Source: Leptospiraceae bacterium
GTDB taxonomy: Bacteria; Spirochaetota; Leptospiria; Leptospirales; Leptospiraceae
DNA length: 64,000 bases
NCBI GenBank assembly: GCA_022402465.1
Contig: JAKRSH010000027.1
Location: 1 to 64,000, forward strand
Reading direction: 5' to 3'
Part shown: positions 1 through 64,000 of the stretch, one piece after another
Position numbering within the stretch: position 1 is the first letter of the stretch
How the letters are laid out: each line of letters opens with the position of its first letter
The notes under the pieces: generated by a model
The model's input: only the letters and a program-made list of their open reading frames with translations
What the model was told of the DNA's origin: nothing
Databases searched by the model: none
Position numbers and translations under genes: made by a program

Positions 1-266
1 TATTTTCTATACTAAAATTTTCTATTTAGAAATTGCACTTCTTGATTGAAGTGGTTACTTATTAAATTTATACGTTAAAACTAAATCTATGGAGAGTTTT
101 TTCTTAATCATCCACCTACTCTCCCCTTTTTAAGCACTTTTAGAAATCAACTTTTATGCGATCAGTAAATGATGCTTTCGACAGTATATACTTATACAAT
201 TTACTTCATATCTCAGCAATATAAATTTAAAGTTATTAACTTCCATTCATAAGAAGAGGAAACATG
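1..266. other. Intergenic stretch at window edge
   Basis: No convincing coding sequence is visible on either strand. The only structure seen is a possible terminator hairpin at 91-132. A gene ending just left of the window could explain it. Confidence 0.4.
91..132 (+). terminator. Possible rho-independent terminator
   Basis: A 7-bp stem (GGAGAGT at 91-97, ACTCTCC at 118-124) with a loop of about 20 nt is followed by a short T run at 127-132. The long loop makes it weak. It would serve a plus-strand gene lying left of the window. Confidence 0.28.
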
Positions 267-623
267 CTAGAAAGAAATAACAGACTTTTTGTGTTTACTT
301 AGTAATTCGAAAGCTTCCATTTGATCGGCAAAGTGAGCATGTAATTTTTCTTTTTTCATTTCATTACAAAGCTCTGGATATAGATCGGCTTTTTCTATAT
401 GAGGAATATCTGTAACACTTACATTTTCAGATACCTTTTCAAAAATCCAAACTTTGTCTCCACAAGATAATTCAGTTTTGGCGACTACTCTTTTTGAACT
501 TTTCCACTCAATTACATCTGCAAAATCCTTTAGAAGAATTAACGAATTACCAATTGATGAACCATAAATTTTTCCTATTGACATATAACATTTATTAGTT
601 CTCTTAAAACAACTGATATCCAT
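267..623 (-). CDS. Hypothetical protein, 118 aa
   Basis: I do not recognise this protein. It has no clear signal peptide or membrane segment. The central part (about residues 18-70) alternates short hydrophobic strands and looks like a small beta-rich domain; the last third is charged and helical. It lies 9 bp downstream of the small ORF at 633-827 and is probably co-transcribed with it and the KTSC gene at 842-1177. No good Shine-Dalgarno precedes the ATG at 623. An internal ATG at 584 (MSIGK) is an alternative start, but also lacks a ribosome site. Confidence 0.5.
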   Translation of the reverse strand: MDISCFKRTNKCYMSIGKIYGSSIGNSLILLKDFADVIEWKSSKRVVAKTELSCGDKVWIFEKVSENVSVTDIPHIEKADLYPELCNEMKKEKLHAHFADQMEAFELLSKHKKSVISF

Positions 624-632
624 GATTGTTAA

Positions 633-827
633 TTATTTATTAAGATCATCATTTTTGTCCAAGTTTGTATAAATCAATAGCCCATTGGCAGATAAATGCA
701 TATCTGAGATGAATAAGCGTTTCGAATAGTCAATATCATCTAAAACAAATTTTTTACAAAATGTAAAATTATACATTACAAAAGTAGCCAAAATGAATTT
801 ATAAAAGTTCAAATAAATACTTTTCAT
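633..827 (-). CDS. Small putative lipoprotein, 64 aa
   Basis: A short protein with a lysine-containing start, a hydrophobic stretch at about residues 9-24 and a Cys at the end of it (FTFC), which resembles a loose spirochaetal lipobox. The rest is short and polar. An AAGG ribosome site just downstream of the preceding stop precedes the ATG at 827, so translation looks coupled to the KTSC gene upstream (14-bp gap). Family unknown. It could be a truncated lipoprotein. Confidence 0.45.
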   Translation of the reverse strand: MKSIYLNFYKFILATFVMYNFTFCKKFVLDDIDYSKRLFISDMHLSANGLLIYTNLDKNDDLNK

Positions 828-841
828 ATCTAACCTTTTCT

Positions 842-1177
842 TTATAAATATTTAGGAACATACCCATTCCTACAATCAAATTTTCCTTTTATAAACTCTT
901 TGTAAAACGTCCCTAAGGATCGGGAAGATATCCAAGCCTTTAGAGTATCACTAGATAGACCACAATAATGGTAATATGTATTATTTAGTTTAACTATGAG
1001 ATATTTATTCTGAGTATCATAAAGAATTCTTCTAACTAACGAACTATCTTGAATACTAATTTCGGATAATTGTTGATGTTCCAAATTCAACAATCCTCGA
1101 TATTTCACATAGATACTCTCAGAATGTAACGTTAAGTTAACAGATAAATAAATAACTATCACAATAATTCTATTCAA
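842..1177 (-). CDS. Secreted KTSC-domain protein, 111 aa
   Basis: Residues 1-19 form a signal peptide (short, hydrophobic, ending LHSES). Residues about 44-100 match the KTSC domain pattern: an ILYD strand, then LIVKL, a Y-x-Y-x-G turn (YYHYCGL), a helix and a final GTFYKEFIKG segment. KTSC domains are small, found alone or at protein C-termini, and their biochemical role is not established. The signal peptide places this copy in the periplasm or outside the cell, which is unusual because many KTSC proteins are cytoplasmic. First gene of a probable three-gene minus-strand unit (1177 down to 267). Confidence 0.65.
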   Translation of the reverse strand: MNRIIVIVIYLSVNLTLHSESIYVKYRGLLNLEHQQLSEISIQDSSLVRRILYDTQNKYLIVKLNNTYYHYCGLSSDTLKAWISSRSLGTFYKEFIKGKFDCRNGYVPKYL

Positions 1178-1264
1178 TTAAAATCGCACTTTGAATATAA
1201 ATTTACTTCAATAGGTATCAAGAATAGCTCTTTTTCGCCTAAGAAACCTTAAATTTTACAACTA

Positions 1265-1954
1265 TTATCCTTTACCTAAAAGATCATCTATTTCATCTTG
1301 AGACATTTTTTTTCCTATTATATTGGGAGAAGGAAAATCTATTTTTTCATTTACACCTCCCAAGGATTTAAGTTGTTCTATAATAATTCCAGGGTTGTCA
1401 CCAGATTGAATTGAGGTTACACCAGTAAGTATTATACGAAAACATCTTTGGAAAAGTGCAATGTAACTCTGGAACATATCCGATAGAGCTTCATAATATA
1501 AAGAATCAAGGAGATGTGATATCTTTTCTATAGAAATGATAAAATTACTTTTGATAAAATTATTCGACTCAATTAACTTTATCTGATCGGAAATAAAATT
1601 ATTTTCAGGATGCCCATTTAATAATAATATTTTTATGAATTTTTTAATATCATCTATGTCTCCTGTTCGTTTCGTGATGAAGTAAGGACGAAAAACTTGC
1701 CAATGATACTTAAAATTTTCTAAAGTACTAATTTCATAATTTGATATTATAAAACGAACAATATTAGAGTCAGTTCCATCAATTACAAGTTGTAATACTC
1801 TGCCAGTAATTTCATTAAAAAATCTTGAATTATTAGATTTTAACAAGTCTTCAATGCTAAGAAGTCCTTCTCGACGAGCTCTTTCTGCGATTTCAGCGAG
1901 ATATATTATTTGTTCCTTGGGATTTTCTGGATCGGGGAAGAGTATCTTGTACAT
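1265..1954 (-). CDS. Soluble MotA-like protein with C-terminal FliM-type EIDDLL motif
   Basis: Residues about 18-75 match the cytoplasmic loop of the flagellar stator protein MotA: LAEIAERARREGLLSIED followed by a segment ending VIDGTDSNIV. Residues about 165-205 match the MotA C-terminal tail (IILTGVTSIQSGDNPGIII). The transmembrane helices that lie around these parts in real MotA are absent, so the protein should be cytoplasmic. The last 13 residues (217-229, MSQDEIDDLLGKG) closely resemble the N-terminal EIDALL peptide of the switch protein FliM, which binds phosphorylated CheY. Known: the two motifs and their functions. Inferred: an adaptor or decoy acting on the motor. It stands alone in an accessory region with no flagellar neighbours. 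Confidence 0.65.
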   Translation of the reverse strand: MYKILFPDPENPKEQIIYLAEIAERARREGLLSIEDLLKSNNSRFFNEITGRVLQLVIDGTDSNIVRFIISNYEISTLENFKYHWQVFRPYFITKRTGDIDDIKKFIKILLLNGHPENNFISDQIKLIESNNFIKSNFIISIEKISHLLDSLYYEALSDMFQSYIALFQRCFRIILTGVTSIQSGDNPGIIIEQLKSLGGVNEKIDFPSPNIIGKKMSQDEIDDLLGKG

Positions 1955-2508
1955 TTTGATTTTTTCCTTATTAATAAATACATCACTTAGTTAGACTATA
2001 CAATTTTCCTTCCTACATATTAAATTGTGTTTTTTATTAAGTTTTAATAGATTACGAGAATCAAAGAGAAACGAATCTTAGTCTCCCCAATTTATATACC
2101 ATATGCTAGTTTTAATAAAATTTCTCTATGTATTCTCTAAATCGATCACGAAAGATATATTAGCTTATTCCTAACTGTACTGCTAATTCTACTAGTGAAA
2201 GCGATATACACTTAGTTCTTTTTAGTGCTTACTCAATGAACTCTGCTAGTATTTTTTCCTCGCAGTCTAAAACTTCTATTTCAAGGATTTTTTGGTATCA
2301 GCTTTTATGAAATCAGGGCACTTTATCACTGTGTATAATTGCTACAAAAATTTTTAAGTAGATATACCTAACTTAATATAAAAATAGATCAAATCATTCC
2401 TCAAGAAAGTTTTAACGAACTCGAATATTTTTTTGACTATACAGACTATTGCAATAATAAGCGAAGAAAACTACATTGGGATATAATAGTCCTATATTTT
2501 TTGTAAAT
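1955..2508. other. Gene-poor 554-bp stretch
   Basis: No intact gene is visible. The right end (2387-2509) contains an open stretch resembling the C-terminus of a transposase. The middle has short stop-broken reading frames on the minus strand, consistent with decayed genes but too short to name. Confidence 0.4.
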
Positions 2509-2509
2509 C
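2387..2509 (+). pseudogene. Possible transposase C-terminal remnant
   Basis: Read in the frame that includes the codon at 2399, this stretch encodes about 40 residues, including FNELEYFFDYTDYCNNKRRK, up to a TAA at about 2509. The pattern 'YxDYxNNxRR' resembles the end of IS3-type integrase-core transposases (YIDYYNNRR). There is no start codon and no upstream continuation, so if real it is a fragment. The similarity is short and could be chance. Confidence 0.3.
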
Positions 2510-3045
2510 TAATTGTCTAATGAGTGTCCAGTTTTATGGGGAGAGTTTATTATTTTATGAAAGATATAGTCAAACAAACCCAATACATATAACATGTATA
2601 CAAGCATAATTAACATTACTAAATATCCAAATGCACTCCAAAGCTCATATGGATGGCTTTTTTCTGAATAAATTCGTGTAGGAACATTAAATAACCATGT
2701 AATAAGAATAATAGGTATTAAAAATAAAAATATATAATTAAACACTTGATTTAATGTTAAGTTCGCGATTGGTATATCTCCTATAGAATTTGTGTTTAGG
2801 TTATTGAAGGTAGAAAATCCTAGATAGGAAATAAAGATTATTCTAAATATTATTCCCCACCACAGATCAAGTTTCCTTACTACTGAATCAAATTTTGAAT
2901 CACCCGAACTAGGTTTCCCCTTTTCTACATCCACTTCCGAGTCCTTATCAGAAATTTCATGTAATTCCTTATCTTCAAAAATTTTTAAAAAATAAATCAA
3001 TTTGTCCAAAACATATATAATTACTTTTTTTATTAGTTTAGACAT
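2509..3045 (-). CDS. Hypothetical membrane protein, 178 aa
   Basis: An acidic soluble N-terminal part (residues 1-55, rich in D, E, K and S) is followed by three predicted membrane helices at about residues 62-82, 95-116 and 135-160. No family motif is recognised. It has no close co-directional neighbour and sits between a decayed stretch and the WG-repeat gene. It is likely an inner-membrane accessory protein of unknown role. Confidence 0.5.
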   Translation of the reverse strand: MSKLIKKVIIYVLDKLIYFLKIFEDKELHEISDKDSEVDVEKGKPSSGDSKFDSVVRKLDLWWGIIFRIIFISYLGFSTFNNLNTNSIGDIPIANLTLNQVFNYIFLFLIPIILITWLFNVPTRIYSEKSHPYELWSAFGYLVMLIMLVYMLYVLGLFDYIFHKIINSPHKTGHSLDN

Positions 3046-3191
3046 TTATAAATATTTTGACTTATTATAAGATATTAAAACTCAAAAGAATTCAAATATT
3101 TACCTAGGATTCCAAAAAAAATAAGTTACTTAGTTGAATGAAATTCATTTAAAGATGCTTTAATCGATATTATTAGTCTAAAGGACATATT

Positions 3192-4136
3192 ATGGAAAAT
3201 GGAAAATACGGTTTCATAGACAAGACTGGTAAGATAGTCATTAAGCCTCAATTTGATAAAGCATACTTCTTCAGTGATGGACTTGCTAGGGTTGAGATAA
3301 GGAAGAAAGATGGGTTCATAGACAAGACTGGTAAGATAGTCATTAAGCCTCAATTTGATTTTGCAGACTTCTTCAGTGAAGGACTTGCTTGGGTTAAGAT
3401 AGGGAAGAAATACGGTCTCATAGATAAGACTGGCGAAATAATAATAAAGCCTCAATTTGATAGTGCCTATTCTTTCAGAGAAGGACTCGCTTCAGTAAAG
3501 ATTGATGGTAAATGGGGATGTATCGACAAGACTGGTAAGATAGTCATTAAGCCTCAGTTTGATGGTGCCTCCTATTTTTCAGAAGGACTCTCTTACGTTG
3601 TTATAAATAAAAAGTGGGGATATATCGACAAGACTAGTAAGATAGTCATTAAGCCTCAGTTTGATAGGGTAGAGCCTTTCAGTGAAGGACTTGCTTGGGT
3701 TAAGATAGGGAAGAAAGATGGGTTCATAGATAAGACTGGCGAAATAATAATAAAGCCTCAATTTGATAGTGCCTATTCTTTCAGAGAAGGACTCGCTTCA
3801 GTAAAGATTGATGGTAAATGGGGATGTATCGACAAGACTGGTAAGATAGTCATAAAACCTCAGTTTGAATCAACAGTTTCTTTCGATGAAGGACTCGCTG
3901 CATTTAGGATAGATTGGAAATACGGTCTCATAGATAAGACTGGCGAAATAATAATAAAGCCTCAATTTGATTTAGTATTTTCCTTTAATGAAGGTCTTGC
4001 CCCTGTTAGCATCGATGGTAAGTGGGGATCTATAGACAAAACGGGAGAGATGGTCATAAAGCCTCAATTTGATAGTGCACCCTCCTTTTTTGAAGGACTT
4101 GCTCCTGTTTGTATAGGTGATGTTCCTCTAGAATAA
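3192..4136 (+). CDS. WG-repeat protein, nine 34-residue repeats
   Basis: From residue 7 to the end the protein is nine tandem copies of a 34-residue unit with core GxIDKTGxIVIKPQFD, then xFxEGLAxVxI: the WG (KWG) beta-hairpin repeat. Repeats are often preceded by KW or KY. Such repeats are found in surface and secreted bacterial proteins, with binding roles usually assumed rather than proven. This one has no signal peptide and begins inside repeat 1, so the 5' part may be lost; however AAGGAC at 3181-3186 is a good ribosome site 5 bp before the ATG. DNA copies are nearly identical over long blocks (3418-3547 equals 3724-3853), showing recent expansion. The last repeat is cut short. Confidence 0.85.
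   Translation: MENGKYGFIDKTGKIVIKPQFDKAYFFSDGLARVEIRKKDGFIDKTGKIVIKPQFDFADFFSEGLAWVKIGKKYGLIDKTGEIIIKPQFDSAYSFREGLASVKIDGKWGCIDKTGKIVIKPQFDGASYFSEGLSYVVINKKWGYIDKTSKIVIKPQFDRVEPFSEGLAWVKIGKKDGFIDKTGEIIIKPQFDSAYSFREGLASVKIDGKWGCIDKTGKIVIKPQFESTVSFDEGLAAFRIDWKYGLIDKTGEIIIKPQFDLVFSFNEGLAPVSIDGKWGSIDKTGEMVIKPQFDSAPSFFEGLAPVCIGDVPLE
3391..3971 (+). repeat. Tandem 102-bp repeats with recent block duplication
   Basis: The WG units are 102 bp long. A block of at least 130 bp (3418-3547) recurs without a mismatch at 3724-3853, an offset of 306 bp or three units. The segment 3411-3461 recurs at 3921-3971, an offset of five units. This indicates unequal exchange or conversion among repeats. Confidence 0.85.
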
Positions 4137-4376
4137 GTATGAGCCTACTCACCGATGTTCGACTTTCATCATAGTAAACAAGGGAATGTTTGATATATCT
4201 CTCAAGTTTTTATAGAGCAATAACCTATGCTACCTTTTTTTACTCAAGAAAATATTTTTTCACACTTTGAAGGAAGACCTAATAATAACAAACGCTTAGT
4301 TAAAGTATTTATAAGTATAAATTTTTATTCAAAATAAAATATAGATATAAAATAGCATTGGAGAAAATTATAATAA

Positions 4377-4827
4377 GTGATTATTAATAAAATTAGAATT
4401 CTATTTGATACAAATGTCTTCAATGAGATTTTAGATAACAAAATACCTCTACCAGATTCAGACAAATATATCTGCTATGCAACACCTTTACAATTAATGG
4501 AAATAATAAGAACACAGGATGTTTCTAGAAAAAATAATCTATTAAGTGTATATAATGAAATCGCACCTAAAATTTATGAATTGAAAAGTATGGTCTGGGG
4601 AATTAATGAGTGGGAATCGATAACTTGGGATGAGAATGGACGGTACTATTCAATTCTAAAGGAGAAATTAGATCAAGAAAGGAAAAAAAATTAGTAATGA
4701 TCACGATGCACTTATAGCAGAAGTTGCGATAGCTGAAGGGATGATTTTTGTTACCAATGATGATACCTTATATAAAGTTATGAAAGAAATGAAACAATAT
4801 GTTATAAAAGCTTTCGAATTAAATTGA
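4377..4827 (+). pseudogene. PIN-domain toxin, frameshifted at an A8 tract
   Basis: A GTG start at 4377 (GGAG at about 4360) opens a PIN-domain N-terminus, ILFDTNVFNEIL, with the first catalytic Asp. The frame closes at 4694, just after eight A residues (4683-4690). Removing one A continues the domain: SNDHDALIAEVAIAEG, then IFVTNDDTL, giving the missing acidic residues and a stop at 4825-4827. The fused product of about 149 aa is a normal PIN length. PIN proteins are usually RNases acting as toxins of VapBC-type pairs, but no antitoxin gene is visible next to it. Either a recent pseudogene or expression by slippage on the A tract. Confidence 0.7.
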
Positions 4828-4928
4828 ATTTCAGAAAAAACTACACAATACCTAATAATTGTTTAACTCGAACTTAAACTAAAAGTATTGTCAGTTATAT
4901 TATAGGAATAAAGATATGAGTTGACCTG

Positions 4929-5308
4929 TGACCTGCTCCCCAAAAACTGAACCGATTAATAAGTTAGTTTTCACCGATGATAATAGGAGAAAACAATGGC
5001 AAAAAAGAAATTTCAAGTATGGACTAAAAATAAAGGTATAGATATCCATTTTATTGATATAGGAAAGCCGACTCAGAATGCATATATAGAAAGTTTCAAT
5101 GGTATGCTGAGAGATGAGTGTTTGAATCTTAACTTATTTAAAAACCAAAATGAATTATCTCGTGCCTTAGAAATATATCAAAAGGATTATAAGAATGAAA
5201 GACTTCATTCTTCGTTAAACTATTTGTCCCGTTAGAATATAAGTTGAAGTTTGGATAAGATTTTTTTGAAAACTAACTTATTTACTGGTACTGAAAATGG
5301 GGACAGCT
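4929..5308 (+). mobile_element. Internally deleted IS3-family element
   Basis: The left end at 4929 (TGACCTGCTCCCC) and the right end near 5300 (TGGGGACAG) form imperfect inverted repeats typical of IS3-family elements. The interior, about 380 bp instead of the usual 1.2-1.5 kb, keeps only the start of orfA joined to the end of orfB. A second TGACCTG at 4922-4928 directly precedes the left end. It is a non-autonomous remnant; the exact right boundary is uncertain because the terminal bases have diverged. Confidence 0.6.
4996..5258 (+). pseudogene. IS3-family transposase fragment (orfA start fused to orfB end)
   Basis: The reading frame begins MAKKKF, like an IS3 orfA start with an AGGAGA site before it, and passes directly into the end of the orfB integrase core: GKPTQNAYIESFNG, RDECLN, NERLHSSLNYLS. 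The catalytic DDE residues are missing apart from the Glu of YIESFNG. A stop occurs at 5233-5235, but shifting frame there restores EYKLKFG and a stop at 5256-5258, the normal orfB end. So the gene has a large deletion plus a frameshift and cannot transpose by itself. Confidence 0.7.
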
Positions 5309-5446
5309 AGAGCAATAGAAACTAAAGGTTATACTAAGACATCATACACTACTAGAAGACAAGTAAAAGTAAAAGCTGATAGAAGTAATGACTTTAAGAG
5401 TGAAGACTTTGAGTTAAGTAACTTTGTGAAGAGGAGTGATGAGATA

Positions 5447-5528
5447 TGCGGGCGGAGGGACTTGAACCCCCACGCCTTTCGGCGCCAGAACCTAAATCTG
5501 GTGCGTCTGCCAATTTCGCCACGCCCGC
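5447..5528 (-). tRNA. tRNA-Leu (anticodon TAG)
   Basis: Reverse complement begins GCGGGCGTGGCGAAATTGGC and ends with the matching GCCCGC plus discriminator A at 5447. The anticodon arm CAGAT-TTAGG-TTCTG carries TAG in the loop, reading CUA leucine codons. A variable arm (GGCGCCGAAAGGCGT) and the T arm GGGGGTTCAAGTCCC are present; the long variable arm is typical of tRNA-Leu. CCA is not encoded. The 3' end faces the accessory region 1-5440. Confidence 0.95.
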
Positions 5529-5611
5529 ATGTTGACCAGTGTTTGAAGGACAGCCTATTTTTCAATAAAAAATTGTTTGCCAAATCCTGAGGAACTTACA
5601 AAGTCAAGCCC

Positions 5612-6703
5612 ATGCGGACCCTAAGAATCACTCCTCTTCCTATACTCATAATTAGTTTTCTTTTTATGTTGATTCCTATACTTAGCTACCTTGCGACAGC
5701 CGATTTTTACTTCTTATCAATTTGGCAGGTAGGCAATGTTTTTAGTAAGATGGAGTACATCCAAATTCTTGTTTTGGTATCCTCATTATTTGTATCAATA
5801 GGAATTCTCTTCCGAAAGAAAGCTGGTTACTATGCTTTTTTCACCTTGGCTGGCATTCTAATCCTTTACAATGTTTGGTTATTAACAAGTTCATTCTTTG
5901 GGAAATCCTTTCATGTGGCAGGTTTTCCACTTACAAGACAAGATGTTATCATGAATTTTTCTTTAACCCTTTTCTTATTAGGTTCTATTTATTATTTTTT
6001 AAACCAAGAAATTTCTGCACCCTACTTCAGTCCGGATTCCAGAGGATGGAGACGCAACCCTAGAGAAACAATTCCTTTAAGTTTTCAATTGAAATTTCAA
6101 TCTTCGACTTTTGCAGGTAAGACGATCAATCTTTCTAAATCCGGTGCCATGGTTCCTGTAATCAAATCTTTTGAGTTTGAACCTGGAGAAGAAGGAGAAG
6201 TAGAAATCGAATTCGAAGATAGAGATGGTCGCGAATACAAAGGTGTATTTCGTTGCATGTTGATTCGAATTGATGAAATAGATTTTCTACCAGGTGAAAG
6301 GCAAATTGGATTAAGATTTTTATCAGATACGACAACCAACGAATCCAAGATTCAGTTGAGTTATTTTTTGGAAGAAAGGTATTCTCCTAGGTATGTTGTA
6401 TCAACACAAGTTCAATTTGGCGAAAGAGGATTCGAAGAATACAAAGACCAATTAGCCAATATCTCAGCTGAGGGCTTATACTTAAATACAAACATACATT
6501 ATCCTACAGGCAAAGATATTTATATTCGTATCCCAACGCTTTCTGGTAACATTGATTTGGAGGCAAGAGTAAGCTGGAGCAATCCTAAGGGAGAATTTGG
6601 TAAACAACAAGGATTTGGGGTACAAATTGTTCTAAATAGAAATCCGATTCGATTCCGTATCTGGTTACTAAGAGTTAGAACTCAGAAATTGCATACTAGA
6701 TAA
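5612..6703 (+). CDS. Membrane protein with two PilZ domains
   Basis: Four predicted membrane helices occupy about residues 10-30, 48-67, 72-92 and 110-131. Two PilZ-type domains follow. The first has the c-di-GMP motif RxxxR at R147-R151 and N-x-S-x-S-G at 173-178; the second has RxxxR at R256-R260 and NISAEG about 30 residues later. Both therefore keep the residues that bind cyclic di-GMP in the family. It is likely an inner-membrane receptor that changes conformation with c-di-GMP; the output is unknown. The 3' end overlaps the convergent ispD gene by 36 bp. The ATG at 5612 has only a distant AGGA (about 18 bp), so the start is not certain. Confidence 0.75.
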   Translation: MRTLRITPLPILIISFLFMLIPILSYLATADFYFLSIWQVGNVFSKMEYIQILVLVSSLFVSIGILFRKKAGYYAFFTLAGILILYNVWLLTSSFFGKSFHVAGFPLTRQDVIMNFSLTLFLLGSIYYFLNQEISAPYFSPDSRGWRRNPRETIPLSFQLKFQSSTFAGKTINLSKSGAMVPVIKSFEFEPGEEGEVEIEFEDRDGREYKGVFRCMLIRIDEIDFLPGERQIGLRFLSDTTTNESKIQLSYFLEERYSPRYVVSTQVQFGERGFEEYKDQLANISAEGLYLNTNIHYPTGKDIYIRIPTLSGNIDLEARVSWSNPKGEFGKQQGFGVQIVLNRNPIRFRIWLLRVRTQKLHTR

Positions 6704-7369
6704 AAGAGATTTAGCCAGTTCTAAATCACCTGGCTTGGTCACCTTGAGGTTCCAAAGACCTGTTTCAACCATCTGTGTTGCTTTGTTCCAATTCAGTCCC
6801 CAAGAACTCAGATCGGTAGGCTCGAAATGTATTGCCGATGATTTCTCAAAAGCAAGGAAGGATTCGATAATTTCTACTTTTGCCATTTGAGGTGTCTTAA
6901 TTAAATAAATATTTTCTCTGGAAATCAATTCTTGTGGTGAGTTGTTGCGAAGTATGGTATCTGGGCAAGATAGTGCTAAACTAGCAAGTCCATGAACTCT
7001 GGTCGCTTGTACTAAATCATCTAACTCCTTATAGAGAAAAAATGGTCTTGCAACATCATGAATAAAGATAAGATCTTCTTTTTGTTTATGGAGAGCATCG
7101 TATCCTTTTAAGAAGGAATCATGTCTAGTATTCCCTCCCATCACTATCCTATCATTCCCTAGGAGGTAGGTATCTAATTGTTCCTCAACTTCAGAAATGC
7201 TATCTGGATGAGAGACAATGACAAGCTGCTTTAAGAATCCCCATTCTCTAAATCTACGAGTGGATCTTTGAAGTAGGGACTCTCCGTCTAGCTTGAGAAA
7301 TTGTTTGGGAGCTGATCCATATCTTTTGCCTAGACCTCCTGCAAGTAAAATAGCATGGATGTTTCCCAT
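6668..7369 (-). CDS. ispD: 2-C-methyl-D-erythritol 4-phosphate cytidylyltransferase
   Basis: Third step of the non-mevalonate (MEP) isoprenoid pathway: joins CTP and MEP to give CDP-methylerythritol. The nucleotide-binding signature is at residues 7-23 (LLAGGLGKRYGSAPKQF), with GGNTRHDSF and the FIHDVARPF segment typical of IspD further on. Length 233 aa is normal. Cytoplasmic. It is convergent with the PilZ gene, overlapping its 3' end by 36 bp, and lies 41 bp downstream of lysA on the same strand, so the two may share a transcript. Confidence 0.93.
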   Translation of the reverse strand: MGNIHAILLAGGLGKRYGSAPKQFLKLDGESLLQRSTRRFREWGFLKQLVIVSHPDSISEVEEQLDTYLLGNDRIVMGGNTRHDSFLKGYDALHKQKEDLIFIHDVARPFFLYKELDDLVQATRVHGLASLALSCPDTILRNNSPQELISRENIYLIKTPQMAKVEIIESFLAFEKSSAIHFEPTDLSSWGLNWNKATQMVETGLWNLKVTKPGDLELAKSLLSSMQFLSSNS

Positions 7370-7410
7370 ATTATTAGCAAGAGATCCTTGGTATGAATCT
7401 TATTTTCTTA

Positions 7411-8682
7411 TTAAAGAAGGATTTCATTCTGAACAATTTGTTCGAGACTTTGTCTCTTTCGAATAAGATGAGGCTTTCCTTCAAGATCAATCAATACTTC
7501 CGCTGTCTCAGGAAATGAATTGTAGTTCTTGGTAGACATGGAACTACAATAAGCACCAGAACCTTCCATTACCACATAATCACCAAGAGCTGCTTCAGCC
7601 ATTTCACGAGTTACAGGCTCACCGCCTTCTTTTTGAGTAAACACATCACCCGACTCGCAACAATGACCAACGACTACATATTCCTTGTATTTGGGAGAAC
7701 TAAGCTGAGAAGATTCTTCTTTAGGAACAACAACCATAGGATGTCTAGAACCATAAAGAGATGGCCTAGTATTTGCATCCATTCCTGTATCGAGCTTTAG
7801 AAATGTGAAACCTTGGCTTCCCGTATCAATCTTATCATCTATAGTTGTTAATATACAACCAGAGTTAGCCACATAAAAAGTTCCAGGTTCAATTTCTAGA
7901 TGAAGTTCTCTCTTGTGTTTTTTTGCAAATTCTACAAAAAGTTCCTTAACAGGGGCCCCTATCAATTGCATATCCGTAGACTTCTCATCTGCCATACGTC
8001 CTACTTTAAAGCCTCCACCTAGGTTTACAATTGTACATGTTGGAAAAAGTTCCGCATATTCTAAAGTATAGTGAGCCACTGCCTTCCAAACTTCAGGGTC
8101 TGAGCCTGATCCAATATGGGTATGAACTTTCTCAACTATGAGATTGTATTTATTTATAAGTTCTTTTAATTCGTTTACCTTCTCATGCCAAATTCCAAAT
8201 GCAGAAGTAGTACCGCCCACATCCGTCTTTTTTGTATGTCCTGAACCCAGACCTGGGTTAAATCGAAGTGAGAGTTTGTGTCCTGGAAACATTTTTCCAA
8301 AATTTTCCAATTGCTTCAAGGAACAGGCATTAAAGTATATCCCCTTTTCCACCAATTCTTTCAGATCCTTAGGTTCTTCTTGGGAGGTGAGTTGAATCTC
8401 TTGTGGTGTAAATCCAGCGAGCAAGGCCCTATGAACTTCATAACCAGAAGAGGCATCAATTTGAATTCCCTTCTTTCTCATGATCTTTAGAATATTTGCA
8501 TTGGGATTTGCCTTCATTGCATAGCGAAGAGTTAATCCGTAAGCATTGGGAAAAGCCAAGGCTTCTTCACATTTTCTTTCCAATTCAGCCTGAGAGTAGA
8601 CAAAAATCGGCGTTCCATATTCTTTTGCAAGATTTCTTACCTGAGTTGCAGTTAAGAATTTTAGTTTTTCTATTGATTGCAT
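7411..8682 (-). CDS. lysA: Diaminopimelate decarboxylase
   Basis: Makes L-lysine from meso-diaminopimelate using PLP; the last step of lysine synthesis. Fold type III PLP barrel: YAMKAN near residue 55 carries the PLP lysine, followed by IDASSGYE, HTHIGSGSD, LGGGF, the EPGTFYVANSG segment and, near the C-terminus, GHCCESGDVF and GSGAYCSSMS, which form the active site. The ATG at 8682 has GGAAGGA immediately upstream. At 423 aa it is of family length. It pairs functionally with dapL at 34904-36133. Related PLP decarboxylases (e.g. for arginine) are less likely because of the CES and SGAY motifs. Confidence 0.9.
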   Translation of the reverse strand: MQSIEKLKFLTATQVRNLAKEYGTPIFVYSQAELERKCEEALAFPNAYGLTLRYAMKANPNANILKIMRKKGIQIDASSGYEVHRALLAGFTPQEIQLTSQEEPKDLKELVEKGIYFNACSLKQLENFGKMFPGHKLSLRFNPGLGSGHTKKTDVGGTTSAFGIWHEKVNELKELINKYNLIVEKVHTHIGSGSDPEVWKAVAHYTLEYAELFPTCTIVNLGGGFKVGRMADEKSTDMQLIGAPVKELFVEFAKKHKRELHLEIEPGTFYVANSGCILTTIDDKIDTGSQGFTFLKLDTGMDANTRPSLYGSRHPMVVVPKEESSQLSSPKYKEYVVVGHCCESGDVFTQKEGGEPVTREMAEAALGDYVVMEGSGAYCSSMSTKNYNSFPETAEVLIDLEGKPHLIRKRQSLEQIVQNEILL

Positions 8683-8741
8683 AGTCCTTCCAAAAACTAA
8701 TAGAGTATTAGCTCAGAATTTTGAAAGGGATTTTCTCATTT

Positions 8742-9815
8742 ATGTCTGGAAAAATCACCCATATTGAATCTCTCAACCAAGTAATTAAGCAATTGGAGCA
8801 TGGGAACTCAACACAAAGGAAGATATCGCAACTTCTCAAGCGCGAAGAGGTCAGAAACTATGCCAATTTAGGTTCTGTGGCACCCGATATGTTCTACTTC
8901 TACCACGTCCTTACACCAAAAAGAACACGAAAAGCAAGTATCTGGGGAGACCGTTCCCACCATGAAAAAGTAGCAGATTTGATTTTAAATTTTTTGGATA
9001 GGGTTGCTGATTCCGAGTTGTCCTTGTACCGGGACAGAAACTTTGCCTTCACTCTAGGTTATCTCTGCCACTGCGTCGTAGATATTATTACTCACCCCTA
9101 TATCTTTTATATCTCTGGCGATTATTATAACATTGACCCTAAGATAGCCTTTCAGGCACAACTCGCCCATATGCGAGTAGAATACGGATTGGACTCTTTT
9201 TTGATCCACCATCGTTGGGGTATGACTGCAAAAGAATATGACTTTCCACAACATATAGATATCACTGTTCGAACAGGATCCTCTCGTAAGAAAATGGATA
9301 CTATGCTTTGGAAATTCTGGGTAGATAGCTTGCAAGAGACATTTCCAAGTGAATTTAGAATAGATTATATAGGTTCTCAAAATAAAATTCTTACTGGGGA
9401 CATTCTCAATGAATCCTACCTAGGCTTTTTTCAAATGAGTAAAATTGTAGATTCTCGCAGTATGTTCGTTAGAGGTTTCTTGAAGTTTGTAGATAAAATT
9501 ACATTTAAAAAAGCCAACTCATCTGTGCTGCTTCTTCCTCTAAAAGAAAACATAGATCCAAGAATTATGAATGAGGAAAAGAGAGAGTGGTCCTACCCTG
9601 CTCTTCCATCTAAGAAATCCAATGAAACTTTTATTGAGCTTTTGAATTATGCTGTAAGCTTATCAAAGGATATGCTTACACTTGCTTTTGAATATGTGGA
9701 ATCTCCAACCAAAAAAAATCGAGAAAACCTCCATTCCAAATTCTCAGGTTATAACCTGGACACAGGCCTCAAAGAAGGTGTTCACCAAATGAAAGAATTC
9801 GCTCCCTTAGGATAA
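8742..9815 (+). CDS. Zinc-dependent phospholipase C-like protein
   Basis: The N-terminal 170 residues match the bacterial zinc-dependent phospholipase C-like domain (PF00882 type): NYANLGSVAPD, RSHHEKVADLIL, FTLGYLCHCVVDIITHPY and a later YGLDSFL/HHRW segment, with conserved His and Asp residues able to bind zinc. No signal peptide is seen, so a cytoplasmic or peripheral location is inferred and the substrate is unknown. I chose ATG 8742 (MSGKITH) because AAAGGGA at 8724-8730 lies 11 bp upstream; an in-frame TTG at 8721 would add seven residues but has no ribosome site. It is divergent from lysA and 3 bp upstream of the PBP gene. Confidence 0.8.
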   Translation: MSGKITHIESLNQVIKQLEHGNSTQRKISQLLKREEVRNYANLGSVAPDMFYFYHVLTPKRTRKASIWGDRSHHEKVADLILNFLDRVADSELSLYRDRNFAFTLGYLCHCVVDIITHPYIFYISGDYYNIDPKIAFQAQLAHMRVEYGLDSFLIHHRWGMTAKEYDFPQHIDITVRTGSSRKKMDTMLWKFWVDSLQETFPSEFRIDYIGSQNKILTGDILNESYLGFFQMSKIVDSRSMFVRGFLKFVDKITFKKANSSVLLLPLKENIDPRIMNEEKREWSYPALPSKKSNETFIELLNYAVSLSKDMLTLAFEYVESPTKKNRENLHSKFSGYNLDTGLKEGVHQMKEFAPLG

Positions 9816-9818
9816 TCC

Positions 9819-12320
9819 ATGAAAAAAGAACCAGTAGCATTAATCTCTCGTTATATTATTGTTAAATATAGAGACACTATCTCAAAACTTATCCAAGATG
9901 GAAAGAGCATCAATCGTTTGTTGCTAATTTTAGCTCTTGGAATATTTTTCAATATTTTACTAATCATAGCAAGCCCCAATGATTTCTTTAGAATGAATCG
10001 TGCCTTGAAATTTGATGAACCTTCCGTTCTCTATGGTGTGAATACCAAAGGAGAATTTGAACCCATAGCAGAATACTACAAGTTTTCTAGAATCATCACT
10101 CGACTCCAAGATCTTCCCAAAGAGGACCCAGCACTTTCACCACATACTATGAATAAGGTAGTGCAATGTTTTGTTTCTACAGAGGACAACGATTTTTTCG
10201 AACACAAGGGCATAGACCCTAGGGGAATATTTAGAGCATTCTTTGTAAACATCATAGCTGGAAGAATCAAAGAAGGTGCATCCACCATCACCCAACAAGT
10301 AGCTAGATTGAAATTTCTCAACCAAGAAAGAACCATAGCAAGAAAGGCAAGAGAAGCCTGGCTAGCTTTGCTTCTGGAATCTACTTTTTCCAAAGAAACC
10401 ATCATGGAAAGCTATCTGAATGAAATTCCGCTAGGCCATGGGACTATAGGTGTTGGAGCTGCGGCTCGGTTTTATTTTCGTAAAGAGTTAAAGGATCTTA
10501 GCTGGGGAGAAGCTGCTCTACTTGCAAGTCTTACAACAAGACCGACACAATTCTCTCCCTTAGTCAATCCCAAAGAATCTATGGCAAAGGTTAGAATTGT
10601 GTTTAGACGACTTGTGGAAAACGGTCGTATGGATATAAAGACTGCTGAAGCAGAATATGAGAATTTCACTGAATACTACCTAACTCTGAATCGAAGTCCG
10701 AATGATTCAGCATTTTCAGATCGTTTGAATAAATTTCCTTATGTAACAGAATATATACGAAAGAAGTTGCTATCCAGTCTAGGTGCGAACAAATTGTACA
10801 ACGGAGGTTTGAAAATATACTCAAGCATTCACATCCAACACCAACAAGAAGCAGAAAAGGCACTATTTGCAACTCTAAAAGCTCAAACCATAGAATCCAA
10901 CCAAAGAGCCTTCCGAAAAGTCGATGCCTTTGATGACCAATATGGATCTGTTCTAGAACTTATTTCCGAACTAAGCACAACCAATCCTTTTAAGTTCAAA
11001 ATTTCTAGATCTGCAAGATCTTTTCGATCGAATTTTCAAGAAGAAATGCGAGATGAAATCTCTACCTTAAACTTCTTAGTTGGTCATGAAATTATTGGTG
11101 AGGTTTTAGAAAATAATTTCAAGGAACAATCCACAGAAGACCATCTTCTGCCTGTAGAAGGTTCTTTAATTGCTATGAGACCTGAAACTGGTCATATAAC
11201 AGCAATTGTCGGAGGATCTGGTTTTCGTTCAGACAACCAACAAATTCGATCCTTCCAAGCCTACCGCCAACCTGGCTCCTCCTTTAAGCCTATCCTTTTT
11301 TCAGCTGTGCTTGATTATTTTGGTAAGAATCCAGATGCCAAAAAAAACATTACTGCATCCTCACAATTCTTAGATTCTCCTCTCCAATATCTTATGGAAG
11401 ATGGAGATGAATGGTCTCCAGAAAATTATAGTTCAGAATATTCGGGATTTATACTTTTGCGTGAAGCCTTAGAACAATCCAAGAACAGTGTTGCAGTTCG
11501 AGTTCTGGAAGAAGTTGGGCTATCAAATGTGCTTCCATCCATTCAAGAAATTGTACAAGTCAATAGAACTCTACCATCTAACTATAGTATTGCCTTAGGA
11601 AGCTTTGAGCTTTCACCATTTGAACTAACAAAAATTTATGCTATGTTTGCCTCCAAGGGTAAATCAGTGAATCCTATTTCTGTATTATTTGTAGAAGATT
11701 CCAATGGAAATATTGTTAAAGATTTTCGAAATGACTTTGGCCCCGATGATAGGAAACAAATTATTTCTCCTGAGTCAGCCTTTCTAATCACCGATATGAT
11801 GTCAGGTGTTATTCAAAGAGGAACTGGTAAGGCTGCATTGTCTTATGGACTTTCAAGGCCATCCGCAGGGAAAACAGGAACAACGAATAACTTTCGAGAT
11901 GCATGGTTTGTTGGATACACTCCAGAGTTAGTTGCAAGCGTTTGGGTTGGCTATGATATAGGAACGATTTCTTTAGGAAAGGGAGTCACAGGTGGTAGAG
12001 TTTCTGCATCTACCTGGGGAAGATTCATGCAAAATGCACTACTCTATGAAACAAAAAAAAGTTTTGACTGGGGTGACTTGAAACTTGTCAAGAAAACAAT
12101 ATGTAGGTCTTGTGGGAAACTGCCAGATGGAAATTGCAGAGAAACCAGAGAAGAATACTTCCATCCCAATACAGCTCCAACTGAAGTCTGTGACAATCCT
12201 AGAGGCTTGTACTATGAGCCTAGTTCTAATTTCACATCCAAACCACAAGGGACTCAGAACAACAAAAGCAAATCTAAGAAGAAAAATCTTTTCCAAGGAG
12301 ATGAAGAGATCAAACTCTAG
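9819..12320 (+). CDS. Class A penicillin-binding protein (PBP1A family)
   Basis: Polymerises and cross-links peptidoglycan at the inner membrane. A membrane anchor lies at about residues 33-51. The glycosyltransferase (GT51) domain, about 95-270, shows TEDNDFFEHKGID with the catalytic Glu near 120 and EGASTITQQVARL. The transpeptidase domain, about 440-720, has the nucleophile motif SSFKP near 487, SKNS, and KTGTT near 684. The C-terminal tail adds a Cys-rich segment (CRSCGKLPDGNC, then VCD) before a basic end, possibly metal- or disulfide-bound. Length 833 aa is normal. It starts 3 bp after the phospholipase-like gene and precedes the bactofilin gene. Confidence 0.93.
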   Translation: MKKEPVALISRYIIVKYRDTISKLIQDGKSINRLLLILALGIFFNILLIIASPNDFFRMNRALKFDEPSVLYGVNTKGEFEPIAEYYKFSRIITRLQDLPKEDPALSPHTMNKVVQCFVSTEDNDFFEHKGIDPRGIFRAFFVNIIAGRIKEGASTITQQVARLKFLNQERTIARKAREAWLALLLESTFSKETIMESYLNEIPLGHGTIGVGAAARFYFRKELKDLSWGEAALLASLTTRPTQFSPLVNPKESMAKVRIVFRRLVENGRMDIKTAEAEYENFTEYYLTLNRSPNDSAFSDRLNKFPYVTEYIRKKLLSSLGANKLYNGGLKIYSSIHIQHQQEAEKALFATLKAQTIESNQRAFRKVDAFDDQYGSVLELISELSTTNPFKFKISRSARSFRSNFQEEMRDEISTLNFLVGHEIIGEVLENNFKEQSTEDHLLPVEGSLIAMRPETGHITAIVGGSGFRSDNQQIRSFQAYRQPGSSFKPILFSAVLDYFGKNPDAKKNITASSQFLDSPLQYLMEDGDEWSPENYSSEYSGFILLREALEQSKNSVAVRVLEEVGLSNVLPSIQEIVQVNRTLPSNYSIALGSFELSPFELTKIYAMFASKGKSVNPISVLFVEDSNGNIVKDFRNDFGPDDRKQIISPESAFLITDMMSGVIQRGTGKAALSYGLSRPSAGKTGTTNNFRDAWFVGYTPELVASVWVGYDIGTISLGKGVTGGRVSASTWGRFMQNALLYETKKSFDWGDLKLVKKTICRSCGKLPDGNCRETREEYFHPNTAPTEVCDNPRGLYYEPSSNFTSKPQGTQNNKSKSKKKNLFQGDEEIKL

Positions 12321-12425
12321 AGGTTTTTCGAAGAAATTATGCGTTTTCCTAAAATTTAGTTGTCAGGAGAATGCGTTTTTTCCGTAATAAAGATAATATT
12401 TCAGCAGAGGCTTATCGGTTATTCT

Positions 12426-12830
12426 ATGGCACAAGGTAAAGATTCTATCAACAGCGTGATTGGACAGGGTTCTATTTTTGAAGGCAAATTCTATATTGCT
12501 GGATCTCTAAAGATAGATGGCAAATTTGAAGGTGAAATCAAAACTGATGAAGCACTTTATATTGGAGAGACAGGCAAGGTTAAGACCAATATTGCAGCCA
12601 AGGAAGTAACTGTTTCTGGCACTTTAATAGGCAATATCCGAGCTGAAAATGAAGTTCGTCTCGAAGAAACAGGAAGAATGCTCGGAGATATCCAAGCTCC
12701 CTATCTTGACCTTGCAAAAGGTGTGGTAGCCAAAGGAAATATCACGATTACCGGCGGTCAGAAGAAAGATGTAAAGAAGATTGTTGAAGAATCTTTTGGT
12801 GGAGTTCGACCACTGGATGGCAAAGATTAA
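12426..12830 (+). CDS. Bactofilin
   Basis: A 134-aa beta-helical cytoskeletal protein that self-assembles into filaments at the membrane. The bactofilin core is seen as regular short strands: SIFEGKFYIAGSLKIDGKFEGEI, YIGETGKV, EVTVSGTLIGNI, VRLEETGRMLGDI, LAKGVVAKGNITITGG. I chose ATG 12426 (MAQGKDS), which begins the domain; the longer in-frame start at 12360 adds a non-domain tail. A bactofilin influences helical shape in Leptospira biflexa, and bactofilins often work with M23 peptidases such as the one 52 bp downstream. Which of the several leptospiral bactofilins this is cannot be told here. Confidence 0.9.
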   Translation: MAQGKDSINSVIGQGSIFEGKFYIAGSLKIDGKFEGEIKTDEALYIGETGKVKTNIAAKEVTVSGTLIGNIRAENEVRLEETGRMLGDIQAPYLDLAKGVVAKGNITITGGQKKDVKKIVEESFGGVRPLDGKD

Positions 12831-12857
12831 GCTTTTAGAATTTTTCCCTTCAGGACG

Positions 12858-12874
12858 ATCCTTATTATAAGGAT
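12858..12874 (+). promoter_or_regulatory. Palindrome masking the LysM-peptidase ribosome site
   Basis: ATCCTTAT-T-ATAAGGAT is a perfect 17-bp palindrome whose right arm contains AAGGA (12869-12873), the ribosome site of the gene starting at 12883. In mRNA a hairpin here would hide the site; as DNA it could be an operator. Confidence 0.4.
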
Positions 12875-12882
12875 TGTATCTT

Positions 12883-14016
12883 ATGTTAATTCCCAAGAAA
12901 GAACAAACAACTTTTGGTCGTGAAGTTTTCAAAACTGGAAACTTCCGCATCATTCGCACTAGTTCTCTGGATTTCCATTACTTCTTCTCCAAACAAGATA
13001 AAGTCATACAAGGTCACATTGACCTAAGAAAGAAAAAGTTTCGTCTTATTCCACTCTTCCTTACCTCCTTTCTTATTACTTTCTTTCTAGGCTTTGGAAT
13101 TGAATCCACAAATGCGAATCTGAATCCACCCTTGGGAAAAGAAAACGCAAATTCAGCCCTAAGCACCAATGAAGAAAATGATGAAACCGATAAACAAGCC
13201 AAGGCTGGTGACGAGAGATTTTTACAAGATACCGAAGAAAAGAAAAGAGCCATACTTTCTGCCACAGAAATAGAATCCTCGGTAGAAGACAAAGCTCGTA
13301 AACTCAAAGTTATCTCTTACCGAGTAGGACGCAATGAAACTCTATCCGAGATTGCCAATAAATTTAAAGTCAGCATTGATTCCATAGCGGGTTCTTCCAG
13401 CATCCATCCAGATGATGTGATTTTTTATGGACAGATTTTACAAATTCCCAACAAACAAGGATTACTTTATAAATTTAAAAAAGGTGATAGTCTAGCTAAA
13501 ATTGCTGATTTTTACAAAGTGAAAATAGAAGATGTAGTATCCGAAAATGGCAACCAGGACTACGACTTTGTAACAGTTGGACAGAAATTATTTCTTCCAG
13601 GAGCTGTGATCCCTGAGCCCAAACCAAAATGGGTGAGTCCTGTTCCATCTAGGATAATCACTTCTGGATTTGGATGGAGGAAATTTCCTCAGAAAAAATT
13701 CCATGAAGCTTTAGATCTAAAAGCAAACTATGAAACTGTTTTTGCTGCTCGTAAGGGTCAGGTAATCTATGCAGGTTGGATGGGTGGTTATGGAAATACA
13801 GTTGTAATTTTACATGACAGTGATTATAAAACTCTTTATGCGCATAATTCTAAGATTTTTGTGAAACCAGGAAATTATGTTCAAACTGGTCAGAAAATTT
13901 CTCGTTCAGGTTGCACAGGATATTGTTTTGGTCCTCATGTTCATTTTGAACTCATCCACAAAGGAAAGAATATCAATCCTACCAAAGTTCTCAAGGGACT
14001 AAGTACTAAAAGATAA
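12883..14016 (+). CDS. LysM / M23 (LytM) peptidoglycan endopeptidase
   Basis: A cytoplasmic N-terminus (residues 1-47), one membrane helix (about 50-68), then a periplasmic part with a charged linker, two LysM domains (about 140-190 and 193-240) that bind peptidoglycan, and an M23 domain (about 250-365). The zinc and catalytic residues are present: HEALD, YAHNS and HVHFE, so the enzyme should be active in cutting cross-link peptides. ATG 12883 is chosen with AAGGA 9 bp upstream; a TTG at 12874 overlaps that site. The position right after the bactofilin matches the bactofilin/M23 shape modules of other bacteria. The stop overlaps the next start by 1 bp (TAATG). Confidence 0.9.
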   Translation: MLIPKKEQTTFGREVFKTGNFRIIRTSSLDFHYFFSKQDKVIQGHIDLRKKKFRLIPLFLTSFLITFFLGFGIESTNANLNPPLGKENANSALSTNEENDETDKQAKAGDERFLQDTEEKKRAILSATEIESSVEDKARKLKVISYRVGRNETLSEIANKFKVSIDSIAGSSSIHPDDVIFYGQILQIPNKQGLLYKFKKGDSLAKIADFYKVKIEDVVSENGNQDYDFVTVGQKLFLPGAVIPEPKPKWVSPVPSRIITSGFGWRKFPQKKFHEALDLKANYETVFAARKGQVIYAGWMGGYGNTVVILHDSDYKTLYAHNSKIFVKPGNYVQTGQKISRSGCTGYCFGPHVHFELIHKGKNINPTKVLKGLSTKR

Positions 14017-15146
14017 TGAACCAATTGCAATTCATTCCCCTCTTTCCTAAGACTAAGCCATACCTTGCGAATTTAGTTTTTATCTGTTCTTGTTTCTTAT
14101 TGATCAATTGCCCCAAACAACCTGATCTCTCTGAGCTGTTAAACCAAAGAATCAAACAGAATTATGATGAAACTGTCGAAATGAATATTTATTTCGCAAC
14201 ACTTAGAACTGCCAAACCACTTTCTTCTAAAGCATGTTCCAATGCGAACTTTTCCAATCTACTTGGATCTGAATTGCGCTTTGGCAAGTGCAAGGTGAAT
14301 ACACCAAGTGAGCACTCTGTAGGTTCATTGGATAGTGCTAATACTGGATATAGAAATAAATTTTTTAGTATGAGGGAATATACTGATTTAGATTCCCAAA
14401 CTCTATCGAAAAATTTGGATGCTTCAACTGAAAATGACATCATCGTTTTTGTTCATGGTTTCAATGTTCCTTTTGAAGAGGCAATTTACCGAGCTGCACA
14501 AATCAAATACGATATGAAATACCAAGGTGAGGTATTTGTCTATACCTGGCCAGCTGGAGCTGAGGATGAATCCTTTCTAGGCCAACTATTCATGAAAGGG
14601 ATTTATGAAACAAATTTACAAAATGCTATCAATTCCAGAGCACACTTTCGCTCTGTCTTAGATTCTCTTCAAAAGTCAGGAAAGAAAATCCATCTTATCG
14701 CCCACTCTATGGGACACCAAGTTGTATTACCTGCACTCTCATCTAAATTTCGATCGGATCAAAAGCCCTTTCTTGGAGAATTGATTCTAAATGCCCCTGA
14801 CTTTGATCTGCAAGAATATAGAAGAATTCACAATGATATTGTTGGATCTGCCTCCAGAGTCACACTTTATTGTTCACCGGGTGACAATGCTTTGGTGGCA
14901 AGCCAAAAGGTTAATGGAAATCCAAGAGTAGGAATGTGTGCTAGGTTTGATGGGATAGATATTATTAATGTAAATGAGGTCGATGATCCTGTTCTTGGAG
15001 TAGGAGGACTAGGCCATGGCTATTATTCCTCTAGACCCATTCTTACTGACATCTACCAAGTTCTTTTAGGAATTAAAGCTGAGAAAAGACTTTTTATTCG
15101 AAAGTCTGGGATAGGAAATAGCGAACAATTCGTACTTCGAAAATAG
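14016..15146 (+). CDS. Alpha/beta-hydrolase lipoprotein (DUF900 type)
   Basis: A hydrophobic leader ends in the lipobox LLINC near residue 32, so a lipoprotein is expected. Residues about 140-330 form an alpha/beta hydrolase of the DUF900 kind: VFVHGFNVPFEEA (oxyanion region), VYTWPAG, and the nucleophile elbow AHSMG. A later GHGYY segment may give the catalytic His. The natural substrate is unknown; esterase or lipase activity is the family-based guess. The 1-bp overlap with the M23 gene indicates coupled translation in the envelope block. Confidence 0.75.
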   Translation: MNQLQFIPLFPKTKPYLANLVFICSCFLLINCPKQPDLSELLNQRIKQNYDETVEMNIYFATLRTAKPLSSKACSNANFSNLLGSELRFGKCKVNTPSEHSVGSLDSANTGYRNKFFSMREYTDLDSQTLSKNLDASTENDIIVFVHGFNVPFEEAIYRAAQIKYDMKYQGEVFVYTWPAGAEDESFLGQLFMKGIYETNLQNAINSRAHFRSVLDSLQKSGKKIHLIAHSMGHQVVLPALSSKFRSDQKPFLGELILNAPDFDLQEYRRIHNDIVGSASRVTLYCSPGDNALVASQKVNGNPRVGMCARFDGIDIINVNEVDDPVLGVGGLGHGYYSSRPILTDIYQVLLGIKAEKRLFIRKSGIGNSEQFVLRK

Positions 15147-15220
15147 ATGATTGCAGCATTACCAAGCTCAATTTTGTAAGAAATGTTCTCAAAGCGAAAA
15201 GAAAACTAATCTTCCAATAT

Positions 15221-17011
15221 CTATTTATACAATCGTTTTGAAATAGAAATCATTTTGTTTAATTCGGAAGAAAGTATTTGGTTGTAAGTCAATTCTTCTA
15301 TGGTAAAATTAAATCGATAATTCCAGTTCTTGGACTCATCAGTGCCCGGAGTGTTGATTTTATGTGCCGCAAAGTCCTCTTTTATAGCAATATCTCCTAG
15401 AAACAATAAGTCTTGCAAAAGGTGTATGCAATACAAACTGGAAGTGCGGAAGCTAAACTCTAACAATTTTCTATGAATCTCTGTTGGATCATTTAAATTC
15501 TTAAGCTTGGAGCCTTCTTTCTTAGGTTCAATTGTTTCAGCTTCTGCTTCCTTTAGGAAAAAAGATTCAGCGTAGGCTTTCTCTCCATTCTTCAATTCAT
15601 TGGTCCACCAATCCATAGCTAAGCTCGTATCATGAGTAGATAAAGTTGCTACAGCATTCGTTCGATATTTATCAAAAGGGATATAGGAACCATTCTCCAA
15701 AGATCTAGTCCATCGAATTACATCAATTCCTAGCATCTCTTTTTCTTGCAGACTTTCTCTAACAAATCCTGGTACGGAACCAAGGTCTTCTGCACAGGGA
15801 AGCATTTTTGTAAAAGTAGTAAATTTGGAAAGAACCTTATCCCCCGCTTCTCTCCAATAGCTTTCGTCTTCTTTAAGATTCTGAAAGGAAAGTTTAAATA
15901 ATTTCTCTTGGATTTCTTGTGAATAATCATAGAATCCAGGTTCTTTATGAAAGTCCCAGTGAAAATAGTATCTGCCCTCTTCCATTTTATGCAAAAAACC
16001 TTTGTTTAAAAATTCATCTGGAATTAACTCCTCCGCTTCAAAATCTTTTAAATGAACTGATTTCTGGGGATAGAAATAACCATACCTTGCGTTCTTTGCC
16101 TCCAAGGGAATAGCCCATATTCTATACATTCCTATAACATGATCTATGCGATAGAGATGAAAGAAATTCTCTTGGTATTGCAATCTCTCTTTCCAAGGTT
16201 TATAATCAACTTTATCTAGTGCTTTCCAATCAAGGACTGGAAATCCCCAATTCTGTCCTAGATCAGAAAATGCATCAGGCGGAGCACCAGCCTGTAGGTC
16301 CAATCTAAAAAATTCTGGACTCGCCCAAACATCAGAACTGTTAGACGAAGTTAAAATTGGCATATCTCCTTTTAGAAGAATTCCTTCTTTTTCAAAAAGA
16401 TGCTTGGTTTCTTTTAATTGGGAAAATGCAAGATACTGAAGCCAAGCTAAAAAGTAGAACTCATCTTTATAATTCATTTTTATAGAATCATAGAGCTTAT
16501 CGTTAAACTTGCTTTCTTCCGTCCATTGATTCCAATGCTTAGCATCATTCAAATTATATAATATACGAAAGCACAAATATGGTCTCAACCAAGTGTTCGT
16601 AAGAATAAAAGAATCTAGAGTTAAATAAAGAGATTCATCTTCCTTTAGGAACTTCTCCCTCAGAAGATCTAACTTCAATTTGGTGATTTTATTTTTATTA
16701 ATCTTGTGAGTAGCAATACGCTTCTTCCTGCTGTAAACAGAAATTCCCGCAAGATGCAAGGAGATATAAAGAGGATCAATTGCGAAGGAAGAAAGAGAAC
16801 TATAAGGTGACTGCCCAATTCCACAATCGTTGAGAGGAAGGATTTGTAATATACTCAGCCCCGATTGCTTCAACCAAGGAATACTTGCCCTCAAGGAATA
16901 GATATCTCCGCATTCAAATGACTTTTCCGAAAGAAGAGACCAAAGCGGGATACAAACCCCAGCTCTTCTGGCACCATATTGGGGATGGTTTAAGATTAAG
17001 CTGGAGTTCAT
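15221..17011 (-). CDS. malQ: 4-alpha-glucanotransferase (amylomaltase, GH77)
   Basis: Transfers alpha-1,4-glucan segments between maltooligosaccharides or glycogen fragments. GH77 signatures: GVCIPLWSL near the start, LPLNDCG, SPYSSLSSFAIDP; the nucleophile in YRIDHVIGMYR; the acid/base Glu in CAEDLGSVP; and the transition-state Asp in STHDTS. At 596 aa it is slightly longer than typical, with a short insertion after the acid/base region. It is 4 bp downstream of the aldolase gene on the same strand, so the pair probably forms a carbohydrate operon. Confidence 0.9.
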   Translation of the reverse strand: MNSSLILNHPQYGARRAGVCIPLWSLLSEKSFECGDIYSLRASIPWLKQSGLSILQILPLNDCGIGQSPYSSLSSFAIDPLYISLHLAGISVYSRKKRIATHKINKNKITKLKLDLLREKFLKEDESLYLTLDSFILTNTWLRPYLCFRILYNLNDAKHWNQWTEESKFNDKLYDSIKMNYKDEFYFLAWLQYLAFSQLKETKHLFEKEGILLKGDMPILTSSNSSDVWASPEFFRLDLQAGAPPDAFSDLGQNWGFPVLDWKALDKVDYKPWKERLQYQENFFHLYRIDHVIGMYRIWAIPLEAKNARYGYFYPQKSVHLKDFEAEELIPDEFLNKGFLHKMEEGRYYFHWDFHKEPGFYDYSQEIQEKLFKLSFQNLKEDESYWREAGDKVLSKFTTFTKMLPCAEDLGSVPGFVRESLQEKEMLGIDVIRWTRSLENGSYIPFDKYRTNAVATLSTHDTSLAMDWWTNELKNGEKAYAESFFLKEAEAETIEPKKEGSKLKNLNDPTEIHRKLLEFSFRTSSLYCIHLLQDLLFLGDIAIKEDFAAHKINTPGTDESKNWNYRFNFTIEELTYNQILSSELNKMISISKRLYK

Positions 17012-17015
17012 CTGC

Positions 17016-18074
17016 TTAAGCTACAGTTACATCTTTGGAAAGATAGATATCCTGTATTGCGTTAAGAAGAGCTATGCCCTCTTTCATCGGCTTTTGAAAA
17101 GCTTTTCTTCCAGAGATTAAACCTTGTCCACCTGCACGCTTATTGATGATTGCTGTAGTTACTGCCTCAGCTAAATCTGTTGCACCCTTAGATTCACCAC
17201 CAGAATTAATAAGTCCAGCCCTACCCATAAAGCAATTTGCAACTTGGTAACGTGTTAAGTCTATTGGATGATCTGTTGTTAAATCGGTATACACTTTAGG
17301 AGAAGTCTTACCATGCTTGGTTGCATTATAACCACCGTTATTGGTTGGTAACTTTTGCTTGATGATATCAGCCTGGATGGTTACTCCCAAATGGTTCGCT
17401 TGGCCTGTTAAGTCTGCTGATGTATGATAGTCGACACCATCAACTTTGAAACCATTGTTTCTTGTGTAACACCAAAGTATAGTAGCCATACCAAGTTCAT
17501 GAGCTCTTTCAAATGCCATACTAACTTCTTGGATCTGTCGTGCCGATTCTGCAGAACCAAAATAAATAGTTGCACCAACCGCAGTCGCACCCATGTTCCA
17601 GGCATCTTCAACGGAACCGAACATGATTTGGTCAAATTTATTTGGATACGATAAAAATTCATTGTGATTGATTTTCACAATAAAAGGAATTTTGTGTGCG
17701 TATTTCCTTGCAACTGAACCCAAAACACCATAGGTAGAAGCGACAGCATTGCAACCTGCTTCAATAGCGAGTTTGATAATATTTTCTGGATCAAAATAAA
17801 CTGGATTGGGAGCAAAAGAAGCTCCTGCACTGTGCTCTATGCCCTGGTCAACAGGAAGAATAGAAACATACCCAGTATTAGCTAGACGACCTTTTCCTAG
17901 GATATTTTGGATGCTATTGAGTACTGGTATGGACCTATTTGTAAGGGAAAAAATACGATCAACCCAATCGCCACCTGGAACGTGGATCTGAGATTTGGAA
18001 ATTTTAGGATTCGAAAATTTTAGTAGCTCTTCGCCCTCTTTACCCAATAGGCTAGTAATTTCTTGTGTGTTCAA
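17016..18074 (-). CDS. fbaB: Class I fructose-bisphosphate aldolase (DhnA type)
   Basis: Splits fructose 1,6-bisphosphate into two triose phosphates, or the reverse, through a Schiff base. The DhnA/archaeal-type class I fold is shown by [18 protein letters not shown], the GATIYFGS strand, [12 protein letters not shown], and [11 protein letters not shown], which should carry the Schiff-base lysine, then [17 protein letters not shown]. At 352 aa it matches the longer bacterial FbaB form. The start is TTG at 18074 with a strong AAGGAG (18085-18090 on the other strand). It is the first gene of a likely fbaB-malQ unit. Confidence 0.88.
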
Positions 18075-18157
18075 AATTGAATAACTCCTTTTCTTTTACT
18101 CTATCAAGAACCTAGCTTGCAAAATTGTCTAGGATTTTAATAATAAGAAAAGCACTG

Positions 18158-19132
18158 ATGGGAAAAATCAATCGCATTTCATTATCACTATTTTGGCTCA
18201 TTCTTACAGTTTCACTTGCAATTTGGTGGTTTACTTTGGGACTAAGACAGACCAAAACAATCTCGGAGCTGAGTTTAGAGTTGGGCGAACCCAATCAATA
18301 TAGTAGTTCAGGTCTATTAGAAAAGCAATCACGCATGCTATGGATGGAAGGAACTTTTTTTATAAGCATGCTCACGCTTGGTGGCTCAGTATTAATATGG
18401 TTTTCCTACCAAGATATCAAAAGAAATCAGCTTATTCAAGATTTTTTCTCTACTGTTACCCACGAAATGAAGACTCCGCTTGCAGGACTGCGCTTACAGG
18501 TAGAAGGCTTGATGGAGGATCTTTCTGGAAGTAAAGAATATTCAAATATACTCAAGAGAGCACTCAAAGAATCAGATAGAATAGAATCTCAAATGGATAA
18601 GGCTTTTTATTTAGCTAGCCTTATGCGATCAGAGACATTATTTATTGAAAAGGTATCTATTAATTCTATAAAATATTCTCTACAAGATACCTTTCCTGAT
18701 GTAAAATGGACCCTAGCCCAAGAATCTTTTCTGAAAGTTGACAAGAGAGCTATGGAATCTATATTTTCTAACCTTCTCGAAAATGCCTATAAACACGGAC
18801 TTGCTACGAAAATCCATATAAATGTGGAACCTATAGTTCTTAGCAAGTCTGATCTTGGAATTTACCAAGAAAGAACAAGTTTAATCAATAAATATTTAGG
18901 TAAGAAACAATCGCATGAGAAACATGTGAAAATTAGTATTAAAGACAATGGTCGAGGTTTTCAAGGAAATCTTTCCCACATAGGAAAACCTTTCATACGA
19001 TCCTCGAGCACATCTGGATCGGGAATAGGATTGTACATAGTAAAACAATTAATCAGCAAAATGAATGGAAAGATTTTCTTTCATTCCGATACAACAGGAT
19101 TTGAAGTAAGAATTGAACTTCCTACCTTTTAA
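18158..19132 (+). CDS. Two-component sensor histidine kinase
   Basis: Two membrane helices (about residues 6-26 and 66-88 of this start) flank a small periplasmic loop of about 40 residues. The kinase core follows without a recognisable HAMP domain: H-box VTHEMKTPLAG, N-box LLENAYKH, G1 DNGRGF and G2 SGSGIGLYIVK. It should phosphorylate the response regulator that begins 17 bp downstream. The signal is unknown. I prefer ATG 18158; an upstream in-frame TTG at 18125 has no ribosome site. It is divergent from fbaB. Confidence 0.85.
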   Translation: MGKINRISLSLFWLILTVSLAIWWFTLGLRQTKTISELSLELGEPNQYSSSGLLEKQSRMLWMEGTFFISMLTLGGSVLIWFSYQDIKRNQLIQDFFSTVTHEMKTPLAGLRLQVEGLMEDLSGSKEYSNILKRALKESDRIESQMDKAFYLASLMRSETLFIEKVSINSIKYSLQDTFPDVKWTLAQESFLKVDKRAMESIFSNLLENAYKHGLATKIHINVEPIVLSKSDLGIYQERTSLINKYLGKKQSHEKHVKISIKDNGRGFQGNLSHIGKPFIRSSSTSGSGIGLYIVKQLISKMNGKIFFHSDTTGFEVRIELPTF

Positions 19133-19149
19133 GATCTAAGGTATTGACT

Positions 19150-19848
19150 ATGAATTTAGCAAAAATAAAAATACTCATTGTTGAAGACGATCTAACCCTT
19201 GGAGAAACTTTAAAAGAAAGATTAGAAAAGGAAGGCTATGCAATAGAATGGGCTATGAATTTACACCAAGCTAGATTGAGTTTAACGAATTTTATTCCGC
19301 ATCTTTTGCTTTTGGATCTCAGATTGCCCGATGGATCTGGCTTCAGACTGGCAGAGGAATTGAATAAGCAAATCAATCCGCCTTTGTTTTTATTTTTAAC
19401 AGCACAAGCAGGAGCTCCTGAAAGATTGAAAGGTTTTGAATTAGGAGCTGAAGAATTTATACCCAAACCCTTTCACCTCAAAGAATTGATTCTAAGACTG
19501 AAGAGTGTCTTAAGAAAGAACAATCTGAACTTAAGCAATAAACTAAGTTATAAGAATTATAAAATCAATTTTGAAGGCTACAACATCGAAGGTCCAAGCG
19601 GAGAAAATACCGAATTAAGTAAGAGAGATTGCCTTCTTTTGGATTTATTGATTCAAAATAAACATAGGACGATTCCAAGAGATGAAATTTTAGATAAGCT
19701 TTGGGGAGAAGATAAATTTCCAACAAATAGAACCATAGACAATTCCATAGTTCGCATTCGCCAAGCTTTCAAAGATACAAATGGAGAAGCAATTCGGTCA
19801 GTTAGAGGTGTTGGTTACCAATGGATTGGTGAATTGGAATCCTTTTGA
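19150..19848 (+). CDS. OmpR-family response regulator
   Basis: Receiver domain (residues 1-120) with the acidic pair VEDD, the phosphorylation Asp in LLLLDLRLPDGSG, FLTAQAG and the KPF lysine. The C-terminal winged helix (about 135-230) has the PhoB/OmpR pattern TELSKRDCLLLDLL, NRTIDNSIVRIRQAF and RSVRGVGYQW. It is the partner of the kinase upstream. ATG 19150 with AAGG at 19138-19141 is preferred over TTG 19144. The DNA targets are unknown; the acyltransferase genes begin 43 bp further on and could be regulated or merely adjacent. Confidence 0.9.
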   Translation: MNLAKIKILIVEDDLTLGETLKERLEKEGYAIEWAMNLHQARLSLTNFIPHLLLLDLRLPDGSGFRLAEELNKQINPPLFLFLTAQAGAPERLKGFELGAEEFIPKPFHLKELILRLKSVLRKNNLNLSNKLSYKNYKINFEGYNIEGPSGENTELSKRDCLLLDLLIQNKHRTIPRDEILDKLWGEDKFPTNRTIDNSIVRIRQAFKDTNGEAIRSVRGVGYQWIGELESF

Positions 19849-19891
19849 CAAGAGTTTATACATTGCTTTTACTGGTTAGAAATACAAGCAG

Positions 19892-21310
19892 ATGATTTTT
19901 AATTCTATTGATTTTTTATTTTTTATACCTGTTGTTATTCTAATTTATTGGTACAGCAAGCATAAAATCCAGAACCTATTTCTATTGTTTTCCAGTTTAT
20001 TTTTTTATGGTTTTTGGGACTTTCGATTTTTAGGTTTACTTATGCTTTCATCTATCATAGATTATACAGCAGGCATTCAAATTGAAAAAAGTTTCAATAA
20101 TTCTCGTCGTAAGAAATTATTTTTAGCATTTTCCCTAATATCTAATCTAGGTATTTTAGGATTTTTTAAATACTTTAACTTCTTTATTGAAAATGCGGAA
20201 GCCTTTTTACAATTTTTCGGACTTCATCCATCTATACAAACCTTGCAAATTATCTTGCCTCTTGGAATCTCCTTTTATACCTTCCAAACCTTATCCTATA
20301 CTATAGATGTTTATCGTGGTGAACTAAAACCTGTTCGAAATTTTATAGATTTTGCCCTCTATGTTTCCTTCTTTCCACAATTAGTGGCAGGTCCAATCGA
20401 AAGAGCTACTCGACTACTTCCTCAAATACAAACTGTCCGCAAATGGAATTTCACACAAATTCAGGAAGGTAGTTTTCTTATACTTCTTGGATACTTCAAA
20501 AAGGTTTTTGTTGCTGATAACATTGGTGATATAGTTAACAGTATTTATGCGATGGAAGATCCATCTGGAGCTAAGATCTTTATAGCATTAATTGCATTCT
20601 TCTTTCAAATCTATTGTGATTTTTCTGGTTACTCTGATATTGCAAGAGGACTCTCTAAATGGATGGGATTTGAGTTGATGAGGAATTTCAATCTACCAAT
20701 CTTCTCTGTGAATGTAATCGATCTATGGAAAAGATGGCATATCAGCTTGATGTCTTGGTTTAGAGATTATGTTTATATTCCCTTAGGTGGCAACAAAGTA
20801 AGTCTTCGTAGACAGCATGTTAATAATATTTTTATTTTTTTTGTTTCGGGACTTTGGCATGGAGCATCTTGGACATTTATAATATGGGGAGTTTACAATG
20901 GACTTCTCACATCCATCTATAGAATCCTTCAGCCCATACTTCCTAAATTCGGCGGGGACGATAATGCCTTTATTTATTGGTCGAAATACTCGATTAAGGC
21001 TGGATTCACCTTTCTTTTATTTGTCTATTCGGGTATTTGGTTTCGAGGAACATCTTTAGAGCAAGGTCTACATTTTACCAATAATTTATTTATGCACTTT
21101 GGAACTTGGGACAATGCCTTGTTCATGAAAGTTGTTCGTCTAGTTGCACTACTTCTCATCATTGAATTCAGCCAATTCAGAAAGAATGATGAATTTTCTA
21201 TCTTTCGTTGGAAGATTGGATTTCGAGTTCTTCTTTATCTCTCAATGTTCTATTCTATCTTAATCATGGGGAATTTTAATAAAAATGAATTTATTTATTT
21301 CGTATTTTAA
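19892..21310 (+). CDS. MBOAT-family O-acyltransferase (AlgI-like)
   Basis: A 472-aa polytopic membrane protein with about ten hydrophobic helices. MBOAT/AlgI signatures are LPLGISFYTFQTLSYTIDVYRG, FPQLVAGPIERA, FCDFSGYSDIARG (here YCDFSGYSDIARG), and the catalytic His in SGLWHGASWTFIIWG. AlgI-type proteins move acyl groups across the inner membrane to sugars or teichoic acids. The following gene is an SGNH-type partner, overlapping by 26 bp. The substrate is unknown; a surface polysaccharide or lipopolysaccharide is likely. Confidence 0.9.
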   Translation: MIFNSIDFLFFIPVVILIYWYSKHKIQNLFLLFSSLFFYGFWDFRFLGLLMLSSIIDYTAGIQIEKSFNNSRRKKLFLAFSLISNLGILGFFKYFNFFIENAEAFLQFFGLHPSIQTLQIILPLGISFYTFQTLSYTIDVYRGELKPVRNFIDFALYVSFFPQLVAGPIERATRLLPQIQTVRKWNFTQIQEGSFLILLGYFKKVFVADNIGDIVNSIYAMEDPSGAKIFIALIAFFFQIYCDFSGYSDIARGLSKWMGFELMRNFNLPIFSVNVIDLWKRWHISLMSWFRDYVYIPLGGNKVSLRRQHVNNIFIFFVSGLWHGASWTFIIWGVYNGLLTSIYRILQPILPKFGGDDNAFIYWSKYSIKAGFTFLLFVYSGIWFRGTSLEQGLHFTNNLFMHFGTWDNALFMKVVRLVALLLIIEFSQFRKNDEFSIFRWKIGFRVLLYLSMFYSILIMGNFNKNEFIYFVF

Positions 21311-22406
21311 AAAAGCTCCAGCATTTTCAATTGCAATAACAATTGTTTTATTGTTAGAAGCAATCATGCATTTTGCTCCTATTATGAACTACTTAGATCC
21401 AACAGGTGTTTATTATACCACTTTAAAAAAACAGGTTGCTGAAACTGAAAATAATTTTGATTATATTATGCTAGGTGATTCGAGATCTCTTTCCATTAAA
21501 GGGCGAAGAATTAATTCTATAGACAATAATTCAGCTAACAATATTGAACCAAAATCAGGTGATAAAACAAGATCCTTAGAATACAGTTTGTACAATTTTT
21601 CATTACCTGCAGCAGGTACAAGATACTTAGAACATTTCATTGATAAGTATCTAAGTCACAATACAGCACCAAGAGCAATTATTTATGCTTTGGATATAGA
21701 ACAATTCCGCCCTGGCCAAGCAGCAGCCTTCAATGTGGATCCTAAGATATGGGGAATTTTTAAACATAGACTGCTGAATCTTTTTAGCTTCACAGAAAAT
21801 GTAAGCCAGTATGAAGGCAAGGAACAGTATTTCATCTTGAAGGAAGCCTTACCATACACACTGCCATCCGTTCGACATAGAGAAGGTTTGGATAAATTGC
21901 TTACTGGCATGAGACCGAAAGATTTCCAAACTGGCAACCTACCTTATTTACGCTCTAACCAAAGATTAGAAGCACTGACTCAGGAAACTTTAGGACAAGT
22001 GAATTTGGGAACCTATCTTGAAATTCCACCCGGAATAACCTTAGAAATGATCCAAGAATTAGTCCAAGGTTCTATAGATGCTCAGGAGAAGGAAGTTCCG
22101 AATATGGAAAATCTCATTTCTTTCTTGGAATATACATCCAAAAAGAAAATACCGGTAGTCATTCTAGAAGTTCCACACGCTTCAGGACTACCAGAGTCGG
22201 CATTTTACAAAAAAGTCCGAGAAGAATATATAAAAGTAAGCAATCGATATAAAAATGTGTATTTTCAAGAATTTCCTTCCTCTTCTTACCCAATAGATTA
22301 TTTTGCGGAAGGGATACATTTCAATGGAAAAGGCGAAACAAGAGTCAATGATGAATTTGAAAGATTTGTTTGGCCGAATATTACAAAAATTTCTTGGCGC
22401 GACTAA
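21285..22406 (+). CDS. SGNH-hydrolase-like acyltransferase partner (DUF1574-like)
   Basis: An N-terminal membrane anchor (about residues 8-32) is followed by a periplasmic domain. The SGNH block I motif MLGDSRSLS lies near residue 64 and the C-terminal AEGIHFNGKGE segment supplies the His. This organisation resembles the leptospiral DUF1574 proteins and the AlgX/AlgJ-type enzymes that finish the acyl transfer begun by an MBOAT. The start lies inside the MBOAT gene (26-bp overlap), so translation is coupled. The active Asp of the usual DxxH pair is replaced by Glu-Gly-Ile before the His. Confidence 0.75.
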   Translation: MNLFISYFKKAPAFSIAITIVLLLEAIMHFAPIMNYLDPTGVYYTTLKKQVAETENNFDYIMLGDSRSLSIKGRRINSIDNNSANNIEPKSGDKTRSLEYSLYNFSLPAAGTRYLEHFIDKYLSHNTAPRAIIYALDIEQFRPGQAAAFNVDPKIWGIFKHRLLNLFSFTENVSQYEGKEQYFILKEALPYTLPSVRHREGLDKLLTGMRPKDFQTGNLPYLRSNQRLEALTQETLGQVNLGTYLEIPPGITLEMIQELVQGSIDAQEKEVPNMENLISFLEYTSKKKIPVVILEVPHASGLPESAFYKKVREEYIKVSNRYKNVYFQEFPSSSYPIDYFAEGIHFNGKGETRVNDEFERFVWPNITKISWRD

Positions 22407-22445
22407 ACCCTCATCGAATTTTCCTAATTTACCGATAATTTCCTT

Positions 22446-23147
22446 GTGAGGAAAATCTACTTCAGTTCATTCCTATTCATTTTAGTTTCTATTCTTTCCT
22501 CGTATCCAATTCATGCGGAAGTTGATTTAGATTATAATTATGAATACGAAAAGAATGGTCCTTATACAAAATTCTCTGATTGGATTCCTTATAAACTTCA
22601 CAAATGGGAGCCTAGAAATCTCGAAGATTACTACCAGTTAGTTGGTCTAAGGCAACATTTTGGTGAAAATGATCTCAGACGAGATATCTATTTTCTTAAA
22701 CTTTCCTTACAGAAAAAGTTTCGCCATCCAAAAAACGCTCTTTGTGAAATTCAAAGTGAAGAAGAATATTATAAATATCGAAACTTACTTTTTATGCATT
22801 TGAATATTCGGATTATGCGATCTTATATGAGACTTGCATCTCTATATGACAAAAGGTATTTGTATTTCTACAATCTTGATTTTGCTCCTGACTTAAAAGA
22901 ATCATTTACTATTGCTGAGGGTTTTTATAAAGAAGCAATACCCTATTGGGATAAGGCAAGAGAGCATGCTGATAAGGCGAATGAAATTCCTTTTGATCTA
23001 GATCTAGGAACTATTGAAACAGAGCGCTTTGAAATTGTAACAGGCAAACTAGACTATGGTTACATCATCAATAATCATTTAGAAAAACTTAAGAAAAAAC
23101 AATTATCCGTTCAAGCTGAACTTGACCGTAGAGAAAAAGAAGATTGA
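22446..23147 (+). CDS. Secreted helical protein of unknown function
   Basis: A GTG start opens a clear signal peptide (residues 1-24, cleavage after PIHA). The mature part is about 209 aa, rich in Tyr, Lys and Asp and mostly helical, with a possible TPR-like helical pair (FYKEAIPYWDKAREHADKA). No enzyme motif is seen. It resembles in style the secreted helical proteins at 33181-33885 and 42498-43250. It lies 40 bp after the SGNH gene on the same strand and ends 3 bp from the convergent BluB-CobT gene. Confidence 0.6.
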   Translation: MRKIYFSSFLFILVSILSSYPIHAEVDLDYNYEYEKNGPYTKFSDWIPYKLHKWEPRNLEDYYQLVGLRQHFGENDLRRDIYFLKLSLQKKFRHPKNALCEIQSEEEYYKYRNLLFMHLNIRIMRSYMRLASLYDKRYLYFYNLDFAPDLKESFTIAEGFYKEAIPYWDKAREHADKANEIPFDLDLGTIETERFEIVTGKLDYGYIINNHLEKLKKKQLSVQAELDRREKED

Positions 23148-23149
23148 TT

Positions 23150-24901
23150 TTATCTATCAAACCAATTCACCTCGTCCCAAGACTTCATTTCTAAATTAAA
23201 GCGGCACGCTTGCTCCAAGATTCCTATAGCAAGGGTTGAACCTGTAGCCTCACCCAATCTAAGTTCTAAATTTAAGATTGATTTCCAGTTCATTCTTCTA
23301 AGAATTTCTGAATGCAGTTTTTCAAACGAAAGATGGCCTACAAAGATAGAATGCTCAATTTCAGGATTTATAAAATACGCAATCACTCCAGCAAGAGTTG
23401 AGATCAGACCATCTAGTACAATTGCGGCTTTTTTTTCTTTACTCCCAAGTATAACTCCAACCATACCAATAATTTCTAGACCACCAACATTTTCTAACAG
23501 TTCTATAATATTTTTTTGATAATAGCCTTTTTCCTTTCTATATTTTGATAAAGATTTTTGAATGAGATTTTTTTTATTTTCAAATAATTCTCCATTAACA
23601 CCTGTTCCTCTTCCTATCCAGTTATTCTTTAGTAAATCGGAATATTCAATATCAAAAAGTAAAGATGCGATTACAACCGAACAAGTTGTATTACCTATTC
23701 CGACTTCCCCCAAAGAGAGAACATCTGTTTCTGGAATTTCATTCCAAATATCTTTGCCAATTTGCATGGCTTCCATGACTTCAAACTGAGTCAGAGCTGG
23801 TTCATTTAAGAAACTTCTTGTTCCCAATCGAACTTTTCGTCCGAGAAGAGCAGTTCCATTTTGGAAGTGATGCTTAACACCTATATCAACAATAAAAAAT
23901 TTAGCACCTATACCTCTGGCAAAACTATTTACCGCTCCTGAACCAGCGAGATATTGGTAGACCATTTTATATGTGCTATCCTGAGAATAAGCAGAAATCT
24001 TAGATTCCGCAATTCCATGGTCAGCTGCAAGAATGAGAATTGTTTTGTTTTTTATATTTGGTCTTAGATTCTTTTGGATGGAGGCGAGTCTTATTACATA
24101 ATCTTCCAATAAACCTAAACTGCCTTTGGGCTTAGTAAATTCATCTAACCTTTTTTTAACGGAATCTATTTCAAAAGGTTGATTATGAATAAGTGAACTT
24201 TGTTCCTGCATATCTTGAGTTAAGTGATTGGGATCAGGCTGATCTTTCTTTTTTGTTTGATTCCATTTATCCCAAAAAACTAAATCCGCTAGATCTTCTC
24301 TTTTCTTCCAACCACTCGTTTCTAGCATAGGAATTTCTGGAAACCACACAGGCTCGCCTAAACATAAGTAGGCGATGATTTTAATATCATCTGGCATTCC
24401 TAGAATTTGGGGAAGAACACTAGGATCATAGATACTCATCCATCCTACTCCTATGCCTTCTGCTCGAGCAGTCAGCCATATATTTTGGACCGCTAGACAA
24501 ACAGAATATTCATCCACTTCCTTGACTGATGTTCTACCTAGGACATGTTGTCCATTTTTATAAGAGTCACAGGTAACTACTATATGAACTGGAGCATCTA
24601 ATAAGCCTTGTAATTTTAATGATCTATAAGTTTCTCCTTTAGAGTCTGGAAATAAATGGGAGGCCTTTTGATTTTCAAATACAAAGTGCTCATAGACCTC
24701 TCGGTGCTTCGCCTTATCTTGGATAATAAGAAAGTTCCAAGGTTGGGAATAACCAACAGAGGGCGCAAAATGACCTGCTTGCAAAATTTTCCAAATTAAG
24801 GATTCTTGGATAGTCTCCGACCGAAAGCTACGGATATCCCGTCTTTCTCGAATGACTTTGTCTATAGCGCTCTTTTCCCAAGATTGGAATTCATACTGCA
24901 T
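23150..24901 (-). CDS. BluB-CobT fusion: DMB synthase and DMB phosphoribosyltransferase
   Basis: Residues 1 to about 215 are a complete BluB (nitroreductase fold), which destroys FMN to make 5,6-dimethylbenzimidazole: RRDIRSFR, HFAPSVGYSQPWNF, LDAPVHIVVTCD, LAVQNIWLTARAEGIGVGWMS. After a short linker, about 240-583 is a complete CobT, which attaches DMB to the ribose phosphate of nicotinate mononucleotide: AADHGIAES, YLAGSGAVN, GEVGIGNTT, and RLGEATGS with the catalytic Glu near 551. Both halves look functional, so one protein would make and activate the lower ligand of vitamin B12. It is a single gene, convergent with its left neighbour, with no other cobalamin gene in the window. Confidence 0.92.
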   Translation of the reverse strand: MQYEFQSWEKSAIDKVIRERRDIRSFRSETIQESLIWKILQAGHFAPSVGYSQPWNFLIIQDKAKHREVYEHFVFENQKASHLFPDSKGETYRSLKLQGLLDAPVHIVVTCDSYKNGQHVLGRTSVKEVDEYSVCLAVQNIWLTARAEGIGVGWMSIYDPSVLPQILGMPDDIKIIAYLCLGEPVWFPEIPMLETSGWKKREDLADLVFWDKWNQTKKKDQPDPNHLTQDMQEQSSLIHNQPFEIDSVKKRLDEFTKPKGSLGLLEDYVIRLASIQKNLRPNIKNKTILILAADHGIAESKISAYSQDSTYKMVYQYLAGSGAVNSFARGIGAKFFIVDIGVKHHFQNGTALLGRKVRLGTRSFLNEPALTQFEVMEAMQIGKDIWNEIPETDVLSLGEVGIGNTTCSVVIASLLFDIEYSDLLKNNWIGRGTGVNGELFENKKNLIQKSLSKYRKEKGYYQKNIIELLENVGGLEIIGMVGVILGSKEKKAAIVLDGLISTLAGVIAYFINPEIEHSIFVGHLSFEKLHSEILRRMNWKSILNLELRLGEATGSTLAIGILEQACRFNLEMKSWDEVNWFDR

Positions 24902-25003
24902 GAGGATAGAATTTCATTTTTCCTTAAAATGTCAGTTGGTTTCTCTGGCAAATCTCTGATTCTAGAAAATTTTCCTGTTTAAAAAAGAGGAAAGTTTGAA
25001 AAT

Positions 25004-27829
25004 TTGGTAGCTATGGCTAAACCAGAAAAAGAAAATCCCTACTCCCATACTGTCCTACTCCCTGAGACCGCCTTCCCCATGAAAGCAGGTTTAGCTACCA
25101 GAGAAATCGAACAAATTGCAACTTGGAACAAAGATAAAATTTTTACTAAGATGCGTTCACGAAATGAAGGAAAAAAAGAATTTCGCCTGCATGATGGTCC
25201 TCCTTATGCGAATGGAAATTTTCACCTAGGACATGCACTCAATAAAATACTTAAAGATCTTATAGTAAAATCCAAATCGTTATCTGGCTTTGCTGTTGAT
25301 ATGATACCTGGATGGGACTGCCATGGATTACCCATAGAAGTACAAGTTCTCAAAAGCCTAGGTAAGGATGCTAAGAATACAAGTCCTTCAGAACTAAGAA
25401 CTAAGTGTAGAGAGTATGCTGCAAAATTCGTCAATATCCAAAGCAAGGACTTAGAACGTTTCCTTTGTTTCTTCGAGAAAGATAGAATCTACCAAACCAT
25501 GAGCCCAGAATTTGAAGCAAAGATAGTTGAGGTGTTTGGTGATCTTTTCCAAGAGGGTTATATCTACAAAGGAAAGAAGCCTGTTTATTGGAGTATAGAT
25601 TTAGCTACAGCTCATGCTGAGGCAGAAATTGAATACTATCCTCATGTATCACCATCTATCTATGTTAAGTTTCCAGTTCAAGATATGGAAAATACTTCTT
25701 GTTTAATTTGGACTACTACTCCTTGGACCTTACCTGCCAATCTTGCTATTGCCTTCAATAAAGACTTAGATTATTCTATCTTTTCAAATGCAGAACATGG
25801 GAACTTAATTCTTGCTGATGGTCTTGCAGAAGCCGTGAGCAATAAGACAGAAATTCGATTAACTAAAGTTAAATCCATATCCAATGATGAAATTTCGAAA
25901 ATGGAATTTCGCCACCCCTTCCTTGATCAGAAATCAATACCTGTATTTGGGAATCATGTTACTTTGGAGGCAGGAACAGGATGCGTACACACTGCACCAG
26001 GACATGGAACGGATGACTACCGTGTTGGCTTAGAATATGGTCTCGAAGCCTATAGCCCTGTGGATCAATATGGGAAATATACAGATGAATTCCCCTTAAT
26101 GCAAGGCATAAAAGTTTTTGACGCCAATCCAAAAATTGTAGAGCTACTGAAAGAAAGAAACGCACTGCTTCATTTTTCAGAATTTGAACATTCTTACCCA
26201 CACAGTTGGAGATCCAAGAAGCCTTTAATTTTTCGCGCAACTCCTCAGTGGTTCTTTTCTATGGATGAAAAAGACCTTAGAAAGAAAGCTTTAGAAGCAA
26301 TAGATAAGGTAACCTGGATTCCAGACTGGGGAATCACAAGAATTCGTTCTATGGTAGAATCTAGACCAGATTGGTGTGTTTCTAGACAAAGAAACTGGGG
26401 TGTTCCCATCCCTTCCTTTACTTGCCAAGCCTGTAATGCTAGTTATATCACTAAAGATTCTATACAATTTTTCACTAAGCTAGTAAAGAAAGAAGGGATC
26501 GAAGTCTGGTACAACAAGCCTGCCAACGAATTACTACCTCCTGAATCCAAATGCCTCTCCTGTGGATCAAGTGATTTACAAGCAGATAAGGATATACTCG
26601 ATGTTTGGTTTGATTCAGGAGTTTCCAATTTTGTTGTCTACCCCAGTTCTTATCAATCAGCTTCGAATTCGGGAAGCAATTTACCTTCAGCTAAAAATGA
26701 AACTCCAGCTGATCTTTATTTAGAGGGCTCTGATCAACACCGTGGTTGGTTTCAATCTTCCCTTTGGCCCTCCATGGCTTTAAGAGGTGTGCCTCCGTAT
26801 AGATCTGTTCTAACACATGGTTATATCCTAGATGAGAAAGGCTATGCTATGTCCAAGTCTCTTGGCAATGGTGTGGATCCAACAACTGACGTTATTGATG
26901 TTTATGGAGCAGATGTTCTACGCCTTTGGATATCTTCCTTAGACTTTCGTGATGATGTAAAAGCAGGCAAGGAAGCAATTAAAAATGTATCTGAGAACTA
27001 CCGTAAGATACGAAACACCTTTCGATATCTTTTAGGCAATATAGCAACTCATAGCAAAGAAATTCCCTTGCAAGAGATGCACTGGATAGACCAATACTAC
27101 TTAGCAAAATTAGCAAATCTTTCAGAAGATGTGCAAAAGGCATATAGCAACTACCAATTCCACCAAGTCTACCACAAGGTATTGAATTTCTGTACGGTTG
27201 ATCTTTCCCAGGATTATTTCGAGATCATTAGAGATCGAATGTACTGCGATGGAAAAGAGTCCCTAAGTAGAAATTCATCCACTACTGCACTGAGTATCAT
27301 ACTTAAATCACTCGCTTCCTTACTTGCACCGATTCTGAGCTTCACTTCTGAGGAAGTTTGGAAGGAGGCAAAATTAGGAGAGTCTGTATTTTTGGAAGAC
27401 TTTCCTAATTTAGCAAAATTTTCAAACAATTCTCTACTCGAAAAATACAACACTGTCTTTCAGACCAAGGATGATGTTCAAAAGGCTCTCGAAGAAGCTA
27501 GGAAAAAAGGTGCAATCGGAAAATCACTCGAAGCGACTATAAGCTTAGCCAAAAAAACACCATCCTCTCAGGCATCCATCTTAGAGATAAAACCAGAGGA
27601 TTGGGAACTTGTATTGGTCGTGAGCCAAGTTACTGTTACTCTCAGTCCAGAACAAGGAAAAGATTCTACTGAGAATGCTAGAGTTCCTGAATTTCACATG
27701 GAAGGTAGCGAGTTTCTAATATCAGTTTATAAAGCTGAAGAGACAGAGTGTCCGAGATGCTGGAAACACACTACAACAAAAGCAAGTTCGGGACTATGTC
27801 ACAGATGTGATGAAGTAGTAGGTAAATAA
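25004..27829 (+). CDS. ileS: Isoleucyl-tRNA synthetase
   Basis: Charges tRNA-Ile. Class I signatures HLGHALNK (HIGH-type) near residue 73 and AMSKSLGN (KMSKS) near 620; the editing (CP1) domain includes [14 protein letters not shown] and the [16 protein letters not shown] stretch; an anticodon-binding helical domain follows; and a C-terminal zinc finger has CPRCW and CHRCDE. At 941 aa it is a normal bacterial IleS. AGAGGAAAG at 24986-24994 favours the TTG at 25004, although ATG 25013 (MAKPEKEN) is a possible start 9 bp further. It is divergent from the BluB-CobT gene. Confidence 0.96.
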
Positions 27830-27840
27830 AGCCTAAAGAC

Positions 27841-28647
27841 CTAGTCTAAATCTCTTATGATTGGATTGCCAGGTGGATTTACCGAAGACTTGGAAGAGTT
27901 TGTTGATTCGGTATCTATAAGTTCCACCTTCGGTTCTTCCGATTTACGATTCTTATATTTCAAATTAGGAAGTGATTTCATAGAAAATTGAAGCCACATT
28001 CTATTCTCATAATCTTTAACCTTAGCAAAGTTAAATTCATCAGAAGGTATAATGCGAATGGGATTGAAATTATTTCTTAATTGGATTTCTTGGATTACAG
28101 ACCACTCATAATAATTTTCTGTTTCTATACCAATCATATCCTGGTGAACCTCGCCGAATACAAGGTTCAATCCATCCTCATTTACAAAAACTAAAAAGCT
28201 TGTTCTATTATCTCTAGATACAACGCTTTTGATATCATTGAATTTTGATACAACTACCAAAACTTGATCTTCTCGGATCTTCGCAAGAGATATAATAATA
28301 TTTTGAATCAAATCATCTAACTCTTCTTTTGCGAAAACATAATAAATCATGTTTCCTACTGAACTTTCTTTCTTGAACTTTAGGTTACCTAAGGCTGCGA
28401 GAATTTCTTCCTTAGTGATAGACTTAATAGGATGATTGAGAGGTTGCTTGATGAGATCAGCGTCTTTCTTAGCTATTTCTTCTAGATCATAAGAATAATA
28501 TCCCGATTTAAAATCTCGGTAAAGAAGCTTTCTGGAAGTAATACCGGAAGCACAATGAGCAAGGCTGAATGCAAATATACAAACATGTAATAAATTTATG
28601 AAATATCTAAGATGATTTCGATTGCAGGAAAAAATTGTTTTAATCAT
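27841..28647 (-). CDS. Putative lipoprotein, 268 aa
   Basis: A hydrophobic leader ends in the lipobox SLAHC near residue 32, preceded by a rather long basic start. The mature part is beta-rich and unrecognised, with Asp/Lys-rich strands and a proline/serine tail. It overlaps the STAS-domain gene upstream by 8 bp, which indicates translational coupling and perhaps a shared role. No known family can be named. Confidence 0.6.
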   Translation of the reverse strand: MIKTIFSCNRNHLRYFINLLHVCIFAFSLAHCASGITSRKLLYRDFKSGYYSYDLEEIAKKDADLIKQPLNHPIKSITKEEILAALGNLKFKKESSVGNMIYYVFAKEELDDLIQNIIISLAKIREDQVLVVVSKFNDIKSVVSRDNRTSFLVFVNEDGLNLVFGEVHQDMIGIETENYYEWSVIQEIQLRNNFNPIRIIPSDEFNFAKVKDYENRMWLQFSMKSLPNLKYKNRKSEEPKVELIDTESTNSSKSSVNPPGNPIIRDLD

Positions 28648-29014
28648 TGTATTTACTCAAATATGGTTTAAATTCGGGAAACCTATCCCGAAAAGTGTCT
28701 AATTCAAGAGTCTCAAGAATATTCTGTAATCCAGAAAGCCTAAATACAGAGTATAAGGTCTTATTCAGATTGAATACAATAATATTTATGCCTTCTTCTT
28801 TTACTTTATTAGTGCACTTAATGATAGCTCCTATTCCAGAAGAGTCCATAAACCGAACTTCACCAAAATTAAGGCTTAAAGTTTTTACTGAAACTTTCTC
28901 ATCAACGAAAATTCTCTCAAACTCTATGTAAAACTCTCGTGAATTATCCATCATAATATCATCCATAATGGAAATTAGCAAATGATCATTTTCTAGGATA
29001 AATTCTACTAACAT
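28640..29014 (-). CDS. STAS-domain anti-sigma-factor antagonist-like protein
   Basis: A 124-aa single STAS domain. The hallmark RFMDSSGIGAIIKC (near residues 53-67) contains the serine that partner kinases phosphorylate in SpoIIAA/RsbV relatives. Such proteins take part in partner-switching control of sigma factors or other outputs. No anti-sigma kinase gene is adjacent; its only close partner is the overlapping lipoprotein gene. The N-terminus (from LVEFILENDHLL) fits the usual first strand, supporting the ATG at 29014. Confidence 0.8.
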   Translation of the reverse strand: MLVEFILENDHLLISIMDDIMMDNSREFYIEFERIFVDEKVSVKTLSLNFGEVRFMDSSGIGAIIKCTNKVKEEGINIIVFNLNKTLYSVFRLSGLQNILETLELDTFRDRFPEFKPYLSKYND

Positions 29015-29067
29015 GAGATATTTTCTAATACAAAACTTATTTAATAGGGGGAAAGTGTAAAGAAAAT

Positions 29068-29259
29068 CTATTCTATTATTAGTTCTAATTCTGCAGGTAG
29101 GAAAGAAATTTCATGTGGATAGCCTTCCTTGTCAAGGTAGGTTGTTAAAATGGAATCCGAATTCACTTCTTTAACTACGACAATTGAATTGGTATGGACG
29201 AATATACCTTTGTTTAAGAAGGTTCTTTTGAGAATTTTAGCCTTATCACCAGGTTTCAA
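29068..29259 (-). CDS. Small SH3-like hypothetical protein, 63 aa
   Basis: A compact beta-rich protein (KPGDKAKILKR, FVHTNSIVVVKEV, ILTTYLD) that looks like a small SH3/KOW-type barrel. The start overlaps the stop of the NifU-pentapeptide gene by 4 bp (ATGA), so the two are translated together. The function is not known; the coupling suggests a helper for the upstream protein. Confidence 0.6.
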   Translation of the reverse strand: MKPGDKAKILKRTFLNKGIFVHTNSIVVVKEVNSDSILTTYLDKEGYPHEISFLPAELELIIE

Positions 29260-30056
29260 ATAGCTGATTCCTCTTTCTGAAGGTAAACATCCTTACCTTC
29301 CTTCTTCATCACATCAAAGATTGCGATATTTTTCGGATCAACTCTAGTCCCAATATCGTAGATTGCATCTGTAAAGTCTGCTCCGTCTATCTTGGCACCG
29401 GTAAGTTTAGCCCAACGTAGATCCGCTCCTCTGAAATTAGCATTTTCTAAATTAGAACCATTTAAGAAGGCACCCCTGAGGTTAGCTCCCGAAAAATTTG
29501 CAGAAGAAAAATTAGAAGTCTGCAAGAATGCATTATGAAGATTTGCTCCAGAGAAATCTACGGAACTTAAGTCTTCCTTTTCGAGCATAACACTCGATAG
29601 ATTCACTCCCACTAAGTCGCCTCTCTCAGCAAGTGTAGCTAGAGCAAAAGCCTTGGTTATCCTTTTTTCAGGAGGGACACCTTGGCCAGTTTCGTGGTCT
29701 TTGATAGCCTTATGCAGGGCTTCGATAGCCGACTGGGGATAATTCTTTCTTCGTTCCGGAAATTCAAAGGACTTTTCTAGATCTTCTGTAGTAAGATTCT
29801 TAATTTCATCAATGGTTAAACCCTTGGCTACCTCGCAGGCAATAGCCAAGGCAACAATGCCAAATCCACAACCAGTAGTCGTGTAACTTGCATCTACAAC
29901 AGTCTGAGATTCATCCATCTTTAGATAAATTCTGTATCCATCACCGCAACCAGTGTTTCTATAATAAGAAACTACAGTTGCATCTTCCATCTCGCGATAG
30001 TTCAATCTTTGGTCGTTAATTTCTTTGTACTTATCGAAATCCATGACTTTGTTCAT
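29256..30056 (-). CDS. NifU-like scaffold domain fused to pentapeptide repeats
   Basis: Residues about 10-125 follow the NifU/IscU iron-sulfur scaffold layout: NTGCGDG with C37, TTGCGFGIVALAIACE with C63 (and C74), then KGLTIDEI. The third ligand Cys of IscU, expected near residue 106 before the SAIEAL helix, is absent (NYPQSAIEAL). Residues about 150-250 are a right-handed pentapeptide-repeat helix of A(D/N)LXX units such as SGANLRGAF, ENANFRGADL and DGADF. Known: both domains separately. Inferred: a cluster-binding or protein-binding adaptor rather than a standard assembly scaffold. No other Isc or Suf gene is nearby. Confidence 0.8.
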   Translation of the reverse strand: MNKVMDFDKYKEINDQRLNYREMEDATVVSYYRNTGCGDGYRIYLKMDESQTVVDASYTTTGCGFGIVALAIACEVAKGLTIDEIKNLTTEDLEKSFEFPERRKNYPQSAIEALHKAIKDHETGQGVPPEKRITKAFALATLAERGDLVGVNLSSVMLEKEDLSSVDFSGANLHNAFLQTSNFSSANFSGANLRGAFLNGSNLENANFRGADLRWAKLTGAKIDGADFTDAIYDIGTRVDPKNIAIFDVMKKEGKDVYLQKEESAI

Positions 30057-30137
30057 AGAATACCTACCAAATTTTGATTTTTAGAAAGAAAAAAGACTTC
30101 AAACAAACAAACATTATTCTTCAAAAGGATCAAAAAC

Positions 30138-30338
30138 TTATTTCATTTTGTATTTTTTCTTAAATTTATCAACTCTTCCTGCTGTATCTAGAATTTTAGA
30201 TTTACCAGTGAAGAAGGGATGACAATTCGAACAAATCTCAACAGAGATATCACCTGCTGTTGATCTTGTTTCATAGACTGCTCCACATGCACATTTGATT
30301 TTTGCTGGGATATATTTTGGATGAATAGCTGTCTTCAT
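30138..30338 (-). CDS. rpmE: 50S ribosomal protein L31 (zinc-binding form)
   Basis: A 66-aa L31 with the four-Cys zinc motif of the C+ type: CACG near residues 16-19 and [10 protein letters not shown] near 36-45, followed by [10 protein letters not shown]. Part of the large ribosomal subunit. It lies 22 bp downstream of rho on the same strand, a common rho-rpmE order. Presence of the cysteines suggests it is the zinc-replete paralogue. Confidence 0.95.
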
Positions 30339-30360
30339 ATTTCTTTCCTAGTTGTTAGAC

Positions 30361-31752
30361 TCAATTCGTGTTCATACTGCCAAGAAAAGCTTCATTGGTC
30401 TTTGTAACACGCATCTTTTCGATCAATAATTCCATGCTTTCGGTGATACTCATAGGAGAAAGTACTTTTCGAAGAACGAAAACTTTCTGTAAAATATCCG
30501 CAGGAAGTAGCAATTCTTCCTTACGCGTACCAGATTTATTGAAGTCAATTGCTGGGAAAATTCTCTTATCCGATAGCTTTCTATCCAAGTGGATTTCCAT
30601 ATTACCGGTTCCCTTGAATTCTTCAAAAATCACCTCATCCATTCTAGAACCAGTATCAACCAATGCAGTTGCAATAATGGTTAAAGAACCACCTTCTTCT
30701 ATATTTCTTGCAGCACCAAAAAATCTTTTTGGCTTGTGGAGCGCATTCGAGTCTACCCCTCCTGAAAGAATCTTCCCCGAAGTTGGGATGACTTGGTTGT
30801 AGGCTCTGGCAAGTCTTGTGATAGAATCCAAAAGTATAACTACATCCTTTTCGTGTTCCACCAACCTTTTTGCCTTTTCAATTACCATTTCAGCTACTTG
30901 AACGTGTCTTTGTGCAGGCTCATCAAAGGTAGAACTTACAACCTCACCTTTTACATTCCTTGCCATATCAGTTACTTCTTCTGGACGTTCGTCAATGAGA
31001 AGAACAATGAGCATTACTTCTGGGTGATTTTTGGTGATGGCATTTGCAATATTTTGCATTAGGACTGTCTTACCAGTTCTAGGTGGAGCAACAATCAAGG
31101 CACGTTGCCCAAATCCTATGGGGCACATTAAATCTATGATTCTTGTATCCAAATGGGAAGGATCAAATTCCATTTGGAATTTTTCCATAGGATAGAGTGG
31201 TGTTAAGTTATCAAAGAGAGCTCTTTTTTGAGCCTGGTCAACTGGATACCCATTGATAGTCTCAACTCTAAGCATAGCAAAGAAGCGTTCTGCTTCTTTG
31301 GGAGGGCGGATCAGTCCTGTGATTGTATCACCAGTTCGTAAGCCAAAAAGCTTAATTTGAGATGGAGAAACATAGATATCATCTGGTCCTGGCACATAAT
31401 TGTAATCAGGTGAACGTAAGAAACCATATCCCTCAGGAAGTTTCTCCATAACACCTGCTGCGTGAACCTGTCCATCTTTTTCTGTTTGAGCTTGTAATAT
31501 AGCAAAAATAAGATTCTGTTTCTTGAGGCCATGTGTATTCTCAACGCCGAGATTCTTAGCAATCTCAGTCATTTCATGAATAGGTTTTTTCTTGAGTTCT
31601 ACAATATCAATAGGATCGGGAATGGGACCATCGAAGGATTTTTTGCGTTTTTTGTTTCGGTGGGGAGAGGTGTCATTGGTTTCGTTTTCTATGGTAGAAA
31701 CACCGTTGGATACAGATTCTTCTTGTTCTAATAAATCGTTTTTATTCTTCAC
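30361..31752 (-). CDS. rho: Transcription termination factor Rho
   Basis: Hexameric RNA helicase that ends transcription. An acidic/basic N-terminal extension (residues 1-45) precedes the Rho N-terminal domain ([19 protein letters not shown]) and the RNA-binding cold-shock-like domain ([28 protein letters not shown] split by turns). The ATPase domain has Walker [21 protein letters not shown] and the Q-loop [12 protein letters not shown]. At 463 aa it is normal. The start is GTG at 31752; a promoter-like element lies about 100 bp upstream. Confidence 0.96.
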
Positions 31753-31846
31753 ATTTTCACTCGTAAGGATTTTGTTTTCGGAAATTCAGGATGTCCTGTG
31801 GATAAGATAAAGGGGTAGAACCAAATGAATTAGCTCTTAACCTCAA

Positions 31847-31873
31847 AATCTACAAAGAGCCCTGCTTTGTCAA
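31847..31873 (-). promoter_or_regulatory. Candidate promoter of rho
   Basis: On the minus strand TTGACA (31873-31868) and TAGATT (31852-31847) are separated by 15 bp. The spacing is short, so this is only a fair match to a sigma-70 promoter. It leaves about 95 nt of leader before the GTG start of rho, room for the self-regulation known for rho in other bacteria. Confidence 0.4.
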
Positions 31874-31890
31874 GGGTTTAATACCTTTTT

Positions 31891-33126
31891 TTAGGATTTT
31901 TTACCCTTAGATCCTGTTTGCTTGGTCTTTTTTTTACTAGTATTCTTCTTGGAAAGAGGCTTAGCCTTAGCCTTGCTTTTTGTGGGAGTCTTAGGATTTG
32001 TCTTGGTTTTTAGTTTGGAACTAGATTTTTCTTGGATCTTAGTACGACTCTCAGTCGCCTTTTGACTCTTCTCTGGATTGGGGCTAGAACTTCTCTTTCT
32101 AGGGACTGGAGTTTGCTTCTTGTCTTGAAATCTTTTATCAATATCCAGAAAGCGAATACGATTCTGTAGAGTAGACCTAGGTACTCCTAATTCATGAGCG
32201 GTATGAGAAACATTTCTTTTATTGCGCAATAGGCTTTGGTAGATGTAATAACTCTCTGTTTCTTTCAGAACCAATTCTATAGGTAGCTTATTTGCAAGTG
32301 CTTCCTCTAAGGAAGGAAATACAATACCTTCAGAATTGGAATCTTGGATGGATTGTTTCAATAAGATAAAATGGTAAAGATAGCCCACTAATTTGTCGGA
32401 TTGGGTAAGGGAAACTACTCTCACCATATATCCAATTTTCGCAAGGATAGTTTGGAGAACTCGACCATTCTCTTGGCTTGCATTCATGTCTAGGTTATTA
32501 GCTTTGAGAAAGGATGCAAAAAGATCCTTATTTAAATCTCGCAAATATCTCTCGGCAAAGGAGACAGAATCTCTAAAGAATTGTTGGCTTAAGATTTCCT
32601 TCTCAAAACGATCATTGTAAAATACAGAATTACCCTCTAGGTCAGTTGCAAATAAGGGATCACTAAAACTTTCTAGAATCAGTTGAGTAAACCACTGCAC
32701 TGGATTTTTAGATTTCTTATTTTCTTCCTTAGCGGTAGAATTGGAATTTTCTAGATTTTCACTACTCTCATTTTCAATATTAGAAATTCCATCACTAACA
32801 CTATGGGAAGATTTGCTTCCAACTAATTTCGTATATTCGGCAAGAAGACGAGGTTTGTCCCAAGATTCAAAACGTAATCCTTGGTTATCTATGACGGGAA
32901 TTTTGCTATGAGTATTAAAATAAGAAAGTAGATTCTCTGAGATATCAAGCTCTATCAGTTCATGAGGAATTTCTTCGATATCTAGTGATGATCTTGCAAG
33001 ATCCGCCATTTCAATTTGGAGTTTTTCTTTGGATAAGAAACCAAGTAAACTCTTGTCTTCCGCAAGAACAGGAAGGTGGCTTGCTGGAGAGAGCATAAAG
33101 TGCTTATAAAGTGAGGCAAAGCGCAT
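31891..33126 (-). CDS. PAS/Fis-type regulator with lysine-rich tail
   Basis: A 411-aa protein with an N-terminal CBS-like region (PVLAEDKSLLGFLSKEKL), a PAS-like sensor domain at about residues 145-275 (SFSDPLFATDLEGNSVFYN) and a Fis-type helix-turn-helix at about 290-333 (RNVSHTAHELGVPRSTLQNRI). Residues 334-411 are low-complexity Lys/Ser/Thr/Pro, like the tail of histone H1 or of Hc-type proteins. There is no AAA+ domain, unlike NtrC regulators. Inferred: a DNA-binding regulator whose basic tail strengthens or condenses DNA. It is transcribed alone. Confidence 0.7.
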   Translation of the reverse strand: MRFASLYKHFMLSPASHLPVLAEDKSLLGFLSKEKLQIEMADLARSSLDIEEIPHELIELDISENLLSYFNTHSKIPVIDNQGLRFESWDKPRLLAEYTKLVGSKSSHSVSDGISNIENESSENLENSNSTAKEENKKSKNPVQWFTQLILESFSDPLFATDLEGNSVFYNDRFEKEILSQQFFRDSVSFAERYLRDLNKDLFASFLKANNLDMNASQENGRVLQTILAKIGYMVRVVSLTQSDKLVGYLYHFILLKQSIQDSNSEGIVFPSLEEALANKLPIELVLKETESYYIYQSLLRNKRNVSHTAHELGVPRSTLQNRIRFLDIDKRFQDKKQTPVPRKRSSSPNPEKSQKATESRTKIQEKSSSKLKTKTNPKTPTKSKAKAKPLSKKNTSKKKTKQTGSKGKKS

Positions 33127-33180
33127 TTGTTGTCCCAGTTTTTGGGAATGCTAAGTAAGAGTAAAGAGTTTTTAAGAAAA

Positions 33181-33885
33181 TCAGTCTTTCAAATTTTCAA
33201 GACTTGAGCTGTTGGTATTTTTAGTTTGCGTTGATTTGTGGATAAGCTCCGGATCATTTTCTGAAGGAAAATTAGAAATCATAGGTGAGTTTGGAAGATC
33301 TTTCTTAATCCAGTATTGGTAGGTTGCTACACTATCAGTTGGCAAAGAAAAATTATATTCGTAAAATGTATGAAAGCTATAAACTATAGATCTTTTGAAA
33401 GAATACAAGGCTAAGGTTGGGTTATTCATTCTGTGGTATTTCAGTCCCTGCTCCTTTTCCTTTTTCGCCATATCAAAATATCTTTGGCTTCTTTCTCTTC
33501 GAGAAATATCCAGTTTGTCTGCTGCATTTCTATTCATTACGATTTCTCTAGAGAGTACTTCAATTAAATCTTGGGCTTTTTCTTCTAACTTGTCTGAGTA
33601 ACTCATTTGGAGCAGATGAAGATCACCTTCTAGGTAGTTCATGATTTTTGCTTGTTCAGTTCCTGTCTTTTCTCTATAAGCAGAATCTGATTTGAATTGG
33701 ATTTCCTGTATTCTTTGGTTAAAATTTTCGAGGTTCCAACCACTCATTGCGCTATCAATTTCCTTTAGAATTTTTATTCGGGAATCTAAAGTTTTCTTTC
33801 TTTCTCTCAGTGATACAGTCGTTCCTGCAAACAAAAGGTTAGGAAGCAGAGCTGAAAGAATTAAGAAAGAAATGATTTTATTCAT
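33181..33885 (-). CDS. Secreted helical protein of unknown function
   Basis: I place the start at 33885 (MNKIISFLILSALLPNLLFA), which gives a signal peptide cleaved after LFA; the longer frame to 33990 adds an unlikely extension through the upstream gene. The mature chain is helical with TPR-like spacing (AKKEKEQGLKYHRMNNPTLA then LYSFKRSIVYSF). It overlaps the end of the gene 33878-34852 by 8 bp, so they form a two-gene unit. It shows the same layout as 42498-43250. No family function is known. Confidence 0.65.
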   Translation of the reverse strand: MNKIISFLILSALLPNLLFAGTTVSLRERKKTLDSRIKILKEIDSAMSGWNLENFNQRIQEIQFKSDSAYREKTGTEQAKIMNYLEGDLHLLQMSYSDKLEEKAQDLIEVLSREIVMNRNAADKLDISRRERSQRYFDMAKKEKEQGLKYHRMNNPTLALYSFKRSIVYSFHTFYEYNFSLPTDSVATYQYWIKKDLPNSPMISNFPSENDPELIHKSTQTKNTNSSSLENLKD

Positions 33886-34852
33886 AGATCGCATTTCCTT
33901 GGGAATCAAATTTGGGTTTAGCAGGAAACTTTTCTTTATCAAGAGAATCTGTTTCTTTGATATCGAAATTGGATTCAAACAATAGATCAATTCTTCGATC
34001 AGTTATAATTCCATAATTATCATCATGTTGTTCAAAGAGATCAAGTGCTTGCCCACTTGGATTAGCTGGAGGAATAATTGTTCTCTCCATTCTTTTATTA
34101 TCTATATAATTCGAAATAGTAGCTTTGACCTTTTCATAGTTAGGTTCTTTTTCTTCTGCCCTGGCTTCTTTTAGATCATCCAAGGACCAATATTTGTATT
34201 CAGCCTTATCTTCATCAGGAGTCTTAGATGCAAGAATAGCGAGTATCCCGAATCTTTTACCTCGGCGAAGTATAGTAATACCTTCTGAGTAGAGTAAAAT
34301 TTTATATCGATATTGATAAGGAGATGAATTTTTGCCCATGAGAAGTTTATCTTCACCAGTTCTTAAATCTCGAAATCCCAGCCTAAGCAAGGCCTTAGCA
34401 ACAGAATCATCTGACCGAATGATAGAAGGTGCAGCTGATTCTAAGATTGCCCTAGTATCTTCCAAATACTTTTGAATAGCAAACTCATAGCCGTCTTTCA
34501 TTTTTGCTTGGGCTTCCCTCAACTGACGAAATGCCATAGAATAATTACTTTGCAAATACCACATGTTTCCATTGAAATCCAATTGGTTAATGCCTTTTAT
34601 AATTTTATAATATTCGTTATTTAGATTTTTACCAGATTGATTTTTAGGATCGCTTGGTTGACTTGCTGTCTTAGTTTCTTGCTCATCTTGGGGAGGAGCC
34701 GCATTACTTAAGGCAATATTTAGAAAGGAAAGGTTCTTTTTATTCTCATCAATCAAAATACCAAGATTGGATTGGTCTGGAGATACTGCTCCCAAATGGG
34801 AGAGTTGCACCAAGACGATGAGGGAAATAAGGATGATACGATTTGTGCCCAT
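33878..34852 (-). CDS. Secreted hypothetical protein, 324 aa
   Basis: Signal peptide at residues 1-22 (ends LGAVS). The mature part begins with a polar linker (PPQDEQETKTASQPSD) and continues with long helices (FRQLREAQAKMKDGYEFAIQ and RLGFRDLRTGEDKLLMGKN) and a YRYKILLYSEGITILRRGKR segment like the second helical half of the neighbouring paralogue. The C-terminus is acidic. It is the first gene of a unit with 33181-33885. The role is unknown; periplasmic binding or envelope function is only a guess. Confidence 0.6.
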   Translation of the reverse strand: MGTNRIILISLIVLVQLSHLGAVSPDQSNLGILIDENKKNLSFLNIALSNAAPPQDEQETKTASQPSDPKNQSGKNLNNEYYKIIKGINQLDFNGNMWYLQSNYSMAFRQLREAQAKMKDGYEFAIQKYLEDTRAILESAAPSIIRSDDSVAKALLRLGFRDLRTGEDKLLMGKNSSPYQYRYKILLYSEGITILRRGKRFGILAILASKTPDEDKAEYKYWSLDDLKEARAEEKEPNYEKVKATISNYIDNKRMERTIIPPANPSGQALDLFEQHDDNYGIITDRRIDLLFESNFDIKETDSLDKEKFPAKPKFDSQGNAIYE

Positions 34853-34903
34853 AATGACTCCATATTTCCCATCGGTCGTTGTGAAAAATTGCCTAAGAAC
34901 TTT

Positions 34904-36133
34904 TTAACTGAGCTTTTTTATCCTCAAGATAGCCTCTTCCACATCTTCTCTTTTGCCAAAAGCACTCAATCGAAAATATCCTTCCCCGGATGGACCAAAA
35001 CCAGATCCTGGTGTTCCTACAATTTGAGCTTCTCTAAGTAGAAAGTCAAAAAATTCCCAAGAAGTCTTACCTTCGGGAGTCTTTAGCCAAATGTATGGTG
35101 CATTGGTTCCACCGTACGTTTTATACCCTGCCTCATCCAAACCTTTCTTGATCAGAGAAGCATTCTTCATATAGTAGGCAATTGATTCTTGGATTTCTTT
35201 CTTGCCTTCAGGTAAATAACAAGCCTCCGCTGCCTTTTGGGTTACATAGGATACACCATTGAATTTTGTAGTATGTCGACGATTCCAAAGGGAATGGAAA
35301 CTTACCTCTTCTCCCTGAGTGGTTTTTCCTTTTAACTCCTTAGGGATTACTATGTAAGCACATCGAATTCCAGTAAAACCTGCGGTTTTCGAAAATGAGC
35401 GAAACTCAATCGCTACTTCTCTTGCTCCCGGAATTTCATAAATGGATCTTGGAACCGATTCATCTTGGATAAATGCTTCGTAGGCTGCATCGAAGAAAAT
35501 AATACTTTGATTCTTCTTAGCATAAGTAACCCATTCCGTGAGCTTTTCTTTGCTTGCTACCATTCCGGTTGGATTGTTGGGATAACAAAGATAGATAATA
35601 TCTGGTCTTTCTTTAGGTAGTTCTGGTTGGAAATTATTTTCCGCAGTACAGGGCATATAGATAATGTTTTGGTATCTACCATCACTACCAGCCTCTCCTG
35701 TTCTTCCTGCCATAACGTTTGTATCAACGTAAACGGGATAAACAGGATCTGTGACTGCAATCTTAGAATCTATGGCAAAAATTTCTTGGATATTTCCACT
35801 ATCACATTTGGATCCATCAGAAACAAAAACTTCGTCTGCTGAAATTTGAATTCCTCGGGCTTGGAAATCATTTTCCACAATTTTATTCACAAGAAAATCA
35901 TAACCTTGCTCTGGACCATAACCATGAAAACCAGAAGAGGTTCCCATATCATCAGCAGCAGATTTCATTGCATTTACAATTGATTTAGGAAGAGGAAGAG
36001 TTACATCACCGATTCCCAATCGAATGATTCTTTGTCCTGGGTGTGCGTCTGAATACGCTTTTACTCTTCTTCCGATTTCTGGAAATAAATATCCAGCTTT
36101 GAGTTTTAGATAATTTTCATTGATAAGAGCCAT
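34904..36133 (-). CDS. dapL: LL-diaminopimelate aminotransferase
   Basis: Converts tetrahydrodipicolinate directly to LL-diaminopimelate in one step with glutamate, the DapL bypass used by Chlamydia, Leptospira and plants. Signatures: [26 protein letters not shown], the substrate/PLP residues [16 protein letters not shown], and the PLP lysine in [16 protein letters not shown]. At 409 aa it is family length, and the N-terminal [19 protein letters not shown] is diagnostic. With lysA it explains lysine and meso-DAP supply for peptidoglycan. Confidence 0.95.
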
Positions 36134-36232
36134 GCTTCTTTCCTAATTCTAAACTAAGGATCCACTGCTATAAAACACAGCGGTCGATTACCAGAAAATC
36201 AAAAAAGCATGGAAAATACAGCGAAAATTTAT

Positions 36233-37018
36233 CTATCCCTTATTCATCAAAGCAGCAATTCTTCTGATAAGAAATCGAGGAGTAATTCTTGGAGACTGTG
36301 CTAACAAGGAATTGAGAAATCCTGGAATCGCTATCGCTTTATTTTTTTCAAAAGCATGGTATCCAACTTGGGCTACAAATTCTGCAGTCGCTAATAAAAA
36401 TTCATTTTTCAATAGATTGTTATCATTCATATCAGCTCGATCAAAGAATTCTGTTTTAGTCGGTCCTGGACAAAGGCAGGTGACATGAATCTTTTGAGAT
36501 TTCAATTCATGGTGAAGTCCTTCGGAAAGACTTAGAACGTAAGCTTTAGTAGCGTAATAATTGGACATGTAAGGGCCCGCTTGAAAGGCTGCAGTGGATG
36601 CTACGTTTAGAATACCTTTTACTTTAACATCACTATTATGCATACCAGGAAGAAGTAAATGCGAAAGTTCAGTGAGTGCTACTATATTGAGATGAACCAT
36701 CTCTGATTCGTCAGAATATTTATTCTTGGAAAATTCTCCATTCACTCCAAATCCTGCATTATTAACAAGAACATCGATATTGATTTTTTTTTTAGACAGA
36801 GTGACGTAAAGGCTTTTCGCAGAACCTGGTTTAGAAAGATCAATCGCTATTGGCTCTACTTTAATTTCATATTTATTCTTCCACTCTTTGGCTATAGCAT
36901 CTAGCTTAGCTTTGTTCCTTGCAACAAGAACCAAGTTTGACCCATCTTCCGCAAAGAGTTTAGCGATTTCTTTACCAATTCCAAGACTAGCACCGGTGAT
37001 TAATACTGTTCGATTCAT
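36233..37018 (-). CDS. Short-chain dehydrogenase/reductase
   Basis: A 261-aa classical SDR: the NAD(P)-binding motif TGASLGIG at residues 7-14, the structural NNAG near 86, the catalytic Ser in VASTAAFQAG and YxxxK in YYATK. It resembles the DltE/YqjQ-type short-chain reductases; the substrate is unknown. It is divergent from the flavodoxin-fold oxidoreductase gene at 37188, and the shared 169-bp intergenic region contains palindromes that may be a regulator site. Confidence 0.85.
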   Translation of the reverse strand: MNRTVLITGASLGIGKEIAKLFAEDGSNLVLVARNKAKLDAIAKEWKNKYEIKVEPIAIDLSKPGSAKSLYVTLSKKKINIDVLVNNAGFGVNGEFSKNKYSDESEMVHLNIVALTELSHLLLPGMHNSDVKVKGILNVASTAAFQAGPYMSNYYATKAYVLSLSEGLHHELKSQKIHVTCLCPGPTKTEFFDRADMNDNNLLKNEFLLATAEFVAQVGYHAFEKNKAIAIPGFLNSLLAQSPRITPRFLIRRIAALMNKG

Positions 37019-37120
37019 AATTTCTCCAAATAGAATTTAATTCTAGGCAAAATTCCCTTCATGTCTATCGAAATTTATTTCAGTAAAATATTTTCTTTAC
37101 AAAAAATTATATCTAATAGT

Positions 37121-37137
37121 TATATCTAAAAGATATA
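37121..37137. promoter_or_regulatory. Perfect palindrome between divergent oxidoreductase genes
   Basis: TATATCT-AAA-AGATATA is a perfect 17-bp inverted repeat. Its left half TATATCTAA also occurs as a direct copy at 37108-37116. It lies just upstream of the -35 element of the rightward promoter, a good position for an operator. The PadR-type gene at 38745-39284 is the obvious candidate ligand; other regulators are possible. Confidence 0.45.
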
Positions 37138-37140
37138 CTT

Positions 37141-37170
37141 TTGAATCAATCTTGATTTTGAAAGTATATA
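37141..37170 (+). promoter_or_regulatory. Candidate promoter of the 37188 gene
   Basis: TTGAAT (37141-37146) and TATATA (37165-37170) are 18 bp apart, close to sigma-70 consensus. A second inverted repeat, ATATACTT at 37133-37140 and AAGTATAT at 37162-37169, covers this promoter, so binding there would block RNA polymerase. Confidence 0.5.
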
Positions 37171-37187
37171 CACTTTAAGGAAATATT

Positions 37188-37778
37188 ATGAAAGATAAGA
37201 AAATTCTAGTTGTTTTAGGTCATCCCAATCCACATTCCTTCTGTAATCATCTTGCCGATGTGTATTATGAGGCCTGTAGTAAGTCTGGCTATCAATGCGA
37301 AATATTGAAATTAAATGAACTGCATTTTGATCCCAACCTTAATTTAGGATATAATAATCTCGGTGCCCAAGCTTTAGAGGCGGATCTTATAAGAAGCCAA
37401 GAGTCCATAATCAAGGCAGATCATTTGGTCTTCATCTTTCCAAATTGGTGGTCTAGTCTTCCTGCTCTATTGAAAGCTTGGATAGATAGAGTATTCTTAC
37501 CAGGTTTTTCTTTTAAATATAAAAAAGGTTCTCCCTTCCCTGCAAAATTATTAAAAGGAAGAACTGCTAGAATCATTATTACTATGGATGCTCCAACTTG
37601 GTATTATAAATGGTTCAACGGGTCCCCAGGACTAAAGCTAATGAAATTCGGAACCTTAGAATTCTGTGGAATCAAACCTGTCGAATATACATTATTAGGT
37701 GAAATGAGATCTGCTTCTAAAGAAAAATTAGATAAATATGTAGAGAAAATAAAAGAATTAGGAAGAAAAGGAAAATGA
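37188..37778 (+). CDS. NAD(P)H-dependent flavodoxin-fold oxidoreductase (MdaB/NQO-like)
   Basis: A 196-aa flavodoxin-like fold: LVVLGHPNPHSFCNHLAD near the start (FMN/FAD phosphate loop), LNELHFDPNL, then HLVFIFPNWWSSLPALLKAWIDRVFLPGFSF split by loops, and TMDAPTWYY. This matches the family of quinone reductases and modulators such as MdaB and KefF. A TAAGGA site precedes the ATG. Its stop overlaps the next gene by 4 bp. It probably acts on quinones or electrophiles. Confidence 0.85.
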   Translation: MKDKKILVVLGHPNPHSFCNHLADVYYEACSKSGYQCEILKLNELHFDPNLNLGYNNLGAQALEADLIRSQESIIKADHLVFIFPNWWSSLPALLKAWIDRVFLPGFSFKYKKGSPFPAKLLKGRTARIIITMDAPTWYYKWFNGSPGLKLMKFGTLEFCGIKPVEYTLLGEMRSASKEKLDKYVEKIKELGRKGK

Positions 37779-38728
37779 ATCCAAATAAAAAACAAATTCA
37801 TGCAGTTGCAGGAAGTTCAGGAGCTATGGGGTCTGCTGTAGTGAAAGAACTCCAAAAACGTGGCGAAATAGTAAAAACTTTTGCAAGGAAATCTTATGGT
37901 AACCCAGATACTATTATACTTGATCCCTTTGATCAAGAGCAATTAAAGAAAGAATTACAAAATGTAGATAATTATTTTTTATGTATTGGCTTGCCCTACT
38001 CTGGCAAATTTTGGTTAGAAAACTGGCCTAAATTAATACAAGCTACAATAGAAGCTTGTATTCACACTAACACAAAATTAATATTCTTAGACAATATCTA
38101 TATGTATGGTCCATCACCATTGCCTATTCCATTTGATGAAACATATTCCCAAGAAGTAACAAGCCTTAAATCTAAAGCTAGAAAAATTGTAGCTGATTTA
38201 ATTTTAGATGCAATTGCAAACAGAGGTCTGAAAGCTATTCTTGCAAGGTCTGCCTCATTTTATGGTCCTAATGTAATCAATTCAAGTCTATATACATCTT
38301 TTATAGATAGAATGCTTGCTGGCAAAAATCCTCAAACAATCTTCAATCCCAATATTCCTATAAGCTATGCATATACAGATGATAATGCAAGGGCAATGGT
38401 AGATTTGGCATTTAGGCAAGAGGCACTTGGCCAAGTATTTCATTTGCCCGTAGGAGAACCGATCACTTTGGAAGAAATCATAAAACTTTGCAATAAAATT
38501 ATGAAAGCAAATTTTAAATTGAATGTGATGCCTAAATTTTTATTTAAAATTCTTAGTATATTTATACCTCTTTTCAAAGAGATTAAAGAAGTAGTTTACC
38601 AATATGAAGAACCTTACACTATGTCTTTTGAGAAATTTAAAAAGCTCTTTCCTCATTTCAAAGTGACCTCCTATGAAGAAGGCTTAGAAAAAATGATAGA
38701 ATCTTTTCAAAAGAAAAAAATCATGTGA
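37775..38728 (+). CDS. NAD-dependent epimerase/dehydratase-like protein
   Basis: A 317-aa extended Rossmann protein: the nucleotide motif GSSGAMGSA near residue 14 (GxxGxxG), FLDNIYMYGPSPLP and a YAYTDDNARAMVDLA segment. The usual catalytic YxxxK of sugar epimerases is not evident, so reductase or NmrA-like sensing activity is possible. Coupled by a 4-bp overlap to the preceding oxidoreductase and followed after 16 bp by a PadR gene. Confidence 0.75.
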   Translation: MNPNKKQIHAVAGSSGAMGSAVVKELQKRGEIVKTFARKSYGNPDTIILDPFDQEQLKKELQNVDNYFLCIGLPYSGKFWLENWPKLIQATIEACIHTNTKLIFLDNIYMYGPSPLPIPFDETYSQEVTSLKSKARKIVADLILDAIANRGLKAILARSASFYGPNVINSSLYTSFIDRMLAGKNPQTIFNPNIPISYAYTDDNARAMVDLAFRQEALGQVFHLPVGEPITLEEIIKLCNKIMKANFKLNVMPKFLFKILSIFIPLFKEIKEVVYQYEEPYTMSFEKFKKLFPHFKVTSYEEGLEKMIESFQKKKIM

Positions 38729-38744
38729 GTAGGAAGTATAATCC

Positions 38745-39284
38745 ATGAAGAGAGAAAGTAAAACCCAATATGCACTTTTAGGAATACTTTCTCAATGTGA
38801 AATGAATGGATATGAAATCAAAAAGTTCATAGAAGGAAGTTTAAGTTTTTTCTGGAATGAAAGTTTCGGACAAATTTATCCAACTCTAAAAGAACTTAGC
38901 AAACAAGGATTAGTTGCTCTAGTAGATAACAATTCATCTGATTCTAAAAAGACGAATCTTCCTTATAAAATTACTAAACAAGGTCAAATTGAACTTAAGA
39001 AATGGTTGGAAGGTAAGACAGCTCAACCAGTTCTTAGGAATGAGTTTCTGCTCAAATTGTTTTTTGCAAGAAATATCGATCCTAAGATACTTAAAATTAA
39101 AATAGCCGAGCAAGAAGAAATCACGAATCAAGAATTGAAACTCTTTCGTAAGATTAAATCCGATATAAGCTTACATAGTTCTAAACACCCTGATTTTAAA
39201 TATTGGAACTTTACTTTGGACTATGCTATTGAAAATGCTAAAATGAATATAAAATGGCTAAGTAAAATTAAAAAAGAAAGCTAA
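38745..39284 (+). CDS. PadR-family transcriptional regulator
   Basis: Winged-helix PadR domain at residues 1-85: KTQYALLGILSQCEMNGYEI, FGQIYPTLKELSKQGLV, PYKITKQGQIELKKWL. The C-terminal about 90 residues form the helical dimer arm of the long PadR (VirR/AphA-like) subgroup. PadR proteins usually repress stress or detoxification genes and are relieved by a small ligand. Third gene of the plus-strand unit, so likely self-regulated via the palindromes at 37108-37169. Confidence 0.88.
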   Translation: MKRESKTQYALLGILSQCEMNGYEIKKFIEGSLSFFWNESFGQIYPTLKELSKQGLVALVDNNSSDSKKTNLPYKITKQGQIELKKWLEGKTAQPVLRNEFLLKLFFARNIDPKILKIKIAEQEEITNQELKLFRKIKSDISLHSSKHPDFKYWNFTLDYAIENAKMNIKWLSKIKKES

Positions 39285-39319
39285 ACTCTTATTTTTTCAA
39301 CTGAAATTTTTGATAGAAA

Positions 39320-40255
39320 TCACTCTTTGATTTCTGCCTTAAGTAAAATGCAAAGCAAGACCATCCTAACAACTACACCATATTTGGCTTGGCGAAAGTA
39401 GGCAGCATTTGGCAAATCATCTACATCGGTAGACAATTCGTTTACTCTAGGAAGTGGATGAAGAACTGTAGTATTTTTCTTAGATGCTAGAATGAGCTCT
39501 TTATTCACCTTATAAGTTTCTTTCAGTCTCTCGTATTCTTTGTGATCCGTAAATCTCTCTTCTTGAATCCGTGTAACATAAGCTACATCACAATCCCAGA
39601 TTCTTTTGATATCTGTTGTCTCTTCAAATGTGATTGGATATTTATCTAAATTCTTCTTATATATTTCAGGAAGTTTCAATTCTTCTGGGCAGATTAAATA
39701 CAAGTGAACTTTATAATGACGAAGTAAATTGATGAGTGAGTGAATGGTTCTACCATATTTCAAATCTCCTATGAAGGCTATACTGAGTCCATCCAAGGAT
39801 CCCTTCTCTGAAAGAATGGTATATAGATCTAATAAGGCTTGGGTTGGATGTTGTCCTGCACCATCTCCTGCATTAATGACTGGTATCTGCACTGCACCAG
39901 CTGCAATACGAGAAGAGCCTTCAACTGGATGTCTGATAACAGCTATATCTGCATATGCCTCTATCATTTTCATGGTATCGTATAAGGTCTCTCCTTTGGA
40001 GATAGATGAGAATTGAAATCCTACCGTCGATATCAATCTACCACCTAACCTTTCCATAGCTGCTTCAAATGAAAGTCTCGTTCTTGTAGATGCTTCAAAG
40101 AATAAGGAAGCTAGCAAACGACCGTTCAAGATTCCAAAAGATTTGCCCGATTCAAGCAATCTTTCCATGATTCGTGTTTTCTGATTTAGAAAATCCAAGT
40201 CATCTTTGGTAAATTGTTCTGTATCTAAGATATGCTTATGCAAAAACTCATTCAT
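39320..40255 (-). CDS. pyrB: Aspartate carbamoyltransferase, catalytic chain
   Basis: Joins carbamoyl phosphate and aspartate in pyrimidine synthesis. Signatures: [15 protein letters not shown] (carbamoyl-phosphate site), [37 protein letters not shown] (aspartate domain) and LHPLPRVNE. At 311 aa it is normal for PyrB. No regulatory chain pyrI is adjacent. The usual FFEPSTRTR Pro is Ala here (FFEASTRTR), an exchange seen in some members. Confidence 0.95.
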
Positions 40256-40297
40256 TTTGGACAGAATGGAACGAGAGAAACGTTTGACAATACTAAA

Positions 40298-41047
40298 TTA
40301 CAAACAAGACTCAAAGTAATCCTTTTCAATCAAATTGATTGCATCTATGACCAATACTTTCTCAGAATCAGAGAGACTTTCTAGAATATGTTTACCTTTC
40401 TTAAGTATACTCAGACCTAGCTCAATTCCTTTGATATCTTGAGATGAATACAATTTTGGCTTATCTCTCATCTTTTGAATGATACTATCCATAATTAAAA
40501 TGATACGATCGACTAATTCATCATTAGAAAGAGTACGAAACAAAGAAACTGTATCTTTACGAAATTTCTCAGCTTCTGAAATTGGTATCAAAGCAAGCAG
40601 TTTCTTAAAATTATCTTCTAGCAGTATATCCTTCCCTTGTTGTATCTGTAATTTAGCACCAGCTAACAATCTATGTTCAAATTCATGAGCAGTGAGATAC
40701 GAGGAAAGAGCTGAAATGCCTGATTGAAATGCTTTGGGTAAATACTTTCCTATCTTCCAAAGAGAAAGTCCAAGACTACCCAGTAATCCAAAAACCTTAG
40801 AAGGATTATGAACAAAGCTTTTTAAGGATGCAAAAGCATTGTCAAGTTCTATGCGTTCATTGATTTCTGGATAAAGCAACTCTAAGAAATAATTTACCAT
40901 TCTTTCTATTGCGTCTTCTCGAATATTGGAAAATTGAGGATAAAGTTTTATACGTTCCATCGCATATTTATCTCTAATATTCTTTCGATAAGCAGAAATT
41001 AGTTTTGAAAAATCAGGGTCGGATTTTAAATCTATGTTTTGCATCAA
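40298..41047 (-). CDS. Hypothetical protein, 249 aa
   Basis: A mostly helical protein with no signal peptide. A mildly hydrophobic amphipathic stretch (VFGLLGSLGLSLWKIGKYL) at about residues 82-102 could touch the membrane. It contains EFEHRLLAGAKLQIQQGKDILL. No motif is recognised. It lies 42 bp upstream of pyrB on the same strand and 16 bp after the amidase, so it could belong to a transcript running from 43250 down to 39320. Confidence 0.5.
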   Translation of the reverse strand: MMQNIDLKSDPDFSKLISAYRKNIRDKYAMERIKLYPQFSNIREDAIERMVNYFLELLYPEINERIELDNAFASLKSFVHNPSKVFGLLGSLGLSLWKIGKYLPKAFQSGISALSSYLTAHEFEHRLLAGAKLQIQQGKDILLEDNFKKLLALIPISEAEKFRKDTVSLFRTLSNDELVDRIILIMDSIIQKMRDKPKLYSSQDIKGIELGLSILKKGKHILESLSDSEKVLVIDAINLIEKDYFESCL

Positions 41048-41062
41048 AAACTTTTAATCTGT

Positions 41063-42418
41063 TCATTCAGCGACTTCATGGAAGTAATTTTTCTTATCCA
41101 AGGTCTCATACTTTTCGAATCCAACTTTCTTGCCTTGGGGAATATAGGGCATATATTTTTTCTTGATGGGTTTAATTCCTCTAAACAAAGAATAGATTCC
41201 AACTGCCAAAGATTCTGCTACAATCTTAGGATTCCCCATAAGAATCTTCATGTCTCTATCATTGTCAATGTATCCAATCTCTAAGAAAGCGCATATAGCA
41301 TTCGTATATGTTGGAAGACTATAGGTAGAGATGTATGGAGTTTGAATTGGACCTAACTTAATCGGACGACCATTTTCTTTTCGCAAGCTGTCAGACAAAC
41401 CATATTGGACAAAACGTAGCAATTCATTGGATGCATAAAAATTATCACCTCCAAAGCCTTCCCGTCCACCAGAGCGCCTCCACTTCTCCCCCTGTCCTCT
41501 CTCCCTATTCCAGAAGCTTCCCCTAGCGATAAAATCCTCATGCGAGACCGCATAAGGACCTTTTCCACCTAACTTTGCAAGCTTCTCCCAACCTATAGGA
41601 TCTGCGTATTTCCAAGTAATCATATTATGGCGATAACCTGTAAATTTACTCTTATCCGTTTTCTTACCTGACTTATCAGGCCAATAGCCATGAAAATAGA
41701 TCCATGTATCAGCAATTGCATTTTCTAAATGAGACCAATTACCTACAAACTGTAACCAATTATAATAAGGTGACTTTGCAAAACTAGAATCATTCATCTT
41801 GCCACGTGAGATCAATCTTAGTTTCTGAAAGACCGCATAAGGTGGTGCGATAACAGCAGCCATTCCACCTGGATGGCCAGGATAACTTGGATTCAAATGT
41901 ATAGAAACAATCAAATGGGGTTTTTGTTGGTTAATCCATGATATGCGGCCTAACTGTTTTTTACCAGTTTTCTTATCTGGAAAATCATAAAGTCGATATT
42001 TCCCATTCATGTCTTCCCCATCTTTGAAGGTGAACATAGAATAATCATCTGTTCTAGTTAGCTGAGAATCAAAATAAATCGGCTTGATCTCAGATTTGGT
42101 ATATTTGGCTGCAATTTTTTTAAATTCAAGAAAACCAGATTCTGTTTTGGTCAAATCCAAGACTCGATTTACTTCTTTAGAAAGCATGAGAACGATTTCC
42201 CTTTCATGACGCTCTTTATAACTAGCACCTTGTTTGAATTTTTCTAAATACTTCCCCGAAAGAATATCATATTTGTCACCAAATTCTTCGAAAGGGCTTT
42301 GGTTGTAACCCCCATGACCTGGATCTATGATTACTTTAAACTTAGGTGCATCCCAAGCAAATCCTTTTGATGTAGAAAAGAGAAGAATATAAAGGAAAAT
42401 TATAGAGTGATACTTCAT
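41063..42418 (-). CDS. N-acetylmuramoyl-L-alanine amidase (amidase_3 / AmiC type)
   Basis: Cuts the amide bond between MurNAc and the stem peptide in the periplasm. A signal peptide (residues 1-21) is followed by the amidase_3 domain: IDPGHGG with a zinc His, ERHEREIVL with a zinc Glu, IVSIHLNPS with a zinc His, and the catalytic Glu in CAFLEIGYIDND near the C-terminus. It has an internal insertion of about 130 residues (Gly- and Tyr-rich) between these motifs, longer than in E. coli AmiA. A perfect 12-bp inverted repeat lies just before the ATG, with no obvious ribosome site. Confidence 0.88.
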   Translation of the reverse strand: MKYHSIIFLYILLFSTSKGFAWDAPKFKVIIDPGHGGYNQSPFEEFGDKYDILSGKYLEKFKQGASYKERHEREIVLMLSKEVNRVLDLTKTESGFLEFKKIAAKYTKSEIKPIYFDSQLTRTDDYSMFTFKDGEDMNGKYRLYDFPDKKTGKKQLGRISWINQQKPHLIVSIHLNPSYPGHPGGMAAVIAPPYAVFQKLRLISRGKMNDSSFAKSPYYNWLQFVGNWSHLENAIADTWIYFHGYWPDKSGKKTDKSKFTGYRHNMITWKYADPIGWEKLAKLGGKGPYAVSHEDFIARGSFWNRERGQGEKWRRSGGREGFGGDNFYASNELLRFVQYGLSDSLRKENGRPIKLGPIQTPYISTYSLPTYTNAICAFLEIGYIDNDRDMKILMGNPKIVAESLAVGIYSLFRGIKPIKKKYMPYIPQGKKVGFEKYETLDKKNYFHEVAE

Positions 42419-42425
42419 AAATATT

Positions 42426-42455
42426 ATATAGTTGCATAAAAAAATGCAACTATAT
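42426..42455 (-). promoter_or_regulatory. Perfect 12-bp inverted repeat at the amidase start
   Basis: ATATAGTTGCAT and ATGCAACTATAT form a perfect 12-bp stem with an A6 loop (T6 when read in the gene's direction). It ends 7 bp before the amidase ATG at 42418 and occupies the place of a ribosome site. It may be a translational control hairpin, an operator, or an intergenic terminator, although no T run follows on the minus strand. Confidence 0.5.
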
Positions 42456-42497
42456 TCAAAACATAGAAATAATGAATCTTGTCAACGAGACAATAAT

Positions 42498-43250
42498 CTA
42501 TTTCGATTCTTCCTTCTTAAATGTAAGATTCCTGTTATCAGCCAAATGGGAGCCATTTTTATCTATAAGTTCTTTCTTCTTTGTTTCATCTAATTCTAAA
42601 TCACTTAAAGTCTTGATGGCAAAACCCTTAGCAAGCCGAAAATGGGTTAATGAATCAGCATACCTTCTATCCTTAATCATTTCGTCACCTCTCGCCATTT
42701 GAAAGTATGCAATTTTTAGTTTGAATTTGGCATCTTCAATGTCTCGAAATCTTGAATCTCTATTCTCTGCTTTTCTTTCTTCAATTTCTTTCTGCTCAAG
42801 ATTGGTTAATTGGTCAACTGTTTGTATCAAAAGCTCATCAGCCTGCTTTTCATAAACTAGCGCAAATTGTTTGTACAATCCGTCTACCTCTTTGTAAATA
42901 TCTAACATAGACTTACCAGATACTATATAGGCTCTCCGGTAGTGATACCTAACGGCAGCTTGGTAGTCATTTCGAATTTTTTCTAAACTTTGTTCAGAAC
43001 CTGCAACATCCTTTCCAAAATTTCCTACTATAATGGCTAGAGAACGAATATCTTGTATCAATCGATCTTTGAAGACAAAGGAGATCTCTCTATAATGGCT
43101 CTTTTCTAGGTAGGTAGCTTGATTTTTTTTATCCAGCTCTTCTCTAGATTCCATTCCTGGTTTGGAAGAAGAATCAGATTCTTTGGCTTGTGCGTAATAA
43201 CTTGTGCTTATCAGAAGCAAGGTTGCGGTTAAAATTTTAAAATAGGACAT
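42498..43250 (-). CDS. Secreted helical protein of unknown function
   Basis: Signal peptide at residues 1-21 (ends YAQA). The mature part is charged and helical: SEQSLEKIRNDYQAAVRYHY, then SLTHFRLAKGFAIKTLSDLE, suggesting TPR-like helical hairpins (QMARGDEMIKDRRYADSL). It resembles the genes at 33181-33885 and 33878-34852 in size, signal and repeat style. It lies 79 bp upstream of the amidase; the context suggests an envelope role, but no function is known. Confidence 0.6.
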   Translation of the reverse strand: MSYFKILTATLLLISTSYYAQAKESDSSSKPGMESREELDKKNQATYLEKSHYREISFVFKDRLIQDIRSLAIIVGNFGKDVAGSEQSLEKIRNDYQAAVRYHYRRAYIVSGKSMLDIYKEVDGLYKQFALVYEKQADELLIQTVDQLTNLEQKEIEERKAENRDSRFRDIEDAKFKLKIAYFQMARGDEMIKDRRYADSLTHFRLAKGFAIKTLSDLELDETKKKELIDKNGSHLADNRNLTFKKEESK

Positions 43251-43292
43251 AAAAACAAAATAAGGGAAGCTAGATCGCTCTGCAAATATTTT

Positions 43293-43958
43293 TTATAATT
43301 CTAACAAAAGCATTCCATCCCCAGAGGGAAGTATTGTTTTTATAAGATCTAATTCTTCAATTTTTTTCCAAAAAACTTGCATAGCTTTATCAGAAGGTTT
43401 GTTGGCTTCTTCATTTAAAATTCGTCCATGCCAAAGAACATTATCAAAGAGAATATACTTAATAACCGAACGTTTTGTTCGAGATCTCTGAAGTAATTCA
43501 TCCAAAAGATTCGGATATGTAATTTTATCACAGTCGACAAATACCATTTCGTAGTCTTCTGGATAGTATTTAGCTTCGCGCATACCATCCAGAATATTCA
43601 TTCTATAAAAAGTTATAGTATGATTGAATTTCATCTTAGCTTGCTTCCAAAAGGCTTCGACCTTTTCAGATTGATTCAAGTTTCTATCAACTGTAGCTAT
43701 ATTTAGAATTCGGTTGCTACGGATACCAAGACCAAGCAAAGAGTAACCTGCACCCGTACCTAATTCTATATAGGATTTTACTCCTAGCCATCGAACTAAA
43801 CTTGCCATTAGATAAGATGAAACAGGACTAAGCATGGGAATGGATTCGGACTCTGCCCAGGATTGAATTTCTGTTAGAATAGAATCTTCATGTATGATTT
43901 TAGAATCCAATAAGGATTCTAAGCCTGGAATAAAAATAGTTCCTATTTTTTTTCGCAT
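43293..43958 (-). CDS. SAM-dependent O-methyltransferase (COG4122 type)
   Basis: Rossmann methyltransferase with SAM motif YIELGTGAGYSLLGLG near residue 77, NIATVDRN, then MVFVDCDKITYPNLLDEL and LFDNVLWHGR, the pattern of catechol-O-methyltransferase-like enzymes. The metal-ligand Asp residues (VDCDK and FDN) are present. Substrate unknown. It lies 2 bp downstream of the RNase Z-like gene and ends the minus-strand cluster 47985-43293. Confidence 0.85.
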   Translation of the reverse strand: MRKKIGTIFIPGLESLLDSKIIHEDSILTEIQSWAESESIPMLSPVSSYLMASLVRWLGVKSYIELGTGAGYSLLGLGIRSNRILNIATVDRNLNQSEKVEAFWKQAKMKFNHTITFYRMNILDGMREAKYYPEDYEMVFVDCDKITYPNLLDELLQRSRTKRSVIKYILFDNVLWHGRILNEEANKPSDKAMQVFWKKIEELDLIKTILPSGDGMLLLEL

Positions 43959-43960
43959 AC

Positions 43961-44812
43961 TTATTTCTTAATCGAGGCTTTCTTAGGAAAGAAAAATTCA
44001 ATTCTCTCAGACAAATGCTTAGGTAAAAATTTTTGAATTTGATCTCGAATGAATTTATATGAATACCTCGGTGAAAAGTGCAAAAGAACAAGTTTTTCGT
44101 TTTCGAATCGATCCGCATGTTCAGCAATTTCAAATAAATGAGTATGTCCCCAAAGTCTTGCATGCTCTACATCTTTCTTACTATCAATATAAGTACATTC
44201 CAAGAATAGAACCTTAGATTTTCTAACATCTTCATGCTCTAAGATATATTCAATTTTTGTATCTCCGGAAAAACTAAATACAGGTTGAATTATACTTTGA
44301 GAAATTTCTAAACCTTTTTCTTTTAGCAGCAATATTTCTGCTTGATTCAAGTTGTTATATTCTGGCTTTAATTTAATTTTAGTTTCATAAATCGTATAAC
44401 CTTGGCTAGGTACTCTGTGAAAAGTTTGATGTGCTGCAAAAGAGTACTGCTTATTCAAGACAATAGTCTCTCCAAATTCCAAGGGTATTAAATTTAGTTT
44501 ATATTCGAAATCTTCAAGTCGCGAGTAAATTTTAAATAATTCTACCAGATCCTTATGAATTTCTTTAGGAAAATAAATATTCGGAGGTTCTAATCTTTGT
44601 AGAGATCTCTGAGAAATATAATAAGGTACACCCGAAAAATGGTCCAGGTGGCTATGAGTAAGCAATAAATTTTTATACCTAGTTTGACCTGGGTATGTAT
44701 TACCCATATCTATAGCTAAGTCTAAATTGGGCCATATGATAGATGTCCTAACACCACCCTCTGAATAGCCCTGAATTTTTATTCCTGAATATTCGAATTC
44801 AGCTAAATCCAC
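43961..44812 (-). CDS. RNase Z-like metallo-beta-lactamase-fold hydrolase
   Basis: The zinc motif LTHSHLDH at about residues 51-58 is the HxHxDH signature. Further on FSGDTK, the LECTYID strand, GHTHLFEIAEHADRF and LVLLHFSPRY match the tRNase Z (ElaC) family and its close relatives. The RNase Z exosite arm is not clearly present, so it may be a short-form RNase Z or a related hydrolase acting on nucleic acid or nucleotides. It starts directly at the end of the M16 subunit gene (44813). Confidence 0.75.
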   Translation of the reverse strand: MDLAEFEYSGIKIQGYSEGGVRTSIIWPNLDLAIDMGNTYPGQTRYKNLLLTHSHLDHFSGVPYYISQRSLQRLEPPNIYFPKEIHKDLVELFKIYSRLEDFEYKLNLIPLEFGETIVLNKQYSFAAHQTFHRVPSQGYTIYETKIKLKPEYNNLNQAEILLLKEKGLEISQSIIQPVFSFSGDTKIEYILEHEDVRKSKVLFLECTYIDSKKDVEHARLWGHTHLFEIAEHADRFENEKLVLLHFSPRYSYKFIRDQIQKFLPKHLSERIEFFFPKKASIKK

Positions 44813-46267
44813 CTAACGTATTCTTTCCTCAGGAGATTTTATTATGAACTTTTCTTTCGGCAATTGTTTCATCAATGAACGCGGTCCAACAAGAATAGCT
44901 CTTAGCAGTTCCGTTTTGAAATACTCATCTCCCACTCGGCGTAAATCTTCTAAGCTTACCTTTGCAATATGGCTTCTATATGTTTCCAGATAGTCCTTAG
45001 GCATATTATAATCATCAAAACGAAGTTGGTTAGATAGAATTTTCGTATTGTTTTGGAATAAGAAAACAAATTGATTTACGATTGCATTCTGTGCTCGCTT
45101 TAATTCTGACTCTTTAATTTTCGAAATAGTATCCTTAGAAAGTAAATCATTCATCAACTGATAAACTTCACCCACAGATTCATTCTTAGTCAATGTGTAT
45201 GCATAGAATGCGCCATATTCTTTCTCAAAGGAAATGCTGCTGCTACTTGAATAAGCTAGGCCGCGATTATTTCGAATCTCAGTCATGAAATAAGAATTAA
45301 ATCCACCTCCGCCAATGATATAATTCAAAAGTTGAATCGCATAAAAGTCAGGATGATTGTGAGCAGGCATTACACCTAGCAGCAAGACCATGGATTGGTT
45401 GGTTTCTTTTTCTATAAGTATAATTTCTTTACTAAGAGCTCGAAATTCTTTAGTCCAAGCTTTTAAATCAATCTCTTCAGAGCTTGAAACAGTAAGATTT
45501 GTATCTTTGGAATTTAAGAGTTCACTAGCAAAAGTTCGTATAGACTTAGGATCACCAGAACCGCTTAATGCGAAGTTCACTTTTTTTGAAGAGATGAATT
45601 TCTTATGATATTTTTCTAGATCTGAAATAGTAATAGCTTCCAAGGATGCAATTTCTTCTGTTCTAGCCTGCAATCTTTTGCCAAAAAGAAGTTCCTTAGA
45701 TTTCCTCATACCTATTCCAGAAACATTGTCATTTCTTCTAAGTATAGATTCTTTAATTTGATTCTTAATTGTTTTTACATTAGCTTCAGTGATTCTCGGA
45801 TTATGAAACCAGTCTTTTAGTAAGGCAAAAATTTCCTTCTCATCGCGATTCAAATAAGAAATAGAAATTACAGATTTCTCGTAACCGGACCGCAATGATA
45901 AAGATGCTCCCAGAAATTCCAATCTTTCTAAAAATTTCGAATCAGGCAGATCGTTAGTTCCACCTAACTTCCATACATTAAAAAGAATTAAAGGGACTTC
46001 AGGTGAAAATTCTTTTTCTTCTCCTATATAAAAATACATTTCTAAATCGGTTAAAGGGAAGTAATTTGAATTAAGAGAATATAGTTCACCTTGTCTATCT
46101 AATTGAGTTTTCTCAATTTTTGGTAATTTAAATTCTAATTCATCGATAGGAACATTCTTAACAAAATTACCCATTTCTTTGGAATGATTCGTTTGAGTAA
46201 CTAGAAAGATGAGAAGAAAAAGATATAAATTCTTGAGCATTGAATACTTAATCTTATTATTATTCAT
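44813..46267 (-). CDS. M16-family peptidase subunit, non-catalytic
   Basis: An N-terminal signal peptide (to about residue 29) precedes two M16 domains. The zinc-binding HxxEH is missing at the expected place (EVPLILFNVWKLGG), as in the structural partner of heterodimeric M16 proteases. The second half contains YIIGGGGFNSYFMTEIRNNRGLAYS split as GGGGFNSYF and RGLAYSS, the conserved R-Y substrate-anchoring element. The start at 46267 has AAAGG upstream and overlaps the previous gene by 8 bp. It is likely the partner of 46260-47819. Confidence 0.85.
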   Translation of the reverse strand: MNNNKIKYSMLKNLYLFLLIFLVTQTNHSKEMGNFVKNVPIDELEFKLPKIEKTQLDRQGELYSLNSNYFPLTDLEMYFYIGEEKEFSPEVPLILFNVWKLGGTNDLPDSKFLERLEFLGASLSLRSGYEKSVISISYLNRDEKEIFALLKDWFHNPRITEANVKTIKNQIKESILRRNDNVSGIGMRKSKELLFGKRLQARTEEIASLEAITISDLEKYHKKFISSKKVNFALSGSGDPKSIRTFASELLNSKDTNLTVSSSEEIDLKAWTKEFRALSKEIILIEKETNQSMVLLLGVMPAHNHPDFYAIQLLNYIIGGGGFNSYFMTEIRNNRGLAYSSSSSISFEKEYGAFYAYTLTKNESVGEVYQLMNDLLSKDTISKIKESELKRAQNAIVNQFVFLFQNNTKILSNQLRFDDYNMPKDYLETYRSHIAKVSLEDLRRVGDEYFKTELLRAILVGPRSLMKQLPKEKFIIKSPEERIR

Positions 46268-47819
46268 TGTTTGTACCTTTCGTATTTAATCGAGAATCCT
46301 TAAGAATACCAATTGTAACTCTATTTCTTTTTAAATACTGCCTTGCAACTCTCTGCAAATCTTTAGAGCCTACCTTATTCATGTTTTCATAGACTCGAAA
46401 TAGGGTCTTCCAATCACCTGTTAACAATTCATAATAACCGAAGGTATCTGCCATAGCTTCGTTGCTATCCATATAACGAAAAAAGTCGGCAATGTTTCCA
46501 TTCTTGACTTTCTGAATTTCCTCTTCAGAAACACCATCCTGTGCAATCTTTTCTATTTCTTCCCAAATGATAGCCTCAATCTTAGAAAGATCAGCTCCCT
46601 TATTATTCCTTGCAGAAATAAGGAAGAAATTTGTAAACCTTTCACCAGGAAATGAATTGGATGCACTTACCGCTGAACATAGATTTGTATCTAAAACCAA
46701 ACGCTTGTACAACCTTGAAGAAGGTCCTCGTCCTAGAATTCCATCTAAAATATCGAAGGCAGAATTGTCAACATGGGGAAGTGTTGGCTTCATCCAGCCC
46801 ATGAGCATAGATTCACCAGATGGAAATTCTACTGTAAACCTTTTCTCACCTGCTGATTGGATTTCATATGGCTTGATTTCTGGTTTTTTAGGTCCTTGGG
46901 GAATATTTTCAAAAAATTCTTGAACAAGTTGTTTGGTTTCATCAAACTCTAAGTCACCAACAATAGTAATCACCATATTCCCTGGGTGGTAGTGTTCCGT
47001 GAAAAATTTCTTGGTATCTGCTATATCCAAGAAAGGAATCACTGAAGGATATCCAATAACTGGCATTCTATAAGGATGGGCTTCTCCAGCAACTGCAAGA
47101 AAGCGCTCTCGCAAGAGAGAAGCGCCAGAATTTTCGGTTCTCATCCTCCTCTCTTCAATCACTACATCTCTCTCTGTATAATATTCTCTAAGAACAGGAT
47201 TTTTTAGACGGTCACTTTCCATCATAGCCCAGATTACCAACCGATTTGATGGAAGTTGAATTTGGTAATTTGTAACATCAGAGGTAGTATAAGCATTAAA
47301 ACCGACCTCACCATTTTGCTCATAAATGTATGAATCTTCATTTTTAATAATGAATTCATTTTGGTAGTCTTGTAAGACTTTTAATCTTTTAGTAAGCGTA
47401 TCTATTTGCGATTGTAAGTCACTTGGAATTGCTATAGATCTAGATTCAAGATTACGCTTTTCCAACCTTAGTTGATCAAGCTTGCTTCCCCAAATCTCTA
47501 TTTGTTCTTGGTATTTCTTCTCTTTGGAATAATCCTGGGTCCCAACATTTGCTGTTCCCTTAAAGAGCATGTGTTCTAAAAGATGAGCAGTTCCAGATTG
47601 AGAGGGAATTTCATCTACGGATCCAACCAAAAATTTCGTATAAATGGCAACTGTCGGGGATTCTTTTCTTTGGACAAGAATCAAACGCAGTCCATTTTGC
47701 AATTGGTAACGCTTTGTATTCGATTCTAGCTGCTTGGTAACATTTTCAAAAATGCTCTCTGCACTTAGATTCGAAAGGGAAATGAGGAATGAAAAGGTAA
47801 TTAAATATAGCTTTCTCAC
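46260..47819 (-). CDS. M16-family (insulinase-like) zinc peptidase, catalytic subunit
   Basis: Secreted: GTG start and signal peptide (residues 1-20). The inverted zinc motif HLLEH is near residue 82-86 (SGTAHLLEHMLFKGT), with the downstream Glu in VIEERRMRTE. Between them is a charged coiled-coil-like insertion of about 80 residues (starting EKKYQEQIEIWG), longer than usual. Later domains have the M16 C-terminal pattern (GILGRGPSSRLYKRLV). Together with the inactive partner it should form a periplasmic oligopeptidase. Probably co-transcribed with the small membrane ORF at 47878-47985. Confidence 0.9.
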   Translation of the reverse strand: MRKLYLITFSFLISLSNLSAESIFENVTKQLESNTKRYQLQNGLRLILVQRKESPTVAIYTKFLVGSVDEIPSQSGTAHLLEHMLFKGTANVGTQDYSKEKKYQEQIEIWGSKLDQLRLEKRNLESRSIAIPSDLQSQIDTLTKRLKVLQDYQNEFIIKNEDSYIYEQNGEVGFNAYTTSDVTNYQIQLPSNRLVIWAMMESDRLKNPVLREYYTERDVVIEERRMRTENSGASLLRERFLAVAGEAHPYRMPVIGYPSVIPFLDIADTKKFFTEHYHPGNMVITIVGDLEFDETKQLVQEFFENIPQGPKKPEIKPYEIQSAGEKRFTVEFPSGESMLMGWMKPTLPHVDNSAFDILDGILGRGPSSRLYKRLVLDTNLCSAVSASNSFPGERFTNFFLISARNNKGADLSKIEAIIWEEIEKIAQDGVSEEEIQKVKNGNIADFFRYMDSNEAMADTFGYYELLTGDWKTLFRVYENMNKVGSKDLQRVARQYLKRNRVTIGILKDSRLNTKGTNNE

Positions 47820-47877
47820 AGTTCCAAATTCTGTAAGTCTTGCTTAATTGTCTTGCTATTTATTCCAATTTAGAATA

Positions 47878-47985
47878 TTACTTGCGAATCCATCCTAAGT
47901 AGAAACAATAACAAAATATACCCAGTACTGGGAACGAAAGAAAAATCGTAACAAGGTATCCAAGTATATCCCAAATAAATGTCAT
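47878..47985 (-). CDS. Small membrane protein, 35 aa
   Basis: An unlisted short ORF: starts MTFIWDILGY at 47985, has one long hydrophobic segment (about residues 8-31) and a positively charged end (GWIRK). A strong ribosome site GAGGAG lies 6 bp upstream. It is 58 bp upstream of the M16 protease gene on the same strand. Its start codon overlaps the start codon of the divergent lipoprotein gene (shared CATG at 47983-47986). Such features fit a real small protein, perhaps a membrane helper; a chance ORF is still possible. Confidence 0.55.
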   Translation of the reverse strand: MTFIWDILGYLVTIFLSFPVLGIFCYCFYLGWIRK

Positions 47986-48724
47986 GAGCTTCTCCTCGCC
48001 AAATAATTTATTTCCAATTCCTATCATTGTCAACATCTTTTTTATTTTCAATTGTAGTTTTATAAAACCTTCAGATCCTAACTTTCGAGCAAAGGCATTC
48101 TACAACGAACAGTATTCAGGCTTTATATCGGATGATTTCTTCCAAATACGAGTTGTCACCAACCTAACAGTGAAGGAAATCCCTGTATTGGAGAAACGTA
48201 AAGATTGTAAGCGAAGATCGTATGCAATTCGAAATGAATTGACTGTACCTATACTAATCAATGAATTAAAAGAAATTGAAAATGACCGCTTGAAAGGAAT
48301 CAACCGAATACGAAAGTCCTATTCTCCCGCAGTTCAAACAGCTAACAATCAATCTGCGAATTTAAATGCACTTACACTTCCCCCAGAAGCTCCCGTGCCC
48401 TATCCTCTTGTACCACTTTCGGAAGCACAAAAGAATAGACCCCAACAAAATGTTCCTGGGATTTCAAATACACAAGTGAATCCGAATATTCCTAACAATT
48501 CAGCAAATAATAATGGGAATGAACTTAAATCAGAAAATCTCTTTAAACCAAAAATGGAGTATTTACAAGCTGAATTTTCTTGGCTACTTGATTCATTGAT
48601 TCTATATAAGGAGGATTATTCCGAAAAGGAAAAATGCATTTTTATCTACCGTGCTGCCAAAAAGGGACTTTACGAGAAGTTAGAACAAACAAAACTATCC
48701 GTAGATTGGCAACAATCACCCTAA
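47984..48724 (+). CDS. Putative lipoprotein with Asn/Pro-rich linker
   Basis: A hydrophobic N-terminus ends in FIFNC near residue 24, a loose lipobox, but the leader lacks basic residues and no ribosome site precedes the ATG, so the start is doubtful. The middle (about 105-175) is rich in Asn, Pro and Gln, like a flexible linker. The C-terminal part is helical with two Cys. Unknown family. It is followed 10 bp later by another lipoprotein gene. Confidence 0.55.
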   Translation: MSFSSPNNLFPIPIIVNIFFIFNCSFIKPSDPNFRAKAFYNEQYSGFISDDFFQIRVVTNLTVKEIPVLEKRKDCKRRSYAIRNELTVPILINELKEIENDRLKGINRIRKSYSPAVQTANNQSANLNALTLPPEAPVPYPLVPLSEAQKNRPQQNVPGISNTQVNPNIPNNSANNNGNELKSENLFKPKMEYLQAEFSWLLDSLILYKEDYSEKEKCIFIYRAAKKGLYEKLEQTKLSVDWQQSP

Positions 48725-48734
48725 GGAGTTTTAT

Positions 48735-49196
48735 ATGAAAGCAATGCATAAATTAGTCATTTTTTTATTATCATCTTATTCCATAATCATTACTTTGAAT
48801 TGCGCAAATGATAAAGTGGAAACACCTAAAGTTAATGATTCAACCTCTGTTGTAGAAGAGGCTACTAAAACAGAAACAGTTTTAGAAAATGAATTTGAAA
48901 AGTACCCAGAAGGATTCATAGATTCGAATACATTTCAAGTTGTTGTCTCTTCCCTCAAAGAAGATATATCAACTGCCTCAACAGAAGCACTCAGTGTAGC
49001 TAAAAAGAAATCTCTTCAGATTCTACTCACTTATCCCAAAGTCAATATCACTCCAGATGGTAGAAAGGAATTGAAAGAAATTTCTGAATCAGGGAAAGTT
49101 GTGAAAACTTCTGCTTACACAGATTCTAGAATGTATTTTGTCTATCAGATTTCTAGACCTAACCTAGAAGCGTACGTTAAGAAACAACTTAAGTAA
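48735..49196 (+). CDS. LPP20-like lipoprotein, 153 aa
   Basis: A signal with a lipobox TLNC near residue 23; an AAGGAG site 6 bp before the ATG. After a Thr/Glu/Val-rich linker (residues 25-55) the mature domain has the alternation seen in LPP20-type lipoproteins: a strand, a helix with many Ala/Ser (STEALSVAKKKSLQIL) and a final VYQISRPNLEAYVKK strand-helix. The role of this family is not settled. It is the last gene of the plus-strand pair starting at 47984. Confidence 0.65.
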   Translation: MKAMHKLVIFLLSSYSIIITLNCANDKVETPKVNDSTSVVEEATKTETVLENEFEKYPEGFIDSNTFQVVVSSLKEDISTASTEALSVAKKKSLQILLTYPKVNITPDGRKELKEISESGKVVKTSAYTDSRMYFVYQISRPNLEAYVKKQLK

Positions 49197-49281
49197 AATC
49201 ATTATTAGTATTGAAGTTAGCTTTTACTTCTCTACTATTATAAATTTGAATTTGAGAGTCATTTATTGTGGCTAGTTCATT

Positions 49282-52200
49282 TCACTGAGTCGATTCTATA
49301 AGTTGCGAAACCAATATTTGCGTATCTTCACCCAACTGATTTGACCATTCTGATTTCCATGATCCACTAAGATCGATTTTTTGGGTGAATTTACCACGAA
49401 TCTGCTCTCTGATCATTGAGATAAATTTAACAAGATTGAATTCATTTTCCTTATCTCTAACATTAGCTAGCTCAGTCCAGATTTTAGGCATTCCTAGAGA
49501 TTCAAGATACTTATAAATTTCTAGCAGCTTAGATGGTATAGCTTCCTTTTCCTTTGGAAGAATTTCATATATTTGAATTCCCATAAAGTTCACGAGAAAG
49601 TTTATCGCTACTGTGGTAGCTATTTCAAAATGCAAGGCATGTTTAAAAATAGAATCCTTAAACCGCAATTGAAGTTCTTTTGGAAAATAATCCAAGATCA
49701 AATTTGGAAAGTGAGTAGGATCAAAACATTTTGCATCTAAGCTTATGGAATAAAGATGCATTTTAACATGAGACAATACGACAGCAAGTGCTGGTCTTGG
49801 AATTCCTTTCTGATTTTCCTTCCAAGCGAGCCAATCTTCCCTAGACCTTGGAATTTTATAAATCTTTGGTTGAAGAATTCCCTCATTTGTTAGGTGAGAT
49901 ACTGAGTTCATAAATCCAGTCCAATCATTATTTTCTGATTCATAACGATCAAGATTGATACATAAACTTTGGAAGTTATTGTTATTTAGAACAGAAGCAA
50001 CCACTTCCTTGTCAATAGACTTTAGAATAGCATCTCTTTCTTCTAAACTTTGAATGATCTTATTTTCTAAGAGATCATTCATTAAAATTTTTAAGTTTAC
50101 CTCATGATCAGAAAGATCCACTCCCGCAGAATTATCTATTGAATCAGTAAAAAGCAAACCTCCCTTTCTATCAAAATCAATACGAGCTTGTTGGGTGAGG
50201 CCAAGATTTCCACCTTCAGAAATAAGAAGTGCTCGGACATCATTTGCATTTACTCTAACATCATTATTTGCTGGATCGCCAACTTTCTGATTTTCTTCAG
50301 ATGCTGATTTAATGTAAGTTCCTATTCCTCCGTTGTAAAGAATCTCTACAGGAGCAGTTAAGATGGCTTTGATAAGTTCAGATCCAGATAGATGGCTTGC
50401 CTCAATTCCAAGTGCAATTTGAACCTCAGAACTAAGATGGATTGATTTTTCTGTTCTATTCCATACACCCCCACCCTTTGATATTAAATTCTGGCTATAG
50501 CTATCCCAACCAGAGTCAGAAGATGTGAATAACCTTTTTCTTTCTTCATAACTAAGGATAGGATTCGGGTTGGGATCAATAAAGATATGTTTATGATTGA
50601 AGGCGGCAATCAAGAGAAACGTATCACTTTCAATCAGTCCGTTTCCAAAAACATCCCCACCCATGTCACCAATACCAACAAGACGAATTAAATCCTTCCG
50701 AAAATCAAGTCGATTCATCCTAAGATTTCTATCCGCTGTGACGAGTGCTCCTTTGGCTGTGATTCCATAAGCCTTATGCGAATATCCCTTGGATCCTCCA
50801 GAAGCAAAAGCATCGCCTAACCAATAGTTATTAGTGATAGCTATTGAATTTGCAGTATCAGAGAGTTGAGCCGTTCCTTTGTCTGCTGCAACAACTAAGT
50901 ATGGATCAGGCTGGTCTTTCACGAAAGGAATTTGTCCATCCTTACCCGCAAATGGTATTGAATTTCCATGGAGTCGATTATCAGTAATCTCAACTAATCC
51001 CTGTACGTATCCTTTGTAAGCATCAACCATGGATATAGTTTCTTTAGAATATAAATTAGGAGTTAATACAAAACAACCCTTAGATCCAACTGGAACAATG
51101 ATTGAATTCTTTGCCATTTGAGTCTTGAGTAAATCCAAAAGCTCGGTTCTATAATCAGAGACTCTATCTGACCAACGAAGCCCACCTCTTGCTACGGAAC
51201 CACCTCTTAAATGTATTCCTTGGAATTTAGGTGAATAAACAAAAATCTCCCTATAAGGTCTTGGATCTGGAAGAGAAATGGGAATGCTGCAATCTATTTT
51301 AAAAGAAATCGATCTCCTATCAACTCCTATCTTAGAATCATACTTAGTTCCAAAAAAATCTGTCCTAAGAATAGACTTTACAGCGGAAGCAAAGGCTTGG
51401 AGCACTGCATCTTCACGAATTGTCTTACCAGTATCAGCTTCTTGATCCAAATCCTTGGAGTCGATAAGCTTCCCTAAAGAAAAGAAGTTATAAAAATATT
51501 TCCAAGCTTCAACTAATAAGGTTGGGTGGTTCACTAAATACTGATTCAATTCTTCTGGATTAAAGATAGGATCAGTCTGCAGACAATAATCTCGTATCGC
51601 CTTACAAAATAAAATTGCATTCGCATCCAAGGAAGTCCATAGAGCTACCTGCGAAAGCCCATCTGATTTCAATCTACCATCCATGGTTAATTCATATATC
51701 TCTTTAAGTCGTTTATAAAGAGAATGTGTATTTTCAATTAGGTGAAAGAAGAACTCTGATTTTGCATAAACTTTACCCTCATATTTAATGTGGTAAACTC
51801 TTTGGGAAATAGGCTTGAGTCCTAAATCATTCAAAGCCTGAACCCACTGATTTAAAGGATATTCCAAACGTGGTGTAATTGCATGAAGTATTGTGGTATC
51901 AGTTCTCTGGCTAATATCTACCTTTAGTCTAGCATCTTGCAAGGCATGGATCATTTTAAGATCAAGGATAGCTTGTTCAGGTGTGTGGGTTGCAATATAG
52001 TCCTCATGGTAGTTCAAGGAAGACTCAATATATGGATGGGTAAAATTTTCTTCCCAACGCAATTGGAATTGATCCTGCCAAGTTCGGAAGTGGAATTCTA
52101 TTTGCGAAGATAGCTCGAATACATTTTGATTGCTTACTCCCTTGGTTCGAATGAAATGGAAGCCTTCTATAAATTTTCCTCGCAAAACAAAATAATTACG

Positions 52201-53313
52201 AACCTCTGATTCTGGATAAGTGTTGTTTACAAAATTCTGAGAGTATTCCCATTTTTGCTCCGACCAATTCCTCTTGGGTATGAAACTAATAATCAATGCG
52301 ATTTCGTCTGAAATGCAAACACCAACAGACCGAAGTGAATTTCTTAAGTTATGTTCCAAGATAGCAGAATACAGTTTGGAGTAAGCGGATTCAGGAAGTA
52401 GAAATAGAATCTCAGTAGGAACGTAATTGAATAGCATCCTTGTCGTTCGACCAAGACCGCTTTTTGATTCAATTTCTTCTTTCTTTAAAAAGTGTAGAAA
52501 CCTTTGATTGAAGTATGGAATATCAACCAAAACAGAAGATTTTGCAAATTCATTGAGTGAACCTATGAGAAGTAATTTATGGTTCTTAGATACAAAAGCT
52601 ATGTAGAAATAATTCTCATCACCTAAGTTGGATTTATTGGAGGATTCTAGAGATTCAATCAAAATAGAATCATCTTGAGCTTGGAGAGCTTCAAACCAAT
52701 TTTGGTATTTTTGGGGAATCTCGTAGAATCCAAATTTTTTTAGGTCTTTCTCATTTTGAAAGATAGCACCTTCCCAGATAAAGCTTTTCGCAAGTAACCA
52801 ATCTAATAGTTGTTTTTCTGGGTTCGGGAAGTTAAACCAAGGGCTACTCTTGTCTTTAGTAAATTCTGCGTAGGCTACATTGGAAAGATGAATTCTTTTA
52901 TAAGAATTGATAATTTCATTTTCTATAGATTGAATATCAATATTATTATGATCCAATATCTCAATATAGTACAATTCCTGATTGAAATTTGGATGAAAAT
53001 GAAGGTTACGTGAAATTTCAATCTTGGCAGATTCAAATAAAATCTTAAGCCTTGCTGCAAAAAAAGGCATAGAAGAAACAGCTATTAGTACAACTCTATG
53101 ATTGAGTCTGAGCAGTGGGTCTTGTTTATTTGGTTGGTAGCTTACTAAGGCTATAGGCTGGTTTGCATTTAGAGAAAATGCTTGGTACTTTTTGAAGATT
53201 TCTGAAGCAAGAAAATCCAGCTCCTTTGCCGTATAAAAATCCTTGAATAAGCTTCCTAAACTATTTGAAAAATTTTTAGAAAATTGAGAAGGAAGAGCAT
53301 CTTGTCCATCCAT
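49282..53313 (-). CDS. NAD-specific glutamate dehydrogenase, large form
   Basis: Converts glutamate to 2-oxoglutarate and ammonia with NAD. The catalytic domain in the C-terminal half has the large-GDH signatures RWSDRVSDYRTE, IVPVGSKGCFVL, GITAKGALVTADRN and GIGDMGGDVFGNGL. The N-terminal about 650 residues form the long regulatory part. At 1,343 aa it is shorter than the about 1,600-aa L_180 enzymes, so some N-terminal segments are missing. The start overlaps the stop of the carbonic anhydrase gene by one base. No helper gene is evident. Confidence 0.9.
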   Translation of the reverse strand: MDGQDALPSQFSKNFSNSLGSLFKDFYTAKELDFLASEIFKKYQAFSLNANQPIALVSYQPNKQDPLLRLNHRVVLIAVSSMPFFAARLKILFESAKIEISRNLHFHPNFNQELYYIEILDHNNIDIQSIENEIINSYKRIHLSNVAYAEFTKDKSSPWFNFPNPEKQLLDWLLAKSFIWEGAIFQNEKDLKKFGFYEIPQKYQNWFEALQAQDDSILIESLESSNKSNLGDENYFYIAFVSKNHKLLLIGSLNEFAKSSVLVDIPYFNQRFLHFLKKEEIESKSGLGRTTRMLFNYVPTEILFLLPESAYSKLYSAILEHNLRNSLRSVGVCISDEIALIISFIPKRNWSEQKWEYSQNFVNNTYPESEVRNYFVLRGKFIEGFHFIRTKGVSNQNVFELSSQIEFHFRTWQDQFQLRWEENFTHPYIESSLNYHEDYIATHTPEQAILDLKMIHALQDARLKVDISQRTDTTILHAITPRLEYPLNQWVQALNDLGLKPISQRVYHIKYEGKVYAKSEFFFHLIENTHSLYKRLKEIYELTMDGRLKSDGLSQVALWTSLDANAILFCKAIRDYCLQTDPIFNPEELNQYLVNHPTLLVEAWKYFYNFFSLGKLIDSKDLDQEADTGKTIREDAVLQAFASAVKSILRTDFFGTKYDSKIGVDRRSISFKIDCSIPISLPDPRPYREIFVYSPKFQGIHLRGGSVARGGLRWSDRVSDYRTELLDLLKTQMAKNSIIVPVGSKGCFVLTPNLYSKETISMVDAYKGYVQGLVEITDNRLHGNSIPFAGKDGQIPFVKDQPDPYLVVAADKGTAQLSDTANSIAITNNYWLGDAFASGGSKGYSHKAYGITAKGALVTADRNLRMNRLDFRKDLIRLVGIGDMGGDVFGNGLIESDTFLLIAAFNHKHIFIDPNPNPILSYEERKRLFTSSDSGWDSYSQNLISKGGGVWNRTEKSIHLSSEVQIALGIEASHLSGSELIKAILTAPVEILYNGGIGTYIKSASEENQKVGDPANNDVRVNANDVRALLISEGGNLGLTQQARIDFDRKGGLLFTDSIDNSAGVDLSDHEVNLKILMNDLLENKIIQSLEERDAILKSIDKEVVASVLNNNNFQSLCINLDRYESENNDWTGFMNSVSHLTNEGILQPKIYKIPRSREDWLAWKENQKGIPRPALAVVLSHVKMHLYSISLDAKCFDPTHFPNLILDYFPKELQLRFKDSIFKHALHFEIATTVAINFLVNFMGIQIYEILPKEKEAIPSKLLEIYKYLESLGMPKIWTELANVRDKENEFNLVKFISMIREQIRGKFTQKIDLSGSWKSEWSNQLGEDTQILVSQLIESTQ

Positions 53314-53840
53314 TAATTTACTCTCTTAAAACTATCATTCATATAGTTTGACTTATATTTTTGGTAGTTGCTTGCTGTCCTGGTAATGATTTCTCTTTCT
53401 TTTTCATTGATATCTCTTACAATTTTGGCCGGGCTTCCCATAATGAGAACACCAGGCGGAAACTTTTTACCAGGTGTAACCAAGGATCCAGCAGCTACAA
53501 AAGAATATTCCCCAATCTCCACGTCATCCATGACAGTAGCACACATCCCTACAAAAGAAAAATCCTTTAAGGTGCAGCCATGAAGTGTAACACGATGTCC
53601 CAAGGAAACATTATTTCCAATAGTAACAGGAAATAAATCTCTGGCTACATGGATCATACTCATGTCCTGGATATTGACATTATCCCCTATTCGTATCGTA
53701 TTAACGTCTGCTCTAAGCATACATTGGAACCAGATAGAGGAATTTTCACCTACGGTAACGTCACCGATAATGTCAGCTGAGGGTGCGATAAATGCAGAAC
53801 TCGCAATGGTAGGCATTTTGCCTAAAAATTCATAGATCAT
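53313..53840 (-). CDS. Gamma-class carbonic anhydrase-like protein
   Basis: A left-handed beta-helix trimer protein of the YrdA/CaiE type: [41 protein letters not shown] and [14 protein letters not shown]. The zinc histidines of the gamma carbonic anhydrase ([11 protein letters not shown]) are conserved. Activity varies in the family, from CO2 hydration to unknown. Length 175 aa is normal. It is translationally linked (1 bp) to the glutamate dehydrogenase gene and divergent from the sucB gene. Confidence 0.88.
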
Positions 53841-54003
53841 TCTTCTTATCTAAATGCATCCTAAGTCAGAAACAAGTATTTTTAGTTTTTGGAATTTTTG
53901 CCTTTACAATTTGGCTTTGCAAAGGGATGTTTCAAATAGATTGCATGGCTAATCAGCATTTTATTCAATCAACATCCAACACCTTAATTAAGCAGGAATC
54001 TCC

Positions 54004-55254
54004 ATGGCACTAGATATTAAAGTCCCAGAAATGGGCGAATCAATTTCAGAAGCAACTATCATTCAATGGACTAAAGGCGAAGGAGACAGCGTAGATGCTG
54101 ACGAAGTCCTCGCAGAACTAGAAACAGACAAAGTAACTATGGAAGTACGGGCACCCTCCGCAGGTGTCTTATCCAAAATCATTAAGAAAGCGGGTGATGT
54201 TGTTAAGGTAGCCGAGGTAATTGGACAAGTCGGGGAAGGTTCTGGCAAAGCATCAGCTTCCCAAGCAAGTAGCTCAGCTCCCTCAAGTTCCCAGACTGCC
54301 GCAACTAGCACTCAGACTTCTTCATCTGCTCCGCAAAATGATACCATACCACCTGCTGCTATGAAAATGATCCAAGAAAATGGACTAAATGCATCCTCCA
54401 TTCCTGGAACAGGACGCAATGGTCAAATCACCAAGGAAGATGTAGTTCTTTATTTAGAAAAGCAAAAGTCTAGCTCAGCAAGTTCCAGTTCAGCTTCTAA
54501 GCTCTCTTCAAGTTCGAGCACACCTTCAGCTCCCGCAAAAGTCCGGGCTTCTGGAGAAAGAGAAACAGTAGTCGCCATGTCCAAACTCAGACAGACAATA
54601 GCGACAAGATTGGTACAAGCGCAACAAAATGCAGCAATACTAACCACTTTCAACGAAATAGATATGTTCCATGTGATGAACCTACGATCGGCATACAAAG
54701 ACAAGTTCAAAGAAGTCCACAACATCGGTTTGGGCTTTATGAGCTTTTTCACTAAGGCTGTGATTTATGCACTCAAGCAGGTTCCTGAAATCAATGCTGA
54801 GATTCGAGGAACAGACGTTATCTATAAAAATTACTATGATATAGGTGTTGCTGTTGGTGGCCCAAAAGGCTTGGTTGTTCCTATTGTAAGAGATGCCGAT
54901 CTTCTATCCTTAGCAGAAATAGAATTAGAAATTTCCAGACTTGCAGGTAAGGTTCGCGATGGAAAGATTGCTCTCCAAGATATGGAAGGTGGAACTTTTT
55001 CTATCTCCAATGGTGGAGTTTACGGATCTATGATGTCTACTCCTATCCTCAATCCACCACAAAGTGGAATCTTAGGTATGCATAATATCGTCAAACGCCC
55101 AGTAGTTGTGAATGATAAGATTGAGATTCGACCCATGATGTACATTGCTCTTTCTTATGACCATAGAATTGTAGATGGTAAAGGTGCAGTAACCTTCTTG
55201 GTAAAAGTAAAAGAAATGATAGAAGATCCAGCAAGACTCTTGTTGGAAGTTTAG
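54004..55254 (+). CDS. sucB: 2-oxoglutarate dehydrogenase E2, dihydrolipoyl succinyltransferase
   Basis: An N-terminal lipoyl domain with the modified Lys in ETDKVTMEV (near residue 43), a Ser/Ala-rich linker, a peripheral-subunit-binding domain ([15 protein letters not shown], about 117-155), a second Ser-rich linker, and the catalytic domain with the active-site [13 protein letters not shown] near the end. The substrate is set by the neighbouring E1: succinyl transfer in the TCA cycle. AGGAAT before ATG 54004. The long Ser-rich linkers (rather than Ala/Pro) are a local trait. Directly followed (10 bp) by lpd. Confidence 0.93.
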
Positions 55255-55264
55255 GAATAAACCT

Positions 55265-56668
55265 ATGGATAAATTTGATGTTGTAGTTATTGGTGCAGGT
55301 CCTGGCGGTTATGTCTGTGCAGTACGTTGTGCACAATTAGGTATGAAAGTTGCTATTATCGAAAAGCGTGCCACTCTTGGTGGAACTTGTTTGAATGTAG
55401 GCTGCATTCCCTCTAAGGCACTTTTGGATTCTTCTGAAGAATACCATAAAGCCAAACACAAATTAGATGTTCATGGCATCAGTGTTGGGGATGTGAAGAT
55501 AGATGTGAAGAAGATGATCGCTCGTAAGGACAAGGTGGTAAGTGAAGTTACTGCGGGTGTTGACTACCTTATGAAAAAGAATAAGATCACTCGTTACCAT
55601 GGCTTTGGTCGTTTCAAATCAAAGACTGAAATTGAAATTGATTTAGAGGGTGGTAAGAAAGAAACCATACAAGCTGACAAAATCGTCATTGCATCTGGGT
55701 CTACTCCTATTGATATACCGAGTCTGCCTATTGATGGTAAGGTTGTTGTAACTTCTGACCATGCAATCTCCCTAGAAAAAGTTCCTGAGCATATGATCAT
55801 CATAGGTGCAGGAGTTATCGGTCTTGAGCTCGGATCCGTTTGGTCTCGTCTTGGAGCGCGAGTCACTATAGTCGAACTTATGCCTAGGCTACTTGGATCA
55901 ACCGACAAGCAAATGGCTGCACTGGCACTCAGACTCTTAGAAGGCCAAGGACTTGAGTTTAAATTTGAACACAAAGTAACAGGAATAGAGAAGAAAGGCA
56001 GTAAGGCAAAAGTAAATATCGAAAACAAAGCAGGCGAAAAGTCTCATCTCGAAGGTGACATTGTACTAGTCTCGGTAGGAAGAAGACCTTTTACCGACAA
56101 TTTAGGTGCCAAAGAAGTTGGCATTGAATTCACAGAACGTGGAAGGATCAAAGTTGCTTCCAATCATTTTCAGACCTCAGTTCCAAATATCTATGCGATT
56201 GGAGATGTAATCGATGGTCCTATGCTTGCCCACAAGGCAGAAGATGAAGGCATAGCTCTTGCTGAACTTCTTGCTGGCAAATATGGACATGTAAATTACA
56301 ATGCAATTCCTTGGATAGTGTACACCTGGCCAGAAGTGGCATGGGTAGGACTTGGAGAAGAAGAGCTCAAAGAAAAAGGAATTGAATACAAAGTTGGTAA
56401 GTATATGTTCAAGGCAAATGCTCGTGCCAAGGCTATGAATGAACCAGATGGCCAAGTAAAAGTACTAGCAGATAAGAAAACTGATAAACTTTTGGGAATC
56501 TATATCGTAGGACCTCGTGCCTCCGATATGATAGCAGAAGCAGCAATTGCTTTTGAGTTTGGAGCTTCGGCAGAAGATATAGCAAGATCAACCCATGCAC
56601 ACCCTACTCTTTCGGAAATTCTTAGAGAGGCTGCCATGGACGTAGACAAATGGTCTATTCATAGCTAG
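55265..56668 (+). CDS. lpd: Dihydrolipoyl dehydrogenase (E3)
   Basis: FAD/NAD flavoenzyme that re-oxidises the lipoyl arm. FAD-binding [12 protein letters not shown] near the start, the redox disulfide [19 protein letters not shown]-binding [13 protein letters not shown], and the C-terminal His-Glu pair in HAHPTLSE. At 467 aa it is normal. Ten bp after sucB, it is the E3 of this 2-oxoglutarate dehydrogenase and may also serve other complexes. Confidence 0.95.
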
Positions 56669-56814
56669 ATAGTTTTTTCTTTATCCATTTACAAGGAAGA
56701 GATTCCCTTAGCTTAAATGGATTTAAGAATTTATTGTGGAAATGAAAATGAGAGCAGTCAAAGTTATTGAAAGTTTTAAGATGCTTAGTTCAGGAATTAA
56801 AAGAAGGTAGATAG

Positions 56815-59583
56815 ATGAAAATCGAACATTTAATGAGTCTTAGTGGCGAGAACGCTGTAGTTCTAGAAGAATTGTATGAAAATTATAAATCAGATCCTAG
56901 CTCAGTATCCAAAGATTGGAATGATTTTTTTCGTGAATTAGAATCTGGGAACGGCAGCTACACCAGCAATAATGGAAATGGACACGGGAATCTATCTGTT
57001 GAATATGCCTCATCGGAACACAAGGCTGATTCCTCACTAGCGGATTTTGGTATCATCAATCTTTTAAACGCCTACAGAAGACAGGGACATCTAGCCGCTA
57101 AGCTTGATCCTCTGGGTATCAATAAACCCAACCGCGAATTTATTGATCTTAAAATTCGAGCCTTGAAACAAGCTGATCTTGACATGGAAGTAGACTCTGG
57201 GGTTCCGAATTTAGGTAGAGCCAAGGTTAGTAAAATCATAGACTGGTTTGAGCAAACATACTGTGGTTCCATAGGATCTGAGCATTACTACCTAGTAGAT
57301 GATGCTGAGAGGGAATGGTTGCAAGGAAAAATGGAACCTCTTGCAAATTCTGAACCCATAGATAAGGGAACTGCTCTTAGATTATTTGAGAAATTATTCC
57401 AAGCAGATTATTTTGAAAACTTCCTAGCCAAAAAATATGTAGGAAAGAAGCGATTTTCTTTGGAAGGTGGAGAGTCCACCATAACTCTCTTAGATACTGT
57501 AATCGAAGAAGCTGGAAAGCATAGTATGGATGGGCTTGTTTTAGGTATGGCTCACCGAGGACGACTCAATGTACTTGTAAATATTATTCGTAAACCAGCA
57601 GGATTAATTTTTGCTGAGTTTGAAGAAAAATTCAATCCCTCTACTTTAGATTACGGTGATGTGAAATACCATTTAGGCTATTCAAACAAGATAATGACGA
57701 GAGCAGGCAAAGAAGTTCATATTTCTCTCGCCTTCAATCCTTCCCACTTAGAAGCGGTTGATCCTGTGATTGCAGGATCAGTTCGAGCTAGACAATCTCT
57801 TTCCAATGACCAAGACAGATCCAAGTGGATGCCGATTGCAATTCATGGGGATGCGGCTTTTGCTGGACAGGGTGTTGTTGCTGAAACTCTGAATCTCATG
57901 AATCTAGATGGCTACACTATTGGTGGAACCTTTCATATTGTAATCAATAACCAAATAGGATTTACAACCTTACCGAATGAGTCAAGATCTACTCTTTATG
58001 CAACAGATCTCGCTAAAGGTTTTCAAATTCCCATCTTCCATGTAAATGGAGATGATCCAGAAGCAGTGTATAGAACTGTTAAATTATGTATGGAATACAG
58101 ACAGAAATTCAAGAAGGATGTCATCATTGATTTGATATGTTATAGAAGACTTGGACACAATGAAACAGATGAGCCAGCTTTCACACAACCTCAGATGTAT
58201 GATATCATTCGCAAGCATCCCAAAACTGTCGATCTTTATGAGAAACGTCTCTTACTCAGAGGTGATATAAGCCAAGAAGAATTGGATTTTATAAAAAATG
58301 GTTCTAAGGATGGTCTGGAAGATTCCTTTAATAAGGCAAAAGAACAAGAGACTGCTATGCAAGTTGATACTATGCAAGGCGTTTGGTCTAAGTATTCCAA
58401 GGAGCCTTTGGATTCAGATACAGCTACTAAACTTCTAAATAAACAATTGGAAGGAATTTCGAAGGCAATCACCAACTATCCAAAAGATTTTGTTCCCCAC
58501 AAAGGAGTTCAGAAGGTAATTGAAACTCGAACCAAAATGGCAAGCGGTGAGATTCCTATGGATTGGGGTTTTGCGGAAGCCTTGTCTTTTGGGTCTATCC
58601 TAGAAAATGGATTTCCTATTCGACTAGCAGGACAAGATGCACAAAGAGGAACATTTTCACATAGACATGCAGTGATGGCGGATACTCTAACAGGTGGAAA
58701 GTATACTCCGCTCAATCATATCTCAACGAAGCAAGCTAAGATAGAAGTGATCAACTCATCTCTATCCGAATTCTCTTGTCTTGGATTTGAATATGGTTTT
58801 TCTTTAGCTGATCCGAATTCCCTTGTTATCTGGGAAGCTCAGTTTGGTGATTTTGCAAACAACGCTCAAGTTATGTTTGACCAATTTTTAACTAGTTCCG
58901 AATTCAAATGGCATCGCTTGTCTGGACTAGTTGTTCTTCTTCCTCATGGTTATGAGGGACAAGGCCCAGAACATTCCTCAGCAAGATTAGAAAGATTCCT
59001 TCAGCTCTGTGCAGGGGACAATATTCAAGTTGCAAATTGTACTACTGCAGCTCAGTATTTTCATTTACTCAGACGTCAAATCTTAAGATCTTTCCGCAAG
59101 CCTCTCATCATAATGAGTCCCAAAAGTATGCTTCGTCTCCCTGATGCAAGTTCCAATATTTCAGAGATTACCTCAGGTGCTTTTAAGAAAATCATCTATG
59201 ATGTGGAAGCTATCAAACCGACAAAGATTCAGAAATTAGTCTTCTGTTCGGGTAAAGTTTATTACGATCTAAAGAAGGGCTTAGAAGAATCTAAGAGTGA
59301 TAGCATAGCAATCATTAGGGTAGAACAACTTTATCCTTTTCCAGATAAGGAAATTAAAGAAGCTATCGGTATCTTTAGCAATGCCAAGTCTTTTGTTTGG
59401 GCACAAGAAGAACCTAAGAACCAAGGATCTTGGCACTTTTTGCAAGATAGACTTGAATCCTTACTGCCCAATAACAGTCGACTCGGCTATGCAGGAAGAA
59501 AAGAATCAGCAAGTCCTGCAGCAGGTCACTTAAAGATTCACAATAAAGAACAAGCAGACTTAGTAAAGGAAGCACTCAGTTAA
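56815..59583 (+). CDS. sucA: 2-oxoglutarate dehydrogenase E1
   Basis: TPP-dependent decarboxylase of 2-oxoglutarate. N-terminal E2-binding helix ([21 protein letters not shown]), [10 protein letters not shown], the TPP motif [17 protein letters not shown] with INNQIGF, and the C-terminal transketolase-like parts ([19 protein letters not shown] split). At 922 aa it is normal for SucA. A 146-bp gap separates it from lpd, larger than within the preceding pair, so it may have its own promoter. The order sucB-lpd-sucA differs from the usual sucAB-lpd. Confidence 0.95.
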
Positions 59584-59633
59584 GTTGATTGAATTGTTCT
59601 AAAGCAATCAGCCATTGTCTTGAAAAAGTAGTA

Positions 59634-59664
59634 AAAGCCACATTCTTTGAATGTGGCTTTTTTT
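59634..59664 (+). terminator. Rho-independent terminator after sucA
   Basis: AAAGCCACATTC (59634-59645), a TTT loop and GAATGTGGCTTT (59649-59660) form a perfect 12-bp stem, followed by T residues to 59664. It ends the sucB-lpd-sucA transcript; being rich in A on its left, it may also work for the convergent alaS transcript. Confidence 0.85.
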
Positions 59665-59710
59665 ATTGCAGCTCTTTTGTTTACAATTAAGAAAGACTTT
59701 AGATTTGAAA

Positions 59711-62458
59711 TTAGATGGAGTCCAATGCCAACTGAATGGCTTCTTGGATGCGAGATGTATCTTTTCCTCCGCCCTGTGCCATATCTGGTCTTCCTCCACC
59801 TTTGCCACCTAAAATTTCAACTGAAGCTTTCAGCAAGTTGCCACAATGAATGCCTTTTTGGTTGGAGGATGAATTGCACATAAAAACCAAGGTTGCTGTA
59901 TCATCAACTAAGGATCCAAAAAGAACAACAACATTAGGAATCCTAGACTTAAGGGAATCAGCTAAATCTTTCAGACTTTTTGCATCAGCTGAATCAAAGA
60001 TGTGTTGAATGATGACAAGATCTTTTTTGGATACTTGACCAGCTATCAATTGTTCAATGAGTTCTGGATTATTTTGAAATTCTTCTGCTTCTTTCTTTTT
60101 CTTTTCTTTAAAAAGTTTTTGGTTCTTGGATTCCCATTCTATAGTTAAGGAATTTTTCAATTCTCTGTATTCAGATACCATAGCAGCACCCTTAGTATGG
60201 AAGGCTTTTTCTATTTCTTCAGGACTAGGAACATGTTTATTGATCCATTCTGAATTTTCTTTAGGGTAGAGCTCCTTGGCTTTGAGATTATATGTCTGAA
60301 CCTTTTCATCTAACTCTTGAAAGCTGGATACAAAGTATTGAATCACTGCTGGACCACAGACAGCTTCTATTCTTCTATTGCCTGCTCCCGGACTGGACTC
60401 TTTCAAAATTGAGAAATAGGCGATTTCACTTGTATTGCCAACATGAGTTCCTCCACAAAATTCTGTAGATCTCTCACCCATTTGGACAACTCTCACCAAG
60501 TCTCCATACTTTTCCTCAAAGAAGGCAATAGCTCCAGCCTTTTTTGCATCATCAATAGGAAGAACCTTTGTTACTACAGCTAGATTGTTTTGAATACTAT
60601 CATTTACATAATTTTCAATTTGAGAAATTTCTTGGTCAGTAAGACTTTGAGCATGGGAAAAATCAAATCTCAGGTAATCATCACTCACCATGGAAGCTTT
60701 TTGACGAACATGCTCACCAAGAATCTTACGTAAGGCTCCATGCATCAAATGGGTTCCAGAGTGGTGGGCAGCAAGAGCAGCTCGCCTCCTTGGATCGATT
60801 TCAGCTTCTACTTTCTCTGAAGCTTTCACCTCCCCTTTTAAGACTTCCCCTAAATGTAAAAAAGAATCATTCTCTTTCTGAACATCTGTTACTCGAAAAA
60901 TAAAATCTTTATTTCGTATGAAACCTTGATCACCAATCTGACCACCAGATTCTGCGTAAAAGGGTGTAGAATCTAGGAGAAGTGCTCCCTTCTCACCTGA
61001 GCTTAATGATTCTTTTACTTTGCCATCAGAGCTAAATAAAAATAATAAATTGCCTTCTGCCTTATGTCTGTCATATCCTAGAAACTCAGTAGCCTTGATT
61101 TGACCAGCACTGAGTCCGGTAAGAAAGCTTAGCTTTTTACCCTTCCAACTTTCTCTAGATAGGATTCTATCTTTTTCGAGTTCTTCTTCAAAACCTTTTT
61201 CATCAAAAGTATAACCTCGTTCAACAACAAGTTCCTTGGTCATTTCTTTGGGAAATCCGAAAGTACCGTAGAGACGAAAAGAGTCCTTACCATCAATCAG
61301 CTTAGATCCAGTTTCTTTTAACCTAAACAAAATGTTCTCTAATTCTTCTAAGCCAAGCTCTAGGGTATTTGCGAAGAGTTCCTCCTCCGCAACAATTACT
61401 CTTGTAATTTCATCTTGTTTGTTTTTTAATTCTGGGTAGCGTGCGCTATAGACTGCAACCAATTCTGAAATTAATTTATTTAAAAAAGGTTCTTTGATTC
61501 CAAGCTTTCTAGAAAAAAGTGCAGCCCGTCGAATGAGTCTACGAATGACATAGCCACGACCTGTGCGGTCTGGATAGATTCCATCACCAATCGCAAAAAA
61601 CATAGATCTCGAATGATCGGCTATGACACGAAAAGCTATCTTAGTTTCTGAATTGTATTCCTTTCCAGAAATGGAAGAGATTTTGGAAAGTATATGTTTG
61701 AATTCATCTGTGTCATAAACAGAATCTACATCTTGTAAAAGAAGTGCAATTCGTTCAACCCCAGCACCAGTATCAATACCTGTTTGCTTAAGTGGTTGCA
61801 GTTCACCTTCAACTGTTTGGTTAAATTGATTGAACACAATGTTCCAATATTCCATGAATCTGTCACAATCGCAACCAGGAGCACAGCTAGCCTTATTGCC
61901 ACAACCTGGAAAGCCTTTTGCAAGGCCACGGTCCAGATACAATTCGGAACAAGGTCCACAGGCACCGGAATCGCCTGCGGGTCCCCAGAAATTATCTTTC
62001 TTTCCTAAACGAACAATACGTTCAGCAGGAATGCCTTCCGCTAACCAAAGATCGCGAGCTTCGTCATCATTTTCGAATATTGTGATCCAAATCTTATCAA
62101 TTGGGATTCCAAGATTTTGGGTAGAAAATTCTAGGGCATAATGAATGGATTCTTTTTTAAAGTAATCACCAAAACTAAAATTGCCTAACATTTCAAAGAA
62201 GGTACAATGTCTCTCTGTTTGTCCAACGTTTTCTAAGTCAGTAGTTCGCAGACATTTCTGGGCTGAAGTAGCTCTGGTATATGGTAGTTCGACAGCCCCT
62301 GTGAAAAATGGTTTAAATTGGACCATCCCTGCCGTTGTGAAAAGTAAGGTAGGATCACCTGCTGGAATCAAGGAAGAGGATGGAACTATAGTGTGCTCTT
62401 TGGATTGAAAATATTGAAGAAATAAGTCGCGAATCTCGGATACTGATTTTGGATTCAT
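59711..62458 (-). CDS. alaS: Alanyl-tRNA synthetase
   Basis: Charges tRNA-Ala. Class II core with [13 protein letters not shown] and [25 protein letters not shown] (split), a cysteine-rich insertion [15 protein letters not shown] seen in many bacterial forms, the editing domain with [12 protein letters not shown] and CGGTH, and the C-terminal C-Ala domain ending [15 protein letters not shown]. At 915 aa it is normal. Convergent with the suc operon and divergent from ppc. Confidence 0.96.
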
Positions 62459-62578
62459 AGTTTTTGCCTTTTTAACTCAGATCATGAGCCTAATTCCAGA
62501 ATTTTGGAAAAAGACTAGGAGTAAAGGGGAATTTCTAGACTAAGAAATCCCATCCCAGGAAAATACTTAAGTATAAAT

Positions 62579-62607
62579 TTGACAGATCACTTAGCCCAAA
62601 ATAGTTT
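62579..62607 (+). promoter_or_regulatory. Candidate promoter immediately before ppc
   Basis: TTGACA (62579-62584) and TAGTTT (62602-62607) are separated by 17 bp. The ATG at 62614 follows only 6 bp after the -10, so transcription would start at or near the start codon and give a leaderless message. No ribosome site is visible. Confidence 0.45.
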
Positions 62608-62613
62608 TAAAAA

Positions 62614-64000
62614 ATGGATCACGATACTTTTTCCTTTGAGAAACTAAATTCAGATTATACTAGCCTAACAAGAAACTTAAGAATCGTACTCGAACGATTA
62701 GGTGAAAAATCAATAACTCATTTATTGCCAATACTAAGTGAAAATGAAATCCCCGAAAAATTAAACAGCCCACTTCCAGATAAGGCTGTAGAACTTCTAA
62801 GTTTATCCTTCCAGTTGTTAAATATGACCGAAGAAAACGTCGCTGCTCAATATAGACGATCGATAGAGAATAAAGGAGAATACAACTCCCTGCATGGACT
62901 TTGGCGCTATAACATTGAAAAGATGAAGAATTACGGACTGACTGAACAGGAAATTTTAGATACTATAAAATCTATTCACATCGAACCGGTATTAACTGCT
63001 CATCCAACAGAAGCAAAAAGGGCTACAATCCTTGAGCAACATAGAGAACTTTACTTGTTAATAGTTCAGCTTGAGAATCAAATGTGGACTCCTTATGAAA
63101 GAAAAGAAATAAATAAAAATATTGAATCAGTTATCGAAAGATTATGGAGAACTGGGGAAATTTATTTAAGAAAACCAGATGTTCAGTCAGAAATCCGAAA
63201 CATTGAACACTATCTTAAGAATGTATTTCCTCATGTGATACCTGTTCTTGATACTCGATTAAAGCAAGCCTGGGAAGATGCAGGATTCTCTGCTCATTCT
63301 TTCCAAAATGCATCTGATTTTCCAAAAATAAGTTTTGGAGATTGGGTGGGAGGTGATAGAGATGGACATCCCTTTGTGACCCCTGAATTAACATCTTATG
63401 TTCTAGAGCGTTTTCGAAATCTATCTATAGATTTATATAACGAAAAATGTATAGAGCTCTCCAAAAATTTAAGTCTCTCAGATTATTTACAAAATGCACC
63501 CAAATCATTATTAGATGCTATCAAGAAATATAGTTCAATTCTAGGTGATTTGGGAAAAGAATGCATTCTGAGAAACGTAGATGAGCCATGGAGGCAGTTT
63601 TGTAATTTAATCCGCTATAGATTGCCTTCTGAAGAAAATAAGAAAATAGTAGCAAAAGAATTTTTGTATAAAAATAAATCTGAATTCATCCAAGATGTTT
63701 CTATCCTTAGATCTTCTTTAGAATCCGTAAAGGCATCTCGTTTGGTTGAAACGGAAATTTTCCCCTTAGAAAGATGGTTGATGGCTTTTGGATTTCATAT
63801 GGCAAAGCTGGATATTCGCCAAAATTCAAGCTACCACGAAAAAGCAATAGATCAAATACTTTCCTCTGCAGGTATAAAGAATAGCACATACTCCCTTTGG
63901 TCAGAAGAAGATCGACTAACATTTTTGGAAGAAGAGTTATCTAGTCCAAGACCATTTCTCTTGCCAAGCATTTCAGCAGGACAAGAAGCAGATAATCTTC
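62614..64000 (+). CDS. ppc: Phosphoenolpyruvate carboxylase, 5' part (cut by window edge)
   Basis: Fixes bicarbonate onto PEP to give oxaloacetate. The visible 462 residues match the N-terminal half: TAHPTEAKRATILE (bicarbonate/PEP site His) near residue 130, GDWVGGDRDGHPFVTPE near 245, and FHMAKLDIRQNS near 395. The remaining half, with the second catalytic His region, lies beyond the window. An in-frame TAA sits just upstream of the ATG, so this start is fixed, although no ribosome site is seen. It is divergent from alaS; the anaplerotic role fits the nearby TCA genes. Confidence 0.93.
   Translation, partial: MDHDTFSFEKLNSDYTSLTRNLRIVLERLGEKSITHLLPILSENEIPEKLNSPLPDKAVELLSLSFQLLNMTEENVAAQYRRSIENKGEYNSLHGLWRYNIEKMKNYGLTEQEILDTIKSIHIEPVLTAHPTEAKRATILEQHRELYLLIVQLENQMWTPYERKEINKNIESVIERLWRTGEIYLRKPDVQSEIRNIEHYLKNVFPHVIPVLDTRLKQAWEDAGFSAHSFQNASDFPKISFGDWVGGDRDGHPFVTPELTSYVLERFRNLSIDLYNEKCIELSKNLSLSDYLQNAPKSLLDAIKKYSSILGDLGKECILRNVDEPWRQFCNLIRYRLPSEENKKIVAKEFLYKNKSEFIQDVSILRSSLESVKASRLVETEIFPLERWLMAFGFHMAKLDIRQNSSYHEKAIDQILSSAGIKNSTYSLWSEEDRLTFLEEELSSPRPFLLPSISAGQEADNL

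Follow-up and report, generated by a model that had tools for sequence, protein, structure and literature searches.

The gene described here, from a Leptospiraceae bacterium, encodes the cytoplasmic sequence of the flagellar stator protein MotA without the membrane part, and its product ends in a FliM-like peptide. The component pieces are all known and their combination is what is new: none of the Pfam and NCBIfam models scanned names the soluble MotA/FliG_C/tail architecture, and no published description of it was found in the open-access papers searched. As a tentative reading, to which we give somewhat less than an even chance, the protein would be a soluble mimic of the MotA cytoplasmic part, carried on accessory DNA, that binds to FliG and by its tail to CheY-P, and modulates the motor.

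Gene and feature assignment

The 229-aa ORF runs on the minus strand from an ATG at position 1954 to position 1265 of the window, by which we mean the whole 64,000-nucleotide stretch of DNA that was analyzed. A preliminary description had reported an ORF at 1265–1954, which does exist, but its strand had to be corrected to minus; the plus strand of this interval is full of stops. The assigned features are as follows.

1964–1969, minus strand: ribosome-binding-site-like AAGGAA upstream of the ATG (from the sequence)
1265–1954, minus strand: soluble MotA-like protein, 229 aa, stop codon 1265–1267 (profile, PDB-sequence, hydropathy, model and Foldseek evidence)
1709–1942, minus strand: first MotA cytoplasmic stretch, residues 5–82, the TM2–TM3 loop of MotA (NCBIfam MotA 2–80, PDB MotA 19–79, pLDDT mostly >90)
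1847–1879, minus strand: putative FliG-contact motif ARREGLLSIED, residues 26–36 (PomA alignment, conservation in soluble domains)
1460–1708, minus strand: non-hydrophobic residues 83–165 in place of TM3–TM4 (hydropathy; common to the G103 relative; model confidence low at 90–140)
1355–1459, minus strand: second MotA cytoplasmic stretch, residues 166–200, after TM4 in MotA, RIILTGVTSIQSGDNPGIIIEQL (PDB sequence match, model)
1268–1306, minus strand: tail MSQDEIDDLLGKG, residues 217–229, resembling the CheY-binding peptides at the N-terminus of FliM and the C-terminus of CheZ (predicted helix 219–225)
5446–5529, minus strand: tRNA-Leu bounding the low-GC stretch of accessory appearance (1 to about 5.4 kb) in which the gene lies; its 3' end faces the low-GC side

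MotA likeness and the missing membrane part

Five NCBIfam stator models match the protein with E-values from 7e-11 to 6e-7, all below the full-length cut-offs, and the MotA match (E 7e-11) spans residues 2–80. In a sequence search of PDB (E 5e-6), MotA (6ysf) matches residues 19–79 and 160–213 and PomA (8brd) matches residues 9–197. Pfam MotA_ExbB does not match the protein; in the genome's own MotA it covers residues 101–217, the TM3–TM4 region included. Hydropathy over 19 residues peaks at 1.23, whereas the genome's own MotA reaches 2.37; this indicates that the protein has no TM helix, and no coding for TM1–TM2 was found upstream of the gene in the three minus-strand frames. Both the four TM helices of MotA and its MotA_ExbB channel domain are therefore absent. 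No motB partner is present among the neighbouring ORFs, and the genome's true motA adjoins a MotB-like ORF, as judged by eye. In a pairwise alignment of the insert at residues 83–165, GHPENNFI of the window protein corresponds to GHPQNTFI of its relative in another spirochaete genome (G103).

For structure prediction the window protein was aligned with 32 membrane MotAs, and the resulting model has a mean pLDDT of 79.7 and a pTM of 0.69 with these MotA rows, pLDDT being >90 over most of both MotA stretches and poor in the middle (about 90–140); a single-sequence model gave pLDDT 40. When the model was compared with PDB by Foldseek, MotA/PomA occupied the first 22 places with probability 1.00 (E 2.5e-4 to 3e-2, TM-scores 0.3 to 0.6). 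The window protein is thus predicted to fold like MotA/PomA, in a test that leans on the MotA rows of the alignment. The preliminary description had claimed that two cytoplasmic regions of MotA are kept and that the membrane helices are lacking, and had proposed a profile search and a structure prediction; the NCBIfam and PDB matches bear out the former claim, the hydropathy peak and the upstream search the latter, and the profile search and the model, the model with its MotA rows, both point to MotA.

FliG-contact residues

According to the PomA alignment, R27 of the window protein corresponds to R90 of E. coli MotA (R88 of PomA) and E35 to E98 (E96 of PomA). MotA R90 and E98 pair with FliG D289 and R281 (PMC6079164), and cryo-EM has shown that adjacent MotA domains grip FliG_C between them (PMC11302681). 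The R90/E98 equivalents are kept in 70/70 membrane MotAs compared. Among 26 soluble domains, the former is R in 23 and the latter E in 22 and D in 2 more, and the contact residues are missing in a few soluble members (G003, G019, and G086). One fusion protein (G219) matches both the MotA chain and the FliG chain of 8ucs, and several fused FliG_C parts keep, by eye, the positions that we take to be R281 and D289 in E. coli numbering.

The C-terminal tail

The genome contains 41 DNA matches of the EIDx[LF][LF] type, and SQDEIDxLL occurs in frame only in FliM (MTEILSQDEIDALL; one FliM is above cut-off in the genome), in FliN (MGEGSLSQDEIDALL; named FliN by eye) and in the window ORF. Among 1351 distinct ORFs of the loci compared, S[QAE][DE]E[IV]DxL[LF] lies within the last 30 residues of two, both soluble MotA-like, and EIDxL[LF] was found in the last 40 residues of none of 135 membrane MotAs. 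The model gives the tail as a short helix (residues 219–225, pLDDT about 70). A search of PDB with the tail alone returned a near-identical 10-residue stretch in myosin light chain, and we rejected such chance matches as evidence of homology.

By itself the tail is too short to prove homology, yet judged from its occurrences it is more than chance, and its weight comes from its recurrence in relatives rather than from an E-value. The G103 relative has LSTEEIDALL at the same place after its MotA part, and two of the three paralogues of Treponema saccharophilum have EIDALL at or close to the end, and the third carries the weaker EVDEFL. The EIDxLL tail is confined to these two lineages and that of the window protein; most soluble members do not have it. 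The resemblance of the last 13 residues to the FliM peptide, as noted in the preliminary description, therefore stands, and the nearest relative (G103) retains a counterpart of the EIDDLL motif. The tail also resembles the C-terminal sequence of E. coli CheZ. Binding of CheY-P by it is suggested by analogy with FliM and CheZ, the latter being the precedent for a CheY-binding peptide at a C-terminus (Guhaniyogi 2006, as cited in PMC11528121).

Soluble MotA family in Spirochaetota

A first profile, for which the window protein and four other soluble sequences were used, matched the majority of MotAs in the phylum, and members without TM were picked out of these matches by script. A second profile, built from 12 soluble cores with the window protein and the G103 protein left out, matches 19 of the 393 Spirochaetota genomes at E 1e-20, and the own genome and G103 bring the number to 21; because solubility was the criterion by which the sequences for the profile and alignments were selected, 21/393 is a census, with Spirochaetota as its scope, rather than an independent test. 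Two matches of the second profile are exceptions concerning TM: L212 has a predicted segment near the N-terminus and L203 is borderline.

The MotA part is followed by FliG_C in four Leptospiraceae genomes (G003, G004, G006, and G007) and in G173, G193, G219, G076, and G165, and the order is reversed in G019. In G103 the order is MotA part, EIDALL, and FliG_C. Tandem genes with a weak FliG_C in the second occur in G244 and G308, and in G273, G347, and G192 a stand-alone soluble MotA gene has FliG-like genes next to it or close by. A 687-aa protein of G213 (L213:1027-3090) consists of leucine-rich repeats (LRR) and then two soluble MotA domains. Pfam FliG_C is above cut-off in nine of the ten such proteins scanned, this LRR protein being the exception, and also in the G103 protein. 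FliG_C is absent from the window protein and from its neighbours according to Pfam and the neighbouring ORFs, and the nearest FliG_C on the contig lies about 167 kb from the gene. As far as these sequences indicate, the family is scattered and its association with FliG_C is steadier than the EIDxLL tail. The Leptospiraceae fusions, a set that does not include the window gene itself, are under strong purifying selection, with dN/dS of 0.04 to 0.06 where computable, a rough figure because dS is about 1.6 to 2.9.

In a single-protein search of the genome contigs no relative was found, and a profile search of them gave MotA-type relatives, none of which was soluble in the ORF check. The viral contigs yielded no relative in the scans, the phage and plasmid records one weak phage match (E 0.5) and the T. 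saccharophilum plasmid, and neither PADLOC nor PHROGs had a match for the window protein. In this plasmid, pTS2 (L038 and L185), an array of small-protein genes lies between LRR proteins and contains the three soluble MotA paralogues, one of them with a stretch weakly resembling DNA polymerase III beta (E 0.008) ahead of it; EIDxLL motifs are found also on other proteins of the array (280 and 284 aa). In G003, a soluble MotA–FliG_C gene is followed by two diverged, degenerate-looking tandem copies (L233:3830-6234).

In a tree of soluble and membrane MotAs based on 107 columns, weakly supported and with many long branches, the soluble label takes 3 changes where shuffles take 23. The window protein is on a long branch and is not grouped with the genome's own MotAs. 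Recent truncation of the genome's own motA was rejected because of this tree and because TM coding is lacking upstream. A single origin and multiple origins of the soluble forms are both compatible with the weakly supported tree.

Genomic setting

The window begins at a contig end, and GC is 28–35% up to about 6 kb and 36–40% thereafter. The low-GC segment with the gene looks like an accessory segment or island, in which no integrase was seen; the neighbours of the gene are non-motility genes, and the genome retains the normal motor genes for FliG, FliM, and MotA, its FliG_C proteins numbering three. In G103, the terminase, portal, capsid, sheath, tape-measure, and baseplate genes of a contractile-tail prophage are on the same strand as the relative (L037:7522-8511, with L234), which follows the prophage's tail-fibre gene at a distance of about 1.3 kb. 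The region just after the tail-fibre gene often holds cargo (moron) genes, and the G103 gene is either a member of the prophage or just outside it.

Proposed role and alternatives

The MotA cytoplasmic sequence without membrane part, which is the starting point of the proposed role, is directly observed. R27/R28 and E35 would then dock on the torque helix of FliG_C, either of the C-ring or of a FliG paralogue, and the C-terminal SQDEIDDLL helix may bind CheY-P like the FliM N-terminus or the CheZ C-terminus, so that the occupancy or effect of the protein would track the chemotaxis state. The protein could compete with true stators for FliG and thereby act, possibly in either direction, as a clutch, a brake or a modulator of the switch; it would itself generate no torque, because it cannot conduct ions. 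The same module may exist in self-paired or rotor-side form in relatives with FliG_C fused or next door.

The reading as a soluble stator mimic is based on the MotA homology and the MotA-like model without TM. Docking on FliG is suggested by the contact residues kept in most soluble members and by the repeated FliG_C fusion in either order, or adjacent FliG-like genes, in several spirochaete families, and a functional module by the strong purifying selection on the Leptospiraceae fusions. Docking on CheY-P is suggested by a tail found otherwise only in the genome's FliM and FliN and recurring in G103 and T. saccharophilum, and accessory DNA by the low GC beside tRNA-Leu and by a prophage tail-fibre gene shortly before the nearest relative. 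Against this reading, the window protein has no FliG_C and is encoded among non-motility genes, the EIDxLL tail is missing in most soluble members and too short alone, and the contact residues have been lost in G003, G019, and G086. Furthermore, MotA binds FliG as a membrane-held pentamer, with FliG_C between two MotA domains (PMC11302681), and a monomer may therefore bind FliG weakly. The preliminary description had proposed an adaptor between stator-like contacts and chemotaxis signalling; the MotA domain, the lack of TM and the FliM-like tail agree with this idea, which is only partly supported because the tail on which it mostly rests is a minority feature, found in three lineages.

A non-flagellar signalling or conflict module, in which soluble MotA and FliG_C form a stand-alone pair, EIDxLL serves as a recruitment tag and the motor is not acted on, appears rather unlikely. 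It would fit the array and mobile settings (the T. saccharophilum plasmid array between LRR proteins, the LRR-MotA-MotA protein of G213, and the prophage neighbour in G103) and the fusion to a weak DnaN-like stretch, but torque-interface residues, which would be superfluous for a recycled scaffold, are kept, the genome has a normal motor, and PADLOC was negative. We consider it improbable that the protein is a CheY-P sink or anchor, with a tail that titrates or positions CheY-P and a MotA part that is a stable carrier or motor-proximal holder: the tail is nearly identical to that of FliM and CheZ offers the precedent mentioned above, yet most members have kept the MotA part and contact residues but not the tail.

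Least probable, in our view, is a decaying stator remnant or functionless gene fragment. The long branch, low GC, and contig-end location would be expected of it, the selection figures come from fusions elsewhere without a close orthologue of the window gene, and tandem copies in G003 look degenerate; the ORF is nevertheless intact with a ribosome-binding site, it is not sister to the genome's own MotAs, it has a specific insert in common with the G103 protein, purifying selection acts on fusions elsewhere, and decay leaves the FliM-like tail unexplained.

Comparison with known systems

The window protein resembles the MotA/PomA stator (6ysf, 8ucs, and 8brd) in both cytoplasmic stretches, the predicted core fold, and the R90 and E98 contacts, but it has no TM1–TM4 and hence no ion channel, no adjacent motB, and an extra FliM-like tail. 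Its SQDEIDxLL, present also in the genome's FliM and FliN, is like the FliM N-terminal peptide SQDEIDALL but is C-terminal, and the protein has no FliM middle or C-terminal domain (no match to PF02154, the middle domain). With CheZ it shares a CheY-P-binding-like helix at the extreme C-terminus, and no Pfam or NCBIfam match to the CheZ phosphatase body was found in it. The spirochaete soluble MotA–FliG_C fusions have the same soluble MotA cytoplasmic domain and contact motif, and that of G103 also the insert and EIDxLL, but the window protein is without FliG_C. EpsE has a glycosyltransferase-like fold and YcgR a PilZ fold, both unrelated to the window protein, and the analogy with them is functional only. 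The EpsE clutch and the YcgR brake, both soluble, are reported to reduce motor output at FliG or MotA (PMC3000366 and PMC10140304).

If the soluble mimic reading is true, a channel-less stator fragment has been turned into a soluble regulator, which some mobile elements would carry to steer host motility. A broader and more doubtful view is that spirochaetes and mobile elements carry soluble stator-rotor modules, composed of MotA cytoplasmic, FliG_C, and FliM-type peptide parts, which would reprogram motility via the motor or the CheY-P pool, sometimes as prophage cargo. The natural fusions of MotA cytoplasmic part and FliG_C could become single-chain tools for the study of the torque interface. 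How motors at both ends of the spirochaete cell are coordinated is still open (PMC7225975); the patchy occurrence of the soluble MotA family argues against it as the general answer, and it would be a testable modifier.

Other genes at the loci

The low-GC segment (1–5446) between the contig end and tRNA-Leu holds orphan genes. A KTSC-domain protein with a signal-peptide-like start (842–1177, minus strand) is encoded on the same strand as the MotA-like gene, 88 bases downstream of it, and a WG-repeat protein (3192–4136, plus strand) has nine repeats with a DNA repeat spacing of 102 bases. At another locus (L186:4380-5345), a FliG-like protein with FliG_M and FliG_C and, by eye, a RelB/DinJ antitoxin-like N-terminus is encoded directly upstream of a soluble MotA gene.
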